A DNA stretch of 64,000 nt, from contig NZ_JAQNDK010000001.1 of the NCBI RefSeq assembly GCF_028368935.1, positions 1,488,001 through 1,552,000 of the forward strand, given 5' to 3'. The position numbers and the translations under genes are program-made. This document shows, one piece after another, positions 1 through 64,000 of the stretch. Numbering within the stretch: the first letter of the stretch is position 1; the number at the start of each line of letters is the position of its first letter. Under the pieces are notes generated by a model. The model was not told where the DNA came from. It searched no databases and saw only the letters and a list, made by a program, of their open reading frames with translations. Source of the DNA: Sorangium aterium. Lineage in GTDB: Bacteria; Myxococcota_A; Polyangia; Polyangiales; Polyangiaceae.

Positions 1-24
1 TGCCCGCTCCCCCCTCGGCCACCA

Positions 25-206
<182 letters not shown>

Positions 207-260
207 GAATGTAGGAGAATGCGACGCTTGGTTAACGCCTATCCCTCACCCTGCCCCGCG

Positions 261-1382
261 CTAGGGGGTGAAGGAGCGGAGACGGGGGACGTGCGGGCTC
301 GACGGATAGGCGAGGAGGAACGCCGACGCGCGCTGCGCGGCCGACGCGCGATCGCCGCTCTGCCAGAGCGCCTCGATGGTGAGCGCCTCGCGCTCCTGCG
401 CCAGCGCGCCGCCGGGGAAGCGGAGCCGCGCCTGCTCTGCGATCCTCAGCGCGCCGGCGGCATCGCCGCGCCGGAGCGCCGCGCGCGCGTCGCCGAGGAG
501 CGTCAGCTCCTCGCGCAGCCGGCTCTCCCGCAGCGCCGGGCTGGACGCGCTCTCCGCGCCGACCGCAGCGCCCGTCGCCTCCGGCACGGGCGCCGCTTCG
601 AGGACGTCCGCCCCGGCCGCGGGCGACGCGCTCGCGGCGCGCTCCGATAGCGACGCGCCCGGGCTCGCGGGCGTCGCGGCCGCGCGGAGGCCGGTCCGCG
701 CGGGTGACCTGTCCGGCAGTGGTGCCTCGGCCGGCGGAAGCGGCCTCGATCGCAGCGGCGCCTCGACATGCGGCGGCGGCTCGGCAGGCGGCGCCAGCTC
801 GACAGGCCGCGGCGGCTCGACAGGCGGCGGCTCGGCCTGCGCGGCAGGCCCACGCCTCTCCAGCAGAGAAACTGGCCCGGATGCCGGCGCCGCGACGACC
901 TCTGCGGCCTCGACGATCCGAGCCGGCGGCGCCTCGCTCGACGGGGCCACGACGACATAGCCGGCGACAATCAGGCCCCCGCAGGCGGCGCCGAACAGCA
1001 TCGCCTTCACGATACCCGCAGCGCCCGCCGCTGCGGCCACGCCGCCGGTGGCCGCAGCGCCGGAAGCGCCGGCGCCCGCCGCAGCGGACACCACCTTGCC
1101 CGCGGACACCGCCGCGGCGATCTCGCCAGCGCCCGCGGCCGCGCTCGCCGCACCGCCCGCGCTCGCCGCGCCCCCCGCGCTCGCCGGGAGCGCCCCTCCC
1201 GCGGCGCCTTGAGCCCCTCCGATCACGGCGGCTCCGGCGAGGCCGATCTGCGCGGCCATCGCGGCCCACACCCGCTCCTGCGCCCCGTCGGGCGGGTCCG
1301 CCGAGGGAGCTGCGCGCAGGAGCTCGCGCTCCATCTCGAGCGCGTTCGCCTCGGCGTCGAGCCAGCGCACCGGATCGCTCAT
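261..1382 (-). CDS. Membrane-anchored putative anti-sigma protein with TPR-like C-terminus
   Basis: The protein has 373 residues. A short acidic cytoplasmic N-terminus (1-48) is followed by an Ala/Gly-rich stretch, one membrane segment (about 124-146), a Pro-rich linker and a C-terminal helical region (about 285-373) that reads like one or two TPR units (GDAARAALRRGDAAGALRIA). Its ATG overlaps the stop of the ECF sigma gene (ATGA), so the two are translationally coupled, as in sigma/anti-sigma pairs. No zinc-binding anti-sigma (ZAS) motif is visible, so the anti-sigma role is inferred from position and topology only. The periplasmic TPR-like part could sense or bind an envelope partner. Confidence 0.7.
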   Translation of the reverse strand: MSDPVRWLDAEANALEMERELLRAAPSADPPDGAQERVWAAMAAQIGLAGAAVIGGAQGAAGGALPASAGGAASAGGAASAAAGAGEIAAAVSAGKVVSAAAGAGASGAAATGGVAAAAGAAGIVKAMLFGAACGGLIVAGYVVVAPSSEAPPARIVEAAEVVAAPASGPVSLLERRGPAAQAEPPPVEPPRPVELAPPAEPPPHVEAPLRSRPLPPAEAPLPDRSPARTGLRAAATPASPGASLSERAASASPAAGADVLEAAPVPEATGAAVGAESASSPALRESRLREELTLLGDARAALRRGDAAGALRIAEQARLRFPGGALAQEREALTIEALWQSGDRASAAQRASAFLLAYPSSPHVPRLRSFTP

Positions 1383-2104
1383 CGCTCCCCTCCCGCGCGC
1401 TTCCAGACGGGTTGCCGCTCCACCTCCGGCAGCGGAAGGACGACCGAGGGATGCCCCTCGGGCGCCGGCGCGCGCTCGGCGGCCGCCGCCTTCAATACGG
1501 GCTGCGATCGCGTGGTGACCCGGGCCCCGCCCACGTGGAACTCGTCGCGCGCCTTCAGGCGCGCGACGGCGCGGCGAAACGCATCGCGGGCGAGGCGGAG
1601 GCGCGAGTAGACGGTCCCCAGCGGGACGTCGAGCAGCTCGGCGACCTCCTCGCCGCCCATGCCGTCGAGCTCGAAGAGCGTGAACACGGCGCGCTGCTCG
1701 AGCGGCAGCTCGTCGAGGATCGCCTCGAGCAGCGTGATCGCCTGCCGCCGCTCCGCCTCCGCGCCGACGTCGGCCCGGTCATCGGCGCAGTCGAGCAGCG
1801 GCTCGTCGTCGTGAGCGCGCCGCCTCATATGCGCGAGCTTGCGCCGGTCACGGGCGGCGTGAAAGCAGATGCTGTAGAGCCAGGTCGTAATCTTCGACCG
1901 ACCCTCGAATTCGGACAACCGCCGATGGACGACCAAGAACACGTCCTGGACCGCGTCGGCGACGTCGCTCTCGGGCACGCCGAGGCGTCGCAGCGAGCGC
2001 CACACGAACCGGAAGTGCTGCGCATAGACCTCTCCGAAGGTCATCCTGTCCTGCCGCTTCTCGCCATGCCCATCGCCTCCGTGGTGGGTCCCGTGGTTCG
2101 CCAT
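1379..2104 (-). CDS. ECF-family RNA polymerase sigma factor
   Basis: The protein has 241 residues, typical of the family. Region 2 spans about 25-92, with the core-binding and -10 recognition helices (DVADAVQDVFLVVHRRL, then WLYSICFHAARDRRK). Region 4 spans about 122-186, with a -35 recognition helix-turn-helix (GGEEVAELLDVPLGTVYSRL). A Pro-rich tail of about 50 residues follows. The ATG at 2104 shares its A with the TGA of the upstream secreted-protein gene (TGATG), and the stop overlaps the start of the membrane protein downstream. The three genes therefore form one coupled unit. It should direct RNA polymerase to an envelope- or surface-related regulon; the signal is unknown. Confidence 0.92.
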   Translation of the reverse strand: MANHGTHHGGDGHGEKRQDRMTFGEVYAQHFRFVWRSLRRLGVPESDVADAVQDVFLVVHRRLSEFEGRSKITTWLYSICFHAARDRRKLAHMRRRAHDDEPLLDCADDRADVGAEAERRQAITLLEAILDELPLEQRAVFTLFELDGMGGEEVAELLDVPLGTVYSRLRLARDAFRRAVARLKARDEFHVGGARVTTRSQPVLKAAAAERAPAPEGHPSVVLPLPEVERQPVWKRAGGER

Positions 2105-3327
2105 CAGAAAATCGACACGCGGGCGCTCAGGCCGACGAGCAGCCCCACCGGGGAGGGGTCGAGCGCCACGTCCTGCGCCAGAGGCGCGCCGGCCTCGCCG
2201 CCCGCGCGGCGCTCGACCGTGAAGCGCGCCCGCGCGACCGGCGCGAGGAGCGTCGCGCGCGCGGACCAGCCCAGCGCGCTGGAGCCGAGGAGGGTTCCTT
2301 CTGCGACGGCCGAGCCGCCGAGGGCGAACCAGGGCGCGGAGGCCTCGCGATCCGGGGCGAACCCCTTGCCTGAGCCGTAGACGGCGCCCAGCACCGCCGC
2401 CGCGCAGGCCGAGAGCCGGAGGCCGTCGAGGCCGCCGGCGATCGTCGCGCAGCCGCGCGCCGTGGCGGCGACGAGCCCGAGGGAGACGACGCCCGGCGCG
2501 AGCTCGGTGTCCTGGGGAGGCAGCCACACAGCGCCGACGCCTGCGGACCACGCGCGGCGCCGCAGGGAGACCTCGGCCATCGCGGCCGCCCGGAAGGGAT
2601 CCAGCATGCCCACGGTCTGCGCGGCGCCGAGCTCCATCGAGACGTCCCCGCGCGCCGCCCGTGGCGGAGGACGCGGCGGCGCGGGCACGACAGGAGCAGG
2701 AGCCGCCGCGGGCGCGACAGGGGCCGGGGCCGGCGCAGGCGCGACAGGAGCCGGCGCGGGCGGATCGCTGTCGAGCAGGATGGCGATGGTCAGCGCCACC
2801 GCCTCGACGAGCTCGCCGCAGGACGCCCCTACCTCGGACGAGAGCTGCCGGGTGCGACCACCTGCCTGAAGGACGGCGGTGTAGGTGGCGCCATCGCGGA
2901 GAAAGCGGACCTCGAGCTCGGCCGCCCCGTCCGCGCTCGCGAGGGCGCCGCCCGCATTTGCCGGTGCGTCACCGGGAGGAACGCCGCCCGCGTGCGCCGG
3001 CGTATCGCCGGGAGGAACGCCGCCCGCGTGCGCCGGCGTATCGCCGGGAGGAACGCCTCCCGCGTGCGCCGGCGTATCGCCGGGAGGAACGCCGACGCCA
3101 GCGGGAGCGCCGGAGGTGCTCACGGGGTCGAGAGCCCGCCTCTCCATCACGCGTTCGACCGCGATGGCGAGCGAGGGCGCATCCGGGCAGTCGGCCGCAG
3201 AGGGCGCCCGCTGGACCGCGAGCCGCGGGAGCGGGGCGGCCACGACGACGCTCGGCCAAACAAGGGAAAAGGCGCACACGGCCAGGACGCAAAGCGCGCC
3301 CCGACGCGAGGGATGAGGGCAGGTCAC
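2104..3327 (-). CDS. Secreted or outer-membrane protein with 12-residue repeats
   Basis: I chose the GTG at 3327 because GGGAGG lies 6-7 bases upstream and a signal peptide follows (hydrophobic residues about 10-30, ending VVVAAPLP). The 407-residue product has four copies of a 12-residue unit of type GGVPPGDTPAHA (about 78-126), then a globular part, a Pro/Ala/Val linker and a C-terminal half rich in alternating hydrophobic residues ending LLVGLSARVSIF, which resembles an outer-membrane beta-barrel. No catalytic motif was recognised. It is the first gene of the sigma factor operon, so it may be the sensor, cargo or target of that system. Function unknown. Confidence 0.75.
   Translation of the reverse strand: MTCPHPSRRGALCVLAVCAFSLVWPSVVVAAPLPRLAVQRAPSAADCPDAPSLAIAVERVMERRALDPVSTSGAPAGVGVPPGDTPAHAGGVPPGDTPAHAGGVPPGDTPAHAGGVPPGDAPANAGGALASADGAAELEVRFLRDGATYTAVLQAGGRTRQLSSEVGASCGELVEAVALTIAILLDSDPPAPAPVAPAPAPAPVAPAAAPAPVVPAPPRPPPRAARGDVSMELGAAQTVGMLDPFRAAAMAEVSLRRRAWSAGVGAVWLPPQDTELAPGVVSLGLVAATARGCATIAGGLDGLRLSACAAAVLGAVYGSGKGFAPDREASAPWFALGGSAVAEGTLLGSSALGWSARATLLAPVARARFTVERRAGGEAGAPLAQDVALDPSPVGLLVGLSARVSIF
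2954..3097. repeat. Four tandem 36-bp in-frame repeats
   Basis: Units start at 2954, 2990, 3026 and 3062 and are 36 bp each. Units 2 to 4 are almost identical; unit 1 has diverged. They encode the Gly-Pro-Asp-Thr-rich 12-mers of the secreted protein. Near-identity at DNA level suggests recent expansion and possible copy-number variation between strains. Confidence 0.92.
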
Positions 3328-3607
3328 AGGATGCCTCCCATTAACGCAAGGAACGGCGCAAGCGGAATTAGGACGCGCAGAGCTCCGTGGGCTTGGGCGA
3401 AATCGCTGCGAGAGGGTGAGAGCGCCGGACGACCGCGCCCCCTGCGCCTTCGGGCGACGCCGGTCGCGACGGCGCGCGTTCCATGCCGGAGGCGTCACCG
3501 CCTGCCATGCCGGAGAGCACGACGCCGCCTGTGGCGCGACGCGCGACCGACGCGACGACGGCGACGCCGGTCGCGAGCACGGCGCAGGATCGGATAGAGT
3601 GCGCCGC

Positions 3608-3985
3608 ATGAACTCCTACGAGCTGGTGACGTGTGCGAGCTGTTATGGCGAAGGCGAGATCAACACGGACTCCGGCCCCTATCTGTGCAAGGACTGCCAA
3701 GGGAACGGCCGCATCCTCCCGACCGGAGAGCAGATCGAGGAGCGCATCCGCGAGATCGAGGTCGAGCTGGAGCGCCACCCCCACGAGGTGAAGCCGGAGA
3801 CCCGATGGCTCGTCTTCGAGCTGCGGCGCACCCGCAAGCTGCTGTGGCAGATCCGGTCGTACTGCGAGGAGGCGCGGAGCGACGCCGACGACGCGATCAT
3901 CGTCAAGATCCGCGATCTCGCCGACGCGGCCGTCGCCCCGAGGAGCCCTGCGATGCCGCGAGAGATGCTGCCAGAGGACGCCTGA
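3608..3985 (+). CDS. Small protein with a DnaJ-type CxxCxGxG zinc-binding pair
   Basis: The 125-residue product starts at the ATG at 3608. Residues 9-34 contain CASCYGEG and CKDCQGNG, two CxxCxGxG motifs like those in the DnaJ zinc-finger domain, with Cys9, Cys12, Cys27 and Cys30 as likely metal ligands. The rest is a charged helical region with no J domain. Its stop overlaps the next gene (TGATG), so it is probably co-translated with the DUF4166 and membrane proteins. It may be a zinc-ribbon adaptor or a protein-folding helper; the real role is unknown. Confidence 0.8.
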   Translation: MNSYELVTCASCYGEGEINTDSGPYLCKDCQGNGRILPTGEQIEERIREIEVELERHPHEVKPETRWLVFELRRTRKLLWQIRSYCEEARSDADDAIIVKIRDLADAAVAPRSPAMPREMLPEDA

Positions 3986-4692
3986 TGCCCGGCTCCGCCG
4001 GGGAGCCGGACAGTCGACCCACGGGAGCTCGCGCGCCCTGCGCTGGCGCGGCGCGGGGTGCTCCGGCGCCGGCTCTCTACCCTGCCCTCCTCGGCGCCGC
4101 GTGGGCTGCGCTCGCGCCGCCGGTCCAGCGTCTCCACGCGGGCGGCGCGCGCGCTCGCGGCCGCTTCCGCGTGCGGCGCGGCCGGGGGCTCGCGGCGCGC
4201 CTGGTCGCCGGCCTCCTGCGCATGCCGGAGGCGGCCGAGGACGTGGCCGTGACGCTCGCCGTCGAGCCGGCGGGCGACGGGGAGCGGTGGCTCCGCACCT
4301 TCGGTGCTCGCCCGCTCTTCTCCTCGCAGTGGCGCTCGGGTGATCTGCTGGTGGAGGGGCTCGGCCTCGTCCAGTGCTGGTTCCGGCTCCGCGCCGAGGG
4401 CGGCGCGCTCGTGTTCGAGCAGGTGCGGTCGACGCTCGGGCTCCGCCGCCTCGGGCTCCCGCTGCCCCGGTGGCTCGCCCCGCGGGTCGAGGGGCGGGCC
4501 GGGCCCCTCCGAGACGAGGTCCACGTCGACGTGCGGATCTTCGCGCCGGTCGCCGGGCTGCTCGTCGCGTACGAGGGGCGCGTGGCCTACGAGGCGGGCG
4601 CCGAGGCGCCCCCTGCTCGCGCCGGCGGATCCACGCCGGCGTCGACCGCGCTGTCAGCGCCGGAGCCCCGCGCGCCGGAGCCCCGCGCATGA
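3985..4692 (+). CDS. DUF4166-family protein
   Basis: The product has 235 residues. The body from about residue 30 matches my memory of DUF4166: LGAAWAALAPPVQRLHAGG, then RGRFRVRRGRG, FSSQWRSGDLLVEGLG, LGLPLPRWLAPRV and a closing VDVRIFAPVAGLLVAYEG. The domain is found alone or fused to dehydrogenases, and its function is not established. There is no signal peptide. The last residues are an Ala/Pro repeat (APEPRAPEPRA). The gene overlaps its neighbours on both sides (TGATG upstream, ATGA downstream), so it sits in the middle of a three-gene operon. Confidence 0.8.
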   Translation: MPGSAGEPDSRPTGARAPCAGAARGAPAPALYPALLGAAWAALAPPVQRLHAGGARARGRFRVRRGRGLAARLVAGLLRMPEAAEDVAVTLAVEPAGDGERWLRTFGARPLFSSQWRSGDLLVEGLGLVQCWFRLRAEGGALVFEQVRSTLGLRRLGLPLPRWLAPRVEGRAGPLRDEVHVDVRIFAPVAGLLVAYEGRVAYEAGAEAPPARAGGSTPASTALSAPEPRAPEPRA

Positions 4693-5225
4693 TCACGGCG
4701 CTCGTGCTCCTCGCCGTGCAGGGCGCGCTCGGCGCCTTCGACACGCTCTATTACCACGAGTGGCGGGCGCGCCTGCCCGGCGGCGTGCCGGGCACCGCGC
4801 CCGAGCTCGTCCTTCACGGCGCGCGCGATCTCCTGTACGCGGCGCTCTTCGCCTCCTTGCCGTTCGTGCGCTGGGAGGGGCTCGCCGCGTGGGCGCTCGC
4901 GGCGCTGCTCCTCGCGGAGATCGCGATCACGCTCCGCGATTTCGTCGTCGAGGACACGGTCCGGAGGCCGCTCGGCGGCGTGTACCCGGGAGAGCGGGTG
5001 ATGCACGCCGTGATGGGCATCATTTACGGCGGCGCGCTCGCCCACCTCGTCCCCGAGATCTGGCGCTGGGCGCATGCCCCCACGGGCTTTTCCCGCTGGG
5101 ACGCGCCGCTCTCGCTCCGCGTGATCCTGCCGCTCATGGCCGCCGGCGTGCTGCTCTCGGGGCTGCGCGACCTCGGCGCCGCCTACGGGCCTCGCTGGCT
5201 CCGCTTCCCCTGGGGGCGCGCCTGA
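4689..5225 (+). CDS. Polytopic membrane protein of unknown function
   Basis: The 178-residue protein has four or five hydrophobic segments: residues 2-16, about 40-57, 60-76, about 105-120 and 135-155. Polar loops contain YYHEWRARLPG and LRDFVVEDTVRRPLGGVYPGE, and the latter conserved-looking loop ends close to GERVMHAVMG. I do not recognise a named family with certainty. The ATG overlaps the stop of the DUF4166 gene (ATGA), so the two products are likely made together and may act together at the inner membrane. It converges on the ABC importer operon with only 24 bases between. Confidence 0.72.
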   Translation: MITALVLLAVQGALGAFDTLYYHEWRARLPGGVPGTAPELVLHGARDLLYAALFASLPFVRWEGLAAWALAALLLAEIAITLRDFVVEDTVRRPLGGVYPGERVMHAVMGIIYGGALAHLVPEIWRWAHAPTGFSRWDAPLSLRVILPLMAAGVLLSGLRDLGAAYGPRWLRFPWGRA

Positions 5226-5249
5226 GCCGCCGACCGCGCCGGCGCGCCT

Positions 5250-6128
5250 TCAGCCCTTCACCGCGCCCGCCGTGAGCCCCGCGAGGATGCGCCGCTGGAA
5301 GACCAGCGTCAGCACCACGAGCGGCACGGTCACGACGATGGAGGCCGCCATGGTCTGCCCCCAGGGGATCTCGTAGAGCCCGCTGCTCGTCGTCGAGAAC
5401 GCCTGGATCGCGTAGGTCACGGTGCGCTTGTCCGGCGTCTGGGTGAAGGAGAGCGCGAACAGGAACTCGTTCCATGCGGCGATGAAGGCGAGGATGCCCG
5501 TCGTCGCCATCCCGGGGACCGCGAGCGGCAGCATGACCCGGGTGAACACCTGCCAGTGCGTCGCGCCGTCGACATAGGCCGCCTCCTCGATCTCGCGCGG
5601 GATCGCCTTCATGAAGCCGGTGAGCACCCACACCGTGAAGGGGAGCGTAAAGATCAGGTATGTCAGGATCAGCGCGGTGAGCTGGTTGTACAGCTTGAAG
5701 AAGTTGATCATCTCGAACAGCGCGCCGAGGACGGCGATCTGCGGAAAGATGGTCATCCCCAGGACCACGTACAGCACGAGGCTGCGCCCGCGGAAGCGGA
5801 ACCTCCCCAGCGCGTAGGCGGCCAGCGAGCCCACGGCGAGCGACACCGCGGTGACCGAGACGGCGACGATCACGCTGTTCAGGAGCGCCGTCTGGAACTC
5901 GCCGTTCGCCAGCACGAGGCGGTAGTTGTCGAGCGTCGCGCGGCCGGGCCAGTAGCGGACCGGGGTCGTGAAGAGCTCGTCGTCGGGCTTGATGGAGGAG
6001 ACGAACGCCCAGACGAACGGGAAGACGGTGAACACGAGGACCGCGGCGACGAGCACGTAGAACAGGGCCCGCAAGGCGCCCTGTCCCGGCGAGCGCCGCC
6101 GCGCTGCCCTTCGCGGAGCGCCGCTCAT
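5250..6128 (-). CDS. Sugar ABC transporter permease (MalG-type)
   Basis: The 292-residue inner-membrane protein has a basic N-terminus, six predicted membrane segments and the EAA loop that contacts the ATPase (EEAAYVDGATHWQVFTRV, followed by MLPLAVPG). The pattern is that of the MalG/carbohydrate-uptake CUT1 permeases, and the length is normal. Its start lies only one base after the stop of the MalF-type gene, so the pair is co-translated. With its partner it would form the channel for a carbohydrate. No ATPase gene is adjacent, so a MalK/MsmK-type subunit must come from elsewhere. Confidence 0.93.
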   Translation of the reverse strand: MSGAPRRAARRRSPGQGALRALFYVLVAAVLVFTVFPFVWAFVSSIKPDDELFTTPVRYWPGRATLDNYRLVLANGEFQTALLNSVIVAVSVTAVSLAVGSLAAYALGRFRFRGRSLVLYVVLGMTIFPQIAVLGALFEMINFFKLYNQLTALILTYLIFTLPFTVWVLTGFMKAIPREIEEAAYVDGATHWQVFTRVMLPLAVPGMATTGILAFIAAWNEFLFALSFTQTPDKRTVTYAIQAFSTTSSGLYEIPWGQTMAASIVVTVPLVVLTLVFQRRILAGLTAGAVKG

Positions 6129-6129
6129 C

Positions 6130-7062
6130 TCATGCCTCCTCGGCGCGGAACACCGCGAGATAGATCATGATGAACACCGCGATGATGAGGAAGAGCGCGA
6201 CGGAGATCGCCGAGCCGTAGCCGATGTTCGAGACGCTGACGAGGGTCTGCTGGGCGTAGGTGGCCATGGTCTGCATGTCCGGCCGGTTGCCGAACATGAC
6301 GAAGAAGACGTCGAACACCCGGAGCGCGTCGAGCGTGCGGAAGATGAGCGCGACCAGCATCGAGGGCCTGAGGAGCGGCAGCGTGATCCGGGTGAACTGC
6401 TGGAGCGCCGTCGCGCCGTCGACCCGCGCGGCCTCGTAGAGATCGTGCGGGATGAGCTGCAGCCCGGCGAGGAGGAGGAGCGCCATGAACGGCGTCGTCT
6501 TCCAGACGTCGATGAGCGCCACGGCCCAGAACGACACCGCAGGATCGGCGACGAAGGCGACGTTGCGGTCCAGCACGCCGAGCTGGTTGACGAGCAGGTC
6601 GTTGAAGACGCCGTAGACGTCGTTGTACATCCACTTCCACATCTGGGCCGAGATGACGGTCGGTATGGCCCAGGGGATGAGCATGGCCGCGCGCACCGCC
6701 GAGCGGCCCTTGAAGCGGGAGTTGACGACGAGCGCGACGCCGAGCCCGAGGGCGAGCTCGCCGAGCACGGTGACGACCGTGAAGAGGACCGTGAGCAGGA
6801 CCGCGTCGAGGAAGTAGCTGTCCTGCACGAGATCGACGTAGTTCTGCGCGCCGATGATGCTCGCCGGCTCCCCGGTGCCGAGGCGCGCGTTCGTGAAGCT
6901 CAGGTAGAACGTCTGGGCGAGCGGGTAGAGGGCGATGAACGCGACGACCGCGAGCGTCGGCAGGAGGAACAGCCAGGCGCGCCGCTGTCGCCGCGCGTCG
7001 AGCGATGGGTGGTCTGGAGGGGCCGCCGCGCTCGTGGCCGCTGGGTTCGCCGGCATGCTCAT
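6130..7062 (-). CDS. Sugar ABC transporter permease (MalF-type)
   Basis: The 310-residue inner-membrane protein begins at the ATG at 7062 (MSMPAN); a second ATG lies two codons in. A Pro/Ala-rich cytoplasmic head of about 32 residues precedes six membrane segments, beginning with WLFLLPTLAVVAFIALYPLA. The EAA loop reads YEAARVDGATALQQFTRITL. It is a CUT1-type permease without the long MalF periplasmic loop, so it resembles trehalose, lactose or glycerol-phosphate permeases more than E. coli MalF. It is the middle gene of the importer operon, 129 bp after the binding protein gene. Confidence 0.93.
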   Translation of the reverse strand: MSMPANPAATSAAAPPDHPSLDARRQRRAWLFLLPTLAVVAFIALYPLAQTFYLSFTNARLGTGEPASIIGAQNYVDLVQDSYFLDAVLLTVLFTVVTVLGELALGLGVALVVNSRFKGRSAVRAAMLIPWAIPTVISAQMWKWMYNDVYGVFNDLLVNQLGVLDRNVAFVADPAVSFWAVALIDVWKTTPFMALLLLAGLQLIPHDLYEAARVDGATALQQFTRITLPLLRPSMLVALIFRTLDALRVFDVFFVMFGNRPDMQTMATYAQQTLVSVSNIGYGSAISVALFLIIAVFIMIYLAVFRAEEA

Positions 7063-7191
7063 GGGATGTCCGTTCTCGCGAGGTGGTCTGGCCGGGAGAT
7101 CTCGTGGGCCACGCCGGGCGCTGCGCGCAGCGCGCCTCGCCAACGCTGGGCGAGGCGCGCGAGGGCGGCGTGCGGCGCGCGGCGCGCGGCG

Positions 7192-8595
7192 TCAGCGAAG
7201 CGCGCGCGTGAGCCGCTGCTCCACCTGCCCGAGCGCCTCCTTCGGATCCTTGCCCTGCAGGACCTGGCTCACCCCCTGGAAGAAGGCGATCGACGCCTCG
7301 TTGTACCGGGCGCCGGTGCTGTTCGAGGGGCGCGGCACGAGCGCGATGTCCTTCGCGCTCGCCAGGAAGGGCAGCGACTTCACCACCTCGGGGTCCTGCT
7401 GCACCGATCGGATCGTCGGGAGGAAGGAGCCCGAGGTCGCGCGGAACCGCTGCGCCTCGGGGCTCGTCATGTAGCGGACGAGCTCGATCGCCGCGTCCTT
7501 GTTCGGCGAGAACTTCGACACCGCGAGCTGCCATCCGCCGATGGTGCCCGCGCTCTTCTGTCCGGGCTCGTGCGGCAGCGGGCCCGCCGCGAACTTGCCC
7601 TTGATCGGCGACCGCTCGGCGTTACCCGCCGCGTAGGCATAAGGCCAGTTGCGCATGAAGGCGGCGTTGCCGCCCTGGAACGCGTTGCGCGCGTCCTCCT
7701 CCTCGTAGCTCGTCACGCCGGCGGAGGAGATCGAGCCCACCCAGCCCCTGGCGCGCGCGAGCGCCTTCTGGGCTTCCGGGTTGTTCACGGTGATCTTGCC
7801 CTCCTGGATGATCGCGCCGCCGCCGTGGGACGCGATCCACTCCAGCGCGTTGCAGGTCAGCCCCTCGTAGGCCTTGCCCTGCCAGACGAAGCCGAGGAAG
7901 TTCGGGCTCGCCGCCCGCTCGCCGTCCTGGATCTTCTTCGCCATCTGCTCCAGCTCGTCCCACGTCTCCGGCGGCTTCTGATACCCGTACTTCTCCAGGA
8001 GATCGGTGCGGTAGTAGAGCAGCCCGAAGTCGGTGAACCACGGCATCGCCACGAGCTTGCCGTCGACCGTGTTGTTCTGGACGATGCTCTCGATGTGCTG
8101 CTTTGCCGCCTCGCCGAGCTTCTCGCTCAGATCGACGAGGTTCGGCGCGAAGGCGCCGGGCCAGATGACGTCCAGCATCATGACGTCGATGTCCCCGGAC
8201 TGCGCCTGGAAGAGGCGCTGGTAGACGGAGTAGGTCTCGGTCGCGTCCTTGGGACGGGGGATGATCGTCACCTCGATGCCGGTGTCCTTCTGGAACTGCT
8301 GGATCATCACCCTGTCGAGCTCGGCGCCCACGCCCACCGGCTCGCTGTAATACTTGAGCTTGCTGCCGGCGTATCGCTTCGCCTCGGCGGCGTTCGGTAC
8401 GGCGGGGGGCTGCGCCTTAATCGCCTTCTCGCCCGGCGCCTCCGACACCGCGGCCGCCGTCGTGGCAGCGGCGCCAGGGCGGTTCTCGCGGGCAGGCGGG
8501 CTCTTGTCTCCACGGCAGGCGCACAGCCCGACGACGAAGAGGAACAGCGCTGCGGTTCGCCATGCGCGGCGATCATGCTGCCGAGTGGGGTCCAT
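7192..8595 (-). CDS. Sugar-binding lipoprotein of an ABC transporter
   Basis: The start at 8595 has AAGGAT eight bases upstream. The signal peptide ends in a lipobox (LCAC, Cys27), so the protein should be anchored in the envelope. After an Ala/Pro linker of about 40 residues comes a type-I extracellular solute-binding fold: residues such as DIDVMMLDVIWPGAFAPNLVDL, a hinge around PWFTDFGLLYYRTDLLEKYG and FMRNWPYAYAAGN are typical of the trehalose/maltose-binding (ThuE/LpqY-like) group. The written motifs suggest an alpha-glucoside, but the substrate is not certain. It heads the operon and is followed by the two permeases. Confidence 0.92.
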   Translation of the reverse strand: MDPTRQHDRRAWRTAALFLFVVGLCACRGDKSPPARENRPGAAATTAAAVSEAPGEKAIKAQPPAVPNAAEAKRYAGSKLKYYSEPVGVGAELDRVMIQQFQKDTGIEVTIIPRPKDATETYSVYQRLFQAQSGDIDVMMLDVIWPGAFAPNLVDLSEKLGEAAKQHIESIVQNNTVDGKLVAMPWFTDFGLLYYRTDLLEKYGYQKPPETWDELEQMAKKIQDGERAASPNFLGFVWQGKAYEGLTCNALEWIASHGGGAIIQEGKITVNNPEAQKALARARGWVGSISSAGVTSYEEEDARNAFQGGNAAFMRNWPYAYAAGNAERSPIKGKFAAGPLPHEPGQKSAGTIGGWQLAVSKFSPNKDAAIELVRYMTSPEAQRFRATSGSFLPTIRSVQQDPEVVKSLPFLASAKDIALVPRPSNSTGARYNEASIAFFQGVSQVLQGKDPKEALGQVEQRLTRALR

Positions 8596-9282
8596 CGCAG
8601 GATCCTTTCTGAGCTCTGTTCTGGAGAATTTCCACATTCCCGGTCGCCGGCAGAGCTATCGAGACGTGCCGCTCACGCGCGCGCCGCGAAGGGCGAGTGC
8701 CCGCGGCAGCATCGACCAGATGCGCGCTCGGGGGCAAGGGTTCGCGCCGCCTCTCCATGGGTAAAAAACCCAGGAAAGAGCCGTCGATCACAGACGGGAC
8801 GGAGCGCGCGCTGCTCGGCACTGCTCTGCTCGCCGATCGCGGGCAGCGAGCGCAGCACAGCAGACGGTGCGCCGCGCGCCGCACACGACGCGTGGAGAAG
8901 GCGCGTGGCGCGAAGGGAGATGCGCCGCGCGGGGACACGACGCGCGCTGGCGGCGAGATGAGGTGAGGAAACGCGATACGCCTGCAGCGCGCGGAAACGC
9001 GATGCGCCTGCGTCGCGCGGAGACAACGCGCGCAATGCGTGCGCGCCCGCGCGCCGACGCCGCCACCTCGCCTCGAAGCGCAATTTCAGCGGCAGAACGC
9101 GCGTCGCCCGCGCCCAGAACGTGGGCTGCTTTGCGCTTGCGGAGCCTTTCCGGAGGCGGTAGAGCCGATGCTGCGTGGCCGGCGCTCGCGATCCGGCACG
9201 GTGCCGCGGGCTCGTGGCCTGCTGGCTCCAGGCTGGTCCTGCCGAGCAGGACGAGCCCGAACCGGCCTGCGCACGGCGGTGC
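8596..9282. other. 687-bp divergent intergenic region
   Basis: This separates the ABC importer operon (-) from the chorismate cluster (+) and must carry both promoters. I see no convincing coding frame. It contains a 26-bp tandem duplication (8968-9019), a weak TGGGT/ACCCA hairpin around 8757-8771 and an odd palindrome CGGCACGGTGCCG at 9194-9206, 77 bases before the isochorismate synthase ATG. No clear -35/-10 or -24/-12 pair was found. Confidence 0.6.
8968..9019. repeat. 26-bp direct tandem repeat, two copies
   Basis: Copies at 8968-8993 and 8994-9019 begin GAAACGCGAT and end CGCGCG, differing at three positions. A degenerate third start (GAGACAACGCG) follows. It lies in non-coding DNA. Confidence 0.8.
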
Positions 9283-10563
9283 ATGACTCCCCTGACGTTC
9301 TCCTCCTCGGCCGACGCCCCCCGCCAGGCGGCGCGGCTCGTCGCCCGCACCTTCCGGCTCGACGCCGACACGCTCGCCAAGCTGCCCGGCGGCGTCTCGT
9401 CGCTCATGGGAGACGGCGCGCGCGTCTGGCTGCACCCCGGCACCCAGCTGGTCGCGCACGGGGTCGCCGCCCGCCTCGAGCTGCCGCAGGGCATCGAGGG
9501 CGGCGTGGCGTGGATCAAGGAGGCGCTCGCCTCGATCGAGGCCGCCGACGCCGTTGGCCGCCCGGGTTGCGGCCCGGTGGCGCTCGGCGCCCTGCCGTTC
9601 GACCGGACGGAGCCGGCCGCGCTCGTCGTGCCGGCCCAGATCGTCGGCGCGGCTTCCGACGGGACCGCGTGGGTCACCACGATCGGCGAGGGCGCCGCCC
9701 CCGCGCCGCACCTGGAGCGAGCCGAGGGCCACCGGCGCTCGCCCGACAGCTTCACGCTCCGCTCGGCGCTCCCCCACGAGGAGTGGTGCGGGCGCGTCGC
9801 GCGCGCGGTGGCCGACATCCAGCAGGGGGCCCTCTCCAAGGTCGTGCTGGCGCGCGCTGTCGACGTCGAGGCGAACCGCCCCATCGTCGTCGAGGAGGTC
9901 CTGCGCCGCCTGACCGCGCTCTACCCCTCGTGCGCGATCTTCCACGTCGACGGCTTCCTCGGCGCGAGCCCCGAGCTCCTGCTCTCGCGGCGCGGGCGCG
10001 CCGTCTCCTCGCACCCCCTCGCCGGCACCTACGCGGTCTCCGCCGACGTCGACGCCGACCGCCGGTTCGCCGAGGTCCTGCGGCGCTCGGCCAAGGACCA
10101 GCGCGAGCACCGCTTCGTTGTCGACGCCGTGGCCGCCGCGCTCGCGCCGGAGTGCGCGTCGCTCGAGGTCCCCAGCGAGCCGTCGATCCTGAGCCTCCGC
10201 AACGTGATGCACCTCGGCACCCCGATCCACGGCCAGCTCGCGGAGGCGGCGCCGGACGCCCTCACGCTCGCCGCGCGGCTGCACCCGACGCCCGCCGTGT
10301 GCGGCACGCCGCGCGAGGCGGCGGAGGCCTGGCTGGGCGCGCACGAGGGCATCCGGCGCGGGCTCTACGCGGGGCTCGTGGGCTGGGTCGACGCCCGCGG
10401 CGACGGCGACTGGTTCATCGGCATCCGCAGCGCCACCGTCGACGGCGCGCGCGCGCGGATGGTCGCGGGCGTCGGGGTCGTCGCGGGCTCGAGCCCGGAC
10501 GCCGAGCTGGTCGAGACGCAGCTCAAGCTCCAGGCCATGCTCGCGGCCATCATCCGCCCCTGA
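9283..10563 (+). CDS. Isochorismate synthase (MenF/EntC/DhbC family)
   Basis: The enzyme would convert chorismate to isochorismate for menaquinone, salicylate or catecholate siderophores. The 426-residue chorismate-binding fold shows LSKVVLAR (Lys186, the likely general base), GASPELLLSR (Glu231), HPLAGT (244-249), HPTPAVCGTP, and the C-terminal GVGVVAGSSPDAELVETQ. The motif P-L-A-G-T is what separates isochorismate synthases from PabB (P-I-K-G-T) and TrpE-type enzymes. The ATG at 9283 starts the conserved part; no strong ribosome-binding site is seen. It is the first of three chorismate enzymes on this strand. No other menaquinone or siderophore gene is in the window, so the final product is unknown. 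Confidence 0.9.
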   Translation: MTPLTFSSSADAPRQAARLVARTFRLDADTLAKLPGGVSSLMGDGARVWLHPGTQLVAHGVAARLELPQGIEGGVAWIKEALASIEAADAVGRPGCGPVALGALPFDRTEPAALVVPAQIVGAASDGTAWVTTIGEGAAPAPHLERAEGHRRSPDSFTLRSALPHEEWCGRVARAVADIQQGALSKVVLARAVDVEANRPIVVEEVLRRLTALYPSCAIFHVDGFLGASPELLLSRRGRAVSSHPLAGTYAVSADVDADRRFAEVLRRSAKDQREHRFVVDAVAAALAPECASLEVPSEPSILSLRNVMHLGTPIHGQLAEAAPDALTLAARLHPTPAVCGTPREAAEAWLGAHEGIRRGLYAGLVGWVDARGDGDWFIGIRSATVDGARARMVAGVGVVAGSSPDAELVETQLKLQAMLAAIIRP

Positions 10564-10660
10564 TGCCGCGCCCGCCGCCGGCGCGCCTCACCCGAGCCGG
10601 GATCCGCGCCGGCTCGCCCGCATTGACGGCCTCGATGCGGGCCCCGAGGCGAGCTTCGCC

Positions 10661-12877
10661 GTGAAGACACTCCTCATCGACAACTACGACTCGTACACCC
10701 ACATCCTCGGGCAGTACCTCTGGGAGGCGAGCGGCGAGGAGCCGATCATCGTCAGGAACGACAGCCTCTCGCTCGCCGAGATCGAGGGCCTGGAGCTCGA
10801 CGGCATCGTCATCTCGCCCGGCCCCGGCCGCCCGGAGCGCCGGGCCGATTTCGGCGTCTGCGCCGAGGTGATCGAGGCGCTCGCCGGGACGCCGATCCTC
10901 GGCGTCTGCCTTGGCCATCAGGGGCTCGCCGCGCGCTTCGGCGGGCGCGTCCAGCACGCCCCGCGGGTCATGCACGGCAAGATCGTCGAGATCGAGCACG
11001 ACGGCGCCGGGCTCTTCGAGGGCGTGCCCAGCCCGTTCCAGGCGGTGCGCTACCACTCGCTCATCGTCGGTGACGGCGGGCTGCCGGCGGAGATCCAGGT
11101 GACGGCGCGGACGCGCGGCGACCGGCTCATCATGGCCCTCAAGATCAAGGACCGGCCGTTCTACGGCGTGCAGTTTCACCCCGAGTCGATCGGCACCGAG
11201 CACGGCAGGAGGATCATCCGCAATTTCAGAGATATCGCCCTGAACACGCCGCGCGACCGGAGGCGCGCGGCGCTCCACCGGAGCGCACGCGCGCCGGGCC
11301 TCTCCGCAGGCGCGCTGGGCGGCTGCGCGCCAGGCGCGCCGGCGGGCGCGCGGCGACGCGGGCGCGTGCGTCACCTCCGGCTCCCGTGGGTCGATCCCGA
11401 GCGGGCCTTCGCCGGGCTCTTCGCCGCGGCCCCTTACGCGTTCTGGCTCGACTCGAGCGCGACAGGCCGTGACGGGCGCTTCTCGTTCATGGGGAGCGCG
11501 ACCGAGGCCATCGAGAGCCGCGGCGCCGCCGTGACGCGGTGGAGCGCCGGCGGCCCCGGAGACGCCCTTACCTCGACCACGTCCGAGGGGAGCCCGTTCG
11601 CCGCGCTCCGGCGGGAGCTGGCGTCGGTGTCGCTCGATCCCAGCGGCCTGCCCTTCCACTTCACGGGGGGCCTCGTGGGCTACCTCGGCTACGAGCTCAA
11701 GGAGCACCTCGGCTTCGGCGCGTCCGCCCACCCGCGCCGCGCGCTCCCGGACAGCGCGATGATGATCGCGCGGCGGATCCTGGCCTTCGACCACGTCGAG
11801 CGCGCGGTATACGCGTGCGCGATCGATGCAGTCGATGCGATCGACGCGATCGACGGCGACGAGCCTGCGAGGCCTGCGCCGCCCTCGTCCGCACCGTGGC
11901 TGGACGAGATCGCGGCGCGTCTGCACGATCTCCCGGCGCTCTCGGAGCCGCTCCTGCCGCCTGTCCCGGAGGGCTTCGCCGACCGGCTCACGCACGCACC
12001 GCGCCTCTCGCGCCGAGAGCACCTCGAGGCCATCGAGGCCATCCTCCGCGAGATCCGCGAGGGCGAGACGTACGAGGTGTGCCTCACGAACGAGTTCCTC
12101 GTGCCGACCTCGCTGGATCCGTTCGCCCTCTACCGCGTCCTGCGCCGCACGAACCCCGCGCAGTTCTCGGCCTTCCTCAAGCTGCCGGAGGGCGCGGTGC
12201 TGTCGTCCTCGCCGGAGCGATTCCTGTCGGTCGACCGGGAGCGGCGGGTGCGCAGCGAGCCCATCAAGGGGACGCGGCCGAAGGGCGCCACCGAGGAAGA
12301 GACCCTCGCCCTGCGCCGCGATCTCGCGAGCAGCGATAAGGACCGCTCCGAGCTCCTCATGATCACCGACCTCGTCCGCAACGACCTCAGCCGCGTCTGC
12401 GCCATGGGCTCGATCGACGTCGAGGCGCTCCAGCGGATCACCGAGCACGCGACCCTGCTCCAGCTCTCGTCGGTGGTCACGGGCGCGCTGCGCGAGGGGA
12501 AGGGCGCGCTCGACGCGATCGAGGCGTGTTTCCCCGGCGGATCCATCACCGGCGCGCCGAAGCACCGGACGATCTCGATCATCGACGCCCTGGAGCGGCG
12601 CACGCGGGGCGTGTACACGGGCTCGATCGGGTACCTCGCCTACGAGGGCCCCATGGACATGAACATCGCCATACGGACCCTCGTCGCCGACGGCCGGGGG
12701 CTCAGCTTCGGCAGCGGCGGCGCGGTGGTCGCGGAGTCCAGCGCGGAGGCCGAGTACGAGGAGGTCCTCGTCAAGAGCTTCCCCCTGCTCCGCGCCATCT
12801 ACCTCGCGGAGCGCGCCGCGGACGGGGGCCGGGCGTCCGCGCAAGAAGTGCGCGCGACGAGTGCGCACCGCGGATAA
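10661..12877 (+). CDS. pabAB: Aminodeoxychorismate synthase, PabA-PabB fusion
   Basis: The 738-residue protein starts at a GTG at 10661. Residues 1-195 are a class I glutamine amidotransferase with GVCLGHQG (Cys83) and QFHPES (His173, Glu175). A basic Ala/Gly linker (about 196-238) leads to a chorismate-binding synthase (240-715) carrying PIKGTRPKG (534-542), whose Lys536 is the PabB hallmark, then DLVRNDLSRVC, GGSITGAPK and GSGGAVVAESSAEAEY. It should make 4-amino-4-deoxychorismate from chorismate and glutamine for folate. A short AIDAVDAIDAID repeat (about 388-398) is inserted in the N-terminal part of the synthase. No lyase (PabC) is next to it. It lies 97 bp after the isochorismate synthase gene. 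Confidence 0.93.
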   Translation: MKTLLIDNYDSYTHILGQYLWEASGEEPIIVRNDSLSLAEIEGLELDGIVISPGPGRPERRADFGVCAEVIEALAGTPILGVCLGHQGLAARFGGRVQHAPRVMHGKIVEIEHDGAGLFEGVPSPFQAVRYHSLIVGDGGLPAEIQVTARTRGDRLIMALKIKDRPFYGVQFHPESIGTEHGRRIIRNFRDIALNTPRDRRRAALHRSARAPGLSAGALGGCAPGAPAGARRRGRVRHLRLPWVDPERAFAGLFAAAPYAFWLDSSATGRDGRFSFMGSATEAIESRGAAVTRWSAGGPGDALTSTTSEGSPFAALRRELASVSLDPSGLPFHFTGGLVGYLGYELKEHLGFGASAHPRRALPDSAMMIARRILAFDHVERAVYACAIDAVDAIDAIDGDEPARPAPPSSAPWLDEIAARLHDLPALSEPLLPPVPEGFADRLTHAPRLSRREHLEAIEAILREIREGETYEVCLTNEFLVPTSLDPFALYRVLRRTNPAQFSAFLKLPEGAVLSSSPERFLSVDRERRVRSEPIKGTRPKGATEEETLALRRDLASSDKDRSELLMITDLVRNDLSRVCAMGSIDVEALQRITEHATLLQLSSVVTGALREGKGALDAIEACFPGGSITGAPKHRTISIIDALERRTRGVYTGSIGYLAYEGPMDMNIAIRTLVADGRGLSFGSGGAVVAESSAEAEYEEVLVKSFPLLRAIYLAERAADGGRASAQEVRATSAHRG

Positions 12878-12966
12878 CGCGCCCGACGGAGACGTGCACG
12901 CGGCAAAGATGCTGGTACGGCGCGCATGCCGCACCGCGTATACTCATCGCATAAGGAGACGCGGTC

Positions 12967-15120
12967 GTGAAACGAGACAGCAACATTACGCGGAGAGGCG
13001 TCGCGGTGCGGCGGACGGTCGAGGACCTCGCCGTCGACGGCGCCATCCAGCCCATCGTCGAGGCGCTCGACAGCCACCTGGGCGTGGTCCTGGCGTCCAG
13101 CTACGAGGTCCCGGGCCGGTACACGCGCTGGGATATCGGCTTCATCGATCCGCCGCTCGTGCTCGTCTCCCGGGGCCGCGACTTCCGGTTCACCGCGCTG
13201 AACGAGCGCGGGCGCGTTCTGCTGCCGGCCATCGACGAGGCCCTCCGGGATCTCGACGCTGTCGCGGCCCTCGAGCGGCGCAGCGACGAGGTGGTCGGCG
13301 CGGTCCGTCCGCCGGGCGAGCGGGTGCCGGAGGAGCTGCGCAGCCGGCAGCCGTCCATCTTCTCGGTGCTGCGCCGGCTCATCGAGCTCTTCGGGGTCCC
13401 GGGCGACCCGCTCTTCGGGCTCTACGGCGCGTTCGCGTACGATCTCGCCTTCCAGTTCGAGCCCATCCGGCTCCGCCTGGAGCGCCCGGCGGATCAGCGG
13501 GATCTCGTCCTCTACCTCCCCGACGAGATCGTCGCCGTCGACCACCGCCGCGAGCGCGCGACGCGCACGCGCTACGAGCTGAAATTCGGAGATCGCTCGA
13601 CCGACGGGCTGCCGCGAGAGGGCGCGACGCGCGCCTATGTCGGCGCCGACCGCGCGCCCCAGAACGAGTACGCGCCGGGCGAGTACGCCGAGCTCGTCCG
13701 GGTGGCGCGCGAGTCCTTCAAGCGGGGCGATCTCTTCGAGGTCGTGCCGGGACAGACGCTCTACGAGCCGTGCCCGGTCGCGCCCACGGAGCTGTTTTAC
13801 CGCCTGCGCGAGCGCAACCCGGCGCCCTACGGCTTTTTGATGAACCTCGGCAACGCCGAGTATCTCATCGGCGCCTCGCCGGAGATGTACGTCCGCGTCG
13901 AGGGCAATCGCGTCGAGACCTGCCCCATCTCGGGCACGATCCCGCGCGGCAGCGACCCGCTCGCCGACGCCGCGCAGATCGCGCGCCTGCTCGCGTCCAC
14001 GAAGGACGAGTCGGAGCTCACCATGTGCACCGACGTCGATCGCAACGACAAGTCCCGCATCTGCGTGCCGGGGAGCGTGCGGGTGATCGGGCGCCGGCAG
14101 ATCGAGATGTACTCGCGGCTGATCCACACGGTCGATCACATCGAGGGCCGCCTGCGCGACGGCTACGACGCGCTCGACGCGTTCCTCGCGCACACGTGGG
14201 CGGTCACGGTCACGGGGGCGCCGAAGGCCTGGGCCATGCAGTTCATCGAGGATCACGAGCGCTCGCCGCGCGCGTGGTACGGGGCGGCGGTCGGGATCGT
14301 CGGCTTCGACGGCAGCATGAACACGGGGCTCACGCTGCGCACGATCCGGGTCAAGGACGGCGTGGCCCAGGTCCGGGTCGGCGCGACGCTGCTCTTCGAC
14401 TCCGATCCCGACGAGGAGGAGCGCGAGACCCAGGTGAAGGCGTCGGCGCTCCTCGACGCGATCCGGAGGCCGCGCGGCATCCCCACGCCGCCTCCGGCGG
14501 CCATCCACCCGGTGCCTGGCGGCACGCGCAAGGTCCTCCTCGTGGATCACCAGGACTCGTTCGTGCACACGCTGGCCAACTACCTCCGGCAGACGGGCGC
14601 CGAGGTGGTGACGCTCCGCGCCGGCTTCCCTCTCGAGGAGCTCGACGCCTACGCTCCCGATCTCGTGGTGCTCTCGCCCGGTCCTGGCACTCCGGGCGAT
14701 TTCGATCTCTCGGGCACGCTCGCGGCGCTGCTAGAGCGGCGGCTGCCCGTCTTCGGCGTCTGCCTCGGCCTGCAGGGCATGGTCGAGCACTTCGGCGGCA
14801 AGCTCGGCGTCCTCGACTACCCGATGCACGGCAAGGCCTCGAACGTGCGGGTGCTCGGCGGACGCCTCTTCGAGGGGCTGCCGCGCGAGTTCCGCGCGGG
14901 GCGCTACCACTCGCTCTACGCGTTGCGCGACGCGCTCCCTGCGTCGCTGAAGGTCACGGCCGAGACCGAGGATGGGGTCGTGATGGCGATCGAGCACACG
15001 GAGCTGCCGCTCGCGGCGGTTCAGTTCCATCCGGAGTCGATCCTGTCGCAGGACGACAACGTGGGGCTCCGGCTCGTGAGGAACGCGGTGACCGAGCTGC
15101 AGCGGAGCGGCGGGCGGTGA
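12967..15120 (+). CDS. trpE(G): Anthranilate synthase, TrpE-TrpG fusion
   Basis: The 717-residue enzyme would convert chorismate and glutamine to anthranilate, the first step to tryptophan. AAGGAG (12953-12958) stands 8 bases before the GTG, and TATACT at 12939 may be a -10 box. Residues about 1-505 are the synthase, with the rhizobial-type landmarks YEVPGRYTRWD, LYGAFAYDLAFQF, ETCPISGTIPRG (PISGT at 320-324) and TVTGAPK. Residues 522-717 are the amidotransferase, with GVCLGLQG (Cys599) and QFHPES. It resembles the single-chain TrpE(G) of rhizobia and Azospirillum along its whole length. I see no Trp-rich leader peptide upstream, so classic attenuation is not supported. Confidence 0.95.
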   Translation: MKRDSNITRRGVAVRRTVEDLAVDGAIQPIVEALDSHLGVVLASSYEVPGRYTRWDIGFIDPPLVLVSRGRDFRFTALNERGRVLLPAIDEALRDLDAVAALERRSDEVVGAVRPPGERVPEELRSRQPSIFSVLRRLIELFGVPGDPLFGLYGAFAYDLAFQFEPIRLRLERPADQRDLVLYLPDEIVAVDHRRERATRTRYELKFGDRSTDGLPREGATRAYVGADRAPQNEYAPGEYAELVRVARESFKRGDLFEVVPGQTLYEPCPVAPTELFYRLRERNPAPYGFLMNLGNAEYLIGASPEMYVRVEGNRVETCPISGTIPRGSDPLADAAQIARLLASTKDESELTMCTDVDRNDKSRICVPGSVRVIGRRQIEMYSRLIHTVDHIEGRLRDGYDALDAFLAHTWAVTVTGAPKAWAMQFIEDHERSPRAWYGAAVGIVGFDGSMNTGLTLRTIRVKDGVAQVRVGATLLFDSDPDEEERETQVKASALLDAIRRPRGIPTPPPAAIHPVPGGTRKVLLVDHQDSFVHTLANYLRQTGAEVVTLRAGFPLEELDAYAPDLVVLSPGPGTPGDFDLSGTLAALLERRLPVFGVCLGLQGMVEHFGGKLGVLDYPMHGKASNVRVLGGRLFEGLPREFRAGRYHSLYALRDALPASLKVTAETEDGVVMAIEHTELPLAAVQFHPESILSQDDNVGLRLVRNAVTELQRSGGR

Positions 15121-15611
15121 CGGTCGAGCGGTAAAGGTAAAGCGGGGCGCCGGGGCGAAATCCAGGCCGCCCCGCCCCGGGTGAGGGAATGGGCCGCACC
15201 GCGTAAGCGCGGAACGGCGCGCTCCCTCGCTCAGGGCCTCACGTCTGCTTCATGAACCAACGGACCCTCCACCCCCACCGGCGCGGCGGGGAGCACTCCC
15301 TCGCTCGGAGCGGGCGTTGAGGGGAGTCCGCTCTTCCCGGCTGGAGGATTACTGATCTTCCGAAAGGCGATGAGGGCCCGATCGATTCGCGGCAGGCCAC
15401 AAAATGAAAAAGCGCCGCCGGGGCCTCGGGGGGGGAGAGGCCACGCCAGCGACGCTGAACCGGAGTATCAGCATGAGGCGTGCCATGGCGGACTTCCGTC
15501 ATGGTCGGGCATTTCGGATGGATGTCCCGGGCGATCATTTCGGTTCTGCACGATCAGCGCTGCACGCCTGAAAGGTGCGCCGCCGGAGAGGCCGGGGCGC
15601 CCGGGAAGGGC
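15121..15611. other. 491-bp region between convergent genes
   Basis: Apart from the hairpin at 15142-15175 I see no feature. Small open frames exist on both strands, for example 15239-15538 (-), but their composition (Arg/Pro-rich, no start signal) does not look coding. The stretch around 15395-15445 is unusually G-rich on the + strand (a run of eight G). Confidence 0.5.
15142..15175 (+). terminator. Possible terminator after trpE(G)
   Basis: GCGGGGCG (15142-15149) can pair perfectly with CGCCCCGC (15168-15175), 22 bases after the trpE(G) stop. The loop is 18 bases and no T-run follows, so a role in termination is only likely by position. Confidence 0.35.
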
Positions 15612-16439
15612 TCAGGCAGGCGACTCCGGGCTCTCGCTCCGCCGCGTGAAGATCCCCTTGCTGTACGCCATGAAGAAGCCGAGCCGCATCGCGTTGCGCT
15701 CCGTGGGGATACCGGGGCTCGCGCTGATGCACGCCAGCTGGCAACCCTGCTCGCGCACCCGCTCCAGGCGGCGGGTGATGAGCGCCTGCTGGATGCCGCG
15801 CTCGCGGAACCGGGGGAGCACCGAGGCGCCGAAGAGCGCGGCGCCCTCGCCGTGGATCTCCACGCTGCCGCCGCCGGCGGGCTCGCCGTTCACGAGCGCC
15901 AGGTACGAGTCGCATCCGGGGTGCGCGACCAGGCGGCGCGTGATCTCGAAGAGCGCCGGCGACAGCGGCGCGTCGTCAGGCCGGAAGCCGCTCGTCGCGA
16001 TCTCGATGAACACCCGGACCTGCGCCTCGTCGCCCGGATCGATGCGCACGATCTCCAGCCCCTCGGGGCCACCACGCGGCGCCAGCGCGCGGAGGTCGTC
16101 GTCCGGCGCGAGCTCGCGCGCCAGCACGTTCTCGAACTCGCGCAGCACGAACCCTCGATCGGCGAGGCCGCGCACGAGCGACCCGTGCGCGAAGGGGCAG
16201 ACCTGTATCTGCGGCTCCGCGCCGCGCGCCGCGTAGAACCGCACGAGGCGATCGAGATCCTCGCCGGAGACGGGCCCGTCGAGCCCGAGCCCGACAGCGA
16301 AGTTGCCCCAGGAGCCCTCTCCATCGAAGGCCATCCACCCGCCCGCGATGGGCTCCGCGCAAGCGACAACGGCGGCGGTGCCGACCGCCAGCCGGCGCTC
16401 CTCGATCCGGGCGATCTCGGCGTACGACAGCTTCGGCAT
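15612..16439 (-). CDS. GNAT-family N-acetyltransferase
   Basis: The 275-residue protein starts at the ATG at 16439, with GAGGTG about 8 bases upstream. The C-terminal half (about 140-260) is a GNAT fold: YLALVNGEPAGGGSVEIHGE (beta4), then GASVLPRFRERGIQQALI, where R-x-x-G-I/Q-x-A/L is the acetyl-CoA pyrophosphate loop, and a final GFFMAYSKGIF strand. The N-terminal half may be a second, degenerate GNAT domain, as in several two-domain acetyltransferases. The substrate is unknown. It is monocistronic and divergent from argG, with 313 bp between. Confidence 0.85.
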   Translation of the reverse strand: MPKLSYAEIARIEERRLAVGTAAVVACAEPIAGGWMAFDGEGSWGNFAVGLGLDGPVSGEDLDRLVRFYAARGAEPQIQVCPFAHGSLVRGLADRGFVLREFENVLARELAPDDDLRALAPRGGPEGLEIVRIDPGDEAQVRVFIEIATSGFRPDDAPLSPALFEITRRLVAHPGCDSYLALVNGEPAGGGSVEIHGEGAALFGASVLPRFRERGIQQALITRRLERVREQGCQLACISASPGIPTERNAMRLGFFMAYSKGIFTRRSESPESPA

Positions 16440-16752
16440 GGACTTGCACCTCGTTGGCGAGCAGGGCTCGCGTGGCACGGTGTCCTCCATCCTAGTCGGA
16501 TGAGGCCCGGTCTGCGCCGTTTCGTGCAGGCCAGCGCGTTTCCGGCGGAGGCGCCGTCCGCCAGCCGGCGCGCGCGGGGCAGGCGGACGAGCCGACATCG
16601 CGCATCGCGCGGCCGCGCCGTCCCGGCGGAGCGGGCGGGCGGAGATGGCGGAGATGCCTGACGGCGCGCGCGTGCACGCACCGTCACGCGCCTCCGCCGC
16701 CCCGCGATCTCCGCTCGCGTGCTCGCGGGCGTTGCGATTATGCTGCGCCGCC
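16440..16752. other. 313-bp divergent promoter region
   Basis: It lies between the GNAT gene (-) and argG (+). No coding frame is convincing. I looked for an ARG box or a clear sigma70 or sigma54 promoter and saw none. CGGCATGGACTTGCAC at 16433 resembles a -24/-12 element, but its spacing is one base short and it overlaps the acetyltransferase start. Confidence 0.45.
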
Positions 16753-18105
16753 ATGAGCAGGATCTTCCGTTCACTCCCCCCGCCGGGCACCCACCTCGGC
16801 ATCGCGTTCTCGGGCGGTCTCGACACGCGCTGCGCGGTGGCGTGGCTCTCGCGCAACGGGCTCAAGGTGCACGCGTACACCGCCGATCTGGCGCAGCCGG
16901 ACGAGGACTCCCCCGGCGACATCCCGCCGATCGCCCTGCAGCACGGCGCGGTCTCCGCCAAGCTGGTGGACTGTCGCGAGGCGCTCGTCCGCGAGGGCAT
17001 CCTCGCCATCCAGTGCGGCGCCTTCCACCTCTCGACGGGCGGCAAGAAGTACTTCAACACCACGCCGCTCGGCCGCGCGGTGACAACGACCGCGATCGTC
17101 CGCGCGATGCGCGACGACGACGTCCACGTCTTCGGCGACGGAAGCACGCACAAGGGCAACGACATCCAGCGGTTCTACCGCTATGGCATCTTCGTCGACC
17201 CCTCTCTCAAGATCTACAAGCCCTGGCTCGACCCGAGGTTCGTGGGAGAGCTCGGCGGGCGCAAGGAGATGAGCGAGTACCTCGAGCTCCACGGGCTGCC
17301 CTACCGCATGGGGACGGAGAAGGCGTACAGCACCGACGCCAACGTGCTCGGCGCGACGCACGAGGCGAAGGACCTCGAGCACCTGAACACCGGGATCAAG
17401 ATCGTCCAGCCCATCATGGGCGTCGCCTCCTTCCGGCCGGAGGTCGCCATCGAGGCCGAGACGGTGACGCTCGGGTTCGAGCGCGGCGTCCCGACGACGA
17501 TCAACGGCAAGCGCTTCGGCTCCCTGTTCGAGCTGTTCGTCGAGTGCAACCGGATCGGCGGGCGCCACGGCCTCGGCATGAGCGACCAGATCGAGAACCG
17601 GGTGATCGACGCGAAGAGCCGCGGCATCTACGAGGCGCCGGGCATGGCCCTGCTCCACGCCGTCTACGAGCGGCTCCTGTCCGCCATTCACAACGAGAAC
17701 ACCCTCGACGTGTACTTCACCCAGGGACGGCGCCTCGGGCGTCTGCTCTACGAGGGCAAGTGGTACGACCCCGAGGCCATGATGCTGAAGGACGCGCTCT
17801 CGCGCTGGATCGCCCCCGGCGTGACCGGCGAGGTGACGCTCGAGCTGCGCCGCGGCGACGATTACAACATCCTGAGCACGCGCGCCGACTACATGGCCTA
17901 TGCGCCGCACAAGCTCTCGATGGAGAAGGTCGAGGAGGCCTATTTCACCCCCGAGGACCGCATCGGCGCGCTCGAGCTTCAGAACCTGTCGGTGACGGAC
18001 AACCGCCAGTTCCTGATCCACCTCATCGAGAGCACGCAGGCCCTCGGCCCGGGCGGCGCCCCCGCCATCGGCGAGCTGCTCGGCGGCGACAAGCCGAAGG
18101 AATGA
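16753..18105 (+). CDS. argG: Argininosuccinate synthase
   Basis: The enzyme joins citrulline and aspartate with ATP, the penultimate step of arginine synthesis, in the cytoplasm. The 450-residue product starts at the ATG at 16753, and the ATP pyrophosphatase P-loop [15 protein letters not shown] begins at residue 18. Further family signatures are [53 protein letters not shown] and [12 protein letters not shown]. This is the long E. coli-type ArgG (about 447 residues), not the about 400-residue type common in other bacteria. It stands alone; argininosuccinate lyase is not in the window. Confidence 0.96.
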
Positions 18106-18255
18106 GCCGGGGCGGCGCCGCTGAGGCTGAGCGGAGGCCGCGCGCCGGCTCCGCCCGCGACACGCCGGACGAGGTTGCGCCCGGCACCTGCCTGGGTCAC
18201 GAGGAAGGTGTGAACGCCGGCCCGCCCGGAGCGGTGCCGGCCCAGGGAGGTGGTC

Positions 18256-18615
18256 ATGAAGGCGCTCATCATCCAGGCACTCGCCGCGGGCCTCGCGGTC
18301 CTCGTCGGAACGAAGATCCTGCCCGGCGTGCGGATCCGCACGACCCAGACGGCGCTCGTCGTCGCCGCCGTGTTCACGCTCCTCAACCTCCTGCTCGGCT
18401 GGCTCGTGAAGTTCCTGGTCGCGGTGGCGCTCCTGCCCGCCGCCATCCTCACGCTGGGCCTCGCGTATCTCCTCTTCGGCCTGGTCGTGAACTCGGTGCT
18501 GCTCTACGCCACCGACAAGCTGATCGACGATTTCGAGATCCGGGGGCTAGGGCCGCTCTTCGGCACAGCGGCCCTCATCTCGTTCGCTGGATGGCTGTTG
18601 CCGCGCCTCCTGTGA
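18256..18615 (+). CDS. Small four-segment membrane protein (holin superfamily IV / YvlD-like)
   Basis: AGGGAGG at 18244-18250 sets the start at the ATG at 18256, not the GTG six bases earlier. The 119-residue product has four hydrophobic segments and the pattern of the YvlD/'phage holin family' proteins: LPGVRIRTTQTALVVAAVF near residue 25, then FTLLNLLLGWLVKFL and LPAAILTLGLAYLLFGLVVN. Members are usually chromosomal and of unknown function; there is no sign of a phage here. It converges on the aldo/keto reductase gene with 19 bp between. Confidence 0.85.
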   Translation: MKALIIQALAAGLAVLVGTKILPGVRIRTTQTALVVAAVFTLLNLLLGWLVKFLVAVALLPAAILTLGLAYLLFGLVVNSVLLYATDKLIDDFEIRGLGPLFGTAALISFAGWLLPRLL

Positions 18616-18634
18616 GCGTTCGCCCGGGCGGCGT

Positions 18635-19618
18635 CTACCAGAGCTGGTGAACGTGAGGCCGGAGCCGCCGGTCGTAGATCTCGCGGATCTTCGCCATGGT
18701 CTCCTGCGGCACCGGCGGCAGGTCCGCCGCGCCCGCGTTCTCATCCACCTGATCGGGCCGCTTCGCGCCGGGGATCACGCACGTCACCGCGTCCTGCATC
18801 AGGATCCAGCGCATCGTCCACGCGCCCATGCTCACGCCGGCGGGCACGAGCGGGCGGAGCTCCTCGACGACCTCGAGGCCCAGGTTGTAGTCGACGCCCG
18901 AGAACGTCTCGCCCTTGTCGAACGCGGCGCCCTCACGGTTGAAGTTGCGGTGATCGTCGGCCGCGAACCGGGTCGCTGCGCTCATCTTGCCGGTGAGCAG
19001 CCCCGAGGAGAGCGGCAGTCGCGCCAGGATCCCGACCTGCCGGCGCTTCGCCTCGGGGAAGAAGAGCTCGGCCGGGCGCTGCCGGAGGACGTTGTAGATG
19101 ATCTGCACCGACTGCACGCCGGGGTACTCGATGGCCTTGAGCGCCTCTTCCACCCGCTCGACGCTGACGCCGTAAAACCGGATCTTGCCCGCCTTCACGA
19201 GCCGATCGAGGACGTCAAACACCTCGGGTCGATAGTAGACGTCCGTCGGCGGGCAGTGCAGCTGGACGAGGTCGAGCGCGTCCGTCTCGAGGTTCTTCAG
19301 GCTGCGATCGATGAAGGCCGTGAAGTTCCCCTCGTCGTAGCTTGCCGCCGTGTGCGGGCTCAGCCGCCGGCCCGCCTTCGTCGCGACGACGATCTCCTCG
19401 CGCCGCTCGCGCCTGAGGCGCGCGAGCAGCCGCTCGCTCCGGCCGTCCCCGTACACGTCCGCTGTGTCGAAGAAATTCACGCCACGATCGGCGGCCCGGT
19501 GCAACGCCGCGAGCGACTCCTTGTCGTCGACGTCGCCCCAGGTACCCCCGATCGCCCAGGCCCCGAAGCTCACCGAGGAGACGCGGAAACCCGTCCTGCC
19601 AAGAGGTCGATACTCCAT
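18635..19618 (-). CDS. Aldo/keto reductase
   Basis: The 327-residue TIM-barrel NAD(P)H oxidoreductase has the complete catalytic tetrad: Asp51 and Tyr56 in FFDTADVYGDGRSE, Lys81 in VVATKAG and His121 in LDLVQLHCPPTD. The cofactor-binding end includes GVSMGAWTMRWILMQDAVTCVIPGAKRPDQV. The closest type is the general stress/YajO-like group acting on small aldehydes or sugars, but the substrate cannot be read. The start at 19618 (MEYRPLGRTG) is the normal family start. It follows the MutS-like gene by 49 bp on the same strand and may be co-transcribed. Confidence 0.92.
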   Translation of the reverse strand: MEYRPLGRTGFRVSSVSFGAWAIGGTWGDVDDKESLAALHRAADRGVNFFDTADVYGDGRSERLLARLRRERREEIVVATKAGRRLSPHTAASYDEGNFTAFIDRSLKNLETDALDLVQLHCPPTDVYYRPEVFDVLDRLVKAGKIRFYGVSVERVEEALKAIEYPGVQSVQIIYNVLRQRPAELFFPEAKRRQVGILARLPLSSGLLTGKMSAATRFAADDHRNFNREGAAFDKGETFSGVDYNLGLEVVEELRPLVPAGVSMGAWTMRWILMQDAVTCVIPGAKRPDQVDENAGAADLPPVPQETMAKIREIYDRRLRPHVHQLW

Positions 19619-19667
19619 GGCGGCGCATACAACCAGATTTCCCCCGCCACCGCGAGCGTGACCGCGC

Positions 19668-21383
19668 TCAGGCGGGCTCGACCCCGCGGCGGCGGTGCGC
19701 GCGCTTGCTGCGCTCGACGAGGGCGACGAGCTCCTCGCGCGTGACCCCGAGCCGCGCCGCCGTCCGGTGCGCGAGCGAGGTCCGGGCGACCCCATCGACG
19801 AACTGGTACGTCGGCCACTGCTGCGCGTCGAGCTCGACCTGCAGGAACACCAGCCGATCGACCGGCCGCTCCCGCTCGAGCCGCGCCGCGAGCTCGAGGA
19901 AGTGCGTCGTGATGAAGGCCTGAGGGCGGAGCTCCGAGAGGAGCGAGATCACGAGCTGGAAGATCTCCTCGCCTTCCGACGGGTTCGTGCCGGAGCAGAG
20001 CTCGTCGAGCACCACCATGTCGCCGACCTGCATCGCCTCGAACAGCGACCTGATGCGGAGCAGCTCCATCCCGAGGCGGCCCTCGCTCTGATCGGCCTGC
20101 GCCTGCTCGATCAGCGACACGAAGAGCCCGTGGCACGGCGAGAGGCGCGCCTCCGCGGCGGGCACGAAGAAGCCCGCCTGCCCCATCATCTGGGCCAGCG
20201 AGAGCGCCTCGAGCAGCCGGGTCTTCCCCCCCGAGTTCGGCCCGGTCACGATGACGGTCGCGTCGTGGTGATCCGTCGCGATGTCGCACGGGACCGTGCT
20301 CGCCGAGCTCGCCAAGAGGAGCGGGTTGAACAGCCCCTTGAGCTCACGCCCTGGGCCCTCGCCGTGCGCGCCGTGCGCGCCATCGGAGAAGCCCGGCGAG
20401 GCGAACTCGGGCAGGCATACGGCGAGCCCTGCCGCGCGGGCGCGGGCGCGCAGCGCAAGGCCGGCGAGGTAGAACTCGAGATCTCCGAGCAGCTGGACGA
20501 GCGCGACGAGATCGTCCTCGATGCCGTCGAAGACGCTGTTGACGTGGCGGGTGAGCAGCTCGTCGTCGCTGAACCGGTACCCCCTCCACAGCATCACGAG
20601 CTTCGTGACGAAGCGCCCGAGCGGCGACTGGTAGAAGCGGTTCTCGCTGTTCTCGCGGATCGACAGGGCGCGCAGGTCGCGGACATGGCCGTCGGAGCCG
20701 ACGCGGATCCGGACATCCAGCGTCGCGATCTCCTCGTCGTACGCGAGCAGATCCGCGAGGCGGCGGTACGCCTCGGTCTCGCGCACGGCCGCGCCGAACG
20801 CCGAGAGCCGCGACAGGCCCGAGCGAGCGCCCGCGAACCCACCCGCGAGCGCGTCGAACGCGTCCTTGGCGGCGGCGAGGATGTCCAGCCGGCGCCGGCT
20901 GCCTTCGCCGCGAGAGATGGGGATCGTCTCGAGCTGGGCCACCCAGCGGCGCAGCGCCGCGTAGGCGCGCTCGAGATCGCGGCGCTGCGCCTCCGACCCG
21001 GTGAGCTCCCGGAAGATCGCGCGCCGGAGCTCGACCGTGTCGCGATCGCTCGGCGGCTGGGAGAGGGCGCGGCCCAGCAGCGCCGGGCTCGGGATGTACG
21101 AGCGGCCATCGCTCGTGAAATGGAGGCAGCCCACGATGAGCTCGCGCAGGAAGACGTGCTGCGCGAAGCGGGCTGGATCCCACGTCGACGCGGGCAGCGA
21201 CGCCGACTCGACGTGCCGATCGAACGCCCCCGCGGGCGCGCCGCCCGCGAACGCGAACGCCAGCGACTCCTTGACCGCCCGCGCGTCGACCCGGAGCGCC
21301 GGCCGGTGCGAGAGGAGATCGGGCGCGGAGCGCTGTCCGGGCGGGGCGTCAGGCAGGGCGGGTTCCGGCGGCGCCGCGCTCAC
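19668..21383 (-). CDS. MutS-family ATPase lacking the mismatch-binding domain
   Basis: I used the GTG at 21383 (571 residues), with GAGG just upstream; an earlier start cannot be excluded. The C-terminal half is the MutS ABC-type ATPase: Walker A GPNSGGKTRLLEAL (381-394), signature region, Walker B MVVLDELCSGTNPSEGEE (456-473) and the switch ITTHF (491-495, His494). The middle (about 120-310) is helical and may be the lever/clamp. The mismatch-recognition and connector domains of MutS and the Smr nuclease domain of MutS2 are both absent. The Walker B context (DEL-x-x-GT-x-P-x-EG) is nearer MutS2 than MutS. A role in DNA branch or recombination intermediates is possible but unproven. Confidence 0.85.
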   Translation of the reverse strand: MSAAPPEPALPDAPPGQRSAPDLLSHRPALRVDARAVKESLAFAFAGGAPAGAFDRHVESASLPASTWDPARFAQHVFLRELIVGCLHFTSDGRSYIPSPALLGRALSQPPSDRDTVELRRAIFRELTGSEAQRRDLERAYAALRRWVAQLETIPISRGEGSRRRLDILAAAKDAFDALAGGFAGARSGLSRLSAFGAAVRETEAYRRLADLLAYDEEIATLDVRIRVGSDGHVRDLRALSIRENSENRFYQSPLGRFVTKLVMLWRGYRFSDDELLTRHVNSVFDGIEDDLVALVQLLGDLEFYLAGLALRARARAAGLAVCLPEFASPGFSDGAHGAHGEGPGRELKGLFNPLLLASSASTVPCDIATDHHDATVIVTGPNSGGKTRLLEALSLAQMMGQAGFFVPAAEARLSPCHGLFVSLIEQAQADQSEGRLGMELLRIRSLFEAMQVGDMVVLDELCSGTNPSEGEEIFQLVISLLSELRPQAFITTHFLELAARLERERPVDRLVFLQVELDAQQWPTYQFVDGVARTSLAHRTAARLGVTREELVALVERSKRAHRRRGVEPA

Positions 21384-21502
21384 GACCTCGAGCCTACTAC
21401 GATGCGTGGGGCCGGAGCGCTCGTCCGGTGTCCGGTGCCGCCGCCGCGCGGTGGCCAGGGAGGGTCTCGGCATGCCCCCGTCGACACGCGCGGCGCGCCG
21501 TT

Positions 21503-21548
21503 GTTCCCGGGCGGCCGGGAACGACCGAGTCCCTGGCACGACGTCTGC
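21503..21548 (+). promoter_or_regulatory. Sigma54-type promoter with upstream palindrome
   Basis: TGGCACG-ACGT-CTGC (21534-21548) matches the -24/-12 consensus TGGCACGNNNNTTGCA at 10 of 12 fixed positions, with correct GG to GC spacing. Transcription would begin near 21560, just before the ribosome-binding site GGAG and the ATG at 21574. Immediately upstream, GTTCCCGG (21503-21510) and CCGGGAAC (21515-21522) form a perfect 8+8 inverted repeat with a 4-base spacer, a likely regulator site. Confidence 0.6.
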
Positions 21549-21573
21549 CTCGGTGTGTACCTGGAGATGCACC

Positions 21574-22482
21574 ATGAGCTATCGCTGCACGATGAGCAGA
21601 ATACGCGGGTTCTCCGGCCCAACCGTCCTCGCGCTCGCGCTCGCCGGCACGGCCTGCAGGAGCGAGAGCGAGAGAGCTGAAGGAGCGGTCCGCGAGCCCG
21701 CGAACCAGACGGCCAGGAGAGGCGAACCGCCTCCGGGCCCGAACCAGGCGCCCAGCAAAGACCTGCGCGAGCAGGCGGGGCGCGTGGGCGAAAAGGCGGA
21801 GCAGCTCGCCCAGGAGGGCAAGGAGCTCGGCAAGGAGGCGAAAGAGCAGGCCGGGCGCGCGGGCGACAAGGCAGAGCAGCTCGCCCGGGAGGGTCAGCAG
21901 CTCGGCCAGGAGACGCGCGAGAAGGCCGAGCGCGTGGGCGAAAAGGCGAACCAGCTCGCCGAGCGAGGGCACCAGGCGGGCCGCGACATCAACGACCAGA
22001 TGAACAGGGTCGGCGCGCAGACCGGTGCGCTCAAGGACAACCAGGGCGCGCGCCCGCAGTCGGCGCCGCCCGCCGCTCCCAAGGACAAGGCCGCACCGCA
22101 GTCGCCACAACAAGGCCAGGCTGAGGGAGCCAAGAAGCAGGACGCGAATGCCGCCGCGATGGAGCGTGACGAGTGGACGAAGGCGGCGAAGGACAACGAC
22201 TATCAGGTCACCTTCGGCCGCGACGGCTCGGTCATCGCCACGAAGGAAGCGAAGCGGACCGGCGCGCGCCCGTCTGACGAGACGCTCCGCAACGCGGTCG
22301 GCGGCAAGCTCGCGGACAGCGATCACGACGCGGTGAAGAAGTTGCACGTCACGGTGCGCGACGGCGTGGTCACGCTGCAAGGCAACGTCGCCAGCGTGAA
22401 GGAGGCGACCGAGGCGGTGAAGGAGGCCATGGACGCCGACGGCGTCACCAAGGTGATCGCCTTCATCCATCACGGCTCATGA
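21574..22482 (+). CDS. BON-domain lipoprotein with LEA-like repeats
   Basis: The ATG at 21574 has GGAG 8 bases upstream. The signal peptide (to about Cys25-27, LALAGTAC) suggests a lipoprotein. Residues about 65-145 are a charged amphipathic helix built from repeats such as GRVGEKAEQLAQEGKELG and GRAGDKAEQLAREGQQLG, like group 3 LEA (desiccation) proteins. A Pro/Gln linker follows, and the C-terminal 70 residues form a BON domain (VTVRDGVVTLQGNVASV), a phospholipid or envelope-binding fold found in osmotic-stress proteins such as OsmY. The likely role is envelope protection under stress. The promoter in front is of the sigma54 type. Confidence 0.85.
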   Translation: MSYRCTMSRIRGFSGPTVLALALAGTACRSESERAEGAVREPANQTARRGEPPPGPNQAPSKDLREQAGRVGEKAEQLAQEGKELGKEAKEQAGRAGDKAEQLAREGQQLGQETREKAERVGEKANQLAERGHQAGRDINDQMNRVGAQTGALKDNQGARPQSAPPAAPKDKAAPQSPQQGQAEGAKKQDANAAAMERDEWTKAAKDNDYQVTFGRDGSVIATKEAKRTGARPSDETLRNAVGGKLADSDHDAVKKLHVTVRDGVVTLQGNVASVKEATEAVKEAMDADGVTKVIAFIHHGS

Positions 22483-22519
22483 CCCCCGTGAGGTCGTCAA
22501 CCTAGCCGCGGTCTCAAGC

Positions 22520-22546
22520 TGCATCCGGTCGCAGACGGCGGATGCA
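22520..22546. terminator. Hairpin between convergent genes
   Basis: TGCATCCG (22520-22527) pairs perfectly with CGGATGCA (22539-22546) around an 11-base loop. It lies between the BON lipoprotein (+) and kinase (-) stops, so it could terminate both. No T-run is seen. Confidence 0.45.
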
Positions 22547-22558
22547 CCGCCCGGATCA

Positions 22559-24208
22559 TCAATGCGCAAAGTCCTTGGGGCGCAGCTTGACGGAGCGCTC
22601 CACGGCCTCCGCGGGTGAGAGCGCCAGCATGAGCGTCTCATCGAAGCAGTCGGACCTCGACACGACCACGACCTGCGTGCCCACGGGCAGCTCGGTCTTG
22701 AGCGGCGTCTTGCCGAGCGTCTTTCCCTTCCAGCTCACGATCGCGTCGGGCGGATCGCTCGAGATCACCACGCTCGCCTTGGGGCCCTCCTCGATCTTCT
22801 TCTCGACGGCCTCCTCGGCCTCGGCGCCGTGCGAGGCGACCGCGGCCGCAGGAGCGTCGAGGGCGGGCGCGACCTTGTTCGCGACGTGAACCGCGCCGCC
22901 GACCAGCGCGACCAGCGCGGTCAGGGCGGACGCGCCGATGAAGTAACCGCGCTTCGAGGCCGACACGGGCCCCGACGTGGTCGCTCGCAGGCTCACCGAA
23001 TCGCTCACGGGCGTCCTGGGCCGCTCGACGCCCGACGGCCGCTCGACGCCCGACATGCGCTCGACGCCCGACCGGCTGGACTCACCGACATAGGGGAGCC
23101 TGCTGCCCGAGCCGGAGCTCGAGGGGGCCATCGCGAGGCCGATGCCGCTCATCGTCACCTGGCTGGAGGCGTCGCCCAGCAGCGACGCGCTGGCCACCCG
23201 CTCGATCTGCGCCTTGATCTGCTGGCGTATGGAGGCCCGGCTCTCGGCGAAGATCCCGCGCATGCAGGCGCCGAGGAACTCGCTGCGGACGTCCTCGCCC
23301 GACCACTGAAGGTAGTTCTCGAGCACATCGCACATCTCCTGCGCCGTCGCGAAGCGCTTCGATGGCTCGCGCTCGAGGGCCTTTGCGGCGATCTGATCGA
23401 GCGCGATGGGGATCCCCGGCACGATGGTGGAGAGCCGCGGGAGCTTCCCCAGCAGGAGCTGGTGCATCACGGTGATCTGATCGCCCTCGAACAGCCGCCG
23501 CCCGGCGAGGAGCTCCCAGAGCACGACGCCGACCGCGAAGATGTCCGCGCGGCGGTCCACCGTCTTGCCCGCCGTGACCTGCTCGGGCGCCATATACGTC
23601 AGCTTGCCCTTGAAGGTCCCGCTCTCGGTGCTGGAGGCGTTGACGACGGCCTTGGCCACGCCGAAATCCACGAGCTTCACCGCGCCGTCGTAGGTAACGA
23701 AGATGTTGTGCGGCGAGACGTCGCGATGCACGATGCCGAGAGGACGACCATCGAAATCGCAGAGCTCATGCGCGTAATGGAGCCCGCGCAGCACCTCGGC
23801 GACGATCCGGATCCACGTGCCGCGGACGAGCCCACCCGTACCGGACTCCCGCTCGACAGCCGCCTTCATGACGCGCTTCAGCGTCTGGCCCTCCAGGTAC
23901 TCCATCACAATGAAGTAGCCGTCCCGGTCGCTGCCGACCTCGTAGGTCTGGACGACATTCGGGTGGTTCATGCGGGCCGAGAGCTTGGCCTCGTCCATGA
24001 ACATGAGGACCTGGCGATCCTCCTCGTCCCCGGAGCTGCGGAGACGCTTGACGACGACCAGCTTGTTCACCGAGGCGGGCCCGTGAGCCATCGCGAGGAA
24101 GACGTCTGCCATCCCGCCGCGGCCGAGCTTCGCGATGGGACGATACCGGCCGAGCCCAAGCTGGGTCGGCGTGTCTCTCAAGATCGACGCTCCGTGTTCT
24201 CCGATCAC
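22559..24208 (-). CDS. Ser/Thr protein kinase with PEGA-like extracellular domain
   Basis: The kinase domain (about 22-290) has GRGGMADVF, Lys54 (VVVKRL), Glu73, catalytic Asp163 in the myxobacterial form HRDVSPHN, DFG (181-183) and APE (207-209), so it should be active. A low-complexity juxtamembrane part with SGVER repeats leads to one membrane segment (about 421-443) and a C-terminal PEGA-like domain (SVVISSDPPDAIVSWKGKTLGKTPL). I prefer the GTG at 24208, which has GAGG five bases upstream; the frame is open to a TTG at 24226 with no binding site. A possible -35 (TTGACT, 24253-24248) also fits the later start. Target unknown. Confidence 0.93.
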   Translation of the reverse strand: MIGEHGASILRDTPTQLGLGRYRPIAKLGRGGMADVFLAMAHGPASVNKLVVVKRLRSSGDEEDRQVLMFMDEAKLSARMNHPNVVQTYEVGSDRDGYFIVMEYLEGQTLKRVMKAAVERESGTGGLVRGTWIRIVAEVLRGLHYAHELCDFDGRPLGIVHRDVSPHNIFVTYDGAVKLVDFGVAKAVVNASSTESGTFKGKLTYMAPEQVTAGKTVDRRADIFAVGVVLWELLAGRRLFEGDQITVMHQLLLGKLPRLSTIVPGIPIALDQIAAKALEREPSKRFATAQEMCDVLENYLQWSGEDVRSEFLGACMRGIFAESRASIRQQIKAQIERVASASLLGDASSQVTMSGIGLAMAPSSSGSGSRLPYVGESSRSGVERMSGVERPSGVERPRTPVSDSVSLRATTSGPVSASKRGYFIGASALTALVALVGGAVHVANKVAPALDAPAAAVASHGAEAEEAVEKKIEEGPKASVVISSDPPDAIVSWKGKTLGKTPLKTELPVGTQVVVVSRSDCFDETLMLALSPAEAVERSVKLRPKDFAH

Positions 24209-24763
24209 ACTCACCTCAGTGTGCAAAATTCAACAATTGCGCGTCCGAGTCAATGCGAAGAGTTTGCGTCCTCGCCATCAAGTGAAAACATGCTCCAATG
24301 AAGTGAATGGCCCACAACCGTAGGAGCGAGAGCGGCAGAAAACGACATTCAAACACACGCGCTCAAGTACTTACGCACTCACGCACACCCACGCGCACCA
24401 CACCCCCGCACGTAGCGCACGTAGGTCACGCGCTGCGCTTTAGCTGCTGCGCGCTACCCGCTGCGCTTTACGTGCTGCGTGCGCAATTCGCCGCTGGCCG
24501 GGGAGGGGCCGTGCAGTCGAGCCCTGGGGTGGCTCCCTTCCCGGTGGCGCCCGCGCCAGGTCGATCGCATTGGAAACACGGGGTCCGCTGCGGGCGTTGA
24601 TACAAACGTAACAAGCGATACGCCACGTGCAATCCGTCGCGACACGATCGCACGAAATTTCTGCAGCGTCCGCGCCGGACGCAATACGCCACGCGCTACC
24701 GCTGCGGCTCGACGACGATGAGGACGATGACGGCCTGCGAGCGAGGCGCCGCCGCTCAGCTGC
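24209..24763. other. 555-bp intergenic region with short repeats
   Basis: It lies upstream of the kinase and downstream of the FabH-like gene, both on the minus strand. The part 24320-24420 is C/A-rich on the + strand and no frame looks coding. Two 22-bp direct repeats (24431-24452 and 24459-24480, starting CGCTGCGCTTTA, 19 of 22 identical) lie in the middle. TTGACT at 24253-24248 is a possible kinase -35 box. Confidence 0.5.
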
Positions 24764-25825
24764 TCAGAGCTTCCAGAGCGCGCAGCCCCAGTGGACGCCG
24801 GTCCCGAGCGCGAGCACCATGGCCAGTTGCCCTTTCTTCAGCCTTCCGGCGCGCATCTCCTCGTCGACGAGGATGGGCACGGTGGCGCCGCTCGTGTTGC
24901 CGAATCGATCGATGTTGCTCGGGAGCTTCTCGACGGGCACGCCGAGGTCCTTGCGGATGTGCTCGTTGATCCGCCCGTTCGCCTGGTGCGCCAGGAACAC
25001 GTCGATCTGCTCGATCGCGATGCCCTGAGAGGCGCAGAGCTCCCGCGCGGTCGCCGGGAGCTTGGTCACCGCGAACTTGAAGAGCTCGCGGCCATCCATG
25101 CGGGGGATATGCAGGTCCTCGTCGAACGACGTCGGCTTCCAGTACGGGCGCGAGCGGAAGCCGCCGCCCGGCACGAAGAGGAGCTCGGCGAAGCGTCCAT
25201 CGGAGCAGATCTTGTTGCCGCGCAGGCCGGCGTCGCGATCGGTCGCGCGGAGGACGAGCGCGCCCGACCCGTCCCCGAACAGGACGGCGAGGTTCCGGTG
25301 GCGGTCCGCGTGCGCCCGCGCCTCCGGCGTCGCGGAGCGGCCATTCTTCGGGTCGAGCGCCCCCCAGTCCTCCCAGGGCATGAAGCCGGCGTGCGCCTCT
25401 GCGCCCACGAACAGGATGGTCTTGGCGGCCCCGGTCTGGATCAGCCCGTCGATCGTCTGGAGGCCGAACAGCATCGCGGCACACTGCTGCCGGATGTCGA
25501 GCGCGGGGACGCCCGGAATGCCCAGCTTCGCGCCGAGCAGCGCCCCAGAGCCAGGGAAAATATAGTCCGGCGTCATCGTGGCAAAGAGGATGTAATCGAT
25601 CTCCGACGGGGCGATGCGCGCCGACTCGATCGCGCGCTTCGCCGCTTCGCACGCGAGATCGCTCACCCCCACGCCATCCGGCGCGTAATGCCGCTGGCGG
25701 ATACCGGAGCGCTGGTAGATCCACTCGTCGGAGGTCGTGATCACCCGCGCGAGGTCGTCGTTGGTGACAGGTTCTCCGGGCACGTAGTGGCCCGTCCCGA
25801 TGATCTCAAATCCAATCTTTGTCAC
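24764..25825 (-). CDS. Beta-ketoacyl-ACP synthase III (FabH-like)
   Basis: The 353-residue thiolase-fold enzyme condenses an acyl-CoA with malonyl-ACP to start fatty acid or polyketide chains. The triad is complete: Cys115 in RQQCAAML, His280 in AHQANGRI and Asn310 in FGNTSGAT. The protein is longer than E. coli FabH (317) because of an insertion around 150-180 (MPWEDWGALDPKNG) and another around 220-245, which suggests a specialised acyl donor or a secondary-metabolism role. The start is a GTG at 25825 with AAGG about 8 bases upstream. It stands alone, with no fab or PKS gene beside it. Confidence 0.92.
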   Translation of the reverse strand: MTKIGFEIIGTGHYVPGEPVTNDDLARVITTSDEWIYQRSGIRQRHYAPDGVGVSDLACEAAKRAIESARIAPSEIDYILFATMTPDYIFPGSGALLGAKLGIPGVPALDIRQQCAAMLFGLQTIDGLIQTGAAKTILFVGAEAHAGFMPWEDWGALDPKNGRSATPEARAHADRHRNLAVLFGDGSGALVLRATDRDAGLRGNKICSDGRFAELLFVPGGGFRSRPYWKPTSFDEDLHIPRMDGRELFKFAVTKLPATARELCASQGIAIEQIDVFLAHQANGRINEHIRKDLGVPVEKLPSNIDRFGNTSGATVPILVDEEMRAGRLKKGQLAMVLALGTGVHWGCALWKL

Positions 25826-26050
25826 AGAGGTGCCTTACTCGAACCGCACGCGGGCGGCGACCCGGAACCGCACCCCCGCACACGACCGCGCCCGGCCGCC
25901 TCGCGCCGCAGCACGCGGGCGGACGCTCGTCCTCATGAGATCGCCGGGACGTTGCACCGTGCTTGACGTAGGTCGGCCGCCTCGATAGCCTGCCCGCTGT
26001 GCGGGGGGCGTTGTGCCCGGACACCGTCGCCGGCGGCCGCGGGGCCGCGA

Positions 26051-26677
26051 TCATCGTCGGCGTGCGGCCCAGCTGCAGATGGGGCAGCCGGTCATGTCGT
26101 GGCGCAGCGCCGGGCAGTGCTCGCGGCCGAAGTAGATGAGCTGCAGGTGCAGCTTGTTCCACTGCTCGGGCGGGAACGTGCGCTTCAGGTCGCTCTCGGT
26201 CTCGACGACGTTCCTTCCGGACGACAGCCCCCAGCGGAACGCGAGCCGGTGAATGTGGGTATCGACCGGGAAGGCGGGGTGGCCGAAGGCCTGCGCCATG
26301 ACCACCGAGGCCGTCTTGTGACCGACCCCCGGCAGGGCCTCCAGGGCCTCGAACGAGGCGGGGACGACGCCGCCGTGCTCGGTCGCGATCCGCTCGCTCA
26401 GCTCCTTCAGACGCCGCGCCTTGGTGGGCGCGAACCCGATCCTCCGGATGAGCTGGGCGATCTCCTCGGTGGGCACCGCCGCCATGGCCGCGGGCGTCCG
26501 GGCGCGCGCGAGGAGCGCCGGCATCACCGCGTTGACCATCTTGTCCGTCGTCTGGGCGCTGAGCATCACCGCGACGAGCAGCGAATATGGATCGTCGTGA
26601 GCCAGCGGAATGGGCGGGGTCGGGTACAATCGGTCGAGGATCTCAACGATCCTCGCGGCTTTCTCGGCGCGCTTCAC
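26051..26677 (-). CDS. nth: Endonuclease III (DNA glycosylase/AP lyase), Fe-S motif degenerate
   Basis: The 208-residue protein has the helix-hairpin-helix LPGVGHKTASVVM with catalytic Lys121 and the catalytic Asp139 in FPVDTHIHRLAFRWGL, so oxidised pyrimidine excision is expected. The C-terminal 4Fe-4S motif, normally C-x6-C-x2-C-x5-C, is reduced to Cys188, Cys198 and Cys201, and the protein ends seven residues later without a fourth Cys. The cluster is therefore probably missing or differently bound. The start is a GTG overlapping the stop of the cytochrome gene (GTGA), which makes this the last gene of a three-gene operon. Confidence 0.92.
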   Translation of the reverse strand: MKRAEKAARIVEILDRLYPTPPIPLAHDDPYSLLVAVMLSAQTTDKMVNAVMPALLARARTPAAMAAVPTEEIAQLIRRIGFAPTKARRLKELSERIATEHGGVVPASFEALEALPGVGHKTASVVMAQAFGHPAFPVDTHIHRLAFRWGLSSGRNVVETESDLKRTFPPEQWNKLHLQLIYFGREHCPALRHDMTGCPICSWAARRR

Positions 26678-27429
26678 GGGGGCCAGGGCAGCCCGTAGAA
26701 CGAGAGCAGATCGCCGAGCTCCTCATCGGAGAGGACCTCGCGGGAGAAAGGCGGCATCTGCCCGCCGTAGCCGACGAACCCGCCGTGCCGGACCTTCTCG
26801 ATGAAGACCAGCCGCCGGTCGGCCTCCGTGTACTCGCCGAGCGGGTGCTCCTTGAGCGTCTGCTCGGGCAGCGCCGGCGCCCGCGGCACGAGCCGGCCTT
26901 CCCCCGAATGGGCGCGCCCGTGACACGAGGCACAGGCGCGCTCGTGGATGCGTTCGCCGGCTGCCGCGTCGCCGGCCGGGATCTGGCTCAGCTCGTAGAC
27001 CGGCGTGAAGGGGACGGCCTCGGCTGCGCCTCCATCGCTGGGCAGCGATTCCAGGTACGCATAGATGGCCTGCGCGGCGTCGTCGTCCGCGGTCCAGGGC
27101 AGATCCTTCGTCATGAAGTAATACAGGCAATGGTTGATCGCACCGAGGAGCTCGACCTCCTGCCCGCCCCAGTAATGCGGGCGCTCGACGGCGCCGGCCA
27201 GCGGGGCGCCCGGGAGCATGGCGTCGCCCGCGTCCCCGGCGGCAGCTTCATGGCACGTCGAGCAGGCATAGTGATTGAAGCGCGTCTCCGCGATCGATGG
27301 GTCCCAGAAGAGCGCCGCGCCGTGGTCGACGGCCGTCGCGTCGACGACCTTCGTCTCGGGATCGCCCGGACAGCCGCAGAGGAGCGCCGCGCACGCGAGC
27401 GCGGCGGCAAGGCCAAGGAGCGCCCTCAC
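26674..27429 (-). CDS. Diheme c-type cytochrome lipoprotein
   Basis: The GTG at 27429 overlaps the upstream stop (GTGA) and has GGAGG six bases before it. The 251-residue product has a lipoprotein signal (LLCGC, Cys20) and two haem-binding motifs, CSTCH (56-60) and CASCH (166-170); Met225 in GGQMPPF could be the sixth ligand of the second haem. It should be an envelope electron carrier or the small subunit of a periplasmic oxidase. It is encoded between a beta-propeller lipoprotein and endonuclease III in one operon. Confidence 0.88.
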   Translation of the reverse strand: MRALLGLAAALACAALLCGCPGDPETKVVDATAVDHGAALFWDPSIAETRFNHYACSTCHEAAAGDAGDAMLPGAPLAGAVERPHYWGGQEVELLGAINHCLYYFMTKDLPWTADDDAAQAIYAYLESLPSDGGAAEAVPFTPVYELSQIPAGDAAAGERIHERACASCHGRAHSGEGRLVPRAPALPEQTLKEHPLGEYTEADRRLVFIEKVRHGGFVGYGGQMPPFSREVLSDEELGDLLSFYGLPWPP

Positions 27430-28664
27430 GGCGCCTCCGGCGCGACGCGCACGAGCCCGTCGGGATAGAGGCCCACCTCCGTGTCGCTGAGCGTCTCCAG
27501 CGTCTCGGGGTCCAGCCGGAGCACCTTGCCGGGCGTCGTGCTCCGATCGCCCTCGCAGACGAGGAAGAGCCCGTGCTCCTCGTCGAGCTGCGCGAGGTGC
27601 GGCCGCATGCATTCCTCGGCGATGTTCCGGGTGACGACCTCATTGTCGTCCGGGGTGACGCCGATCCGAACGATGGTGTCGGGCACCTGGGTCGGCACGT
27701 AGATGGCGCTCCCGTCGGGGGTCCACGCGGCGAAGTAGGGCGCGCCGATCGTGAGGATCTTCCGGGAATCGTCGAACGTCTCCGACGCGACATCGAAGAA
27801 GCGCACGTCCCTGCTCTCCGTGCTGCTCACGGCGATGGTCTTCCCGTCGGGCGACATGACGGCCGCGTAGGGTCCGTAGTTGCTGGCATGGGGCGAGGGG
27901 TTGGAGGTAGACCCCACGGGCACGCGCTTCACCTCGGCGGAAGGATCGGTCAGATCGACGATCGCGAGCACGTCCTCGCCATAGCAAGCGACGTAGGCGC
28001 GGGCGCCGTCCGGGCGCGAGAGGGCGACTCCGTGGGCGGCCATGCAGACCGGAATGAACACCGGATCGGACGATCCCGAGAGCCCGACCTTCTCGGGATC
28101 GATCACCGCGAGGGACGAGCGCGCCGCCTCGACGTCGCCGGGGTTGTCGAGCACGCGTTTCAGATCGAAATGAGAGACGACCACGCGCCGGCCGTCCTCC
28201 GAGATCACGATGTCGCCCGGGTTGGCCTCGACGCGCACCTGCCCGAGGATGCGCAGATCGTCGAGCGCGAGCTTCTGGACGTAGCCCGCCACCGCGCTCC
28301 CGCCGTGCACCGCGTGGGGGCCGATCGCGCCGGCGACGTCAGGGTACGACAGCGCGACGTAGAGCGCGCCGCCCTCGGCGTCCACGGCCACGTGGTGAGG
28401 CCCGTCGATCGTCACGGGATCGCGGCCCACGGGGTGGACGCCGAACCGCTCCCCGGTCGCCAGCGAGATAAGAGAGATCGTATCGGAGAGGCTATCGCTC
28501 ACCACGCCCATTCCGCCCTCCGGAATCGTGATCTCAGGGAGTCGGTCCGGATAGGCGTCGCCCTCGTAGGCGCTGTAGCGGTATTCGATGATGGGCTCGG
28601 GATCGCTGCAGCTCACCAGCATCGCCGCCGCGAGCGCGCAACCCAGGAATCGCGAAATGACCAT
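27426..28664 (-). CDS. Beta-propeller (YVTN-type) lipoprotein
   Basis: The 412-residue protein starts at the ATG at 28664, with GAGG six bases upstream. The signal peptide ends in a lipobox (MLVSC, Cys19). The mature part is built from blades such as GPHHVAVDAEGGALYVALSYP, YAAVMSPDGKTIAVSSTESR and YFAAWTPDGSAIYVPTQ, as in YVTN/lactonase-type propellers. Enzymatic residues cannot be identified. Its stop overlaps the start of the diheme cytochrome gene, so the two probably form an envelope complex in which the propeller binds the cytochrome or a substrate. Confidence 0.85.
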   Translation of the reverse strand: MVISRFLGCALAAAMLVSCSDPEPIIEYRYSAYEGDAYPDRLPEITIPEGGMGVVSDSLSDTISLISLATGERFGVHPVGRDPVTIDGPHHVAVDAEGGALYVALSYPDVAGAIGPHAVHGGSAVAGYVQKLALDDLRILGQVRVEANPGDIVISEDGRRVVVSHFDLKRVLDNPGDVEAARSSLAVIDPEKVGLSGSSDPVFIPVCMAAHGVALSRPDGARAYVACYGEDVLAIVDLTDPSAEVKRVPVGSTSNPSPHASNYGPYAAVMSPDGKTIAVSSTESRDVRFFDVASETFDDSRKILTIGAPYFAAWTPDGSAIYVPTQVPDTIVRIGVTPDDNEVVTRNIAEECMRPHLAQLDEEHGLFLVCEGDRSTTPGKVLRLDPETLETLSDTEVGLYPDGLVRVAPEAP

Positions 28665-28931
28665 AGATGACCTCGAGACGAGCGCCTCCGGCTCGGACGC
28701 GCCGCATCCTAGCAGCCGCCGGCGCGCCGGCCGCGGCTCCGCCCTACCATGGCTCGGCTCGCTCGTGCGCCTCGACGTGACGCTCCGCGGCGCCACGCTG
28801 AGCGACGTGGGAGGTACTACGCTCGTTCCGAACCCTCTCTTCCTCGGTCGGCACCGGCCCTCAACGGCAACGCTACCGCGTGGGTGAACATTTCTTGATC
28901 AGGCGCTGTCGTGTTGTCATGTAAGGAAGCG

Positions 28932-30569
28932 ATGAGCCAGACACGAGCGGTGGGCGTCACAACACTAGGGCCCGGTCGGCGGCGGATCGCGCGAGCGCGC
29001 CCAGGTCGCCCCGCGGCGCGCTTCTTTCTTACGTCTCTTGCGTCCCTTGCGTCTCTTGCGCTCGCGGCGTGCGCGGGGGAGGAATCCATCGCTCCGGCGC
29101 CGCTCCCTGCGCCGGTACCGCTGCCAGCGCTCCGCGGCGCGCCGCCGCTGACGACCGCGCGCACCTGGGCGCCGCGCGCCGCGGTGGCCGATCCACCGGA
29201 CAGGAACCCCGCTGTCCCGGCGGCGATCGAGCAGATGCTCGCGGAGGGCTACGGCGAGCTCGAGAGCGGGCCGGGGCAGCCGCTCGCCCCCGCGACGCTC
29301 GACGACACCCCTCCACCACCGCGCGGCGAGCGGTCGAGGCTCCTGACGAGGTTCGTCCACCTCGCCGACACCCAGCTCGCAGACGACGAGTCGCCCGCCC
29401 GGCTGGCGCTCTTCGACTCGCCCGGCGTGTTCGCGTCGGCGTTCCGCCCGCAGGAAGGGCACGAGTGCCGGATCCTCAACGCCGCCGTCCGCACGATCAA
29501 CGCGCTCCATCGGAGCACGCCGATCGACTTCGTCCTGCTCGGCGGCGACAACGCCGACAGCGCGCAGACGAACGAGATCGCGTGGTTCTCGGCCATCCTC
29601 GACGGCGCCGAGCGCGTCGAGTGCGACTCGGGCGCTGACGACGACCCCGTGCCAGGCCCCGACAACGATCCCAAGGATCCGTTCTTCGCCGAGGGGCTGC
29701 TCATGCCCTGGCGGTGGGTGACCGGCAACCACGATGTCCTGCACCAGGGGAACTTCCCGGTGCACACGCGCGCCGAGCTCGCGACGGGGAGCTGGTCGGA
29801 CGGCGGGACGCGCGACTGGTCTCTCCCCGGCGCTCCGGTGATCACGGGCAACGTCGTCCCCGACCCGAGGAGAGCGCTCCTGAGCCGCCCCGATCTGCTC
29901 GATCGGGTCGCGGCGACCGGCGACGGGCACGGGATCGGGCCCGACGAGCGCGCTTACGGGAAAGCGTTCTACGAGTTCGACATCCAGGACACCCCCCTTC
30001 GCGTCATCGTGCTCGATACGGCCGCCGAGACGGGCGGGCCGAACGGCGTGATCCTCCAGGACGACGTCGATCGGTTCATCCGGCCCGCGCTCGACCGCGC
30101 GAAGCGCGAGCGCAGGTGGGTCATCCTCACGTCCCACCACGCCTCGCGCTCGCTCGGGGACGGCTCCTTCGCCGCGACGGGCACCCCCGCCGTGCCCGGC
30201 GCGATCGACGTCGAGGCGTGGCAGTCGCTCGTCGGCGGCTACGACAACGTCCTGCTCCACCTCGCCGGACACACCCACGTGCACCGGGTGACCCGGGTCT
30301 CTCCAGCCGGCGGGCACGCGTACTGGGAGCTCGAGACCTCCGCGCTCGCCGACTACCCCCATCAGGTCCGCGTCATCGAGATCTGGGACGAGGACGACGG
30401 CTTCGTCGCCATCCGGGGCGCCGCCCTCGACTACGCCGTCGACGACGACCCGATCGCCGCCGAAGGGCGCCGCCGGGCCGTCGTGGACGTCACCTCCGGC
30501 TTCGGCGACGACGGCCGCGGAGAGCCCTCGTGGCGCAACGTCGAGCTCTGGATCGCGCGGCCCGACTGA
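28932..30569 (+). CDS. Secreted calcineurin-like metallophosphoesterase
   Basis: AAGGA five bases before the ATG at 28932 decides the start. The 545-residue product has a signal ending LALAAC (Cys47), so it is probably a lipoprotein. The metal-binding motifs are VHLADTQLADDESPAR (about 142-157), GDNAD (205-209), GNHD (265-268), SHHAS and GHTHVHR. The first motif has Gln148 where most of the superfamily has His (D-x-H), as in the group represented by Propionibacterium PPA1498. An insertion rich in Asp/Pro (about 233-250) looks like a metal-binding or flexible loop. Substrate unknown. Confidence 0.87.
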   Translation: MSQTRAVGVTTLGPGRRRIARARPGRPAARFFLTSLASLASLALAACAGEESIAPAPLPAPVPLPALRGAPPLTTARTWAPRAAVADPPDRNPAVPAAIEQMLAEGYGELESGPGQPLAPATLDDTPPPPRGERSRLLTRFVHLADTQLADDESPARLALFDSPGVFASAFRPQEGHECRILNAAVRTINALHRSTPIDFVLLGGDNADSAQTNEIAWFSAILDGAERVECDSGADDDPVPGPDNDPKDPFFAEGLLMPWRWVTGNHDVLHQGNFPVHTRAELATGSWSDGGTRDWSLPGAPVITGNVVPDPRRALLSRPDLLDRVAATGDGHGIGPDERAYGKAFYEFDIQDTPLRVIVLDTAAETGGPNGVILQDDVDRFIRPALDRAKRERRWVILTSHHASRSLGDGSFAATGTPAVPGAIDVEAWQSLVGGYDNVLLHLAGHTHVHRVTRVSPAGGHAYWELETSALADYPHQVRVIEIWDEDDGFVAIRGAALDYAVDDDPIAAEGRRRAVVDVTSGFGDDGRGEPSWRNVELWIARPD

Positions 30570-30690
30570 CCTCGCGCGCCGCGCGCCGGGGCCGCGGGCG
30601 CGCCGGCCCAGCCAGCCGGAGGCCCGCCAGGGAGGGATGCGCGACGGCGCCGCCGCGCGGCGGCCTCGCGCCGGCGACCTCAGCCGCCGC

Positions 30691-31431
30691 TCATCCGCCG
30701 TCGCGCAGCGGCACCGTCTCCCTCAGCTCGATCGACAGCGGGGGTCCGCCCCCGCTGCGGATCGCGGCGGCCATCGTGTGCCGCGCCGAGGGCTGGTAGA
30801 GCGCGAACTGCCAGGCCGAGCGATCATCGCCGAGCCGCGGATCGAACGAGATGCCGATCGCCGGCCCGTCGTCCAGGTGGAACGAGAACTGATCGAGCGG
30901 GATCGCGAGCCCCATCCCGCGCGCCTTGATGTACGACTCCTTGAGCGTCCAGTACTCGAAGAAGCGCGCGCGTTGCCTCTCCTGCGGCAGCGCGCGCAGC
31001 GCGCTCACCTCGCCTGGCGAGAAGAAGCGGTCGGCGATGTCCACCGCGCTGCTCGCGCGCTCGGTGTCCTCGACGTCGACGCCCACGTCGCGATCCAGCG
31101 CGACCAGGCAGGCGATCAGCCCCCGCGTGTTCGACAGGTTGAACCGGATCGGCGGCACCCCCGGAGGTCCGGCGATCTGCGGGCGGCCAAATTCGTTCCG
31201 GACGAACGACCACGCCTCGGGCGCCACGTTCGCGTACTTCGAGAGGACCGTGCGCACGAGGGCGCGGGTGAGCAGGTACTCGTGCCGGTTCTCGGCGAAC
31301 AGGAAGCGCGCCTGCTGCGCCGCCTCGTCAGGCGCCATCAGCCGGTGGTACGCCGCGAGCAACGCCTCGTCGCGAGCTGCGTCGCAGAAGACGTACCAGA
31401 GGTGCGCGGCGCCGGGACCGATCGTGAGCAT
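30691..31431 (-). CDS. 4'-phosphopantetheinyl transferase, Sfp type
   Basis: The 246-residue enzyme transfers phosphopantetheine from CoA to carrier proteins of PKS, NRPS or fatty acid synthases. The signature residues are present: RFNLSNTRGL, GVDVEDTER (Asp119 and Glu121 bind magnesium) and FFEYWTLKESYIKARGMGL (Glu165, Lys169). Both length and motif order match the Sfp/Svp class rather than the about 120-residue AcpS class. The ATG at 31431 directly abuts the stop of the phosphoesterase gene, so the two are co-transcribed. In a polyketide-rich myxobacterium it is probably the broad-range activator of secondary metabolism. Confidence 0.94.
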   Translation of the reverse strand: MLTIGPGAAHLWYVFCDAARDEALLAAYHRLMAPDEAAQQARFLFAENRHEYLLTRALVRTVLSKYANVAPEAWSFVRNEFGRPQIAGPPGVPPIRFNLSNTRGLIACLVALDRDVGVDVEDTERASSAVDIADRFFSPGEVSALRALPQERQRARFFEYWTLKESYIKARGMGLAIPLDQFSFHLDDGPAIGISFDPRLGDDRSAWQFALYQPSARHTMAAAIRSGGGPPLSIELRETVPLRDGG

Positions 31432-32271
31432 CTACATCCTCGGCGGAGCCGCCCCTGCAGGGCCCGGGAGGATCTCCCGCAGACAGCTGTCGGCGCTGCG
31501 CTCGATGGGCCGCTGGCGCGGGTATCCGAACGACACCTCCTCGAAACGAACACCGTCGATCCAGTCGGTGCGGGGGATGTGGAGGTGCCCTGACACGACC
31601 ACCCGCGCGCGGAACCGCGTGTGCCAGTCGTGGGTGCGACGCGTCCCGCACCAGATCGAGAAGCGCGGGATGAGCCGCAACCGCACGAGCTCTTCGCGCA
31701 GCGGGAAGTGGTTGATGAGCACCGTGGGGCGCCCCCCGATCGCGGCGAGGCGGGCCTCCGTCGCGGCGAGGCGGGCCCGGCACCAGTCGGGTCGGCTCGC
31801 GTAGGGGGCTGGGTCGAGCAGCTCCTCATCGCTGCAGAGGACGCCGCTCTCCATGGCCCACGCCACCGCGTCGCGCTCGGGAACGCCGTCCGGCCGGAAG
31901 CTGTAGTCGTAGAGCAGGAACATCGGCGCCAGCACGTGAGGTCCGCCCTCGCCGTCCCAGAGCACGTAGGGGTCTTCCGGCGTGAGCACGCCGCGGCTCC
32001 GACACAGCTCGACCAGCCGCTCGTACCGTGCCTGGCCGCGCGGACCGCCGCGCTCACTCGGCATCGTATAGAGCTCGTGGTTGCCCGGCGTCCACACGAG
32101 CCGCTTGAACCGCGGGCCCAGGGTCTCGAGGACGTAGATGAGGTGCTGCTCCGTCTCCCCGAGATCACCGGCGAGGATGAGCCAGTCGCTCGGCCGCGGC
32201 GTGATGCGCTCGATGGCCGACCGGTTCTCCGCATACCCGACGTGGAGATCGCTGAGTGCGAAGAGCTTCAT
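31432..32271 (-). CDS. Cytoplasmic metallophosphoesterase paired with the Sfp-type transferase
   Basis: The 279-residue protein begins MKLFALSDLHVG, with the full calcineurin-like motif set: D-x-H in SDLHVG (8-12), GDLGE, GNHE, NHFP and GHLHIPR. There is no signal peptide, so it acts in the cytoplasm. The stop directly precedes the phosphopantetheinyl transferase ATG. My recollection is that such phosphoesterase-transferase pairs also occur in actinomycetes; a role in CoA or carrier-protein phosphate metabolism is an inference from that pairing. No strong ribosome-binding site precedes the ATG at 32271. Confidence 0.88.
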   Translation of the reverse strand: MKLFALSDLHVGYAENRSAIERITPRPSDWLILAGDLGETEQHLIYVLETLGPRFKRLVWTPGNHELYTMPSERGGPRGQARYERLVELCRSRGVLTPEDPYVLWDGEGGPHVLAPMFLLYDYSFRPDGVPERDAVAWAMESGVLCSDEELLDPAPYASRPDWCRARLAATEARLAAIGGRPTVLINHFPLREELVRLRLIPRFSIWCGTRRTHDWHTRFRARVVVSGHLHIPRTDWIDGVRFEEVSFGYPRQRPIERSADSCLREILPGPAGAAPPRM

Positions 32272-32505
32272 CCGAATACCGCGCCGCCGGAGGCCGGGCC
32301 GGCACGCCGGCCGCAACCACCCACACCACGGCCGACGACGGGCGTCCACTGCCGAGCGCCGCCGCCGGGCGCGGCGGCCCATGGTCAGGCGATGCGACAC
32401 TTCTCCCCCCATTTTGCGCCCGGTTCCGCGGCTCCTGGCGCGCCGCATTAAACTAGGGCTCCAATCCTTGTGCCACATGTGCTACGCGCGTGTGAAGTCA
32501 GCACC

Positions 32506-37105
<4,600 letters not shown>

Positions 37106-37113
<8 letters not shown>

Positions 37114-38545
37114 GGTACGAGGCTTCCTCGAGATCCAGCGGGTCGACATCAAGAAGCGGCCCGTCTCCGAGCGTTTGAACGACTGGCAGGAGTTCGAGCT
37201 CCCGGTCCCCGACGCCGAGCTGCGCGATCAGGCAGCGCGGTGCATGGACTGCGGCATCCCGTTCTGTCACGACGGATGTCCGCTCGGGAACCTGATCCCC
37301 GACTGGAACGATCACATGTTCCGCGAGCGCCTCCCCGAGGCGATCGCGTCGCTCGACGCGACGAACAACTTCCCCGAGTTCACCGGGCGCGTGTGCCCCG
37401 CCCCTTGCGAGGCGGGGTGCGTGCTGAACATCGAGGGCAAGCCGGTCACCATCAAGAACGTCGAGCGCGCCATCGCGGATCGCGCGTTCGACCGGAACCT
37501 GGTGGCGCCGGTCATCGCGAAGCAGCGCACGGGCAAGAAGGTCGCGGTGGTCGGCTCGGGGCCCGCCGGGCTCGCCGCTGCCCAGCAGCTCGCGCGCAAG
37601 GGCCACGACGTGACGCTCTTCGAGCGCGACGATCGCATCGGCGGCCTGCTCCGGTACGGCATCCCCGACTTCAAGATGGAGAAGCACCTCATCGATCGGC
37701 GCATGGAGCAGATGCAGGCCGAGGGGGTGACCTTCCGCACGGGCGTCCACGTCGGCGTCGACATCACCGGCGACGCCCTGCGCGAGCAGTACGACGCGGT
37801 CGTGCTGTGCGGCGGGGCGCGCCGGCCGCGCGACCTGCCGGTGCCCGGCCGGGACCTGAAGGGCGTCCATTTCGCGATGGATTTCCTGACCCAGCAGAAC
37901 AAGCGGGTCGCCGGCGACGTGATCCCCGACAGCGAGGCGATCTTCGCGACGGACAAGCGGGTGGTCGTCATCGGCGGCGGCGACACCGGCTCCGACTGCG
38001 TCGGCACGAGCCACCGCCACCGCGCGGCGCACGTGACGCAGCTCGAGCTCCTCCCCCGCCCCCCCGAGCAGCGCTCGCTGACGAACCCGTGGCCCGCGTG
38101 GCCGCTCATCCTCCGCACCTCGTCCTCCCACGAGGAGGGCGGCGAGCGCGACTGGTCGGTGTCGACCACCGCGTTCCTCGGGGACGAGCACGGGCACGTC
38201 CGCGCGCTCCAGGCGACGCGGGTGAAGCTGGAAGGCGGGAAGTTCGTGCCGGTCCCGGGCAGCGAGTTCGAGATCCCGTGCGAGCTCGTCCTGCTCGCGA
38301 TGGGCTTCGTCGGCTCGGAGCGCGAGGGGCTGATCGAGCAGCTCGGCGTCGAGATGGACCAGCGCGGCAACGTGAAGGCCCACGGCGGGCGCACCAGCGT
38401 GGAGGGCGTCTTCGCCGCCGGCGACATGTCGCGCGGCCAGAGCCTCGTCGTCTGGGCCATCGCCGAGGGGCGCAAGGCCGCGGACGCGGTCGACGCCTAC
38501 CTGATGCAGCCGGCGAAGCGCCGGCTGGCGCTCGCGGCGGGCTAG
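37106..38545 (+). CDS. gltD: Glutamate synthase, small subunit
   Basis: The 479-residue NADPH-dependent flavoprotein feeds electrons to GltB. The N-terminal iron-sulfur part has [17 protein letters not shown] (Cys46, 49, 54, 58) and CPAPCEAGC (97-105). FAD binding is shown by [16 protein letters not shown] (about 148-163), NADPH binding by [13 protein letters not shown] (about 289-301), and the final [19 protein letters not shown] closes the FAD site. The first eight bases lie inside gltB, and GAGAGAGG precedes the ATG, so the two subunits are made in a coupled way. Confidence 0.96.
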
Positions 38546-38554
38546 AGCGCGATC

Positions 38555-39550
38555 GTGCGAGCGCTGGTCTGGGACGGAACGGCCGCGCGCGTCATCGACC
38601 GCGAGCCCCCCTCGACCACGGCCGGCATGGCCGTGGTCGAGGTGCGGTGCGCCGGGATCTGCAACACGGATCTCGAAATTATCAACGGTTACATGGGCTT
38701 CCGCGGCACGCTGGGGCACGAGTTCGTCGGCGACGTCGTGGAGGGCCCGGCCGCCTGGCTCGGCCGCCGCGTGGTGGGCGAGATCAACTTCGCGTGCGGC
38801 CGCTGCGAGCTCTGCGCGCGCGGGCTGGGCAGGCACTGCCCGACGCGCACCGTCATGGGCATCGTCGGCGCCGACGGGGCGCTGGCGGAGCGCGTCGCGG
38901 TGCCCGTGGCGAACCTCCACGCCGTGGCCGACGGGGTCGACGACGAGGAGGCGGTCTTCGCGGAGCCGCTCGCGGCGGCGTTCGCGATCTTGGAGCAGGT
39001 GCGTGTGTCGCCGGGCACGTCGGCGCTCGTGTTCGGCGACGGGAAGCTCGGCCTGCTCATTGCGCAGGTGCTCCACCAGGCTGGCGCCCGCGTCCTCGCT
39101 GTCGGCAAGCACGAGGAGAAGCTCGCCCTGCTGCGCGCGCAGGGCATCGCGACCCAGCTCGCTCGCCCGGAGCCCTCGGGCCCGGCCGGCGCCGGCGCCT
39201 CCCCGCCTCAGGGCGCCTGGGCCGGAGATCCGGCCGAGCTGGTGGTCGAGGCCACCGGCACCGCCGAGGGGTTCGTGAGGGCGGTCCGCGCGACCCGGCC
39301 CAGGGGCACGCTCGTGCTCAAGAGCACGGTGGCCGGGCTCTCCAGCGTCCACCTCGCGGAGCTCGTCATCAACGAGATCACCGTCGTCGGGTCGCGCTGC
39401 GGGCTGTTCGGGCCAGCGCTGCGCGCCCTCGAGGCCCGGACCGTCGACGTCCGCCCCCTCGTGTCGGCGCGACTCCCGCTGGAGCGCGCCGCGGAGGCGC
39501 TGGCGGCCGCGGCGGCGCCTGGCGCCCTCAAGGTGCTCGTCACCTGCTGA
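38555..39550 (+). CDS. Zinc-binding medium-chain dehydrogenase
   Basis: The 331-residue protein starts at a GTG nine bases after gltD. It has a catalytic zinc site (Cys36 in GICNTD, His55-Glu56 in LGHEFVG) and a structural zinc site C-x2-C-x2-C-x7-C (Cys81, 84, 87, 95). The Rossmann motif is VFGDGKLGLLIAQVL. The family oxidises alcohols, sugar alcohols or threonine with NAD(P); the substrate is unclear. A Pro/Gly/Ala insertion at about 206-228 interrupts the nucleotide-binding domain. Its place directly behind gltBD suggests a shared transcript, not necessarily a shared pathway. Confidence 0.9.
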   Translation: MRALVWDGTAARVIDREPPSTTAGMAVVEVRCAGICNTDLEIINGYMGFRGTLGHEFVGDVVEGPAAWLGRRVVGEINFACGRCELCARGLGRHCPTRTVMGIVGADGALAERVAVPVANLHAVADGVDDEEAVFAEPLAAAFAILEQVRVSPGTSALVFGDGKLGLLIAQVLHQAGARVLAVGKHEEKLALLRAQGIATQLARPEPSGPAGAGASPPQGAWAGDPAELVVEATGTAEGFVRAVRATRPRGTLVLKSTVAGLSSVHLAELVINEITVVGSRCGLFGPALRALEARTVDVRPLVSARLPLERAAEALAAAAAPGALKVLVTC

Positions 39551-39710
39551 GCTCGGCGAGCTCGCCGCTCGCTGGCTGTCAGCGGCTCGTCCGGGTGGCC
39601 TGCGGCCATCGCGGCATGTCCGCCGAGCGGATTGCGTGAGAATTTCTCGCGGCTGGCCGGAATAGATCCTCCTAGGGAGCCGCAGGTCGCGGCCCCGATC
39701 AGGAGCTGCG

Positions 39711-40121
39711 ATGACCGCGAAGGACAGCCCACACCACGACGACCGCCGAGAGGACGCGCACGATGAGGCCCGGCGAGCCAGGGAGAGCTGGGAGCAGCAA
39801 CAGCTACGGGAGCTCGGCCTCGTCGGCATCGAAGAGGATGCGTCGACGTTTTGCCTTCATTGTCGCCGTGAGATGCTGGCGCAGCTCGCACGGGCCCAGG
39901 CGCGCGGCTCGGTGCTGTTCGAGCTCGTCAGGCGCGAAGGGCTGAGCCCTCTTCCGCTCCACGACCCCGGGTCCGCGGCCGAGGGCGGTCACACGGCGGG
40001 GTACCGGCGCGACCTCTGGGAGATCGCAATGCACAGGCGCCGCGCCCTGTGGATCTCCCTCGCAGGCCTCGCGATCGGCGCGCTGGTGCTCTGGGTGGCA
40101 CTCGTCCTCCTGAGGCGCTGA
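39711..40121 (+). CDS. Small C-terminally anchored membrane protein
   Basis: The 136-residue product starts at the ATG at 39711, with AGGAG six bases upstream. The N-terminal 45 residues are strongly charged and helical (DDRREDAHDEARRARESWEQ), followed by CLHC (48-51), which could bind metal or form a disulfide, and a single membrane segment near the C-terminus (about 112-133) ending LLRR. It is probably a tail-anchored inner-membrane protein facing the cytoplasm. I recognise no family. A palindrome GAGAA-T-TTCTC lies at 39638-39648 in the 160-bp gap before it. Confidence 0.7.
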   Translation: MTAKDSPHHDDRREDAHDEARRARESWEQQQLRELGLVGIEEDASTFCLHCRREMLAQLARAQARGSVLFELVRREGLSPLPLHDPGSAAEGGHTAGYRRDLWEIAMHRRRALWISLAGLAIGALVLWVALVLLRR

Positions 40122-40131
40122 GAGCGAGGAG

Positions 40132-40168
40132 CCGCTCGCGTCCGGATGGGATCCGGACAGGGGAGCGG
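40132..40168. terminator. Nested perfect hairpin between convergent genes
   Basis: GTCCGGAT (40140-40147) pairs with ATCCGGAC (40151-40158) around the loop GGG, and outside it CCGCTC (40132-40137) pairs with GAGCGG (40163-40168). It lies 11 bases after the small membrane protein stop and before the GRAS gene stop, so it probably terminates one or both transcripts. Confidence 0.65.
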
Positions 40169-40227
40169 TTGTTGATCGAGGGGCGCAGATTCGTGCGTTA
40201 GGGGCTCACCTGCGCTGTTCGGCGCTC

Positions 40228-41535
40228 CTAGCGGCGGAACAGCCCGGACATGAACCGCGATGGCGGCGGGAGCTGCCGTGGACGCCACGCCGACGCGGCG
40301 ACGAGGGACACGCCGTTGCGCATGAGCAGGATCGCGGGCTCGTCGCTCCGGACGTCGAACCCCTGGTTCAGGCGGAGCGCTCCGCGGACCAGCGACTCGT
40401 GCGGCGAGACGCGGAGCGGCTCGAAGCCGTTCATGCGGAGGCGGCGCTGCCAGGCGCCCCGGCGCTCGTGCCGCTCGACGCGCGCGGCCCCCTCGCCCAC
40501 CACCACATTCATCACCTCCTGCCCGAAGAAGACCTGCTCGATGGTCTCCCGCGCGGCGATGTGCGGCGGGAGCAGCGCTTCGAGCGCCTGGAATACCGCA
40601 TAGTAGTGGCCGATCGCCTCCGACAGCCGCGGGAGGAACTGGTGCGCGTTGTGCTCCACATCCGGCTCGACGAGCGTCAGCACGCGCGGCGACAGCGCGC
40701 GGATCCTCGTGAGGATGGTGTCGCGGTTCGCGGTGGCGTGCACCGAGGCATCCGGCACATGGTGCAATGCGAACGCCGCATTGACCGCAATGGGCGCCGT
40801 GGAGCGGGACGCGATACGGCTCCAGTCGACGCGCTCCACCGAGGACGCGACGCCGTGGAACTCGAAGGGGACCTTCAGCCGCTCCGCCCACCCCCCGATG
40901 AAGGCGCCCGCCCAGCGCAGCCGCTGCTCGGGATCGGGGCCCCGGCACGGCAGATCGATACCGGTCAGCCGGACCCGCGGCGGGCCGCCGGGCCGCGTCG
41001 CCAGCCGGTGTAGCAGGAATGGCCACTGCGTACCGCCGCCAACGCCGATGTCGATGACATGGATCTCCCCCTCGTCCTGGAACGCCTCGACGATGGCCGC
41101 GTTCGCGCTGAGGTAGCCGAACCGGATGAGCGGCGTCGCGTGCACGAGCAGCTGAAACGCCGCGAGCATGTCCCGCGGCCCGGCGCTGCGCAGGTACAGA
41201 TTCCCATCGCCGGAGCGATCTCCGTCCAGGCGGGCGAGCAGCGCCCTGCCAAACACGCCAGAAATGCGCTCGGACGCGTCCCCCGTATCGGGTTCGGCCC
41301 GCAGGATGCCCTCGATGAGGGCCCTCGCGCGCTCGCCATCCCCCGCGTCGATCGCCTCGCCCGCCGCGAGGAGGCGGCTCAGGAACGGGCGGCGACGCGA
41401 GTGGGTTTGGCGGGTTCCCGAGCTCGGCTGCTGCCCTGGGCTGGACGCGGTCGAGCTGGTGGGCCCCTCGATGTGCGCTCGTAGGCTAAGAGGCGCCTCT
41501 TCGGCCGATACTACGTGTCTACGGATCGCGTTCAT
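40228..41535 (-). CDS. GRAS-domain protein (bacterial homologue of the plant GRAS family)
   Basis: The 435-residue protein carries plant GRAS landmarks in order: a leucine-rich helical part (about 52-150, LLAAGEAIDAGDGERARALI), the VHIID-like motif IHVIDIGVGGGTQWPFLLHRL (read in two parts at 158-178), a second helical part (about 200-262, with AVNAAFALHHVPD), a PFYRE-like region (about 283-320, LTLVEPDVEHN) and a SAW region ending ERHERRGAWQRRLRMNGF and LVAASAW (355-417). GRAS folds are Rossmann methyltransferase-like, and bacterial members were proposed to bind or methylate small molecules. No DNA-binding domain is attached. A Ser/Pro-rich N-terminus of about 48 residues is unlikely to be structured. 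Exact substrate unknown. Confidence 0.85.
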   Translation of the reverse strand: MNAIRRHVVSAEEAPLSLRAHIEGPTSSTASSPGQQPSSGTRQTHSRRRPFLSRLLAAGEAIDAGDGERARALIEGILRAEPDTGDASERISGVFGRALLARLDGDRSGDGNLYLRSAGPRDMLAAFQLLVHATPLIRFGYLSANAAIVEAFQDEGEIHVIDIGVGGGTQWPFLLHRLATRPGGPPRVRLTGIDLPCRGPDPEQRLRWAGAFIGGWAERLKVPFEFHGVASSVERVDWSRIASRSTAPIAVNAAFALHHVPDASVHATANRDTILTRIRALSPRVLTLVEPDVEHNAHQFLPRLSEAIGHYYAVFQALEALLPPHIAARETIEQVFFGQEVMNVVVGEGAARVERHERRGAWQRRLRMNGFEPLRVSPHESLVRGALRLNQGFDVRSDEPAILLMRNGVSLVAASAWRPRQLPPPSRFMSGLFRR

Positions 41536-42497
41536 GGTGTCCAGGGCTGTTCAACCAGGCAGCCCGCCGTCCTGGCTGGGCTCTCCGCAGGCGGCCGATT
41601 TCAGGCGCGAACGCATGACGTCGACCACCTCGCAGGAGCCAGGGGTTTCAATGTTTGCAGATGTCGCTGAGGGAGAGCCCGACGGCGAGCAGGGAGCAGG
41701 CGCTCGGCGGCCGCGCGCCCGCGGCAAGGCCGCGAAGCGCAGCGCCCGCCCGTGACGCGACGGGGCCTGAGCTCGCACGGAGACCCGAGAGGCAACTCTC
41801 TGTACATCGATGAAGCCGCCCGCCCGGTCAAGTCCAAGATCGTCATTGTGCGTCGCGCGCCCGTCCTCGTGTTCCGCGCGCCGTCCGAGCCTGTCTTCTG
41901 GCGACAGACGTAGGCATTCGTAGGCGTCCCGCGAGGCGAGCGTGATCGCGCCGCAGGCGGAAGCCCGGCCGGCCCCGGCGCGCGCGGATCGCGCGGAGCG
42001 CGGCCTCGATGACGCAGGCCGCGCGCGACGCACGGGCCCGCGGGACACTTCACTGGTGGTCTCTTCAGGGCGCATCGTGGGCTCCGACCTGGCGAGCACG
42101 CGCCGGACTCGTCGAGTGGACCGTGGTCGTGACAGCACCTCGCTGGGGACGGGGCTTACACACCACATTACAACCCGCATAATCAGCTCTGTAAAGTCCC
42201 TATACATGGGCGCTCGGTCGATCGATCCCACGTTGCGTCGCCAGATGGAGGCAACCCTGCGACGATCGGGCGCTCCTTCGCCCGAGAAACAGCGCCGCGA
42301 GGGCCTTCAGGCCTTCGTAAGGAGCAGAGCGTTTGCTGGAGGTGATGTACGGAACGACCGCCCCCTCGGGCTCAGCAGCCTACGCCGGGAGTGACTTCGT
42401 CATCGCAACGCAGCCGGGTGACGAGCGCTCTCCAGCGACGCGGCGGCACCATTGACGCACTCCTGCACCTGTGCATGCGACGGCGGGCGCCAGCGGT
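41536..42497. other. 962-bp region without an assigned gene
   Basis: This follows the sigma54 activator and precedes the GRAS gene, both on the minus strand. Open frames on both strands have mixed codon use and I do not call them. At 42156-42183 TTACAC, 16 bases and CATAAT form a plausible + strand sigma70 promoter in an AT-rich island; 23 bases later a 62-codon frame opens (42206-42394, MGARSIDPTLRRQMEATLRR) with about 70 percent GC at third positions, well below its neighbours. It could be a small gene, an RNA or decayed DNA. Confidence 0.5.
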
Positions 42498-43886
42498 TCA
42501 GTCGTTATCGGACAGGTCGCTTCCCTCGGCGAAGTGGGAGCGATCGACGCCATTCTTCTCGAGCCAGCGTCGAATTCGATTCCTGTGCACTCCGAGCCTG
42601 ATGGCGGCGCGAGACACATTGCCTCGCTCGAGGCGAAGCGCCTCGGCGATCTCATCTTCGGGCGGCGCCTGTCCTGCGCGCGCCGGTCGAACATCGCTCG
42701 CCGTCGGCCGGGCGTGCGGCTCGAGCGCCTCCGGGCTCAGCCCGACGCCGGCGAGCGGGTCCAGATCCTTGGCCTCGACCGTGCGCCGCCCCTCGTCGAG
42801 CGCGCGCGTCACGGCGCGCCGCGCCTCGCCGACGAACTCGCGCAGATTCCCCGGCCAGCGGCGCATCGCACACGCGATGATCATTGAATGGTGAATCGTC
42901 GGCGACCCACTCTGAGCGGCCGCGCCGACCGCCTTTGCGCATTGCGCGAGCAGCCACGGGATCTCCTCGGTCCGCTCGCGGAGGGGCGGGAGCCGGACCT
43001 CGGGCCGGCCGATACGGTAGTAGAGATCATCCCGGAAGCGGCCCTGGGCGACGCGGGCGCGGAGGTCGTGTGTCGCCGCGCAGATCCGGATTTGCACCGG
43101 GCGAGGCGCGACCGCGCCGAGCTCAAGGACCTGCCGGGTGTCGATCGTCCGCAGCAGCTTCGCCTGGACCGCCGCGTCGAGCTCCGCCACCTCGTCGAGG
43201 AAGAGCGTGCCTCCGTGGGCGGCCTGCACATAGCCGTCGGTGTCGTGCGTCGCGCCGGAGTAAGCGCCGCGCCTGGCGCCGAAGAGGAGCCGCTCCGCCA
43301 GGCCCTCCGGGATGGCCGCGCAGTTGACGGCGACGAACGGGCCGCGCGCCTGCGGCCCCGCCTCGTGGTAGGCGCGCGCCGCGAGCTCCTTGCCCGTGCC
43401 GCTCTCGCCCGTCACGAGGAGGCTGTCTCCCGCGGCCGCGGCGCGGATGATCGTGTCGTAAATCAGCTGCAGCCTCGGCCCGAGGACGCTCTCTTTCTCG
43501 ACGCGCACGCCCCCGCGCGCGAAGCTCCGGATGTCGCTGAGCGCAAGGAACACCGACGTCCCCGCGCCGACGACCTGGATCGCGTCCCTCCGCACCTCGC
43601 CGCGGATCGGCTCGCCGTTGACCGACGTCCCGTTGGTGCTGCCGAGGTCCTCCACGGTCCAAGCGCCGCCGTCGTACGCGATGCGGGCGTGTCGTCGCGA
43701 CATGAGCGAGTCGTCCATGAGGGGCACGCCGCCGACGCCTCCGCGACCCACCACCACGGAGCCACGATCCAGCGGGATCGGAGCGCAGCGCGGCTGATCC
43801 CCCGAGAAGATCAGGACGATGCCGGGAACGGGCTCGGCGACCGAGGGCTCCGGTGAAACCGAGACGCGGACGGTGGAGTGGTCCAT
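42498..43886 (-). CDS. FHA-domain sigma54-dependent transcription activator
   Basis: The 462-residue regulator has an N-terminal FHA domain (about 24-118: VVVGRGG, SRRHARI, LGSTNGTSVNG), which binds phosphothreonine and so links it to Ser/Thr kinases. The AAA+ domain follows: Walker A GESGTGKE (160-167), Walker B GGTLFLDE (225-232) and RFRDDLYYRI. The sigma54-contact loop reads GAYSGA (207-212) in place of GAFTGA. A Fis-type helix-turn-helix closes the protein (about 415-452, NVSRAAIRLGVHRNRIRRWL). It is divergent from the gene at 44093 across 206 bp that hold a sigma54-type promoter, which may be its target. Confidence 0.94.
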   Translation of the reverse strand: MDHSTVRVSVSPEPSVAEPVPGIVLIFSGDQPRCAPIPLDRGSVVVGRGGVGGVPLMDDSLMSRRHARIAYDGGAWTVEDLGSTNGTSVNGEPIRGEVRRDAIQVVGAGTSVFLALSDIRSFARGGVRVEKESVLGPRLQLIYDTIIRAAAAGDSLLVTGESGTGKELAARAYHEAGPQARGPFVAVNCAAIPEGLAERLLFGARRGAYSGATHDTDGYVQAAHGGTLFLDEVAELDAAVQAKLLRTIDTRQVLELGAVAPRPVQIRICAATHDLRARVAQGRFRDDLYYRIGRPEVRLPPLRERTEEIPWLLAQCAKAVGAAAQSGSPTIHHSMIIACAMRRWPGNLREFVGEARRAVTRALDEGRRTVEAKDLDPLAGVGLSPEALEPHARPTASDVRPARAGQAPPEDEIAEALRLERGNVSRAAIRLGVHRNRIRRWLEKNGVDRSHFAEGSDLSDND

Positions 43887-43914
43887 CGGGCACAATCTTA
43901 CCCGTTGAAGAACC

Positions 43915-43935
43915 TGGCCGGCCAGTGGCCGGCCA
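43915..43935. promoter_or_regulatory. Paired palindromes, candidate activator binding sites
   Basis: The 10-bp perfect palindrome TGGCCGGCCA occurs twice (43915-43924 and 43926-43935), centres 11 bp apart, that is one helical turn. The pair lies 29-49 bp in front of the activator gene (43886) and about 96-116 bp upstream of the predicted sigma54 start near 44031, the usual place for enhancer sites. Confidence 0.45.
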
Positions 43936-44004
43936 TCCCAACGGCCCGCGAACGCTCTCTGGGCAGAACTCCCAGCAAATCCATGTCGCCCCGTTCGCCA
44001 GGTT

Positions 44005-44020
44005 CGGCACAAGTTGTGCT
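44005..44020 (+). promoter_or_regulatory. Sigma54-type -24/-12 promoter
   Basis: CGGCACA-AGTT-GTGCT matches 9 of 12 fixed positions of TGGCACGNNNNTTGCW, with the invariant GG and GC correctly spaced. Predicted start near 44031, 62 bases before the ATG at 44093. The core GCACAAGTTGTGC is also a perfect palindrome, so it could instead be an operator. Confidence 0.5.
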
Positions 44021-44092
44021 TGTTCCCTCGGCATGGTGGCCTCTGCAAGAGCTCGCATCCATCGGGACCGGGGGTCCGCCCTCGAGGTGAAC

Positions 44093-44740
44093 ATGGGATC
44101 CGGCCGCAACATCGAGGAGGCGAGCCGCCGCTCGTCCCGGCGTCTGCACACATCCCGCACCCTGCCGAGCCTCCCCTCCCACCCCGGTCTCCAGAGCATC
44201 AGCGGCCTCCGCGGCGCGCTCGAGTTCCTCGAGTGGCCGGCGTCCGAGTGGACGCCCAAGGACCTCCAGGACTGGTTCGTGGACCACCTGGTGACCCCGG
44301 GCCTGATGAAGCGCCCCCAGATCGTGCGCGAGCCCGGCGCGACGCCCGTCATGCTCGATCCCCGGGCCGACGGCAGCAGCAACCTCGAGGAGCTCATCCA
44401 CAAGGCCCGCGGGCGCGTCATCACGGCCCTGCGGGGGCTGATCGCGCCCGTCGCCGACGATCGATTCCTGAACGCGGCGATCTACGGGGGCAGGGTCCGC
44501 CGGGCGGCGGTCGGCGGCCGTCCCGTCTGGGTCGCCTCGCCGCGCGAGATCGACTTCCTCGGTGACATTGTGCTCAGCTTGCTCGCCGCCGACATCCTGC
44601 TCGACCGGGAGTTCTATCGCGCACACCTGTGCATCTGCGAGGTGTGCGGAAGGGTGTCATTCAAGGAGACCGCGGACGCGCGAGGCGTATGCAGCGAGCA
44701 TCGGAGCAGTGTGTCCGGGTTTACGCCGCGGGTGCGCTGA
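44093..44740 (+). CDS. Unknown protein with a C-terminal Cys/His cluster
   Basis: The 215-residue product starts at the ATG at 44093, with GAGGTGA about 5 bases upstream. Residues 1-35 are basic and Ser/Arg-rich; 35-175 are mixed helical (GALEFLEWPASEWTPKDLQD, later VLSLLAADILLDREFYRAHL). The C-terminus has Cys180, Cys182, Cys185, Cys200 and His203 (CICEVCGRV, GVCSEH), probably a zinc-binding knuckle. There is no signal peptide. I recognise no family. It is divergent from the FHA-sigma54 activator and preceded by a -24/-12 element, so it is the prime candidate target of that regulator. Confidence 0.72.
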   Translation: MGSGRNIEEASRRSSRRLHTSRTLPSLPSHPGLQSISGLRGALEFLEWPASEWTPKDLQDWFVDHLVTPGLMKRPQIVREPGATPVMLDPRADGSSNLEELIHKARGRVITALRGLIAPVADDRFLNAAIYGGRVRRAAVGGRPVWVASPREIDFLGDIVLSLLAADILLDREFYRAHLCICEVCGRVSFKETADARGVCSEHRSSVSGFTPRVR

Positions 44741-44775
44741 GCGCCTGCGGCGGAGCCGTGATGCTCGTGACGATA

Positions 44776-44799
44776 AAGGCCGGCTGAAGAGCCGGCCTT
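44776..44799. terminator. Strong intrinsic-type terminator hairpin
   Basis: AAGGCCGGCT (44776-44785) and AGCCGGCCTT (44790-44799) form a perfect 10-bp stem with the tetraloop GAAG, between two convergent genes. It should work for the + strand gene ending at 44740 and, being symmetrical, for the minus-strand Ton operon. Confidence 0.8.
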
Positions 44800-44868
44800 C
44801 GTCATTTCTCTCGCCACGGATCCGGTCCGCCCACCGCGTCGCGGAGGGCCGGCGCGGACGGCGCGGCG

Positions 44869-46296
44869 TCAGTTCGCGTCGAACGAGACCCAGGCGCCCG
44901 TCGCCCAGGTGTCATCGGCCTTGAAGGCGCCGATGTACTTCGCCTCCGGGTCGAAGAAGCCGTCATCCGGCGGGGTCGCCGCGTTCTCGGTGAGCGTGGC
45001 CTCGGGCCGGAAGTCGGGCGTGGCGGCGAAGCAGTCGGCGAGCCCAGGATCATCGGTGCTGTTGGTCGCCTCGTCCCCGAACCACGCGACCTCGTCCGCG
45101 CCAGCGTCGTCGTCGTCGTCGAGCTTCGACTCGGTCGCCGCCTCGGTATCCGTCTCTTCGTAGGCGATGTTCTCCTCGATGTTGCCGAAGAAGATCGAGC
45201 TCGCGAGCTCGACCTCGGTGAGCTCGTTACGCAGATCCACCCCCGCCTCGAAGCCGGTCACGATGGTGTTGAAGATGTGGGCCTTCGTCGAGCGGCGGAG
45301 CAGCATGCCGTACTGCTGCTTGTCGACCTCCTTGTTCTTGCCGCACAGGGTCGCGTTGTAGATCGTCGGCTCGCTGAGGGGCGTGTTGGCCGACGAATCG
45401 GCGTCGTTGTCGCCCTCGAAGCCGTTCGTCTCGTCGGCGACGGACGGGTCCTGCTGGAGCGCGAGGAACTGGAGCTTGCCGGTGTAGCCGAGATCCCAGT
45501 CGAAGCCGTCGTCGCCGTTCTGCGCGCAGATGAGGTGCTTCGCGTTGACGGTGCCGCCGAAGAACTCGAAGCAATCGTCGAGCGTGTGGTGCACCATCAC
45601 GTGATCGACGGTCGTCCCGGAGCCGACGCCGGCGAAGGTGAGGCCGTTGACCTCGTTGTCCTGAGAGAGGAGGATCCCGCTGTACTCGATGCGCACGTAC
45701 TCGAGGACACCGCTGTTGTCCGCGGGCTTGTCGCCGCCGTACTCCGTGCCTTCGCCGGTGATGCCCTCGACGTTGGCCTTGCCGCCTTCCACGTTGACGG
45801 GCGCCTCGCCGAGCAGGATGACGCCGCCCCAGTCGCCGGCGGCGCGATCGCCCGCCTCGCCCTGGCTCGTGAACACGATGGGCTTGCTCGCCGTGCCCTT
45901 GGCGTTGATCTTGGCGCCGGGCTTCACGACGAGCGTGGCGAGGCTCACCTTCTCGCCCATGATCGTCGTGCCGGGCTCGATGGTCAGGGTCGCGCCGCGC
46001 TCGACGAAGATGATCCCCTTCATGAGGTAGCACTTGTCGGCGGTCCACTTCGTGCTGGCGGTGATCGCCTCGCTGACCTCCACCGGGGAGGAGCAATCGG
46101 CGCTGACGTCGCCACCACCACCTCCGTCGCCACCGCCGCCACCGCCGCCACCGCCACCGTCACCGCCGCTAGCGGAGCTGCTCGCGGACGAGGTGCCGGT
46201 CGAGGACGGGGAGATCGAGTCGTCATCGCCGCACGCGGCGAACGCCGCGACGGACAGCGCCGAGGCGCAAACCAAGCCCAATTTGAATGTACGCAA
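44869..46296 (-). CDS. Surface lipoprotein, right-handed beta-helix type
   Basis: The start is a TTG at 46296 supported by a strong AGGAGGT nine bases upstream. The signal peptide ends AAFAAC (Cys22), so it is a lipoprotein. A Ser/Gly linker (about 28-62) with a 19-residue Gly-rich tract separates the anchor from a repetitive domain (about 70-460) of beta-helix character: ATLTIEPGTTIMGEK, VLEYVRIEYSGIL, VDHVMVHHTLDDCFEFFGG. It is the last gene of the Ton operon, 80 bp behind the receptor gene, and probably binds or presents the receptor's substrate at the cell surface. The Asp-rich DDDDD stretch near residue 396 suggests cation binding. Confidence 0.85.
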   Translation of the reverse strand: MRTFKLGLVCASALSVAAFAACGDDDSISPSSTGTSSASSSASGGDGGGGGGGGGGDGGGGGDVSADCSSPVEVSEAITASTKWTADKCYLMKGIIFVERGATLTIEPGTTIMGEKVSLATLVVKPGAKINAKGTASKPIVFTSQGEAGDRAAGDWGGVILLGEAPVNVEGGKANVEGITGEGTEYGGDKPADNSGVLEYVRIEYSGILLSQDNEVNGLTFAGVGSGTTVDHVMVHHTLDDCFEFFGGTVNAKHLICAQNGDDGFDWDLGYTGKLQFLALQQDPSVADETNGFEGDNDADSSANTPLSEPTIYNATLCGKNKEVDKQQYGMLLRRSTKAHIFNTIVTGFEAGVDLRNELTEVELASSIFFGNIEENIAYEETDTEAATESKLDDDDDAGADEVAWFGDEATNSTDDPGLADCFAATPDFRPEATLTENAATPPDDGFFDPEAKYIGAFKADDTWATGAWVSFDAN

Positions 46297-46376
46297 TTTA
46301 TTCTACCTCCTGCCCCAACATGGCGCATGTAGGAAAACTCGTGACGAGCGCCGCGTGACGATTCAATGGCAGGTGC

Positions 46377-49313
46377 TCAGTAGGTGAACGCAGCGCTCAA
46401 CGTCACAGTCGTCCCAACGCTGTACTGGCTGGCGATCTTGTCCTCATCGCCGTCGCTCCCCTTGGTGACGCGGATGGGCGCATTGATGAGGTTCTCGCCG
46501 GCCAGCTTCAGCTCGATGTGCTCGCCGAGGCGCTGGGCCAGGGTCAAGTCGATCTGGTGCCGCGGCTGCTCGTACTCGTCCTCCAGCCCCTTGCGACCCA
46601 CCCGCTTGAGCCGGGCGCCGAACACGTTGTAGAGGAGCCGGGCGCTCGTGCCGGTCGACTCGCTGGCATAATCGAGCCCCAGGTTCACCACGAAGGGGGA
46701 TTGCCCCTGGAGCGGGTGCGTCGGGGTGCTCTCGATGGTGACCCCTCCCTCGTTGTCGTCGGGATCGATCGTCACTTCCGACTGCACGAACGTGAGGTTT
46801 CCGAGCGCCGTGACCTCCTTCAGGAGCGGGGTGATGAAGCCCAGGCCCTTCCTGAGCTCGAGCTCGACCCCGGCGACATAACCGGCTTCGCCGTTCACGT
46901 AGCTGAGCCTGCCCCTGCCGCCGTTCGGGAAGATGATCTCCTCGATCGGATCCTGGAAGTGCTTGTAAAAGACGCTGACCGCGGCCACCTCGCCGGCCGT
47001 CGGGAAGATCTCGAAGCGGAGATCGGCGTTCACGACGCTCGTCCGCCCGAGTTCCGGATTGCCTTCCGCCTCCATCCCGCTGTATCCCTCCTGATACAAG
47101 GTCGGGCTGAGCTCGCGGAGCTGGGGTCGGGCCAGCGTCCTGGACACGCCGAGCCTGACATTCGAGATCGAGCTCGCCTTGACGATGACGTTGGCCGCAG
47201 GCAAGAGATCGACGTTATCGCTCTCGGCCCTCCTCTCGGGGCTCGCCGGGGAGTACCTGTCGAACGCCCTCAGCGACAGCGTGGAGGCCTCGATCCGGGC
47301 GCCGAGCACCGCGCGGAGCCATCGTGTGATCGACGCGTCCGTCATCACGTAACCGGCGTAGAGATCGCTGTTCGCCGTGTAGGAGTCGGTCTCTCGCGTG
47401 ATCTCCTCCAGCTCGAGCGCCGTACCGATGTTCTCGTCCGAGAACAGCTGACCCGGCTCCTGGCGGAGGATCGTCGGATCCGAGCCCGGGCGCTGCTTGA
47501 ACCGGAACCGACGCGCGTTGAACTCGCGCTCTCGGAGGTTGAACAGACCGCCCAGCTTCAGCCGGGTCGGAGTGTCCCCACGGACGAGAGGCTGGGTATA
47601 GGAGAGCTGCCCGCCGTAGTTCACGTCGGTCATGTCGCTGAAGAAGTGGGCGCCGCTCAGCGTGCCCTCGTCCCACGAGAAGGCTCCGCTCGTATCGTCC
47701 CTGATGTAGACGGTCTCTCTCGTATCGGGCTCGTCCGAGGACGCGCCGGAGATGGACGCCTTCCAGTCGAGGGTGCCGCCGTCCAGCGCTCCGAAGCGGT
47801 GCTCTCCCTGGAGCTGACCCAAGGTGAGGGCGCGGGAGATGAACCGCTGCTGTGTATCGCGAAACGCGCTGCTGCCGTCCAGAGGGTTCCCGCTGACCTC
47901 GCTGGCCAGGTCCTCCGACGAGCGGCTGTGGAGCCCGGTGATCGTCACCTTGTGGTTCTGATCGGGGTTGTAGGTGGCGCTGGCGAAGGCGCCCCAGGAC
48001 ACCTGATCACGGATGCTTCCGGTGCTGGTGTCGGCGTTGGGTATGGGCTCGCCGCCCAGAGGATCGGGGTCGAATTTCCTCGTGCGCTCTTCAGCGCGCG
48101 GAGCGAACTTCCGGCCATAGCTCAGGGTGGCGATGTAACCGAGGCGCTGCTCGCCGCCGAGCTTCAGGGTGTCGCCAACGACCACGCTGCCGCTCCCGTT
48201 CGGCGGGGTGAATGACCGTGTCGTCACCATCGACGAGTTGATCGCCCGCCCGTAGGCCGTCATCTCGTCCCTCGTGATGGTGCCGCCGCCCGGCTTGCGG
48301 CCGAGTCGCAACACCTTGTAGTCGGGGATCTCGCTGGGAAGCGCGCGCGCGCCGCCGTCGATCCCGAGCCAGTCGGTGCCCGATCCGGCGTAGGTCAGCC
48401 GATCACGGAACGTCGCCTGGCTGTTCAGCCCGAGCGACAGCGATGCCTGGAAGAGGAACTTCGTCGGGAGCTCGCGTGTGTTGATCTGGACCGAGCCGCC
48501 CGCGAAGTCGCCGGGGAGATCGGGCGTGAACGTCTTGACGACGGTGATGTCGCTGAGGACCAGCGACGGAAAGAGATCCAGCGGGACGGCCTGCCGGTCG
48601 GGCTCGGGGCTCGGCAGGGGGGCGCCGTTCAGGAGCGCGTTCGTGTAGCGCTCGCCCAGGCCACGGACGTAGACGTACCTGTTGTCGACCACGGTCGCGC
48701 CGACGATGCGCTTCGCGGCCTCGGCGGCGTTGCGATCGGGCGTCTTCGCGATCTCCTTCGCGCCGATGGCGTCGCCCACGTGGGCCGCGTTCTTCCGGAT
48801 GAGCAGCTGCGCCGCGACGCTCGCCCGCTCCGGCTCGAACTCGACCTCGATGACCTCCTCTGTCTGCTGATCGGGATCGAGGCCGACATCGACCTGGACC
48901 ACCTGCCCGGCGGTCACCCGTACGTCCTGCACGCGCTGCGGCTTGTGCGCCTCGTACCAGACCCGCAGCTGATGGGTGCCCGGCGGGAGCTCCAGGCGAT
49001 ACCGCCCGTCGAGGTCCGCGATCGCCTTGAGCTTCGTCCCCACGACGGACACCTGGGCGTCGAGCAAGGGCTCTCTCGTGGCGGTGTCGGTGACGACGCC
49101 CCACACCACGCCTTTCCCCGCGGGCGGCGGGCGCGACGGGCTCGGCTCATCGAGCCCCGCGACGTCCTCCGCCGCAGGGCCGCCGGCCTGATGCGCCGCG
49201 CCGTCCGGCTGCGGCGCAGCGGCTCCGGGGTCGCCCTGCGCGAAGGCCGTGGCCCCCCAGCAAAGCGGTGTCACCAGCGCTGCGACTACCCCCGAGATCC
49301 TTCTGCGACTCAT
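46377..49313 (-). CDS. TonB-dependent outer-membrane receptor with N-terminal CarboxypepD_reg domain
   Basis: The 978-residue protein has a signal peptide (cleavage near residue 25, ATAFA), a carboxypeptidase-regulatory beta-sandwich (about 62-150, VWGVVTDTATREPLLDAQVS), a plug domain (KEIAKTPDRNAAEAAKRIVG, YVYVRGLGERYTNALLNG, GDFAGGSVQINTRELP) and a beta-barrel ending in an aromatic residue (LSAAFTY). The plug pattern matches the family that takes up complex organic ligands, not the classic siderophore receptors, but the ligand cannot be read. It is encoded with its own TonB-ExbB-ExbD genes and with the beta-helix lipoprotein. Confidence 0.93.
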   Translation of the reverse strand: MSRRRISGVVAALVTPLCWGATAFAQGDPGAAAPQPDGAAHQAGGPAAEDVAGLDEPSPSRPPPAGKGVVWGVVTDTATREPLLDAQVSVVGTKLKAIADLDGRYRLELPPGTHQLRVWYEAHKPQRVQDVRVTAGQVVQVDVGLDPDQQTEEVIEVEFEPERASVAAQLLIRKNAAHVGDAIGAKEIAKTPDRNAAEAAKRIVGATVVDNRYVYVRGLGERYTNALLNGAPLPSPEPDRQAVPLDLFPSLVLSDITVVKTFTPDLPGDFAGGSVQINTRELPTKFLFQASLSLGLNSQATFRDRLTYAGSGTDWLGIDGGARALPSEIPDYKVLRLGRKPGGGTITRDEMTAYGRAINSSMVTTRSFTPPNGSGSVVVGDTLKLGGEQRLGYIATLSYGRKFAPRAEERTRKFDPDPLGGEPIPNADTSTGSIRDQVSWGAFASATYNPDQNHKVTITGLHSRSSEDLASEVSGNPLDGSSAFRDTQQRFISRALTLGQLQGEHRFGALDGGTLDWKASISGASSDEPDTRETVYIRDDTSGAFSWDEGTLSGAHFFSDMTDVNYGGQLSYTQPLVRGDTPTRLKLGGLFNLREREFNARRFRFKQRPGSDPTILRQEPGQLFSDENIGTALELEEITRETDSYTANSDLYAGYVMTDASITRWLRAVLGARIEASTLSLRAFDRYSPASPERRAESDNVDLLPAANVIVKASSISNVRLGVSRTLARPQLRELSPTLYQEGYSGMEAEGNPELGRTSVVNADLRFEIFPTAGEVAAVSVFYKHFQDPIEEIIFPNGGRGRLSYVNGEAGYVAGVELELRKGLGFITPLLKEVTALGNLTFVQSEVTIDPDDNEGGVTIESTPTHPLQGQSPFVVNLGLDYASESTGTSARLLYNVFGARLKRVGRKGLEDEYEQPRHQIDLTLAQRLGEHIELKLAGENLINAPIRVTKGSDGDEDKIASQYSVGTTVTLSAAFTY

Positions 49314-49511
49314 GCACCTGTCCCTTCGCGCGCTCCGAGCCCGGGCGCGACTCTCGATTCGATGGCCGGGCGCACGCGCGCCCGTCTGATGAGGAGAGCG
49401 CAGGGCCGACTCGCGCCCTCTCCCGTGCACCCCGCCGCGCTCGCGCGCTCGAGCGACGCGGCGGCGGCTCCCGCGCGCCTCGACTTCACCTCATCGGGCC
49501 TGTGCCCTGGC

Positions 49512-49949
49512 TCAGCGCGCGGGCTTCTCCGTCAGGACGGCGATCGTCTTGGCCCCGCCCATGCGCGCGGCGTCCATGGCCTCGACGGCGACCGCGTAGA
49601 CGGCCTCGTCCTCCGCGTCGAAGTAAAGAACGTTGTCCGAGCGCGCCGCGAAGATGCGCGCGAGCCGCTCCTTCAGCTCGCCGCGCTGCACCTCGGCCTG
49701 GTTGATGCGGAGGACGCCGCGCTGATCCACCGTGAGCACCACGGGCTTGTCGGCGTCGACGGGAGGCGGCGCGAGCTTCGCTGTGTCGTCCTTCTTGGGC
49801 AGATTCAGCCAGAACTGCTTGGCGAGCAGCGGCGTCACGACCATGAAGATGATGAGGAGCACGAGCACCACGTCGACGAGCGGCGTCACGTTCATGCTCG
49901 GCGCGACACCGCCCTTCTTGCCCCCACCCTGCGGAACGCTCATCCCCAT
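49512..49949 (-). CDS. ExbD/TolR-family proton-channel subunit (second copy)
   Basis: The 145-residue inner-membrane protein has a cytoplasmic head, one membrane segment with the essential Asp (MNVTPLVDVVLVLLIIFMVV) and a periplasmic domain (about 55-145). Together with ExbB it converts proton flow into TonB movement. It starts four bases after the first ExbD gene ends. The two ExbD copies share the membrane segment but their periplasmic parts differ strongly, which suggests different partners or a heteromeric channel. About 200 bp separate it from the receptor gene. Confidence 0.93.
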   Translation of the reverse strand: MGMSVPQGGGKKGGVAPSMNVTPLVDVVLVLLIIFMVVTPLLAKQFWLNLPKKDDTAKLAPPPVDADKPVVLTVDQRGVLRINQAEVQRGELKERLARIFAARSDNVLYFDAEDEAVYAVAVEAMDAARMGGAKTIAVLTEKPAR

Positions 49950-49953
49950 GGCG

Positions 49954-50415
49954 CTATCCCTCCTCCGGCTCCGCGGACGCCCCGCCGCCCCGCTGGCTCA
50001 CCTGCAGCGAGATCCCGGCGAACCCGACCTCCTGGCACAGCGCGAAGGCCTCCCGCACGCGGCCGTACCTCACCGAGGAGTCGCCCTTGATGACCACCCG
50101 GCGCTCCGGCTCGGCAGCGCGGATGGCCCGCAGCCGCTCGCCGAGCGCGCCGAGGTCGGCGACGGCCTCCTTCTCGAGGAACACGGTGCCTGCGCCGGTG
50201 ATCGTCACGTAGATCGGGTCGAGCTTCGATTTCGACTTCGGATCCGGCTGAAACACCGCCGGCAGCTCGACCCGCTCGCCGTGCTCCATCTGGGGCGCGA
50301 TCACCATGAAGATGATGAGGAGCACGAGCACCACGTCGACGAGCGGCGTGACGTTGATCTCCGGCTCAGGCGGCGGCTGCCGACCCGAGCGACTGCTCTC
50401 CGCTCGAACGCCCAT
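49954..50415 (-). CDS. ExbD/TolR-family proton-channel subunit (first copy)
   Basis: The 153-residue protein begins MGVRAESSRSGRQ; an upstream ATG at 50445 is in frame but would lengthen the overlap. The membrane segment INVTPLVDVVLVLLIIFMV carries the proton-translocating Asp, and the periplasmic part is about 100 residues. The first 50 bases overlap the end of the ExbB gene in another frame, so expression is tightly coupled. It is followed after 4 bases by a second ExbD. Confidence 0.92.
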   Translation of the reverse strand: MGVRAESSRSGRQPPPEPEINVTPLVDVVLVLLIIFMVIAPQMEHGERVELPAVFQPDPKSKSKLDPIYVTITGAGTVFLEKEAVADLGALGERLRAIRAAEPERRVVIKGDSSVRYGRVREAFALCQEVGFAGISLQVSQRGGGASAEPEEG

Positions 50416-51076
50416 GTTCGTTCTCCATCTCGTCGATGAGCTCACCCGCGCTGCGCTCGAGCGCGAGCTCCACCGCGGCGATACGGGTGGTGAGGTAGTT
50501 GAAGCAAAGCACCGCCGGGATGGCGACCGCGAGCCCGAGCGCGGTGACGATGAGCGCCTCGGAGATGCCGGCGCTCACGGCGCCGAGGCCGCCCGAGCCG
50601 GTCGAGGCGATGGTCTGGAAGGCCGTGATGATGCCGATGACGGTGCCGAGCAGCCCGACGAACGGGGCCACCGAGCCGACCGTCGCGAGCACCGAGAGGC
50701 CGCGGCGCAGGTCGGCGGAGATCGCCTCCCGGCGGCGCGATACCTCGCGGCGCGCGAGCTCCACCGGCGGCACGCCGCCCTCGCCGGCCTCGACGGCGCG
50801 CTGGAAGCGGCGCACGGCCGCGCCGACGAGCCGGGCGAGCGCGGAGCTTCCGTAGCCGTCGGCGATCGAGACGAGCCGCGCGGTGTCCCAGGCCTCCATC
50901 ACGGGGCGCGCCTCCCTCGCGAAGCGCCGGGTCTCCGACGCCTGACGCGCGAGCGCGATGAGCCGCTCCACCACGACGGCGACGCTCGCCAGCGCCATGA
51001 GCACGAGGGCGAACGCGACGAGCTTGCTCAAAAGCCCCATGGTCGCCCAGATGTGCCCGAGATCAAACTGCATCAT
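50366..51076 (-). CDS. ExbB/TolQ-family proton-channel subunit
   Basis: AAGGAGGT lies five bases before the double ATG at 51076. The 236-residue protein has three membrane segments: one near the N-terminus (about 14-36) and two in the C-terminal half, the latter with the family core GSVAPFVGLLGTVIGIITAF and SEALIVTALGLAVAIPAVL, where conserved Thr/Pro residues line the proton path. With the ExbD proteins it energises the TonB encoded upstream. The C-terminus overlaps the first ExbD gene by 50 bases. Confidence 0.94.
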   Translation of the reverse strand: MMQFDLGHIWATMGLLSKLVAFALVLMALASVAVVVERLIALARQASETRRFAREARPVMEAWDTARLVSIADGYGSSALARLVGAAVRRFQRAVEAGEGGVPPVELARREVSRRREAISADLRRGLSVLATVGSVAPFVGLLGTVIGIITAFQTIASTGSGGLGAVSAGISEALIVTALGLAVAIPAVLCFNYLTTRIAAVELALERSAGELIDEMENEHGRSSGEQSLGSAAAA

Positions 51077-51133
51077 GGCTAACCTCCTTCGTTCCTCGCG
51101 CGAGAGGCCGCGTCCGCGGCCGCGCGCTCGACG

Positions 51134-51910
51134 TCATCTCTTCGCCTTGAACGGGATCCTGACCGTCTTGAAGGTCGACACCGGCCTGCCCTCGTGGATC
51201 GCCGGCCGGTAGCGCCATGTCCTCACGGTCGCGAGCACCACGTCGTTGAACAGCGGATGGCCACGGACGATGGTGACGTTCGTGACCTCGCCGGTCTCGG
51301 TCACCACGAACCGGACGACCACGGTGGCCTCTATCCCCGCGCTCCGCGCCGCCTCGGGGATGGGAGGGAGCGAGTTGGAGAGCGCGACAGGCGGCGTGGC
51401 GTTCTCGGGGAGGTGAATCGGCCCTTTCGCCGGCGGAGGAGGGGGCGGTGGCGGCGGCGGCGCGGGCGCAGCCACGGCGGCCGTCCCCGTGCCGCCGGGG
51501 ACCCCTCCGGGCACGCCGCCCGGTACGCCTCCCGGCTCACCGTAGGTGTCGTCGTTGCTCGCCTTGGCCTGGCTCGGGTCCGCCTCCACCGGCGCCTCGC
51601 TGGGCACCACGGTCGGCGCGACGAGCGCCGGGCGCCGGGGCGCCGCCGGGCGAGGCGCCGGAGCCTCCGCCGCCGCCGCCGGCGGCGGGGGCGCGGGCGC
51701 AGGGGCCACGGGGGGCGCCTCGGGGAGCTGGGTGGCGAGCTTGACCTCGACGACCTCCTCCTCGGGCGGAGGAGGCGCGATCGCGCCGCTCAGGCGGGCG
51801 GCGGCGAGCGCGACGGCCGCGAACAGCAGGAGCCCAGCCGCAACCCCGATCGCGAGCCGCTTCGCCCGCTCAGGATCGGCCTCCCCTGCATTCCACGTCT
51901 CAAGATGCAT
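51134..51910 (-). CDS. TonB-like energy transducer
   Basis: GGGAG six bases upstream favours the ATG at 51910 over an in-frame GTG at 51925. The 258-residue protein has one N-terminal membrane segment (about 21-39), a Pro/Ala-rich spacer long enough to cross the periplasm, a GGVPGGVPGGVPGG repeat followed by ten prolines, and a C-terminal TonB domain (about 165-258: PEAARSAGIEATVVVRFVV, FNDVVLATVRTWRYRPA). It would pull on the plug of the receptor. It is the first gene of the six-gene Ton operon, 57 bp before ExbB. Confidence 0.93.
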   Translation of the reverse strand: MHLETWNAGEADPERAKRLAIGVAAGLLLFAAVALAAARLSGAIAPPPPEEEVVEVKLATQLPEAPPVAPAPAPPPPAAAAEAPAPRPAAPRRPALVAPTVVPSEAPVEADPSQAKASNDDTYGEPGGVPGGVPGGVPGGTGTAAVAAPAPPPPPPPPPPAKGPIHLPENATPPVALSNSLPPIPEAARSAGIEATVVVRFVVTETGEVTNVTIVRGHPLFNDVVLATVRTWRYRPAIHEGRPVSTFKTVRIPFKAKR

Positions 51911-52087
51911 CGAGGCTCCCGACACACGCTGGCGACGACACCGGAGCTCCGCCGGACCTCATGAGAGGGACCGGCAGTCTTCAACGATGTCGCTCAGCAT
52001 GTGAATCACCGTCTGCACGGTACACCGGCTGTCGTTGCGGCCCGGTGACGGTGGGGCAACGATTGTCGTGCTCGCCCGGAAGGGCGC

Positions 52088-52795
52088 TCAGGCGCTGCGG
52101 CTCTCGGGGAGATCGGGCGAAGCGGCGAATCGATAGCCGATACCGCGGACGGTCTGTATGTAATCGCCAGCGCGGCGCAGCTTGTCGCGAAGCCGCTTGA
52201 CGTGGGTGTCCACGGTCCTCGTCGTGATGCTCACGTCGATGCCCCAGACGCCGTCGAGGAGCGCGGTGCGCGTCTGCACGCGCTCGCGCGCCTCGTACAG
52301 CGCGACGAGGAGCTTGAACTCGAGGAGCGTCAGCTCGACCTCCTCGCGCTCGACCCACACGCGGTGAGCGCCCTCGTCGATCCGCAGGCACCCGAACTCG
52401 ATGCTCCGCTCCCCGTCCCCGGAGGATTTCGCGCGGCGGAGCACGGCTTGCACGCGCAGCACGAGCTCCCGCACGCTGAACGGTTTGACCACGTAGTCGA
52501 CGGCGCCGAGCTCGAAGCCGACGATGCGGTCGACCTCGTCCCCGCGGGCCGACACGATCATCACGGGGATCCGCTGGGTGCCATCGCTCTGCTGTAGAGC
52601 ACGGCACACCTCGGTCCCTGGGATGTCCGGCAGCATGAGGTCGAGCAGGACGAGATCGGGCCGCTGGTCCATGGCCAGCCGGACCCCCTCGCCGCCCTGC
52701 CCCGCGAGGAGCACCTCATGCCCGGCTTGCCTGAGGTTGTAATCGAGCACCTTCTGGAGCGCCGGCTCGTCCTCGATGACTAAAATCCGCGCCAT
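52088..52795 (-). CDS. OmpR/PhoB-family response regulator
   Basis: The 235-residue regulator has a receiver domain with acidic pocket Glu8-Asp9, phosphorylation site Asp52 (VLLDLMLPD) and Lys104 (VVKPFS), then a winged-helix DNA-binding domain (about 130-229: LTLLEFKLLVALYEARERV, RTVDTHVKRLRDKLRRAGDY, IQTVRGIGYRF). No histidine kinase is adjacent, so it is an orphan in this window. The closest type is PhoB. It shares its strand with the Ton operon, whose start lies 178 bp downstream of its stop; it could regulate those genes, but nothing in the sequence proves it. Confidence 0.94.
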   Translation of the reverse strand: MARILVIEDEPALQKVLDYNLRQAGHEVLLAGQGGEGVRLAMDQRPDLVLLDLMLPDIPGTEVCRALQQSDGTQRIPVMIVSARGDEVDRIVGFELGAVDYVVKPFSVRELVLRVQAVLRRAKSSGDGERSIEFGCLRIDEGAHRVWVEREEVELTLLEFKLLVALYEARERVQTRTALLDGVWGIDVSITTRTVDTHVKRLRDKLRRAGDYIQTVRGIGYRFAASPDLPESRSA

Positions 52796-53053
52796 GGTGA
52801 AGAGCGCGTGTACCCGAGCGATGTGACGGACCGATGACCGGATGGCAACAGGGCGGTGCGGCGGCGAAAAGACCGCGCGGGCACGCAGGCGCAACGGACT
52901 CACGACGACGCACGACGACGCACGACGAGATGTAGCAGGGGCGCGCAGGCGCAGAGGCGCGGCGAAATGTCACGCGGGCGCTCGCGACGACGTGCCCCGC
53001 GGGCGCGCGGCGAAAGGTCGCACGGGCGAGGCGAGATGCGCTAGCCTCGTCCG

Positions 53054-53635
53054 ATGCTGCGGACTTTGCGACTCATCGCGGCCGACGTGCGCCAGAAGGC
53101 CACATGGTGCTACGGCAGCGATCCACTGCCGACCATCCTGAAGACGCTGGCGACCGACGGCACGGCGGCGATGGTCCTCTACAGGTTCACGCAGGCCGCG
53201 CGAGCCCACCGGATGCCGGTGCTCGAGATGGTGCTCAACAAGGCGACCAACCTGGCCGGCGGCTGCGTGATCGGGCGCGGCGCGGACTTCGGGCCCGGCT
53301 TCGTGCTCATCCACTCGAACGGCGTCGTCATCAACGGCAACGTCCGCGGCGGCTCGAACGTGCTCATCGAGCACCAGGTGACCATCGGCGCCGATCGGCG
53401 ACAGACACCGGTGCTCGGGAGCGACCTCTTCATCGGCGCGGGGGCGAAGATCGTCGGCGGGGTCACGGTCGGCGACGGCGCCAGGATCGGCGCCAACGCC
53501 GTGGTCGTGCACGATGTCGCGCCGAACACCACGGTCGTGGGCATCCCCGCGAAGCCCGTGCAGCGGCGCGAGGACCGAGCCGCCCAGCCCGCCGCGCGCC
53601 CAGCCGCGGACGGGACGAACACCTCGCAGAGCTGA
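53054..53635 (+). CDS. Hexapeptide-repeat acetyltransferase (serine acetyltransferase-like)
   Basis: The 193-residue protein has an N-terminal helical part (1-70) and a left-handed beta-helix of hexapeptide repeats (about 70-170): GGCVIGRGADFGPGFVLIH, VVINGNVRGGSNVLIEH, TIGADRRQTPVLG, GAGAKIVGGVTVGDGARIG. The arrangement is that of CysE-like enzymes, but the C-terminal serine-binding region is replaced by an Ala/Pro/Asp tail, so a sugar or other acceptor is possible. The last stop lies eight bases from the convergent protease gene. A GACGACGCAC repeat stands in the 258-bp gap upstream. Confidence 0.85.
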   Translation: MLRTLRLIAADVRQKATWCYGSDPLPTILKTLATDGTAAMVLYRFTQAARAHRMPVLEMVLNKATNLAGGCVIGRGADFGPGFVLIHSNGVVINGNVRGGSNVLIEHQVTIGADRRQTPVLGSDLFIGAGAKIVGGVTVGDGARIGANAVVVHDVAPNTTVVGIPAKPVQRREDRAAQPAARPAADGTNTSQS

Positions 53636-53643
53636 CCCCCGCC

Positions 53644-55329
53644 CTATCGAGGCGTCCGGGCGAGAAGCTCTTGCCTGAGCTGCGCGATCTCCTGCCGGAG
53701 CGGGCCGATGAAATCGGCGCTCAGGGTGCGGTTCCGCGCCTGCAGCGCGCGCGCCGTGTGCCACTTGCTGAGCGCGAGCCGCGCGCCGGCGCGGATGAAG
53801 CTCCGCCCCGTGGCGCCGCGCCAGCCCAGGGTGCACCGGAGCCGGCCGATCGGCGAGCAGACGAGCTCGAGCTCGTCCTGGGTGAGCATGCCGAGCGCGA
53901 CCTCATCGCGCAGATGATCCCGGATCACCCAGCCCTTGCGGATCACGAGCGCCACGATGATCCCGAAGAACGACGCGACGAAGCACAGCCAGAGCAGGAG
54001 CCACGGCATGAAGATGTCGCCCATCGCGCGCCCCAGCGCGGTCGGGAGGAAGTTCCACACCGCGTGCAGCGCGACGCCGAGCAGGTAGCCGCCGATCGGG
54101 GCCGTCGCGCGCACCCACGTCCTCGACGACTCCCGGGCGAGCCCGAAGCCGATGCCGGTCATCGACGTGAACAGCGGGTGGAGCCAGGGCGTGAAGACGC
54201 CCCGCAGGACGAACGTGCCGGCGAGCACGTCGCTGCCCTGCATCGAGGCGCGCGCGTAATAGAGCACGTTCTCCACCGCGGCGAAGCCGAGCGCGCAGAA
54301 CGTCGCGTAGATGATGCCGTCGACGATCCCATCGAACTCCCGGCGCAGGAAGTAGAAGAAGCCGAACACGCCGAGCCCCTTGAAGAGCTCCTCTGCGAAC
54401 GGCGCGCTGACCGATGCGCTGACGAGCTCGCCGGCCGACTCGCCGAAGTTGCTTGAGACGCCGATATGGACGCCGGTGTTGATCAGGATCGAGAAGCCGG
54501 TCGCCGCGAGCGCGCCCCACAGGAACGCCATCACCAGGCACCACCAGGGCTCGGGATCGTACCGATCGATGATCATCGGGACGAACAGGTAGAGGACGAG
54601 CGGCGGGAACGCGAAGAGCGCCCCGACGAGCATCGCGCTCAGCATGCTCCCCCCGGACTCGATGACGCCGAGGAGCGTGAAGAGCACGTTGAGGACCGCG
54701 CCCGCGACGAGGCCGATGGCCCAAAGCCACAGCCCGGCGATGCGCAGCCGCCGGTCCGGGTCGAACCTCCGAACGGCCGCCGGGTAGCCTGCGTGGTGAT
54801 GCGCGTACGCGTGCCCCTGCTGCCGCTGCGCATAGCCCTGGGGTGCCTGCGGGTACGCGTGCCCCTCCGGCCCGTGCGCATGACCCTGCTGCCCCTGCGC
54901 ATAACCCTGCGGCCCATGCGCGTACGCGTGCCCCTGCGTATAACCCTGCGGCCCCTGCGCGTACGCTTGCCCGTGCGTATAGCCCTGCGGCCCCTGCGCG
55001 TACGCTTGCCCCTGCGGCCCTTGCGCATAACCGTGCGGTCCCTGCGCGTGCGCGTGTCCTGGCGGGCCCTGTGGATACGCGTGCCCCTGCGCGTACGCGT
55101 GCCCCTGCGGCCCCTGCGCGTACGCTTGCCCCTGCGGCCCCTGCGCGTACGCTTGCCCCTGCGGCCCGTAGGGCGGTTGCCCCGTGGCGCTCTGCCCCGC
55201 GCCTTGCGCCGGATACCCCGACGGGAGCTGCCCACCTCCAGGCTGCGCGCGCTCGCTCAAGCGCTCCGCCGGCCGGGGTTGTTGCGGCACGCCGGGGGAA
55301 TCGGGACGATGTCCGGGGGGATTGTTCAT
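53644..55329 (-). CDS. PrsW-like intramembrane protease with long Gln/Gly/Tyr repeat tail
   Basis: The 561-residue protein has a 185-residue N-terminal low-complexity region rich in Gly, Gln, Ala, Tyr and His (units like YAQGPQGQA), then 8-9 membrane segments from residue 197 on. The glutamic-protease family signs are DRYDPEPWW (about 255-263), FAEELFKG (Glu313, Glu314, Lys317), AAVENVLYY (about 350-358), WLHPLFT (His384) and ALHAVWNF. PrsW of Bacillus cleaves an anti-sigma factor; here the target is unknown. The cytoplasmic C-terminus (about 90 residues) is charged. A sigma54-like element lies 158-173 bp upstream. Confidence 0.88.
   Translation of the reverse strand: MNNPPGHRPDSPGVPQQPRPAERLSERAQPGGGQLPSGYPAQGAGQSATGQPPYGPQGQAYAQGPQGQAYAQGPQGHAYAQGHAYPQGPPGHAHAQGPHGYAQGPQGQAYAQGPQGYTHGQAYAQGPQGYTQGHAYAHGPQGYAQGQQGHAHGPEGHAYPQAPQGYAQRQQGHAYAHHHAGYPAAVRRFDPDRRLRIAGLWLWAIGLVAGAVLNVLFTLLGVIESGGSMLSAMLVGALFAFPPLVLYLFVPMIIDRYDPEPWWCLVMAFLWGALAATGFSILINTGVHIGVSSNFGESAGELVSASVSAPFAEELFKGLGVFGFFYFLRREFDGIVDGIIYATFCALGFAAVENVLYYARASMQGSDVLAGTFVLRGVFTPWLHPLFTSMTGIGFGLARESSRTWVRATAPIGGYLLGVALHAVWNFLPTALGRAMGDIFMPWLLLWLCFVASFFGIIVALVIRKGWVIRDHLRDEVALGMLTQDELELVCSPIGRLRCTLGWRGATGRSFIRAGARLALSKWHTARALQARNRTLSADFIGPLRQEIAQLRQELLARTPR
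54781..55173. repeat. Degenerate in-frame repeats of the protease tail
   Basis: About 390 bp of imperfect tandem repeats, built mostly from 9-codon units of type AYAQGPQGQ with variants (GYTHG, GHAYP). Several units are nearly identical at DNA level (cGCCCCTGCGCGTACGC blocks), so the length may vary between strains. Confidence 0.85.
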
Positions 55330-55668
55330 GGATCGAGCGCTCTCGCGAAAGCCTCGTGACAGCGGGTGACCGTTCAGCCGAGGCGAATCCCCGCCGCGCG
55401 CGTGGAGCCGAAAGCAGCGGTGACGATCCGCGGTGGGCGACGCCAGCCTCGGAGCTGTCGCTCACGCCCGTGGGATCGAAGTATCACGCAATATTTCTAC
55501 CACGGCAGGGACGCGCCGGGCATATATCCCAGCAGCTTCGCCACGGCGCGCTGCCGGCGAGGAGCGCGGAGGCTGTGACGCTCCGCTTCCACGAGTTTCA
55601 CGCGCTGTCGGGGTCGGCCGGGTAACGCGGCAGCAGCCTCTCCGCGCCGGGAACGTGGCGGGAGGACG
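55330..55668. other. 339-bp intergenic region with a possible sigma54 promoter
   Basis: The region lies between lolA and the PrsW-like gene, both on the minus strand. It has no coding frame I trust. Its only notable spot is AT-rich DNA at 55480-55530, which contains the element at 55487-55502. Confidence 0.55.
55487..55502 (-). promoter_or_regulatory. Possible sigma54 promoter of the PrsW-like gene
   Basis: Read on the minus strand, TGGTAGA-AATA-TTGCG keeps the essential GG and GC with correct spacing and 8 of 12 consensus positions. Transcription would start near 55476, giving a leader of about 147 bases before the ATG at 55329. Confidence 0.3.
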
Positions 55669-56367
55669 TCAGGGGCGGACGACGCGCGTGCCCGGAGGAG
55701 GCGTGAAATCGAACTCGGTCTTCCCGACCGGCTGATTCACGACCGGCGACGAGAAATCGAACCGGTTCCGGTTGCCCTGCGCGTCGAGGATCAGCACGCG
55801 GCGGACCTGGTTGGTCTGCCCGTCCACGTAGAGGAGCATCTTCTGATACGCAGGGGTCGCCTCCTTCGGCGTGCCCTCGAGGACATAGCCGCCCTCGAAC
55901 TTCATCTGCGCAGGATCGAGCAGGCGCAGCGAGAAATCCTTCGTGAGCTGCCCCTTGCCCATCAAGAACGCGAGCGCCGCCGGATACTGAGAGCCCTTCA
56001 CCGGGGTCTCGAACATCTGCTCGTTGTCCTTCTCGTAGACCTTGATCGTGACGCCGTCGGAGACGACCCGGTTTCCGTTCGGCGCGTCGTAGATCCAGCT
56101 CATCTTGCCCGGCTTCTCGAAGGTCACCTTGCCGGTGGAGACCTTCTTCACGTCCTGGACCTTGATCGTGTAGGTCTGGGTGAAGCTCGCCTTGAAGGTC
56201 TTCGTGGAGTCGTAGAACTGCTGGACGCGCCTGCCGAGCTCTTCGGCGGTGGGACCCGCGGCCTGGGACTCGCCGACGGTCGCGAGCGTCGCGAGCACGA
56301 CCGTGAGGGGCGCCGTCAGCCCGATGAGGCACGCGGCGGCGAGGCGGTTGAGTGAGGTTCGCGTCAT
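55669..56367 (-). CDS. lolA: Outer-membrane lipoprotein carrier protein
   Basis: The 232-residue periplasmic protein has a signal peptide (about 1-36, ending ESQAAG) and the LolA fold: LGRRVQQFYDSTKTFKASFTQ, GKVTFEKPGKMSWIYDAPNG, VVSDGVTIKVYEKDNEQMF, then MLLYVDGQTNQVRRVLILDAQGN and DFTPPPGTRVV. It should shuttle lipoproteins from the Lol transporter to the outer membrane, which fits the many lipoproteins encoded here. AAGGAG and GGAAGG precede the ATG at 56367. No LolB or Lol transporter gene is adjacent. Confidence 0.9.
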   Translation of the reverse strand: MTRTSLNRLAAACLIGLTAPLTVVLATLATVGESQAAGPTAEELGRRVQQFYDSTKTFKASFTQTYTIKVQDVKKVSTGKVTFEKPGKMSWIYDAPNGNRVVSDGVTIKVYEKDNEQMFETPVKGSQYPAALAFLMGKGQLTKDFSLRLLDPAQMKFEGGYVLEGTPKEATPAYQKMLLYVDGQTNQVRRVLILDAQGNRNRFDFSSPVVNQPVGKTEFDFTPPPGTRVVRP

Positions 56368-56660
56368 CCTTCCCGATCTCCTTTGATGTCCAGAGGCGTG
56401 TCGCCCCCGCTCGTCGGCGACGGGGGCGCCGGCGATGCACCGCCGGTTCCGTGCCCTGGCGCCGCACCCTCGCTGAAGCCGGGGCGCGCCGCACGATTTT
56501 CATGTTGGACGCGGCGCGGGAGCGTCCGATGCAGGCTCCATAGCACACGGGATGTGCGCCCGGACCGCCCCGGCCGCGCCCGCCGGCCCCCAGCCACGCA
56601 GTCAACCGAGGCGCCGCGCCTGGCGTCCCCATGTGCGACCAGGGAGCCGCGTCGGCCCGC

Positions 56661-57200
56661 TCAACCGAGGCGCGCCCGTCGCGGCCGGGCGCGGCGCGGG
56701 ACGGGCGCGCCCGACGCCGCCAGCGCGGCCGCGAAGCCCGCGGCGCTGAGGTGGGTCATCGCGATGGCCAGCGCGTCGGCCGCGTCCGGCCGCGGGGGCG
56801 CGGCGAGGCGCAGGACCGCGGTCATCACCTGCGCGACCTGCGCCTTCTCGGCCGCGCCCCGGCCGACGATCGTCCGCTTCACCAGCGCCGGCGGATACTC
56901 CGAGATCGGCACGCCCGCGCGCGCCAGCCGCAGCAGCACGACCCCGCGCGCGTGGCCGAGCTTCGCGGCGCTCTGCGCGTCCTTGGCGAAGAACAGGCTC
57001 TCCACCGCGGCCGCGTCGGGCGCGAGCGACGCGATCACCTTGCCGAGCTCGTCGTCGATCTCCACGAGCCGGCCGGCGAACGTCCCGCTCGTGTCGATGT
57101 CGATGACGCCGTGCGCGACGTGCTCGATGCGCGTGCCCTGCCGCACGAGCAGGCCCCAGCCGAGGTGGCGCGAGCCGGGATCGATGCCGAGGACCCGCAT
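56661..57200 (-). CDS. ruvC: Holliday junction resolvase RuvC
   Basis: The 179-residue nuclease has the four catalytic acids of RuvC: Asp7 (GIDPGSRHLGWG), Glu67 (AVESLFFAKDAQSA) and Asp139/Asp142 (PRPDAADALAIAMTH). The HARGV helix near 83 and VKRTIVGRGAAEKAQV are also family-typical. It cuts four-way junctions during recombination. Its ATG shares a base with the stop of the GlcD-like gene (TGATG), so translation is coupled; ruvA and ruvB are not in this window. A basic tail RRARPRRARLG ends the protein. Confidence 0.96.
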   Translation of the reverse strand: MRVLGIDPGSRHLGWGLLVRQGTRIEHVAHGVIDIDTSGTFAGRLVEIDDELGKVIASLAPDAAAVESLFFAKDAQSAAKLGHARGVVLLRLARAGVPISEYPPALVKRTIVGRGAAEKAQVAQVMTAVLRLAAPPRPDAADALAIAMTHLSAAGFAAALAASGAPVPRRARPRRARLG

Positions 57201-58717
57201 CAGCAGGCCCCGTGGGAGGGCGCCACGACGTGGGTCGGGAAGCCCGGCGCGCGCTCGGCCCCCCCGTCGCGCTCGCCCCGCTCGGCCGCCTCGAGCGTCC
57301 GCCGCGGGAAGATCTTGTGCGGGTTGAGCAGGCCCTTCGGGTCGAACAGCGCCTTGATCTTGCGCTCGATCGCGATGAGCTCCGGCGACTGCTCGAGCGC
57401 GAGGAAGTCCGCCTTCGACGTCCCGATGCCGTGCTCGCCGCTCAGCGTGCCGCGCATGCCGATCACCGCGCGGAACAGGCGCGACAGCGCCGTGTCCACC
57501 TGGGGGACGAGGTCCGGGTCGTTCCAGAGCAGGTTGACGTGGAGGTTGCCGTCGCCGGCGTGGCCGTACGTCAGCATGCGGACGCCGGTCGCCGCCGAGA
57601 TCTCCGCGACCTCGTCGAGCAGCGCCGGGATCTTGTCGCGCGGGACCACGACGTCCTCCGAGATCTTGTAGCGCGCCATGGCGCGCGTCGTGGGCGAGAG
57701 CTGGCGGCGCGCCTCCCAGAGCCGCTCGCGCTGCGCCTCGTCCTGCGCGACGAGGACGTCGAGCGCCCCGGCATCCATGCAGACCTCCCCCACGCGCTCG
57801 GCCTGGACCTCGCAGTCCGCGGGCTCGCCGTCGACCTCGATGATCAGCATCGCGCCCGCGCGCTCGTCGACCCCGACGCCGCGCGCGCGGACCGCGTCGA
57901 GCGTGGGGCGATCGAGCAGCTCGAGGCAGCGCGGGACGACGCCGGCGGCGACCAGGGCGCTCACCGCGCGCCCGCTGGCGCGCACGTCCGGGAACAGGCA
58001 GAGCAGCGTCATGACCGACGGGGGCTTCGCGATGAGCCGGAGCGTCGCCTCCGTCGTGATCGCCAGCGTGCCCTCGCTGCCGACGAGCAGCGCCGTGACG
58101 TCGTACCCCGTCACGCCCTTCACCGTGCGCCGGCCGGTGCGGAGGCGCGTGCCATCGATGAGGATCGCGTCGAGCCCGAGCACATACTCGCGCGTGACGC
58201 CGTACTTGAAGGCGCGCGGGCCGGCCGCGTTCTCGGCGATGTTGCCGCCGAGCGCGCACATCTTGAGCGAGTTCGGATCGGGCGGGTAGAAGAGCCCCTC
58301 GGCCTCGACGGCCGCGTGCAGGTCGGCGAGGATGACGCCCGGCTCCACGACCGCGATCTGCTCCTCGCGGCTGATCTCCTTGATGGAGTTCATGCCGATC
58401 GTGGCGATGACGATCCCGCCCCCCACCGGCACCGCGCCGCCCGACTTGCCGCTGCCAGCGGCGCGCGGCACGACCGGCACCTCCGCCTCGCTCGCCGCCC
58501 GCACCGCCTTCTCGATGTCGGCCGCCGAGGACGCGAGCACGACCGCATCCGGGCTCACCGGCGGCTGATCCGACTCGTCGCCCGCGTAGGCCGCGCACCC
58601 GTCGGCCGACGTGATGACCTTCGAGGGGCCGAGCGCGCGCTCGAGGAGCCGGCGCGCCTTGTCGATGGCCGACGCCGACGGGCGGGGGAACGTGGGGTGC
58701 TGTCGCATCTCCCCCAT
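57200..58717 (-). CDS. FAD-linked oxidase, GlcD/D-lactate dehydrogenase type
   Basis: The 505-residue cytoplasmic flavoenzyme has the PCMH-type FAD domain: VVPRAAGSGKSGGAVPVGGG, MCALGGNIAENAAGPRAFKYG and ALLVGSEGTLAITTEATLRL. The C-terminal substrate part contains LTYGHAGDGNLHVNLLW and GTLSGEHGIGTSKADFL, typical of glycolate oxidase GlcD and D-lactate dehydrogenases. Expected substrate: a 2-hydroxy acid. The partner subunits GlcE and GlcF are not adjacent, so it may be a single-subunit dehydrogenase. The gene runs directly into ruvC. Confidence 0.92.
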   Translation of the reverse strand: MGEMRQHPTFPRPSASAIDKARRLLERALGPSKVITSADGCAAYAGDESDQPPVSPDAVVLASSAADIEKAVRAASEAEVPVVPRAAGSGKSGGAVPVGGGIVIATIGMNSIKEISREEQIAVVEPGVILADLHAAVEAEGLFYPPDPNSLKMCALGGNIAENAAGPRAFKYGVTREYVLGLDAILIDGTRLRTGRRTVKGVTGYDVTALLVGSEGTLAITTEATLRLIAKPPSVMTLLCLFPDVRASGRAVSALVAAGVVPRCLELLDRPTLDAVRARGVGVDERAGAMLIIEVDGEPADCEVQAERVGEVCMDAGALDVLVAQDEAQRERLWEARRQLSPTTRAMARYKISEDVVVPRDKIPALLDEVAEISAATGVRMLTYGHAGDGNLHVNLLWNDPDLVPQVDTALSRLFRAVIGMRGTLSGEHGIGTSKADFLALEQSPELIAIERKIKALFDPKGLLNPHKIFPRRTLEAAERGERDGGAERAPGFPTHVVAPSHGAC

Positions 58718-58864
58718 TTACCGCGGATCGCGCGGCGATGCTGGGCGGATCCGCGCGGGCGGCCTCAGGGCTGGCCGCCGCCGGGATCTGGTTCGCGGAC
58801 ACGCGCGCTCCGCGCGGCGTGCCCTCGGTCTGCCTGCCAGCGGGCGCGCGGACGCGCCGCGCGA

Positions 58865-61036
58865 TCAGAGCAGATCGAGGAAGGCGAGGAGCGCCTCGAT
58901 CGCGCCGGCGTCCAGCGCGACGAGGCCCTCGCCCGCGGGCGCGCCGTCGTGGGAGAAGGCGCCCGGCGCAGCGGCGGCGGCCGCGCCGCGCTGGTCGCCG
59001 GCCGCGCGGCCGCCCGTGTCCTCGAAGCGCGCCCGCTCGAGCACCTCGCGCAGCGTCTTCGCGGAGCCGTTCGTGAAGTAGGGCCGCTTCTTGTAGAGCC
59101 GCCGGAGCGACGGCACCCGCGCGCCTTCCTCGTGCACATACGGCACGACGCCGGTCTTCTCGTATCCGGCCCTCCCCCACACGATCGCGCCCTCGGGCGC
59201 GAACACGAGCGCCTCCCAGCGCTCGAACGGCGCCGCGGAGCCGGGATCGTCGCTGCGGAGCACCGGCGCGTGGCAGCGAGCGCAGCGGTCCCGGAACACC
59301 CGGGCGCCGTCGCGCTCGAGCGGGGTGAAGCTCGTTCGGCCGAGGGCGGCGGGGTTCGCGCGGTGCGAGAACGCCATGAGGAAGCCCATCAGCGCGCGGC
59401 GGAGCGCCTCGGGCGACCGCGCATCGCGCCCGCCGTCGACGAGCCCGAGATCGGCGAGCCACGGCGCACCTTCGCTCGAGATGGAGAACCAGGGGTCGTG
59501 GCCGCTCAGCGCGCCGGCGACGCGGAACTCGTTGTCCGCCACCGCGGTGAGATCCGGATCGAGGGCGCGGGAGAAGTGGGGGCGGTTGTTGAACAGACCG
59601 AGCAGCGGCTTGGTCGTGGCGCGCACGTCGCCGCGGCCCGTGTGGTGCGTGCGGCCGTCGACGTAGCCCTCGAAGTGGCACGTCTCGCACGTGAACCGGC
59701 TGAGCGGGCCGTCGGCCTTGTTCCACGGGGCCATCAGCGAGGTGAAGAAGAGCGCCTCGCCGATACGGATCTCGTCGGAGCGGGCGTCCTCGCCGTCCCG
59801 GACCGGCTGCTTCACGACCGCGCCGTCGCCTGCGTCGAGCAGCCAGGCGTCGAGCAACGGGTTCGCGTAGGCGAAGGCGCCCCCGCCGAGCGCGGCCATG
59901 GCGGCCACGCCGGGGGCGAGCGGGCGGGTGGAGACCTCCGGCGCGCTCCCGAGGCCGGCCTCCGTGGCGCGAAACAGGAGCTCGGCCCTGCGATCGCCGC
60001 CATAGCCGGTCGCGATCACGCGCACGCCGCTCGATCCGGGGATCGCCGAGAGCGCGATCGCCTTCGGGGTGAGCACGCCGAGCTCCGAGACGTTCACGGC
60101 CGAGAGCCGCGTCACCTCGGGCCGGACGCCGGCGACGACGCGGTAGAGGAAGACGAACGAGTCGATGTATCCGAACGAGCCGCCGGTCCGGTCGAGCGGG
60201 TGATCTTCGACCCCGCCAGCCGCGAGCAGGAGCCCGCCCCCGGCGCCGCCCGTCTCGAGGGCGTCGAAGCTCCAGATCGGGCCGTCGTGGCGGACGCGCG
60301 CCGCGCCGCCCGGGAGCGGGCGGCCATCGGCGCCGACCGGGAGCACGACGAGCGTGTGGTCGAGGAGGCAATCGACGATCAGGTGATGCGCGAGGCGCAC
60401 GACGCGGAACGGGCCAGCGCCGATCGGCTCGTCCCAGCGCTCGATCGCGATGCGTCCATCCGCGCCGGCGTGACCAGGGCGCAGCGTGACGAGCGTGCCG
60501 GCGCGCTCGTCGAGCGCGTAAAGGAGGCCCTCGGGGCCGGCCGCGAGGTCCCGGACGCCGTGGAGGCCCGCGAGCTCGATGCGCCCCGCGGGCTCGAGCG
60601 AGGCGCCGCGGACGGCGTAGCGGAAGAGCGAGGGCGACGCCTCGCCGCTCGCGAAGACCTCGCCGGTGGGCACGACCGCGACCCCTGTCGGCGAGGCCGG
60701 CGCGGGGGCGCGGGAGAGCTCGCGAAGCGACGCGTCGAGCAGGACGAGCGCGTCGCGGCCACGGAGCGGGGAGAGCAGCGCGGGCGCGCCCGGCGCGGCG
60801 GGGCGGCCCAGCGGATCCACGGCGCGGAGCGCGATCGGGTCGGACCCGAACAGCCGGTCGGAGCTGGGTGCGCGGGAGAAATCGGCCTCTGCTCGGCGCG
60901 CCGCCTCGAAGCGCCGCAGCGGCTCGAGTGGGTCCGGATCGGGGCCACCGCCGTGGACCGGCGGCGCAGGGCGGCCGTCGCACGCCAGGGCGGTCAGGCC
61001 GAGCGAGAGCGTGAGCGCGAGGCGGACCGCGGCCAT
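58865..61036 (-). CDS. Lipoprotein with beta-propeller and diheme peroxidase-like domain
   Basis: The 723-residue protein has a lipobox (TALAC, Cys19). Residues about 70-420 are propeller-like (GVAVVPTGEVFASG, VRDLAAGPEGLLYALDE). The C-terminal 300 residues form a diheme cytochrome: CETCH (450-454), then RGDVRATTKPLLGLFNNRPHF, and CARCH (585-589), followed by KKRPYFTNGSAKTLREVL, which resembles MauG/cytochrome c peroxidase-type proteins. It would act in the envelope as an electron-transfer enzyme. A small lipoprotein gene lies 41 bp upstream on the same strand. Confidence 0.85.
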   Translation of the reverse strand: MAAVRLALTLSLGLTALACDGRPAPPVHGGGPDPDPLEPLRRFEAARRAEADFSRAPSSDRLFGSDPIALRAVDPLGRPAAPGAPALLSPLRGRDALVLLDASLRELSRAPAPASPTGVAVVPTGEVFASGEASPSLFRYAVRGASLEPAGRIELAGLHGVRDLAAGPEGLLYALDERAGTLVTLRPGHAGADGRIAIERWDEPIGAGPFRVVRLAHHLIVDCLLDHTLVVLPVGADGRPLPGGAARVRHDGPIWSFDALETGGAGGGLLLAAGGVEDHPLDRTGGSFGYIDSFVFLYRVVAGVRPEVTRLSAVNVSELGVLTPKAIALSAIPGSSGVRVIATGYGGDRRAELLFRATEAGLGSAPEVSTRPLAPGVAAMAALGGGAFAYANPLLDAWLLDAGDGAVVKQPVRDGEDARSDEIRIGEALFFTSLMAPWNKADGPLSRFTCETCHFEGYVDGRTHHTGRGDVRATTKPLLGLFNNRPHFSRALDPDLTAVADNEFRVAGALSGHDPWFSISSEGAPWLADLGLVDGGRDARSPEALRRALMGFLMAFSHRANPAALGRTSFTPLERDGARVFRDRCARCHAPVLRSDDPGSAAPFERWEALVFAPEGAIVWGRAGYEKTGVVPYVHEEGARVPSLRRLYKKRPYFTNGSAKTLREVLERARFEDTGGRAAGDQRGAAAAAAPGAFSHDGAPAGEGLVALDAGAIEALLAFLDLL

Positions 61037-61077
61037 GCGCCTGCGCCGCGGGGCAGCGGGCCGAGCCGCCGCGCCGA

Positions 61078-61269
61078 TCACCAGCCGCCGGTGCTCGCCG
61101 GCTTCGCGGTCTCGGCCGGCGCCGCCTTGTCCGGCTCGGCCTTGGGCGCGGGCTTCGCCGCCTCGGTCGTGGCCGCGGGCTTCGCCTCGGGCGTCGCCTG
61201 GGGCTTGCCCTCGCAGCCGAAGAGACACATGGCGCCGAGCGCCACAAGCACTGTCAAGACATTCTTCAT
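61078..61269 (-). CDS. Small lipoprotein
   Basis: The 63-residue product starts at the ATG at 61269 with AGGAGGAG six bases upstream. The signal peptide ends in a lipobox (LFGC, Cys19). The mature part is only Ala/Lys/Pro/Glu-rich (EAKPAATTEAAKPAPKAEPD), so it should be an extended, charged peptide on the membrane. The strong ribosome-binding site and the 41-bp gap to the diheme lipoprotein suggest the two are co-expressed. It could be a spacer, a chaperone or an electrostatic partner for the cytochrome. Confidence 0.8.
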   Translation of the reverse strand: MKNVLTVLVALGAMCLFGCEGKPQATPEAKPAATTEAAKPAPKAEPDKAAPAETAKPASTGGW

Positions 61270-61512
61270 GGGACTCCTCCTGAACGAGCGGGGCAAGCGA
61301 AGCACATCCGCTGGGCGCTCGGAAGGGGGGCGCGCCGTCCGCTGCCATCGGAGGCGGCGCGACGGCGGCTGCGCGGGGTTGGCTGCGTCGGCGGAGGCGG
61401 AGCGGGCGAGCTTGGCCGCCCGCGTGCAAGAACGTGCAGGAGCGTGCGGGAGCTCGCGCGCTGGATCCAGGGCCGGGCGCGAGATCCGGCGCCCGCGCCC
61501 TGGGCGGCCTGC

Positions 61513-63051
61513 TCAGGTCCCGGGAACGATCTTCACCAGGCTGTTGCGATTCGCGACGAAGTATTGCTCGCCGTCGTTGTCCTCGACGACCGCGGTGAGC
61601 GCGTTGAAGGTCGGCAGGTTGCCCTGACGCGTGAATGCCGGAGCGTTCGGCGCGTTCGGATCGGGGTTCTTGTTGATGACCGTGATGGGCGACGTCTGCG
61701 CCCCGCACTGCATGAGCGCGCCCATTTTCCCTCCGGTGTAGTCGCCGAACAGGTAGACGCCCCGGAGCTGCGGCACCTGGCTGCCCCGGTACACGAATCC
61801 GCTGACGACCGACTTGTAGTCGCGGTACGGCCCTGTCGCGCTCTGCCGCCGATCCATGTCGGCGATGGGCGGGGTGTGCGTATCGCCCGCGCGCATGGTG
61901 CGCCCCTGGCAGGTATCCGCGTGGGTGCCTTCCCACTTCGGCCAGCCAAAGTTCAGCCCCGAGGTGCCGGCAGGAACGTAGTCGACCTCCTCGTAGCTAT
62001 CCTGGCCGACATCGCCGATGAAGAGGTCGCCCGTCCCCCGGTCGAAGGTGAAGGTATACGGGTTGCGCAGACCATAGTGCCAGACCCGCGAGGCCGTGCC
62101 GTCGAGGGGATTGCCGGCCGCGGCGTACGGCTCCGCAGCATTCGGATCGAGGCGCAGGATCTTGCCGAACAGCGAGGCCGGATCCTGCGACCCGCCAGGC
62201 TTGTCGCTGTTGCAGGACCCGCCCCCGTCGCCCGTGCCGACGTAGAGCATGCCGTCGGGCCCGAACACGATATGGCCGCCGTTGTGATTCACCGCGGACG
62301 CGTCGAGCCGCAAGATCGTCTTCGCCGAGTTCGCGTCCGCCACGTAAGGATCGCTGGACCGCTTGTACTCGACCACCATGTCACGGTTCATGTTCGTGCC
62401 CGTGGTCGCCGTCATCATGATGTAGAACTTGCCGCTCGTCGCGTAGTCGGGCGGGAACGCCATGCTGATGACCCCGCGCTCGTCGTCGAAGGTGCCGGAG
62501 CTGAGCTGGATCTGACTGCTCACGTCGAGGAAGACCCCGCTGCGCAGCTGACCGCCGGAGAACACGCGGATCTGCCCGGTCTGCAGCACGAGATACCAGT
62601 CGCTCGACCCCTTCGGCTGAGCGGCGTAAACCAGCTTGTCCACGCCGGTGACGACGGGAGCGAGCGCCAGCTTCCCGACGTCGGGCGCCGCGCTGGCATC
62701 GCACTCCACCGGGTCGCCGCCGCCGGCGCCGGAGCCGCCCTGTCCGGCGGTGGTCCCGGACGACGACGTGGTGCTGCTGCCACCGCCGGAGCCGGAGCCG
62801 GAACCAGAGCCGGAGGCGGCGTCGGAACCAGAGCTGGAGCCGGCGCCTGCGCCGGAGCTGGAGGCGGAGCCAGCGCCGGCCCCCGTCCCCGTCTGCGTAC
62901 CGGAGGAGCCCTGGTTCCCTCCGCTCGTCGCGGAGTCGCCAGAGCTGGTCGCCCCGTCGTCGCTGCACGCACCGGCGCCCAGCGCGAGACACGCGCCGCC
63001 ACCCAGCGCGAAGGTCATCCACAAAGCCAAGGTTGAACGCTGTTTCGTCAT
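61513..63051 (-). CDS. Glucose/sorbosone dehydrogenase-like lipoprotein
   Basis: The 512-residue protein is taken from the ATG at 63051; another ATG three codons earlier is possible and neither has a good binding site. The lipoprotein signal (Cys29) is followed by a Ser/Gly/Thr linker of about 75 residues and a six-bladed quinoprotein propeller: GVISMAFPPDYATSGKFYI, HNGGHIVFGPDGMLYVGTGD, YGLRNPYTFTFDRGTGDLF and GDVGQDSYEEVDYV are typical of soluble aldose dehydrogenases. PQQ and calcium binding are expected. It probably oxidises sugars at the cell surface. Confidence 0.92.
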   Translation of the reverse strand: MTKQRSTLALWMTFALGGGACLALGAGACSDDGATSSGDSATSGGNQGSSGTQTGTGAGAGSASSSGAGAGSSSGSDAASGSGSGSGSGGGSSTTSSSGTTAGQGGSGAGGGDPVECDASAAPDVGKLALAPVVTGVDKLVYAAQPKGSSDWYLVLQTGQIRVFSGGQLRSGVFLDVSSQIQLSSGTFDDERGVISMAFPPDYATSGKFYIMMTATTGTNMNRDMVVEYKRSSDPYVADANSAKTILRLDASAVNHNGGHIVFGPDGMLYVGTGDGGGSCNSDKPGGSQDPASLFGKILRLDPNAAEPYAAAGNPLDGTASRVWHYGLRNPYTFTFDRGTGDLFIGDVGQDSYEEVDYVPAGTSGLNFGWPKWEGTHADTCQGRTMRAGDTHTPPIADMDRRQSATGPYRDYKSVVSGFVYRGSQVPQLRGVYLFGDYTGGKMGALMQCGAQTSPITVINKNPDPNAPNAPAFTRQGNLPTFNALTAVVEDNDGEQYFVANRNSLVKIVPGT

Positions 63052-63921
63052 GGGACGCATTCTATACATGACAAGCGCCGTGGCGCACTCATGAACTACT
63101 GCCGGACGAAAGAACAGGACATCGGAGCCCGGGTGAGCAGGTGACGGATCATGCCTGCAGAACGTCAACACCCGCTCGCCTGGCCGGCCGACGGCGTGCG
63201 TTTGCTCGATGCGAGCTCGGCGACGCCGGCCGGGCTCCTCTCTCCATGGCCTGTGGGCTCAAGGGCCTTCGACAGGCCTGCTCGCCCGGTCGCCACCGCA
63301 ATGGGGCAATGGGAGAACAGCGCCACTCGACCGGCGTCGAGCAGCATTGCCCACATTTTGATCAGCCGTTCAGATGAAATGCACCTGGCGCACGCCTTTG
63401 ATGCGCTGCTCACTCGCTGAGGTGAATATTTGAAACAGAGCGGTACGTGCGAGTCCCCGAGGTCCGCTCGGGGCCGGGGCTATATTCCCGTCCAGGACCC
63501 TTCTGATCATCGCCTGCGACGGATCATCGCTCGCCACACCCTCGCCACCGGAGCTCGCTGGCCGGCGCGCAGCGTCACCAGCAAGCCAGCCGCGCCGCGC
63601 CATAGCGCTACGGCGCCTGGCTCGGCGCGCCGGACGAGCCCCGGCGGAGAGACGTGCTCTGTTTCACGCGCGCGCCGCAAACGATGCCGGCCGACTCGGC
63701 ATCATCGATCGAGCTCGCCGCACGGCGCCACGTCGGAGAGGCGATCCGTGTCAATCGAGGCGCCGCGTCGAACGCCGGTATCTCCGGGCGCCGTCGCTCA
63801 CTCCGGCTCTCCGCTGTCATCGGTGCCAATCGGCTCACCCGGCTCGATGCCGGACGGCGTGGGGCATCCCGCGAGCGCCGCCGCTGCGACGACGCCCCCT
63901 CCTGCTCCCAGGGCGCTCCGC
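63052..63921. other. 870-bp region without an assigned gene
   Basis: I see no supported gene. Small frames exist on both strands (for example 63151-63420 + and 63608-63838 -) but show no start signal, domain or steady codon bias. Around 63798-63920 (minus strand) one frame reads like a lipoprotein signal (GVVAAAALAGC) followed by a short acidic tail and a stop at 63798; it has no visible start codon. Confidence 0.45.
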
Positions 63922-64000
63922 TCAGAGCGTGCCCGCGATCCAGACGCTCCCGAGGCCCAGACCGACGCGCGCGCTCCAGGGGGCGTCGGGCGTCGGCCCG
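63922..64000 (-). CDS. Partial gene: C-terminal end of an unknown, possibly outer-membrane protein
   Basis: Only the last 25 codons before the TGA at 63922 are present. They read GPTPDAPWSARVGLGLGSVW followed by IAGTL, with 24 of 25 third positions G or C, as in the real genes here. The alternating hydrophobic end resembles an outer-membrane barrel strand. A second open frame overlaps the same bases, so the call is not secure. The gene continues beyond the window. Confidence 0.4.
   Translation of the reverse strand, partial: GPTPDAPWSARVGLGLGSVWIAGTL

Follow-up and report, generated by a model that had tools for sequence, protein, structure and literature searches.

A gene of Sorangium aterium encodes a GRAS-family protein that groups with the plant GRAS regulators but outside the plant clade, and that retains the complete signature of an S-adenosylmethionine (SAM) site. 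Since this site is intact and the plant motifs are kept, the gene unites motifs of the plant type with a site of the enzyme type, and it is notable because it stands beside the plant branch with its cofactor signature preserved. We propose, with a probability of roughly 0.6, that this GRAS protein of a rare plant-like type methylates small molecules as a class I (Rossmann-fold), SAM-dependent enzyme, a prediction from sequence comparison. Bacterial GRAS proteins as such are already known; the additions made here are the grouping of this gene and of two further genes from myxobacteria with the plants, the contrast in the SAM signature between bacterial and plant rows, the overlap of GRAS with an aminotransferase gene in the two relatives, and the operon in which the main other bacterial clade lies. 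The gene lies in a 64,000-nucleotide stretch of DNA, which as a whole is referred to as the window.

Family membership and cofactor signature

Translation of 40228-41535 on the plus strand gives two stops, and the reading frame of the gene lies on the minus strand. The gene and the parts of its product that are discussed below are as follows:

40228..41535, minus strand: gene of the GRAS-family protein, 435 aa, ATG start
40282..41379, minus strand: GRAS domain match, residues 53-418, profile positions 3-374 of 374
41023..41064, minus strand: VHIID equivalent IHVIDIGVGGGTQW, residues 158-171, which is also methyltransferase motif I, D-x-G-x-G-x-G
40954..40956, minus strand: D194, the acid that ends strand beta-2 (motif II), D/E in 33/33 bacterial rows and 0/7 plant rows
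40759..40767, minus strand: LHH, residues 257-259 within VNAAFALHHV, a bacterial signature close to where motif IV is expected
40450..40482, minus strand: RVERHERRGAW, residues 352-362, the RVER/PFYRE region, from the alignment
40285..40293, minus strand: SAW motif, residues 415-417, from the alignment with plant rows

The sequence-only reading had assigned the gene to the GRAS family, with a search against the Pfam GRAS profile (PF03514) as its check and with the lack of a GRAS match, or a better match to an ordinary methyltransferase family, as grounds for giving it up. In this search, the window protein matches PF03514 well over the cut-off of 27 (E = 7.5e-89, 298.7 bits), end-to-end over positions 3-374 of 374, GRAS being the only Pfam family to reach E ≤ 1. 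The protein is thus a GRAS-family member far beyond chance, and an ordinary methyltransferase is ruled out by the lack of any competing Pfam family at that threshold. The best result of an NCBIfam search was a meaningless match (E = 0.052). Of the 16 distinct PDB chain sequences with E ≤ 1 among the matches listed, 15 belong to plant GRAS proteins, SCARECROW being the best (E = 2.3e-48). The gene is the single GRAS match of its own 13.47-Mb genome, and none of 14 control genomes gave a GRAS match.

The motifs VHIID, RVER/PFYRE and SAW make up the GRAS motif list as quoted in an excerpt of PMC4279901. The three motifs that had been singled out in the window protein are all present, namely IHVIDIGVGGGTQW at residues 158-171, ERHERRGAW at 354-362 and LVAASAW at 411-417, and the motif order is kept, with IHVID (158-162), RVERHE (352-357) and SAW (415-417) aligned with the plant rows. 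The two regions that had been read as leucine-rich helical parts also align over their length with these rows. Against plant GRAS proteins (SCARECROW, SHORT-ROOT, DELLA, SCL3, SCL7, NSP1 and NSP2), the whole domain can be aligned, including G-x-Q-W, the RVER region and SAW; the window protein differs from them in that its domain is preceded by only some 50 residues, and Pfam finds no added DNA-binding domain. Among five Sorangium copies, dN/dS is 0.09-0.26, which is purifying selection, and the gene has a GC content of 71.3%, the window one of 71.1%, which together indicate a constrained gene of native composition. An AlphaFold2 model of the protein, built from five near-identical sequences, reached a mean pLDDT of 35.9, too low for the model to be used.

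In class I methyltransferases, the acid after beta-2 is expected to hold the ribose of SAM. Motif I (D/E-x-G-x-G-x-G) and this acid occur together in all 33 bacterial rows of our alignment and in none of the seven plant rows, which derive from the PDB and are a biased plant sample; part of the loop persists in plants (G164 in 3/7 rows, G168 in 5/7). The window protein has both elements by which a class I methyltransferase is recognized, and, with motif I and the acid intact, it does not share the degenerate SAM motifs that are typical of plant GRAS proteins. The SAM-type site is a feature that the window protein has in common with the other bacterial GRAS proteins compared. An excerpt of PMC5873383 describes plant GRAS domains as having a SAM-methyltransferase fold with a large cavity, a comparison made there with fatty acid O-methyltransferase, and as lacking the SAM motifs and binding neither SAM nor SAH by isothermal titration calorimetry (ITC). 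The presence of motif I and the acid in bacteria and their joint absence from the plant rows fit this result.

Other positions separate a plant-like type among the bacteria. W171 of G-x-Q-W is found in 5/5 plant-like bacterial rows (three lineages), in 0/28 other bacterial rows and in 7/7 plants. For S415 of SAW, the counts are 4/5, 0/28 and 7/7, and for W417, they are 4/5, 1/28 and 7/7, respectively. Hence both G-x-Q-W and the S of SAW are missing from the 28 bacterial rows that are not plant-like, whereas the window protein has both. Further positions are shared more widely: E290 and W362 are kept in 40/40 rows, R352 in all 33 bacterial and five of seven plant rows, H258 in all 33 bacterial and four of seven plant rows, and H259 in 32/33 and 4/7.

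Occurrence and position beside the plants

All six Sorangium genomes listed, the gene's own and five more, carry a GRAS gene, one copy being cut by a contig end, and no Sorangium genome without it appeared among the matches listed. The close Sorangium relatives of the window protein are 89-95% identical to it, and the gene is also present in named Sorangium strains whose genomes are complete. That bacterial members are rare, as the sequence-only reading held, fits our samples, which overlap and all lie within the phylum Myxococcota: GRAS matches were found in 19/183 genomes of the order, 30/317 of the class, 5/57 of the class of genome G273 and 17/377 of an even sample of the phylum. Outside chromosomes, a plasmid search gave relatives at E ≤ 1 in two Skermanella records only, and viral contigs gave none, either with the single protein or with a 10-row alignment. 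The five full Sorangium copies score 286-299 bits against the profile, compared with 45.7-163.4 bits in bacterial members that are not plant-like. Apart from five Sorangium genomes, only G365 and G273 combined more than 200 bits with a match to or near the end of the profile (3-374, 3-374 and 14-370). The other bacterial matches nearly always end near profile position 330, with L031 (363) and L036 (368) as exceptions, whereas that of the window protein extends to 374.

A tree was calculated from 40 rows (33 bacterial, of which 32 are from Myxococcota and one is from Skermanella, and seven plant) and 368 columns under LG+C20+F+G4 with PMSF; it contains no algal or bryophyte sequence and has long branches to the plants and to Sorangium. 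The seven plant rows form one clade (100/100), with Sorangium as their sister (89/81). Plants, Sorangium and the rows L028 (G273) and L029 (G365) form a group with support of 99/96, and the other 28 bacterial rows fall outside. When long rows were taken out and the columns were filtered differently, the larger group received 92/94 and 97/92, and the grouping of plants with Sorangium 85/79 and 95/86. The order within the group is less firm, as placing Sorangium, L028 and L029 in one bacterial clade beside the plants (p-AU 0.35), or L028 and L029 nearer to the plants than Sorangium (p-AU 0.34), is also compatible with the data; grouping the plants with bacterial clade B was marginally rejected (p-AU 0.039, log-likelihood lower by 13.6). 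Over trimmed columns, the identity of the window protein to plant GRAS proteins is 24-33%, with 32.9% to SCARECROW, and the two other myxobacterial lineages of the plant-like type are 40-41% identical to the Sorangium protein. The distributions of W171 and S415 agree with the tree, both positions being also columns of it. An excerpt of PMC12448838 reports one bacterial GRAS subgroup that is monophyletic with plants and has plant motifs, and the group of Sorangium, L028 and L029 may well be this subgroup.

The profile score, unusually high for a bacterial member, could suggest that a plant GRAS gene was transferred into Sorangium. We consider this highly improbable, and a recent transfer from plants is ruled out by the tree: the plants form their own clade without Sorangium, and all four trees constrained to put Sorangium among the plants were rejected (p-AU 4.6e-05, 4.5e-05, 1.1e-07 and 2.7e-05, the first two constraints being near-equivalent). 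The SAM motifs missing from all seven plant rows are, moreover, intact in Sorangium, two further myxobacterial lineages share the plant-like type, and the GC content of the gene is that of its surroundings.

Gene neighbourhoods

Twelve neighbour and GRAS queries were run against the window and a further 36 loci, of which 35 have a GRAS gene and one, L083, does not. In clade A of the bacterial GRAS genes, an operon of five genes was found in 19/19 loci examined (18 tree rows and the fragment L017), always on one strand and in one order, with gaps of at most 123 bp between matches: GRAS, a protein of 173-178 aa termed u178, a SpoIIE-type phosphatase, a DUF6272 protein and a 135-aa protein resembling STAS, SiaC or slr1659. 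Examples are:

L050:5511-9047: clade A operon
L054:6017-9473: clade A operon
L055:6724-10396: clade A operon; 16 more loci have the same arrangement

The phosphatase reaches 96.8-99.0 bits for SpoIIE in three copies (cut-off 25), its match in L053 being in two pieces, and the DUF6272 protein reaches 28.8 bits (cut-off 26.6). In the 135-aa protein, STAS_2 and SiaC stay below the cut-off, one of three copies being without a family, and four copies of u178 gave no Pfam family at E ≤ 1, with no NCBIfam family at E ≤ 0.01 in the one copy searched. These neighbours resemble the SiaABC system, the phosphatase being weakly SiaA-like; however, SiaA (68.5 bits, cut-off 700) and SiaB (20.7, cut-off 85) score far below their NCBIfam cut-offs, slr1658 and slr1659 also stay below theirs, and the GRAS protein and u178 are additional. 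In clade B, a convergent SpoIIAA-like (STAS-type) gene adjoins GRAS in 4/4 loci examined (L052, L056, L062 and L072), with 25.2 bits in Pfam for the L052 copy (cut-off 25). Neither arrangement is found within the stretch read at L038, L051, L059, L063, L066 and L067. A kinase match lies within the stretch in 12 of the 35 GRAS loci. At L055:10469-13746 and L060:9528-12769, a second, divergent GRAS gene directly follows the serine/threonine kinase that comes after the GRAS operon.

The operon of SpoIIE, SiaB-like and STAS genes is absent beside the window gene, from 17-kb stretches around four Sorangium orthologues and from the loci of the two plant-like relatives. A SpoIIE phosphatase-DUF6272-STAS set without GRAS and u178 is instead encoded elsewhere in Sorangium, at C4:1373270-1374943 (within L083, G000:C4:1364000-1382000), where a GRAS part may have been lost or replaced, or may never have been present.

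The two plant-like relatives have a different partner. With ATG starts taken, a HisC-type aminotransferase gene precedes GRAS with a 4-base overlap in G273 (locus L049), and follows it with a 1-base overlap in G365 (locus L048); the pairing thus occurs in opposite gene order in two families. Against TIGR01141 (cut-off 276.55), the two HisC-type proteins score 313.5 and 291.6 bits. Because the G273 and G365 genomes hold so few HisC-type matches at E ≤ 1e-20 (three and two), a chance overlap with GRAS is unlikely by a rough estimate. Among 15 HisC-type proteins compared, the copies linked to GRAS do not cluster as a separate clade and so give no sign of a specialised partner; they could be the ordinary histidinol-phosphate transaminases of these genomes. 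No HisC-type gene stands beside GRAS at the window locus or at the four orthologous Sorangium loci. A third HisC-type gene lies downstream of the clade A operon in L050.

The surroundings of the window gene contain the following features:

42498..44153, minus strand: FHA-domain sigma-54 activator (Pfam FHA and Sigma54_activat), a conserved neighbour in Sorangium
41536..42497, minus strand: upstream intergenic region, with blocks conserved in five Sorangium genomes by genome comparison
39711..40121, plus strand: convergent small protein of 136 aa, with no family over the cut-off and no evidence of a link to GRAS

The sigma-54 regulator that the sequence-only reading had placed in the flank is real, and it adjoins GRAS in the five Sorangium loci that include this flank (the window and L023-L026). 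The suggested link to the GRAS gene, by contrast, comes down to proximity: the two genes are about 960 bp apart, and the exact sequence TGGC-N7-TGC does not occur on the coding strand upstream of GRAS in any of the five loci. The intervening region has no convincing gene, and its conserved blocks are possibly a promoter or RNA region; an Rfam search over 39500-44900 gave no RNA match. About 3.7 kb from the GRAS gene of G365, the stretch L048:13362-13550 gave a match (E 8e-12) with the FHA sigma-54 activator of Sorangium as query; this is probably an FHA domain and maybe a chance occurrence, such domains being common.

Function and the origin of the plant regulators

We favour a methyltransferase because the site is intact and constrained and because an aminotransferase gene accompanies GRAS in the nearest relatives. 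SAM would be held by D194 and the loop D162-x-G164-x-G166-x-G168, with the substrate in a cavity beneath the helical cap, and the methyl group would be passed to a metabolite which, in the relatives, the HisC-type aminotransferase handles; SAM binding, catalysis and the class of substrate are what we infer here from conservation and gene order. Zhang, Iyer and Aravind reportedly predicted a small-molecule methylase activity for bacterial GRAS proteins in 2012. With class I SAM small-molecule methyltransferases, the window protein shares motif I and the acid after beta-2; it differs from them in matching no Pfam family other than GRAS, and in having, by homology, the GRAS helical cap and C-terminal part. 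The earlier suggestion that the protein may sense or modify a small molecule holds up as a prediction, given the SAM signature and the HisC-type genes beside two relatives. As a whole, the sequence-only reading is partly supported, being right on the family, unproven on the function and unsupported on the sigma-54 link; it had missed that the gene falls with the plants yet keeps a SAM motif which the plant rows do not have.

Against an enzyme counts the absence of an aminotransferase neighbour in Sorangium. Most other bacterial GRAS loci read, moreover, lie in a signalling rather than a metabolic operon, which points to a sensory or regulatory role, and a SAM loop may be conserved for binding SAM as a signal, with no reaction being catalysed. 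The partner-switching type of operon around the main other bacterial GRAS clade gives rise to the main rival of a methyltransferase, namely that bacterial GRAS proteins, including the window protein, are SAM- or ligand-binding signalling parts that feed phosphatase, kinase and STAS partner-switching, with no or incidental catalysis. This would explain the invariant gene order of clade A and the convergent SpoIIAA-like gene of clade B, and to a small degree the kinase matches, which weigh little because myxobacteria are rich in kinases. However, no such operon contains the window gene, any of its four Sorangium orthologues or either of the two plant-like relatives, and Sorangium keeps its SpoIIE-DUF6272-STAS module elsewhere without GRAS, so that we regard a signalling role as rather unlikely. 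It appears improbable that the window protein is a catalytically dead regulator like plant GRAS proteins, which would make protein contacts through its helical cap and alpha/beta groove, perhaps acting on the FHA sigma-54 activator. The plant-type motifs including SAW, the identity to SCARECROW and the activator as a neighbour in five Sorangium loci are consistent with such a role, whereas the SAM signature is fully kept, unlike in the seven plant rows, no DNA-binding domain has been added, and the activator is distant, with no exact sigma-54 type match upstream of GRAS.

If the window protein is a methyltransferase, an origin of the plant regulators can be sketched, which is tentative and, taken as a whole, possible rather than probable. 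Plant GRAS proteins would descend from a myxobacterial SAM methyltransferase type, of which the Sorangium gene would be the closest living relative, and this descent is likewise something that we infer. The ancestor may have worked with a HisC-type aminotransferase on an amino-acid-derived small molecule (aromatic or imidazole); other bacterial GRAS branches would have been wired into phosphatase/STAS partner-switching, and, in plants, the SAM loop would have been lost, with the cavity and cap retained as a protein-binding platform. If true, an enzyme was turned into regulators of root development, gibberellin response and symbiosis. According to excerpts of PMC9942845 and PMC12448838, plant GRAS genes are thought to be derived from soil bacteria, and an excerpt of PMC9667741 cites Cheng 2019 for GRAS and has Sorangium only as a donor of other genes. 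Within the literature collection searched, no paper was found on the function of the donor protein, and, by title and abstract opening, none of the papers listed deals with GRAS proteins of myxobacteria or with a partner-switching operon that includes GRAS. With its plant motif set and cofactor signature, the window gene makes the ancestral role of the plant regulators testable, and it raises the question of whether these regulators started out as methyltransferases or in signalling. The operon of GRAS, SpoIIE, DUF6272 and STAS-like genes, in turn, is a concrete pathway in which to search for the role of bacterial GRAS proteins.

Apart from the GRAS locus, the window contains, at 10661-15120, two adjacent genes that each encode a chorismate-binding enzyme fused to a glutamine amidotransferase, in opposite domain order, and, at 46377-49949, a TonB-dependent-receptor-like protein with a carboxypeptidase regulatory domain, which adjoins ExbD.
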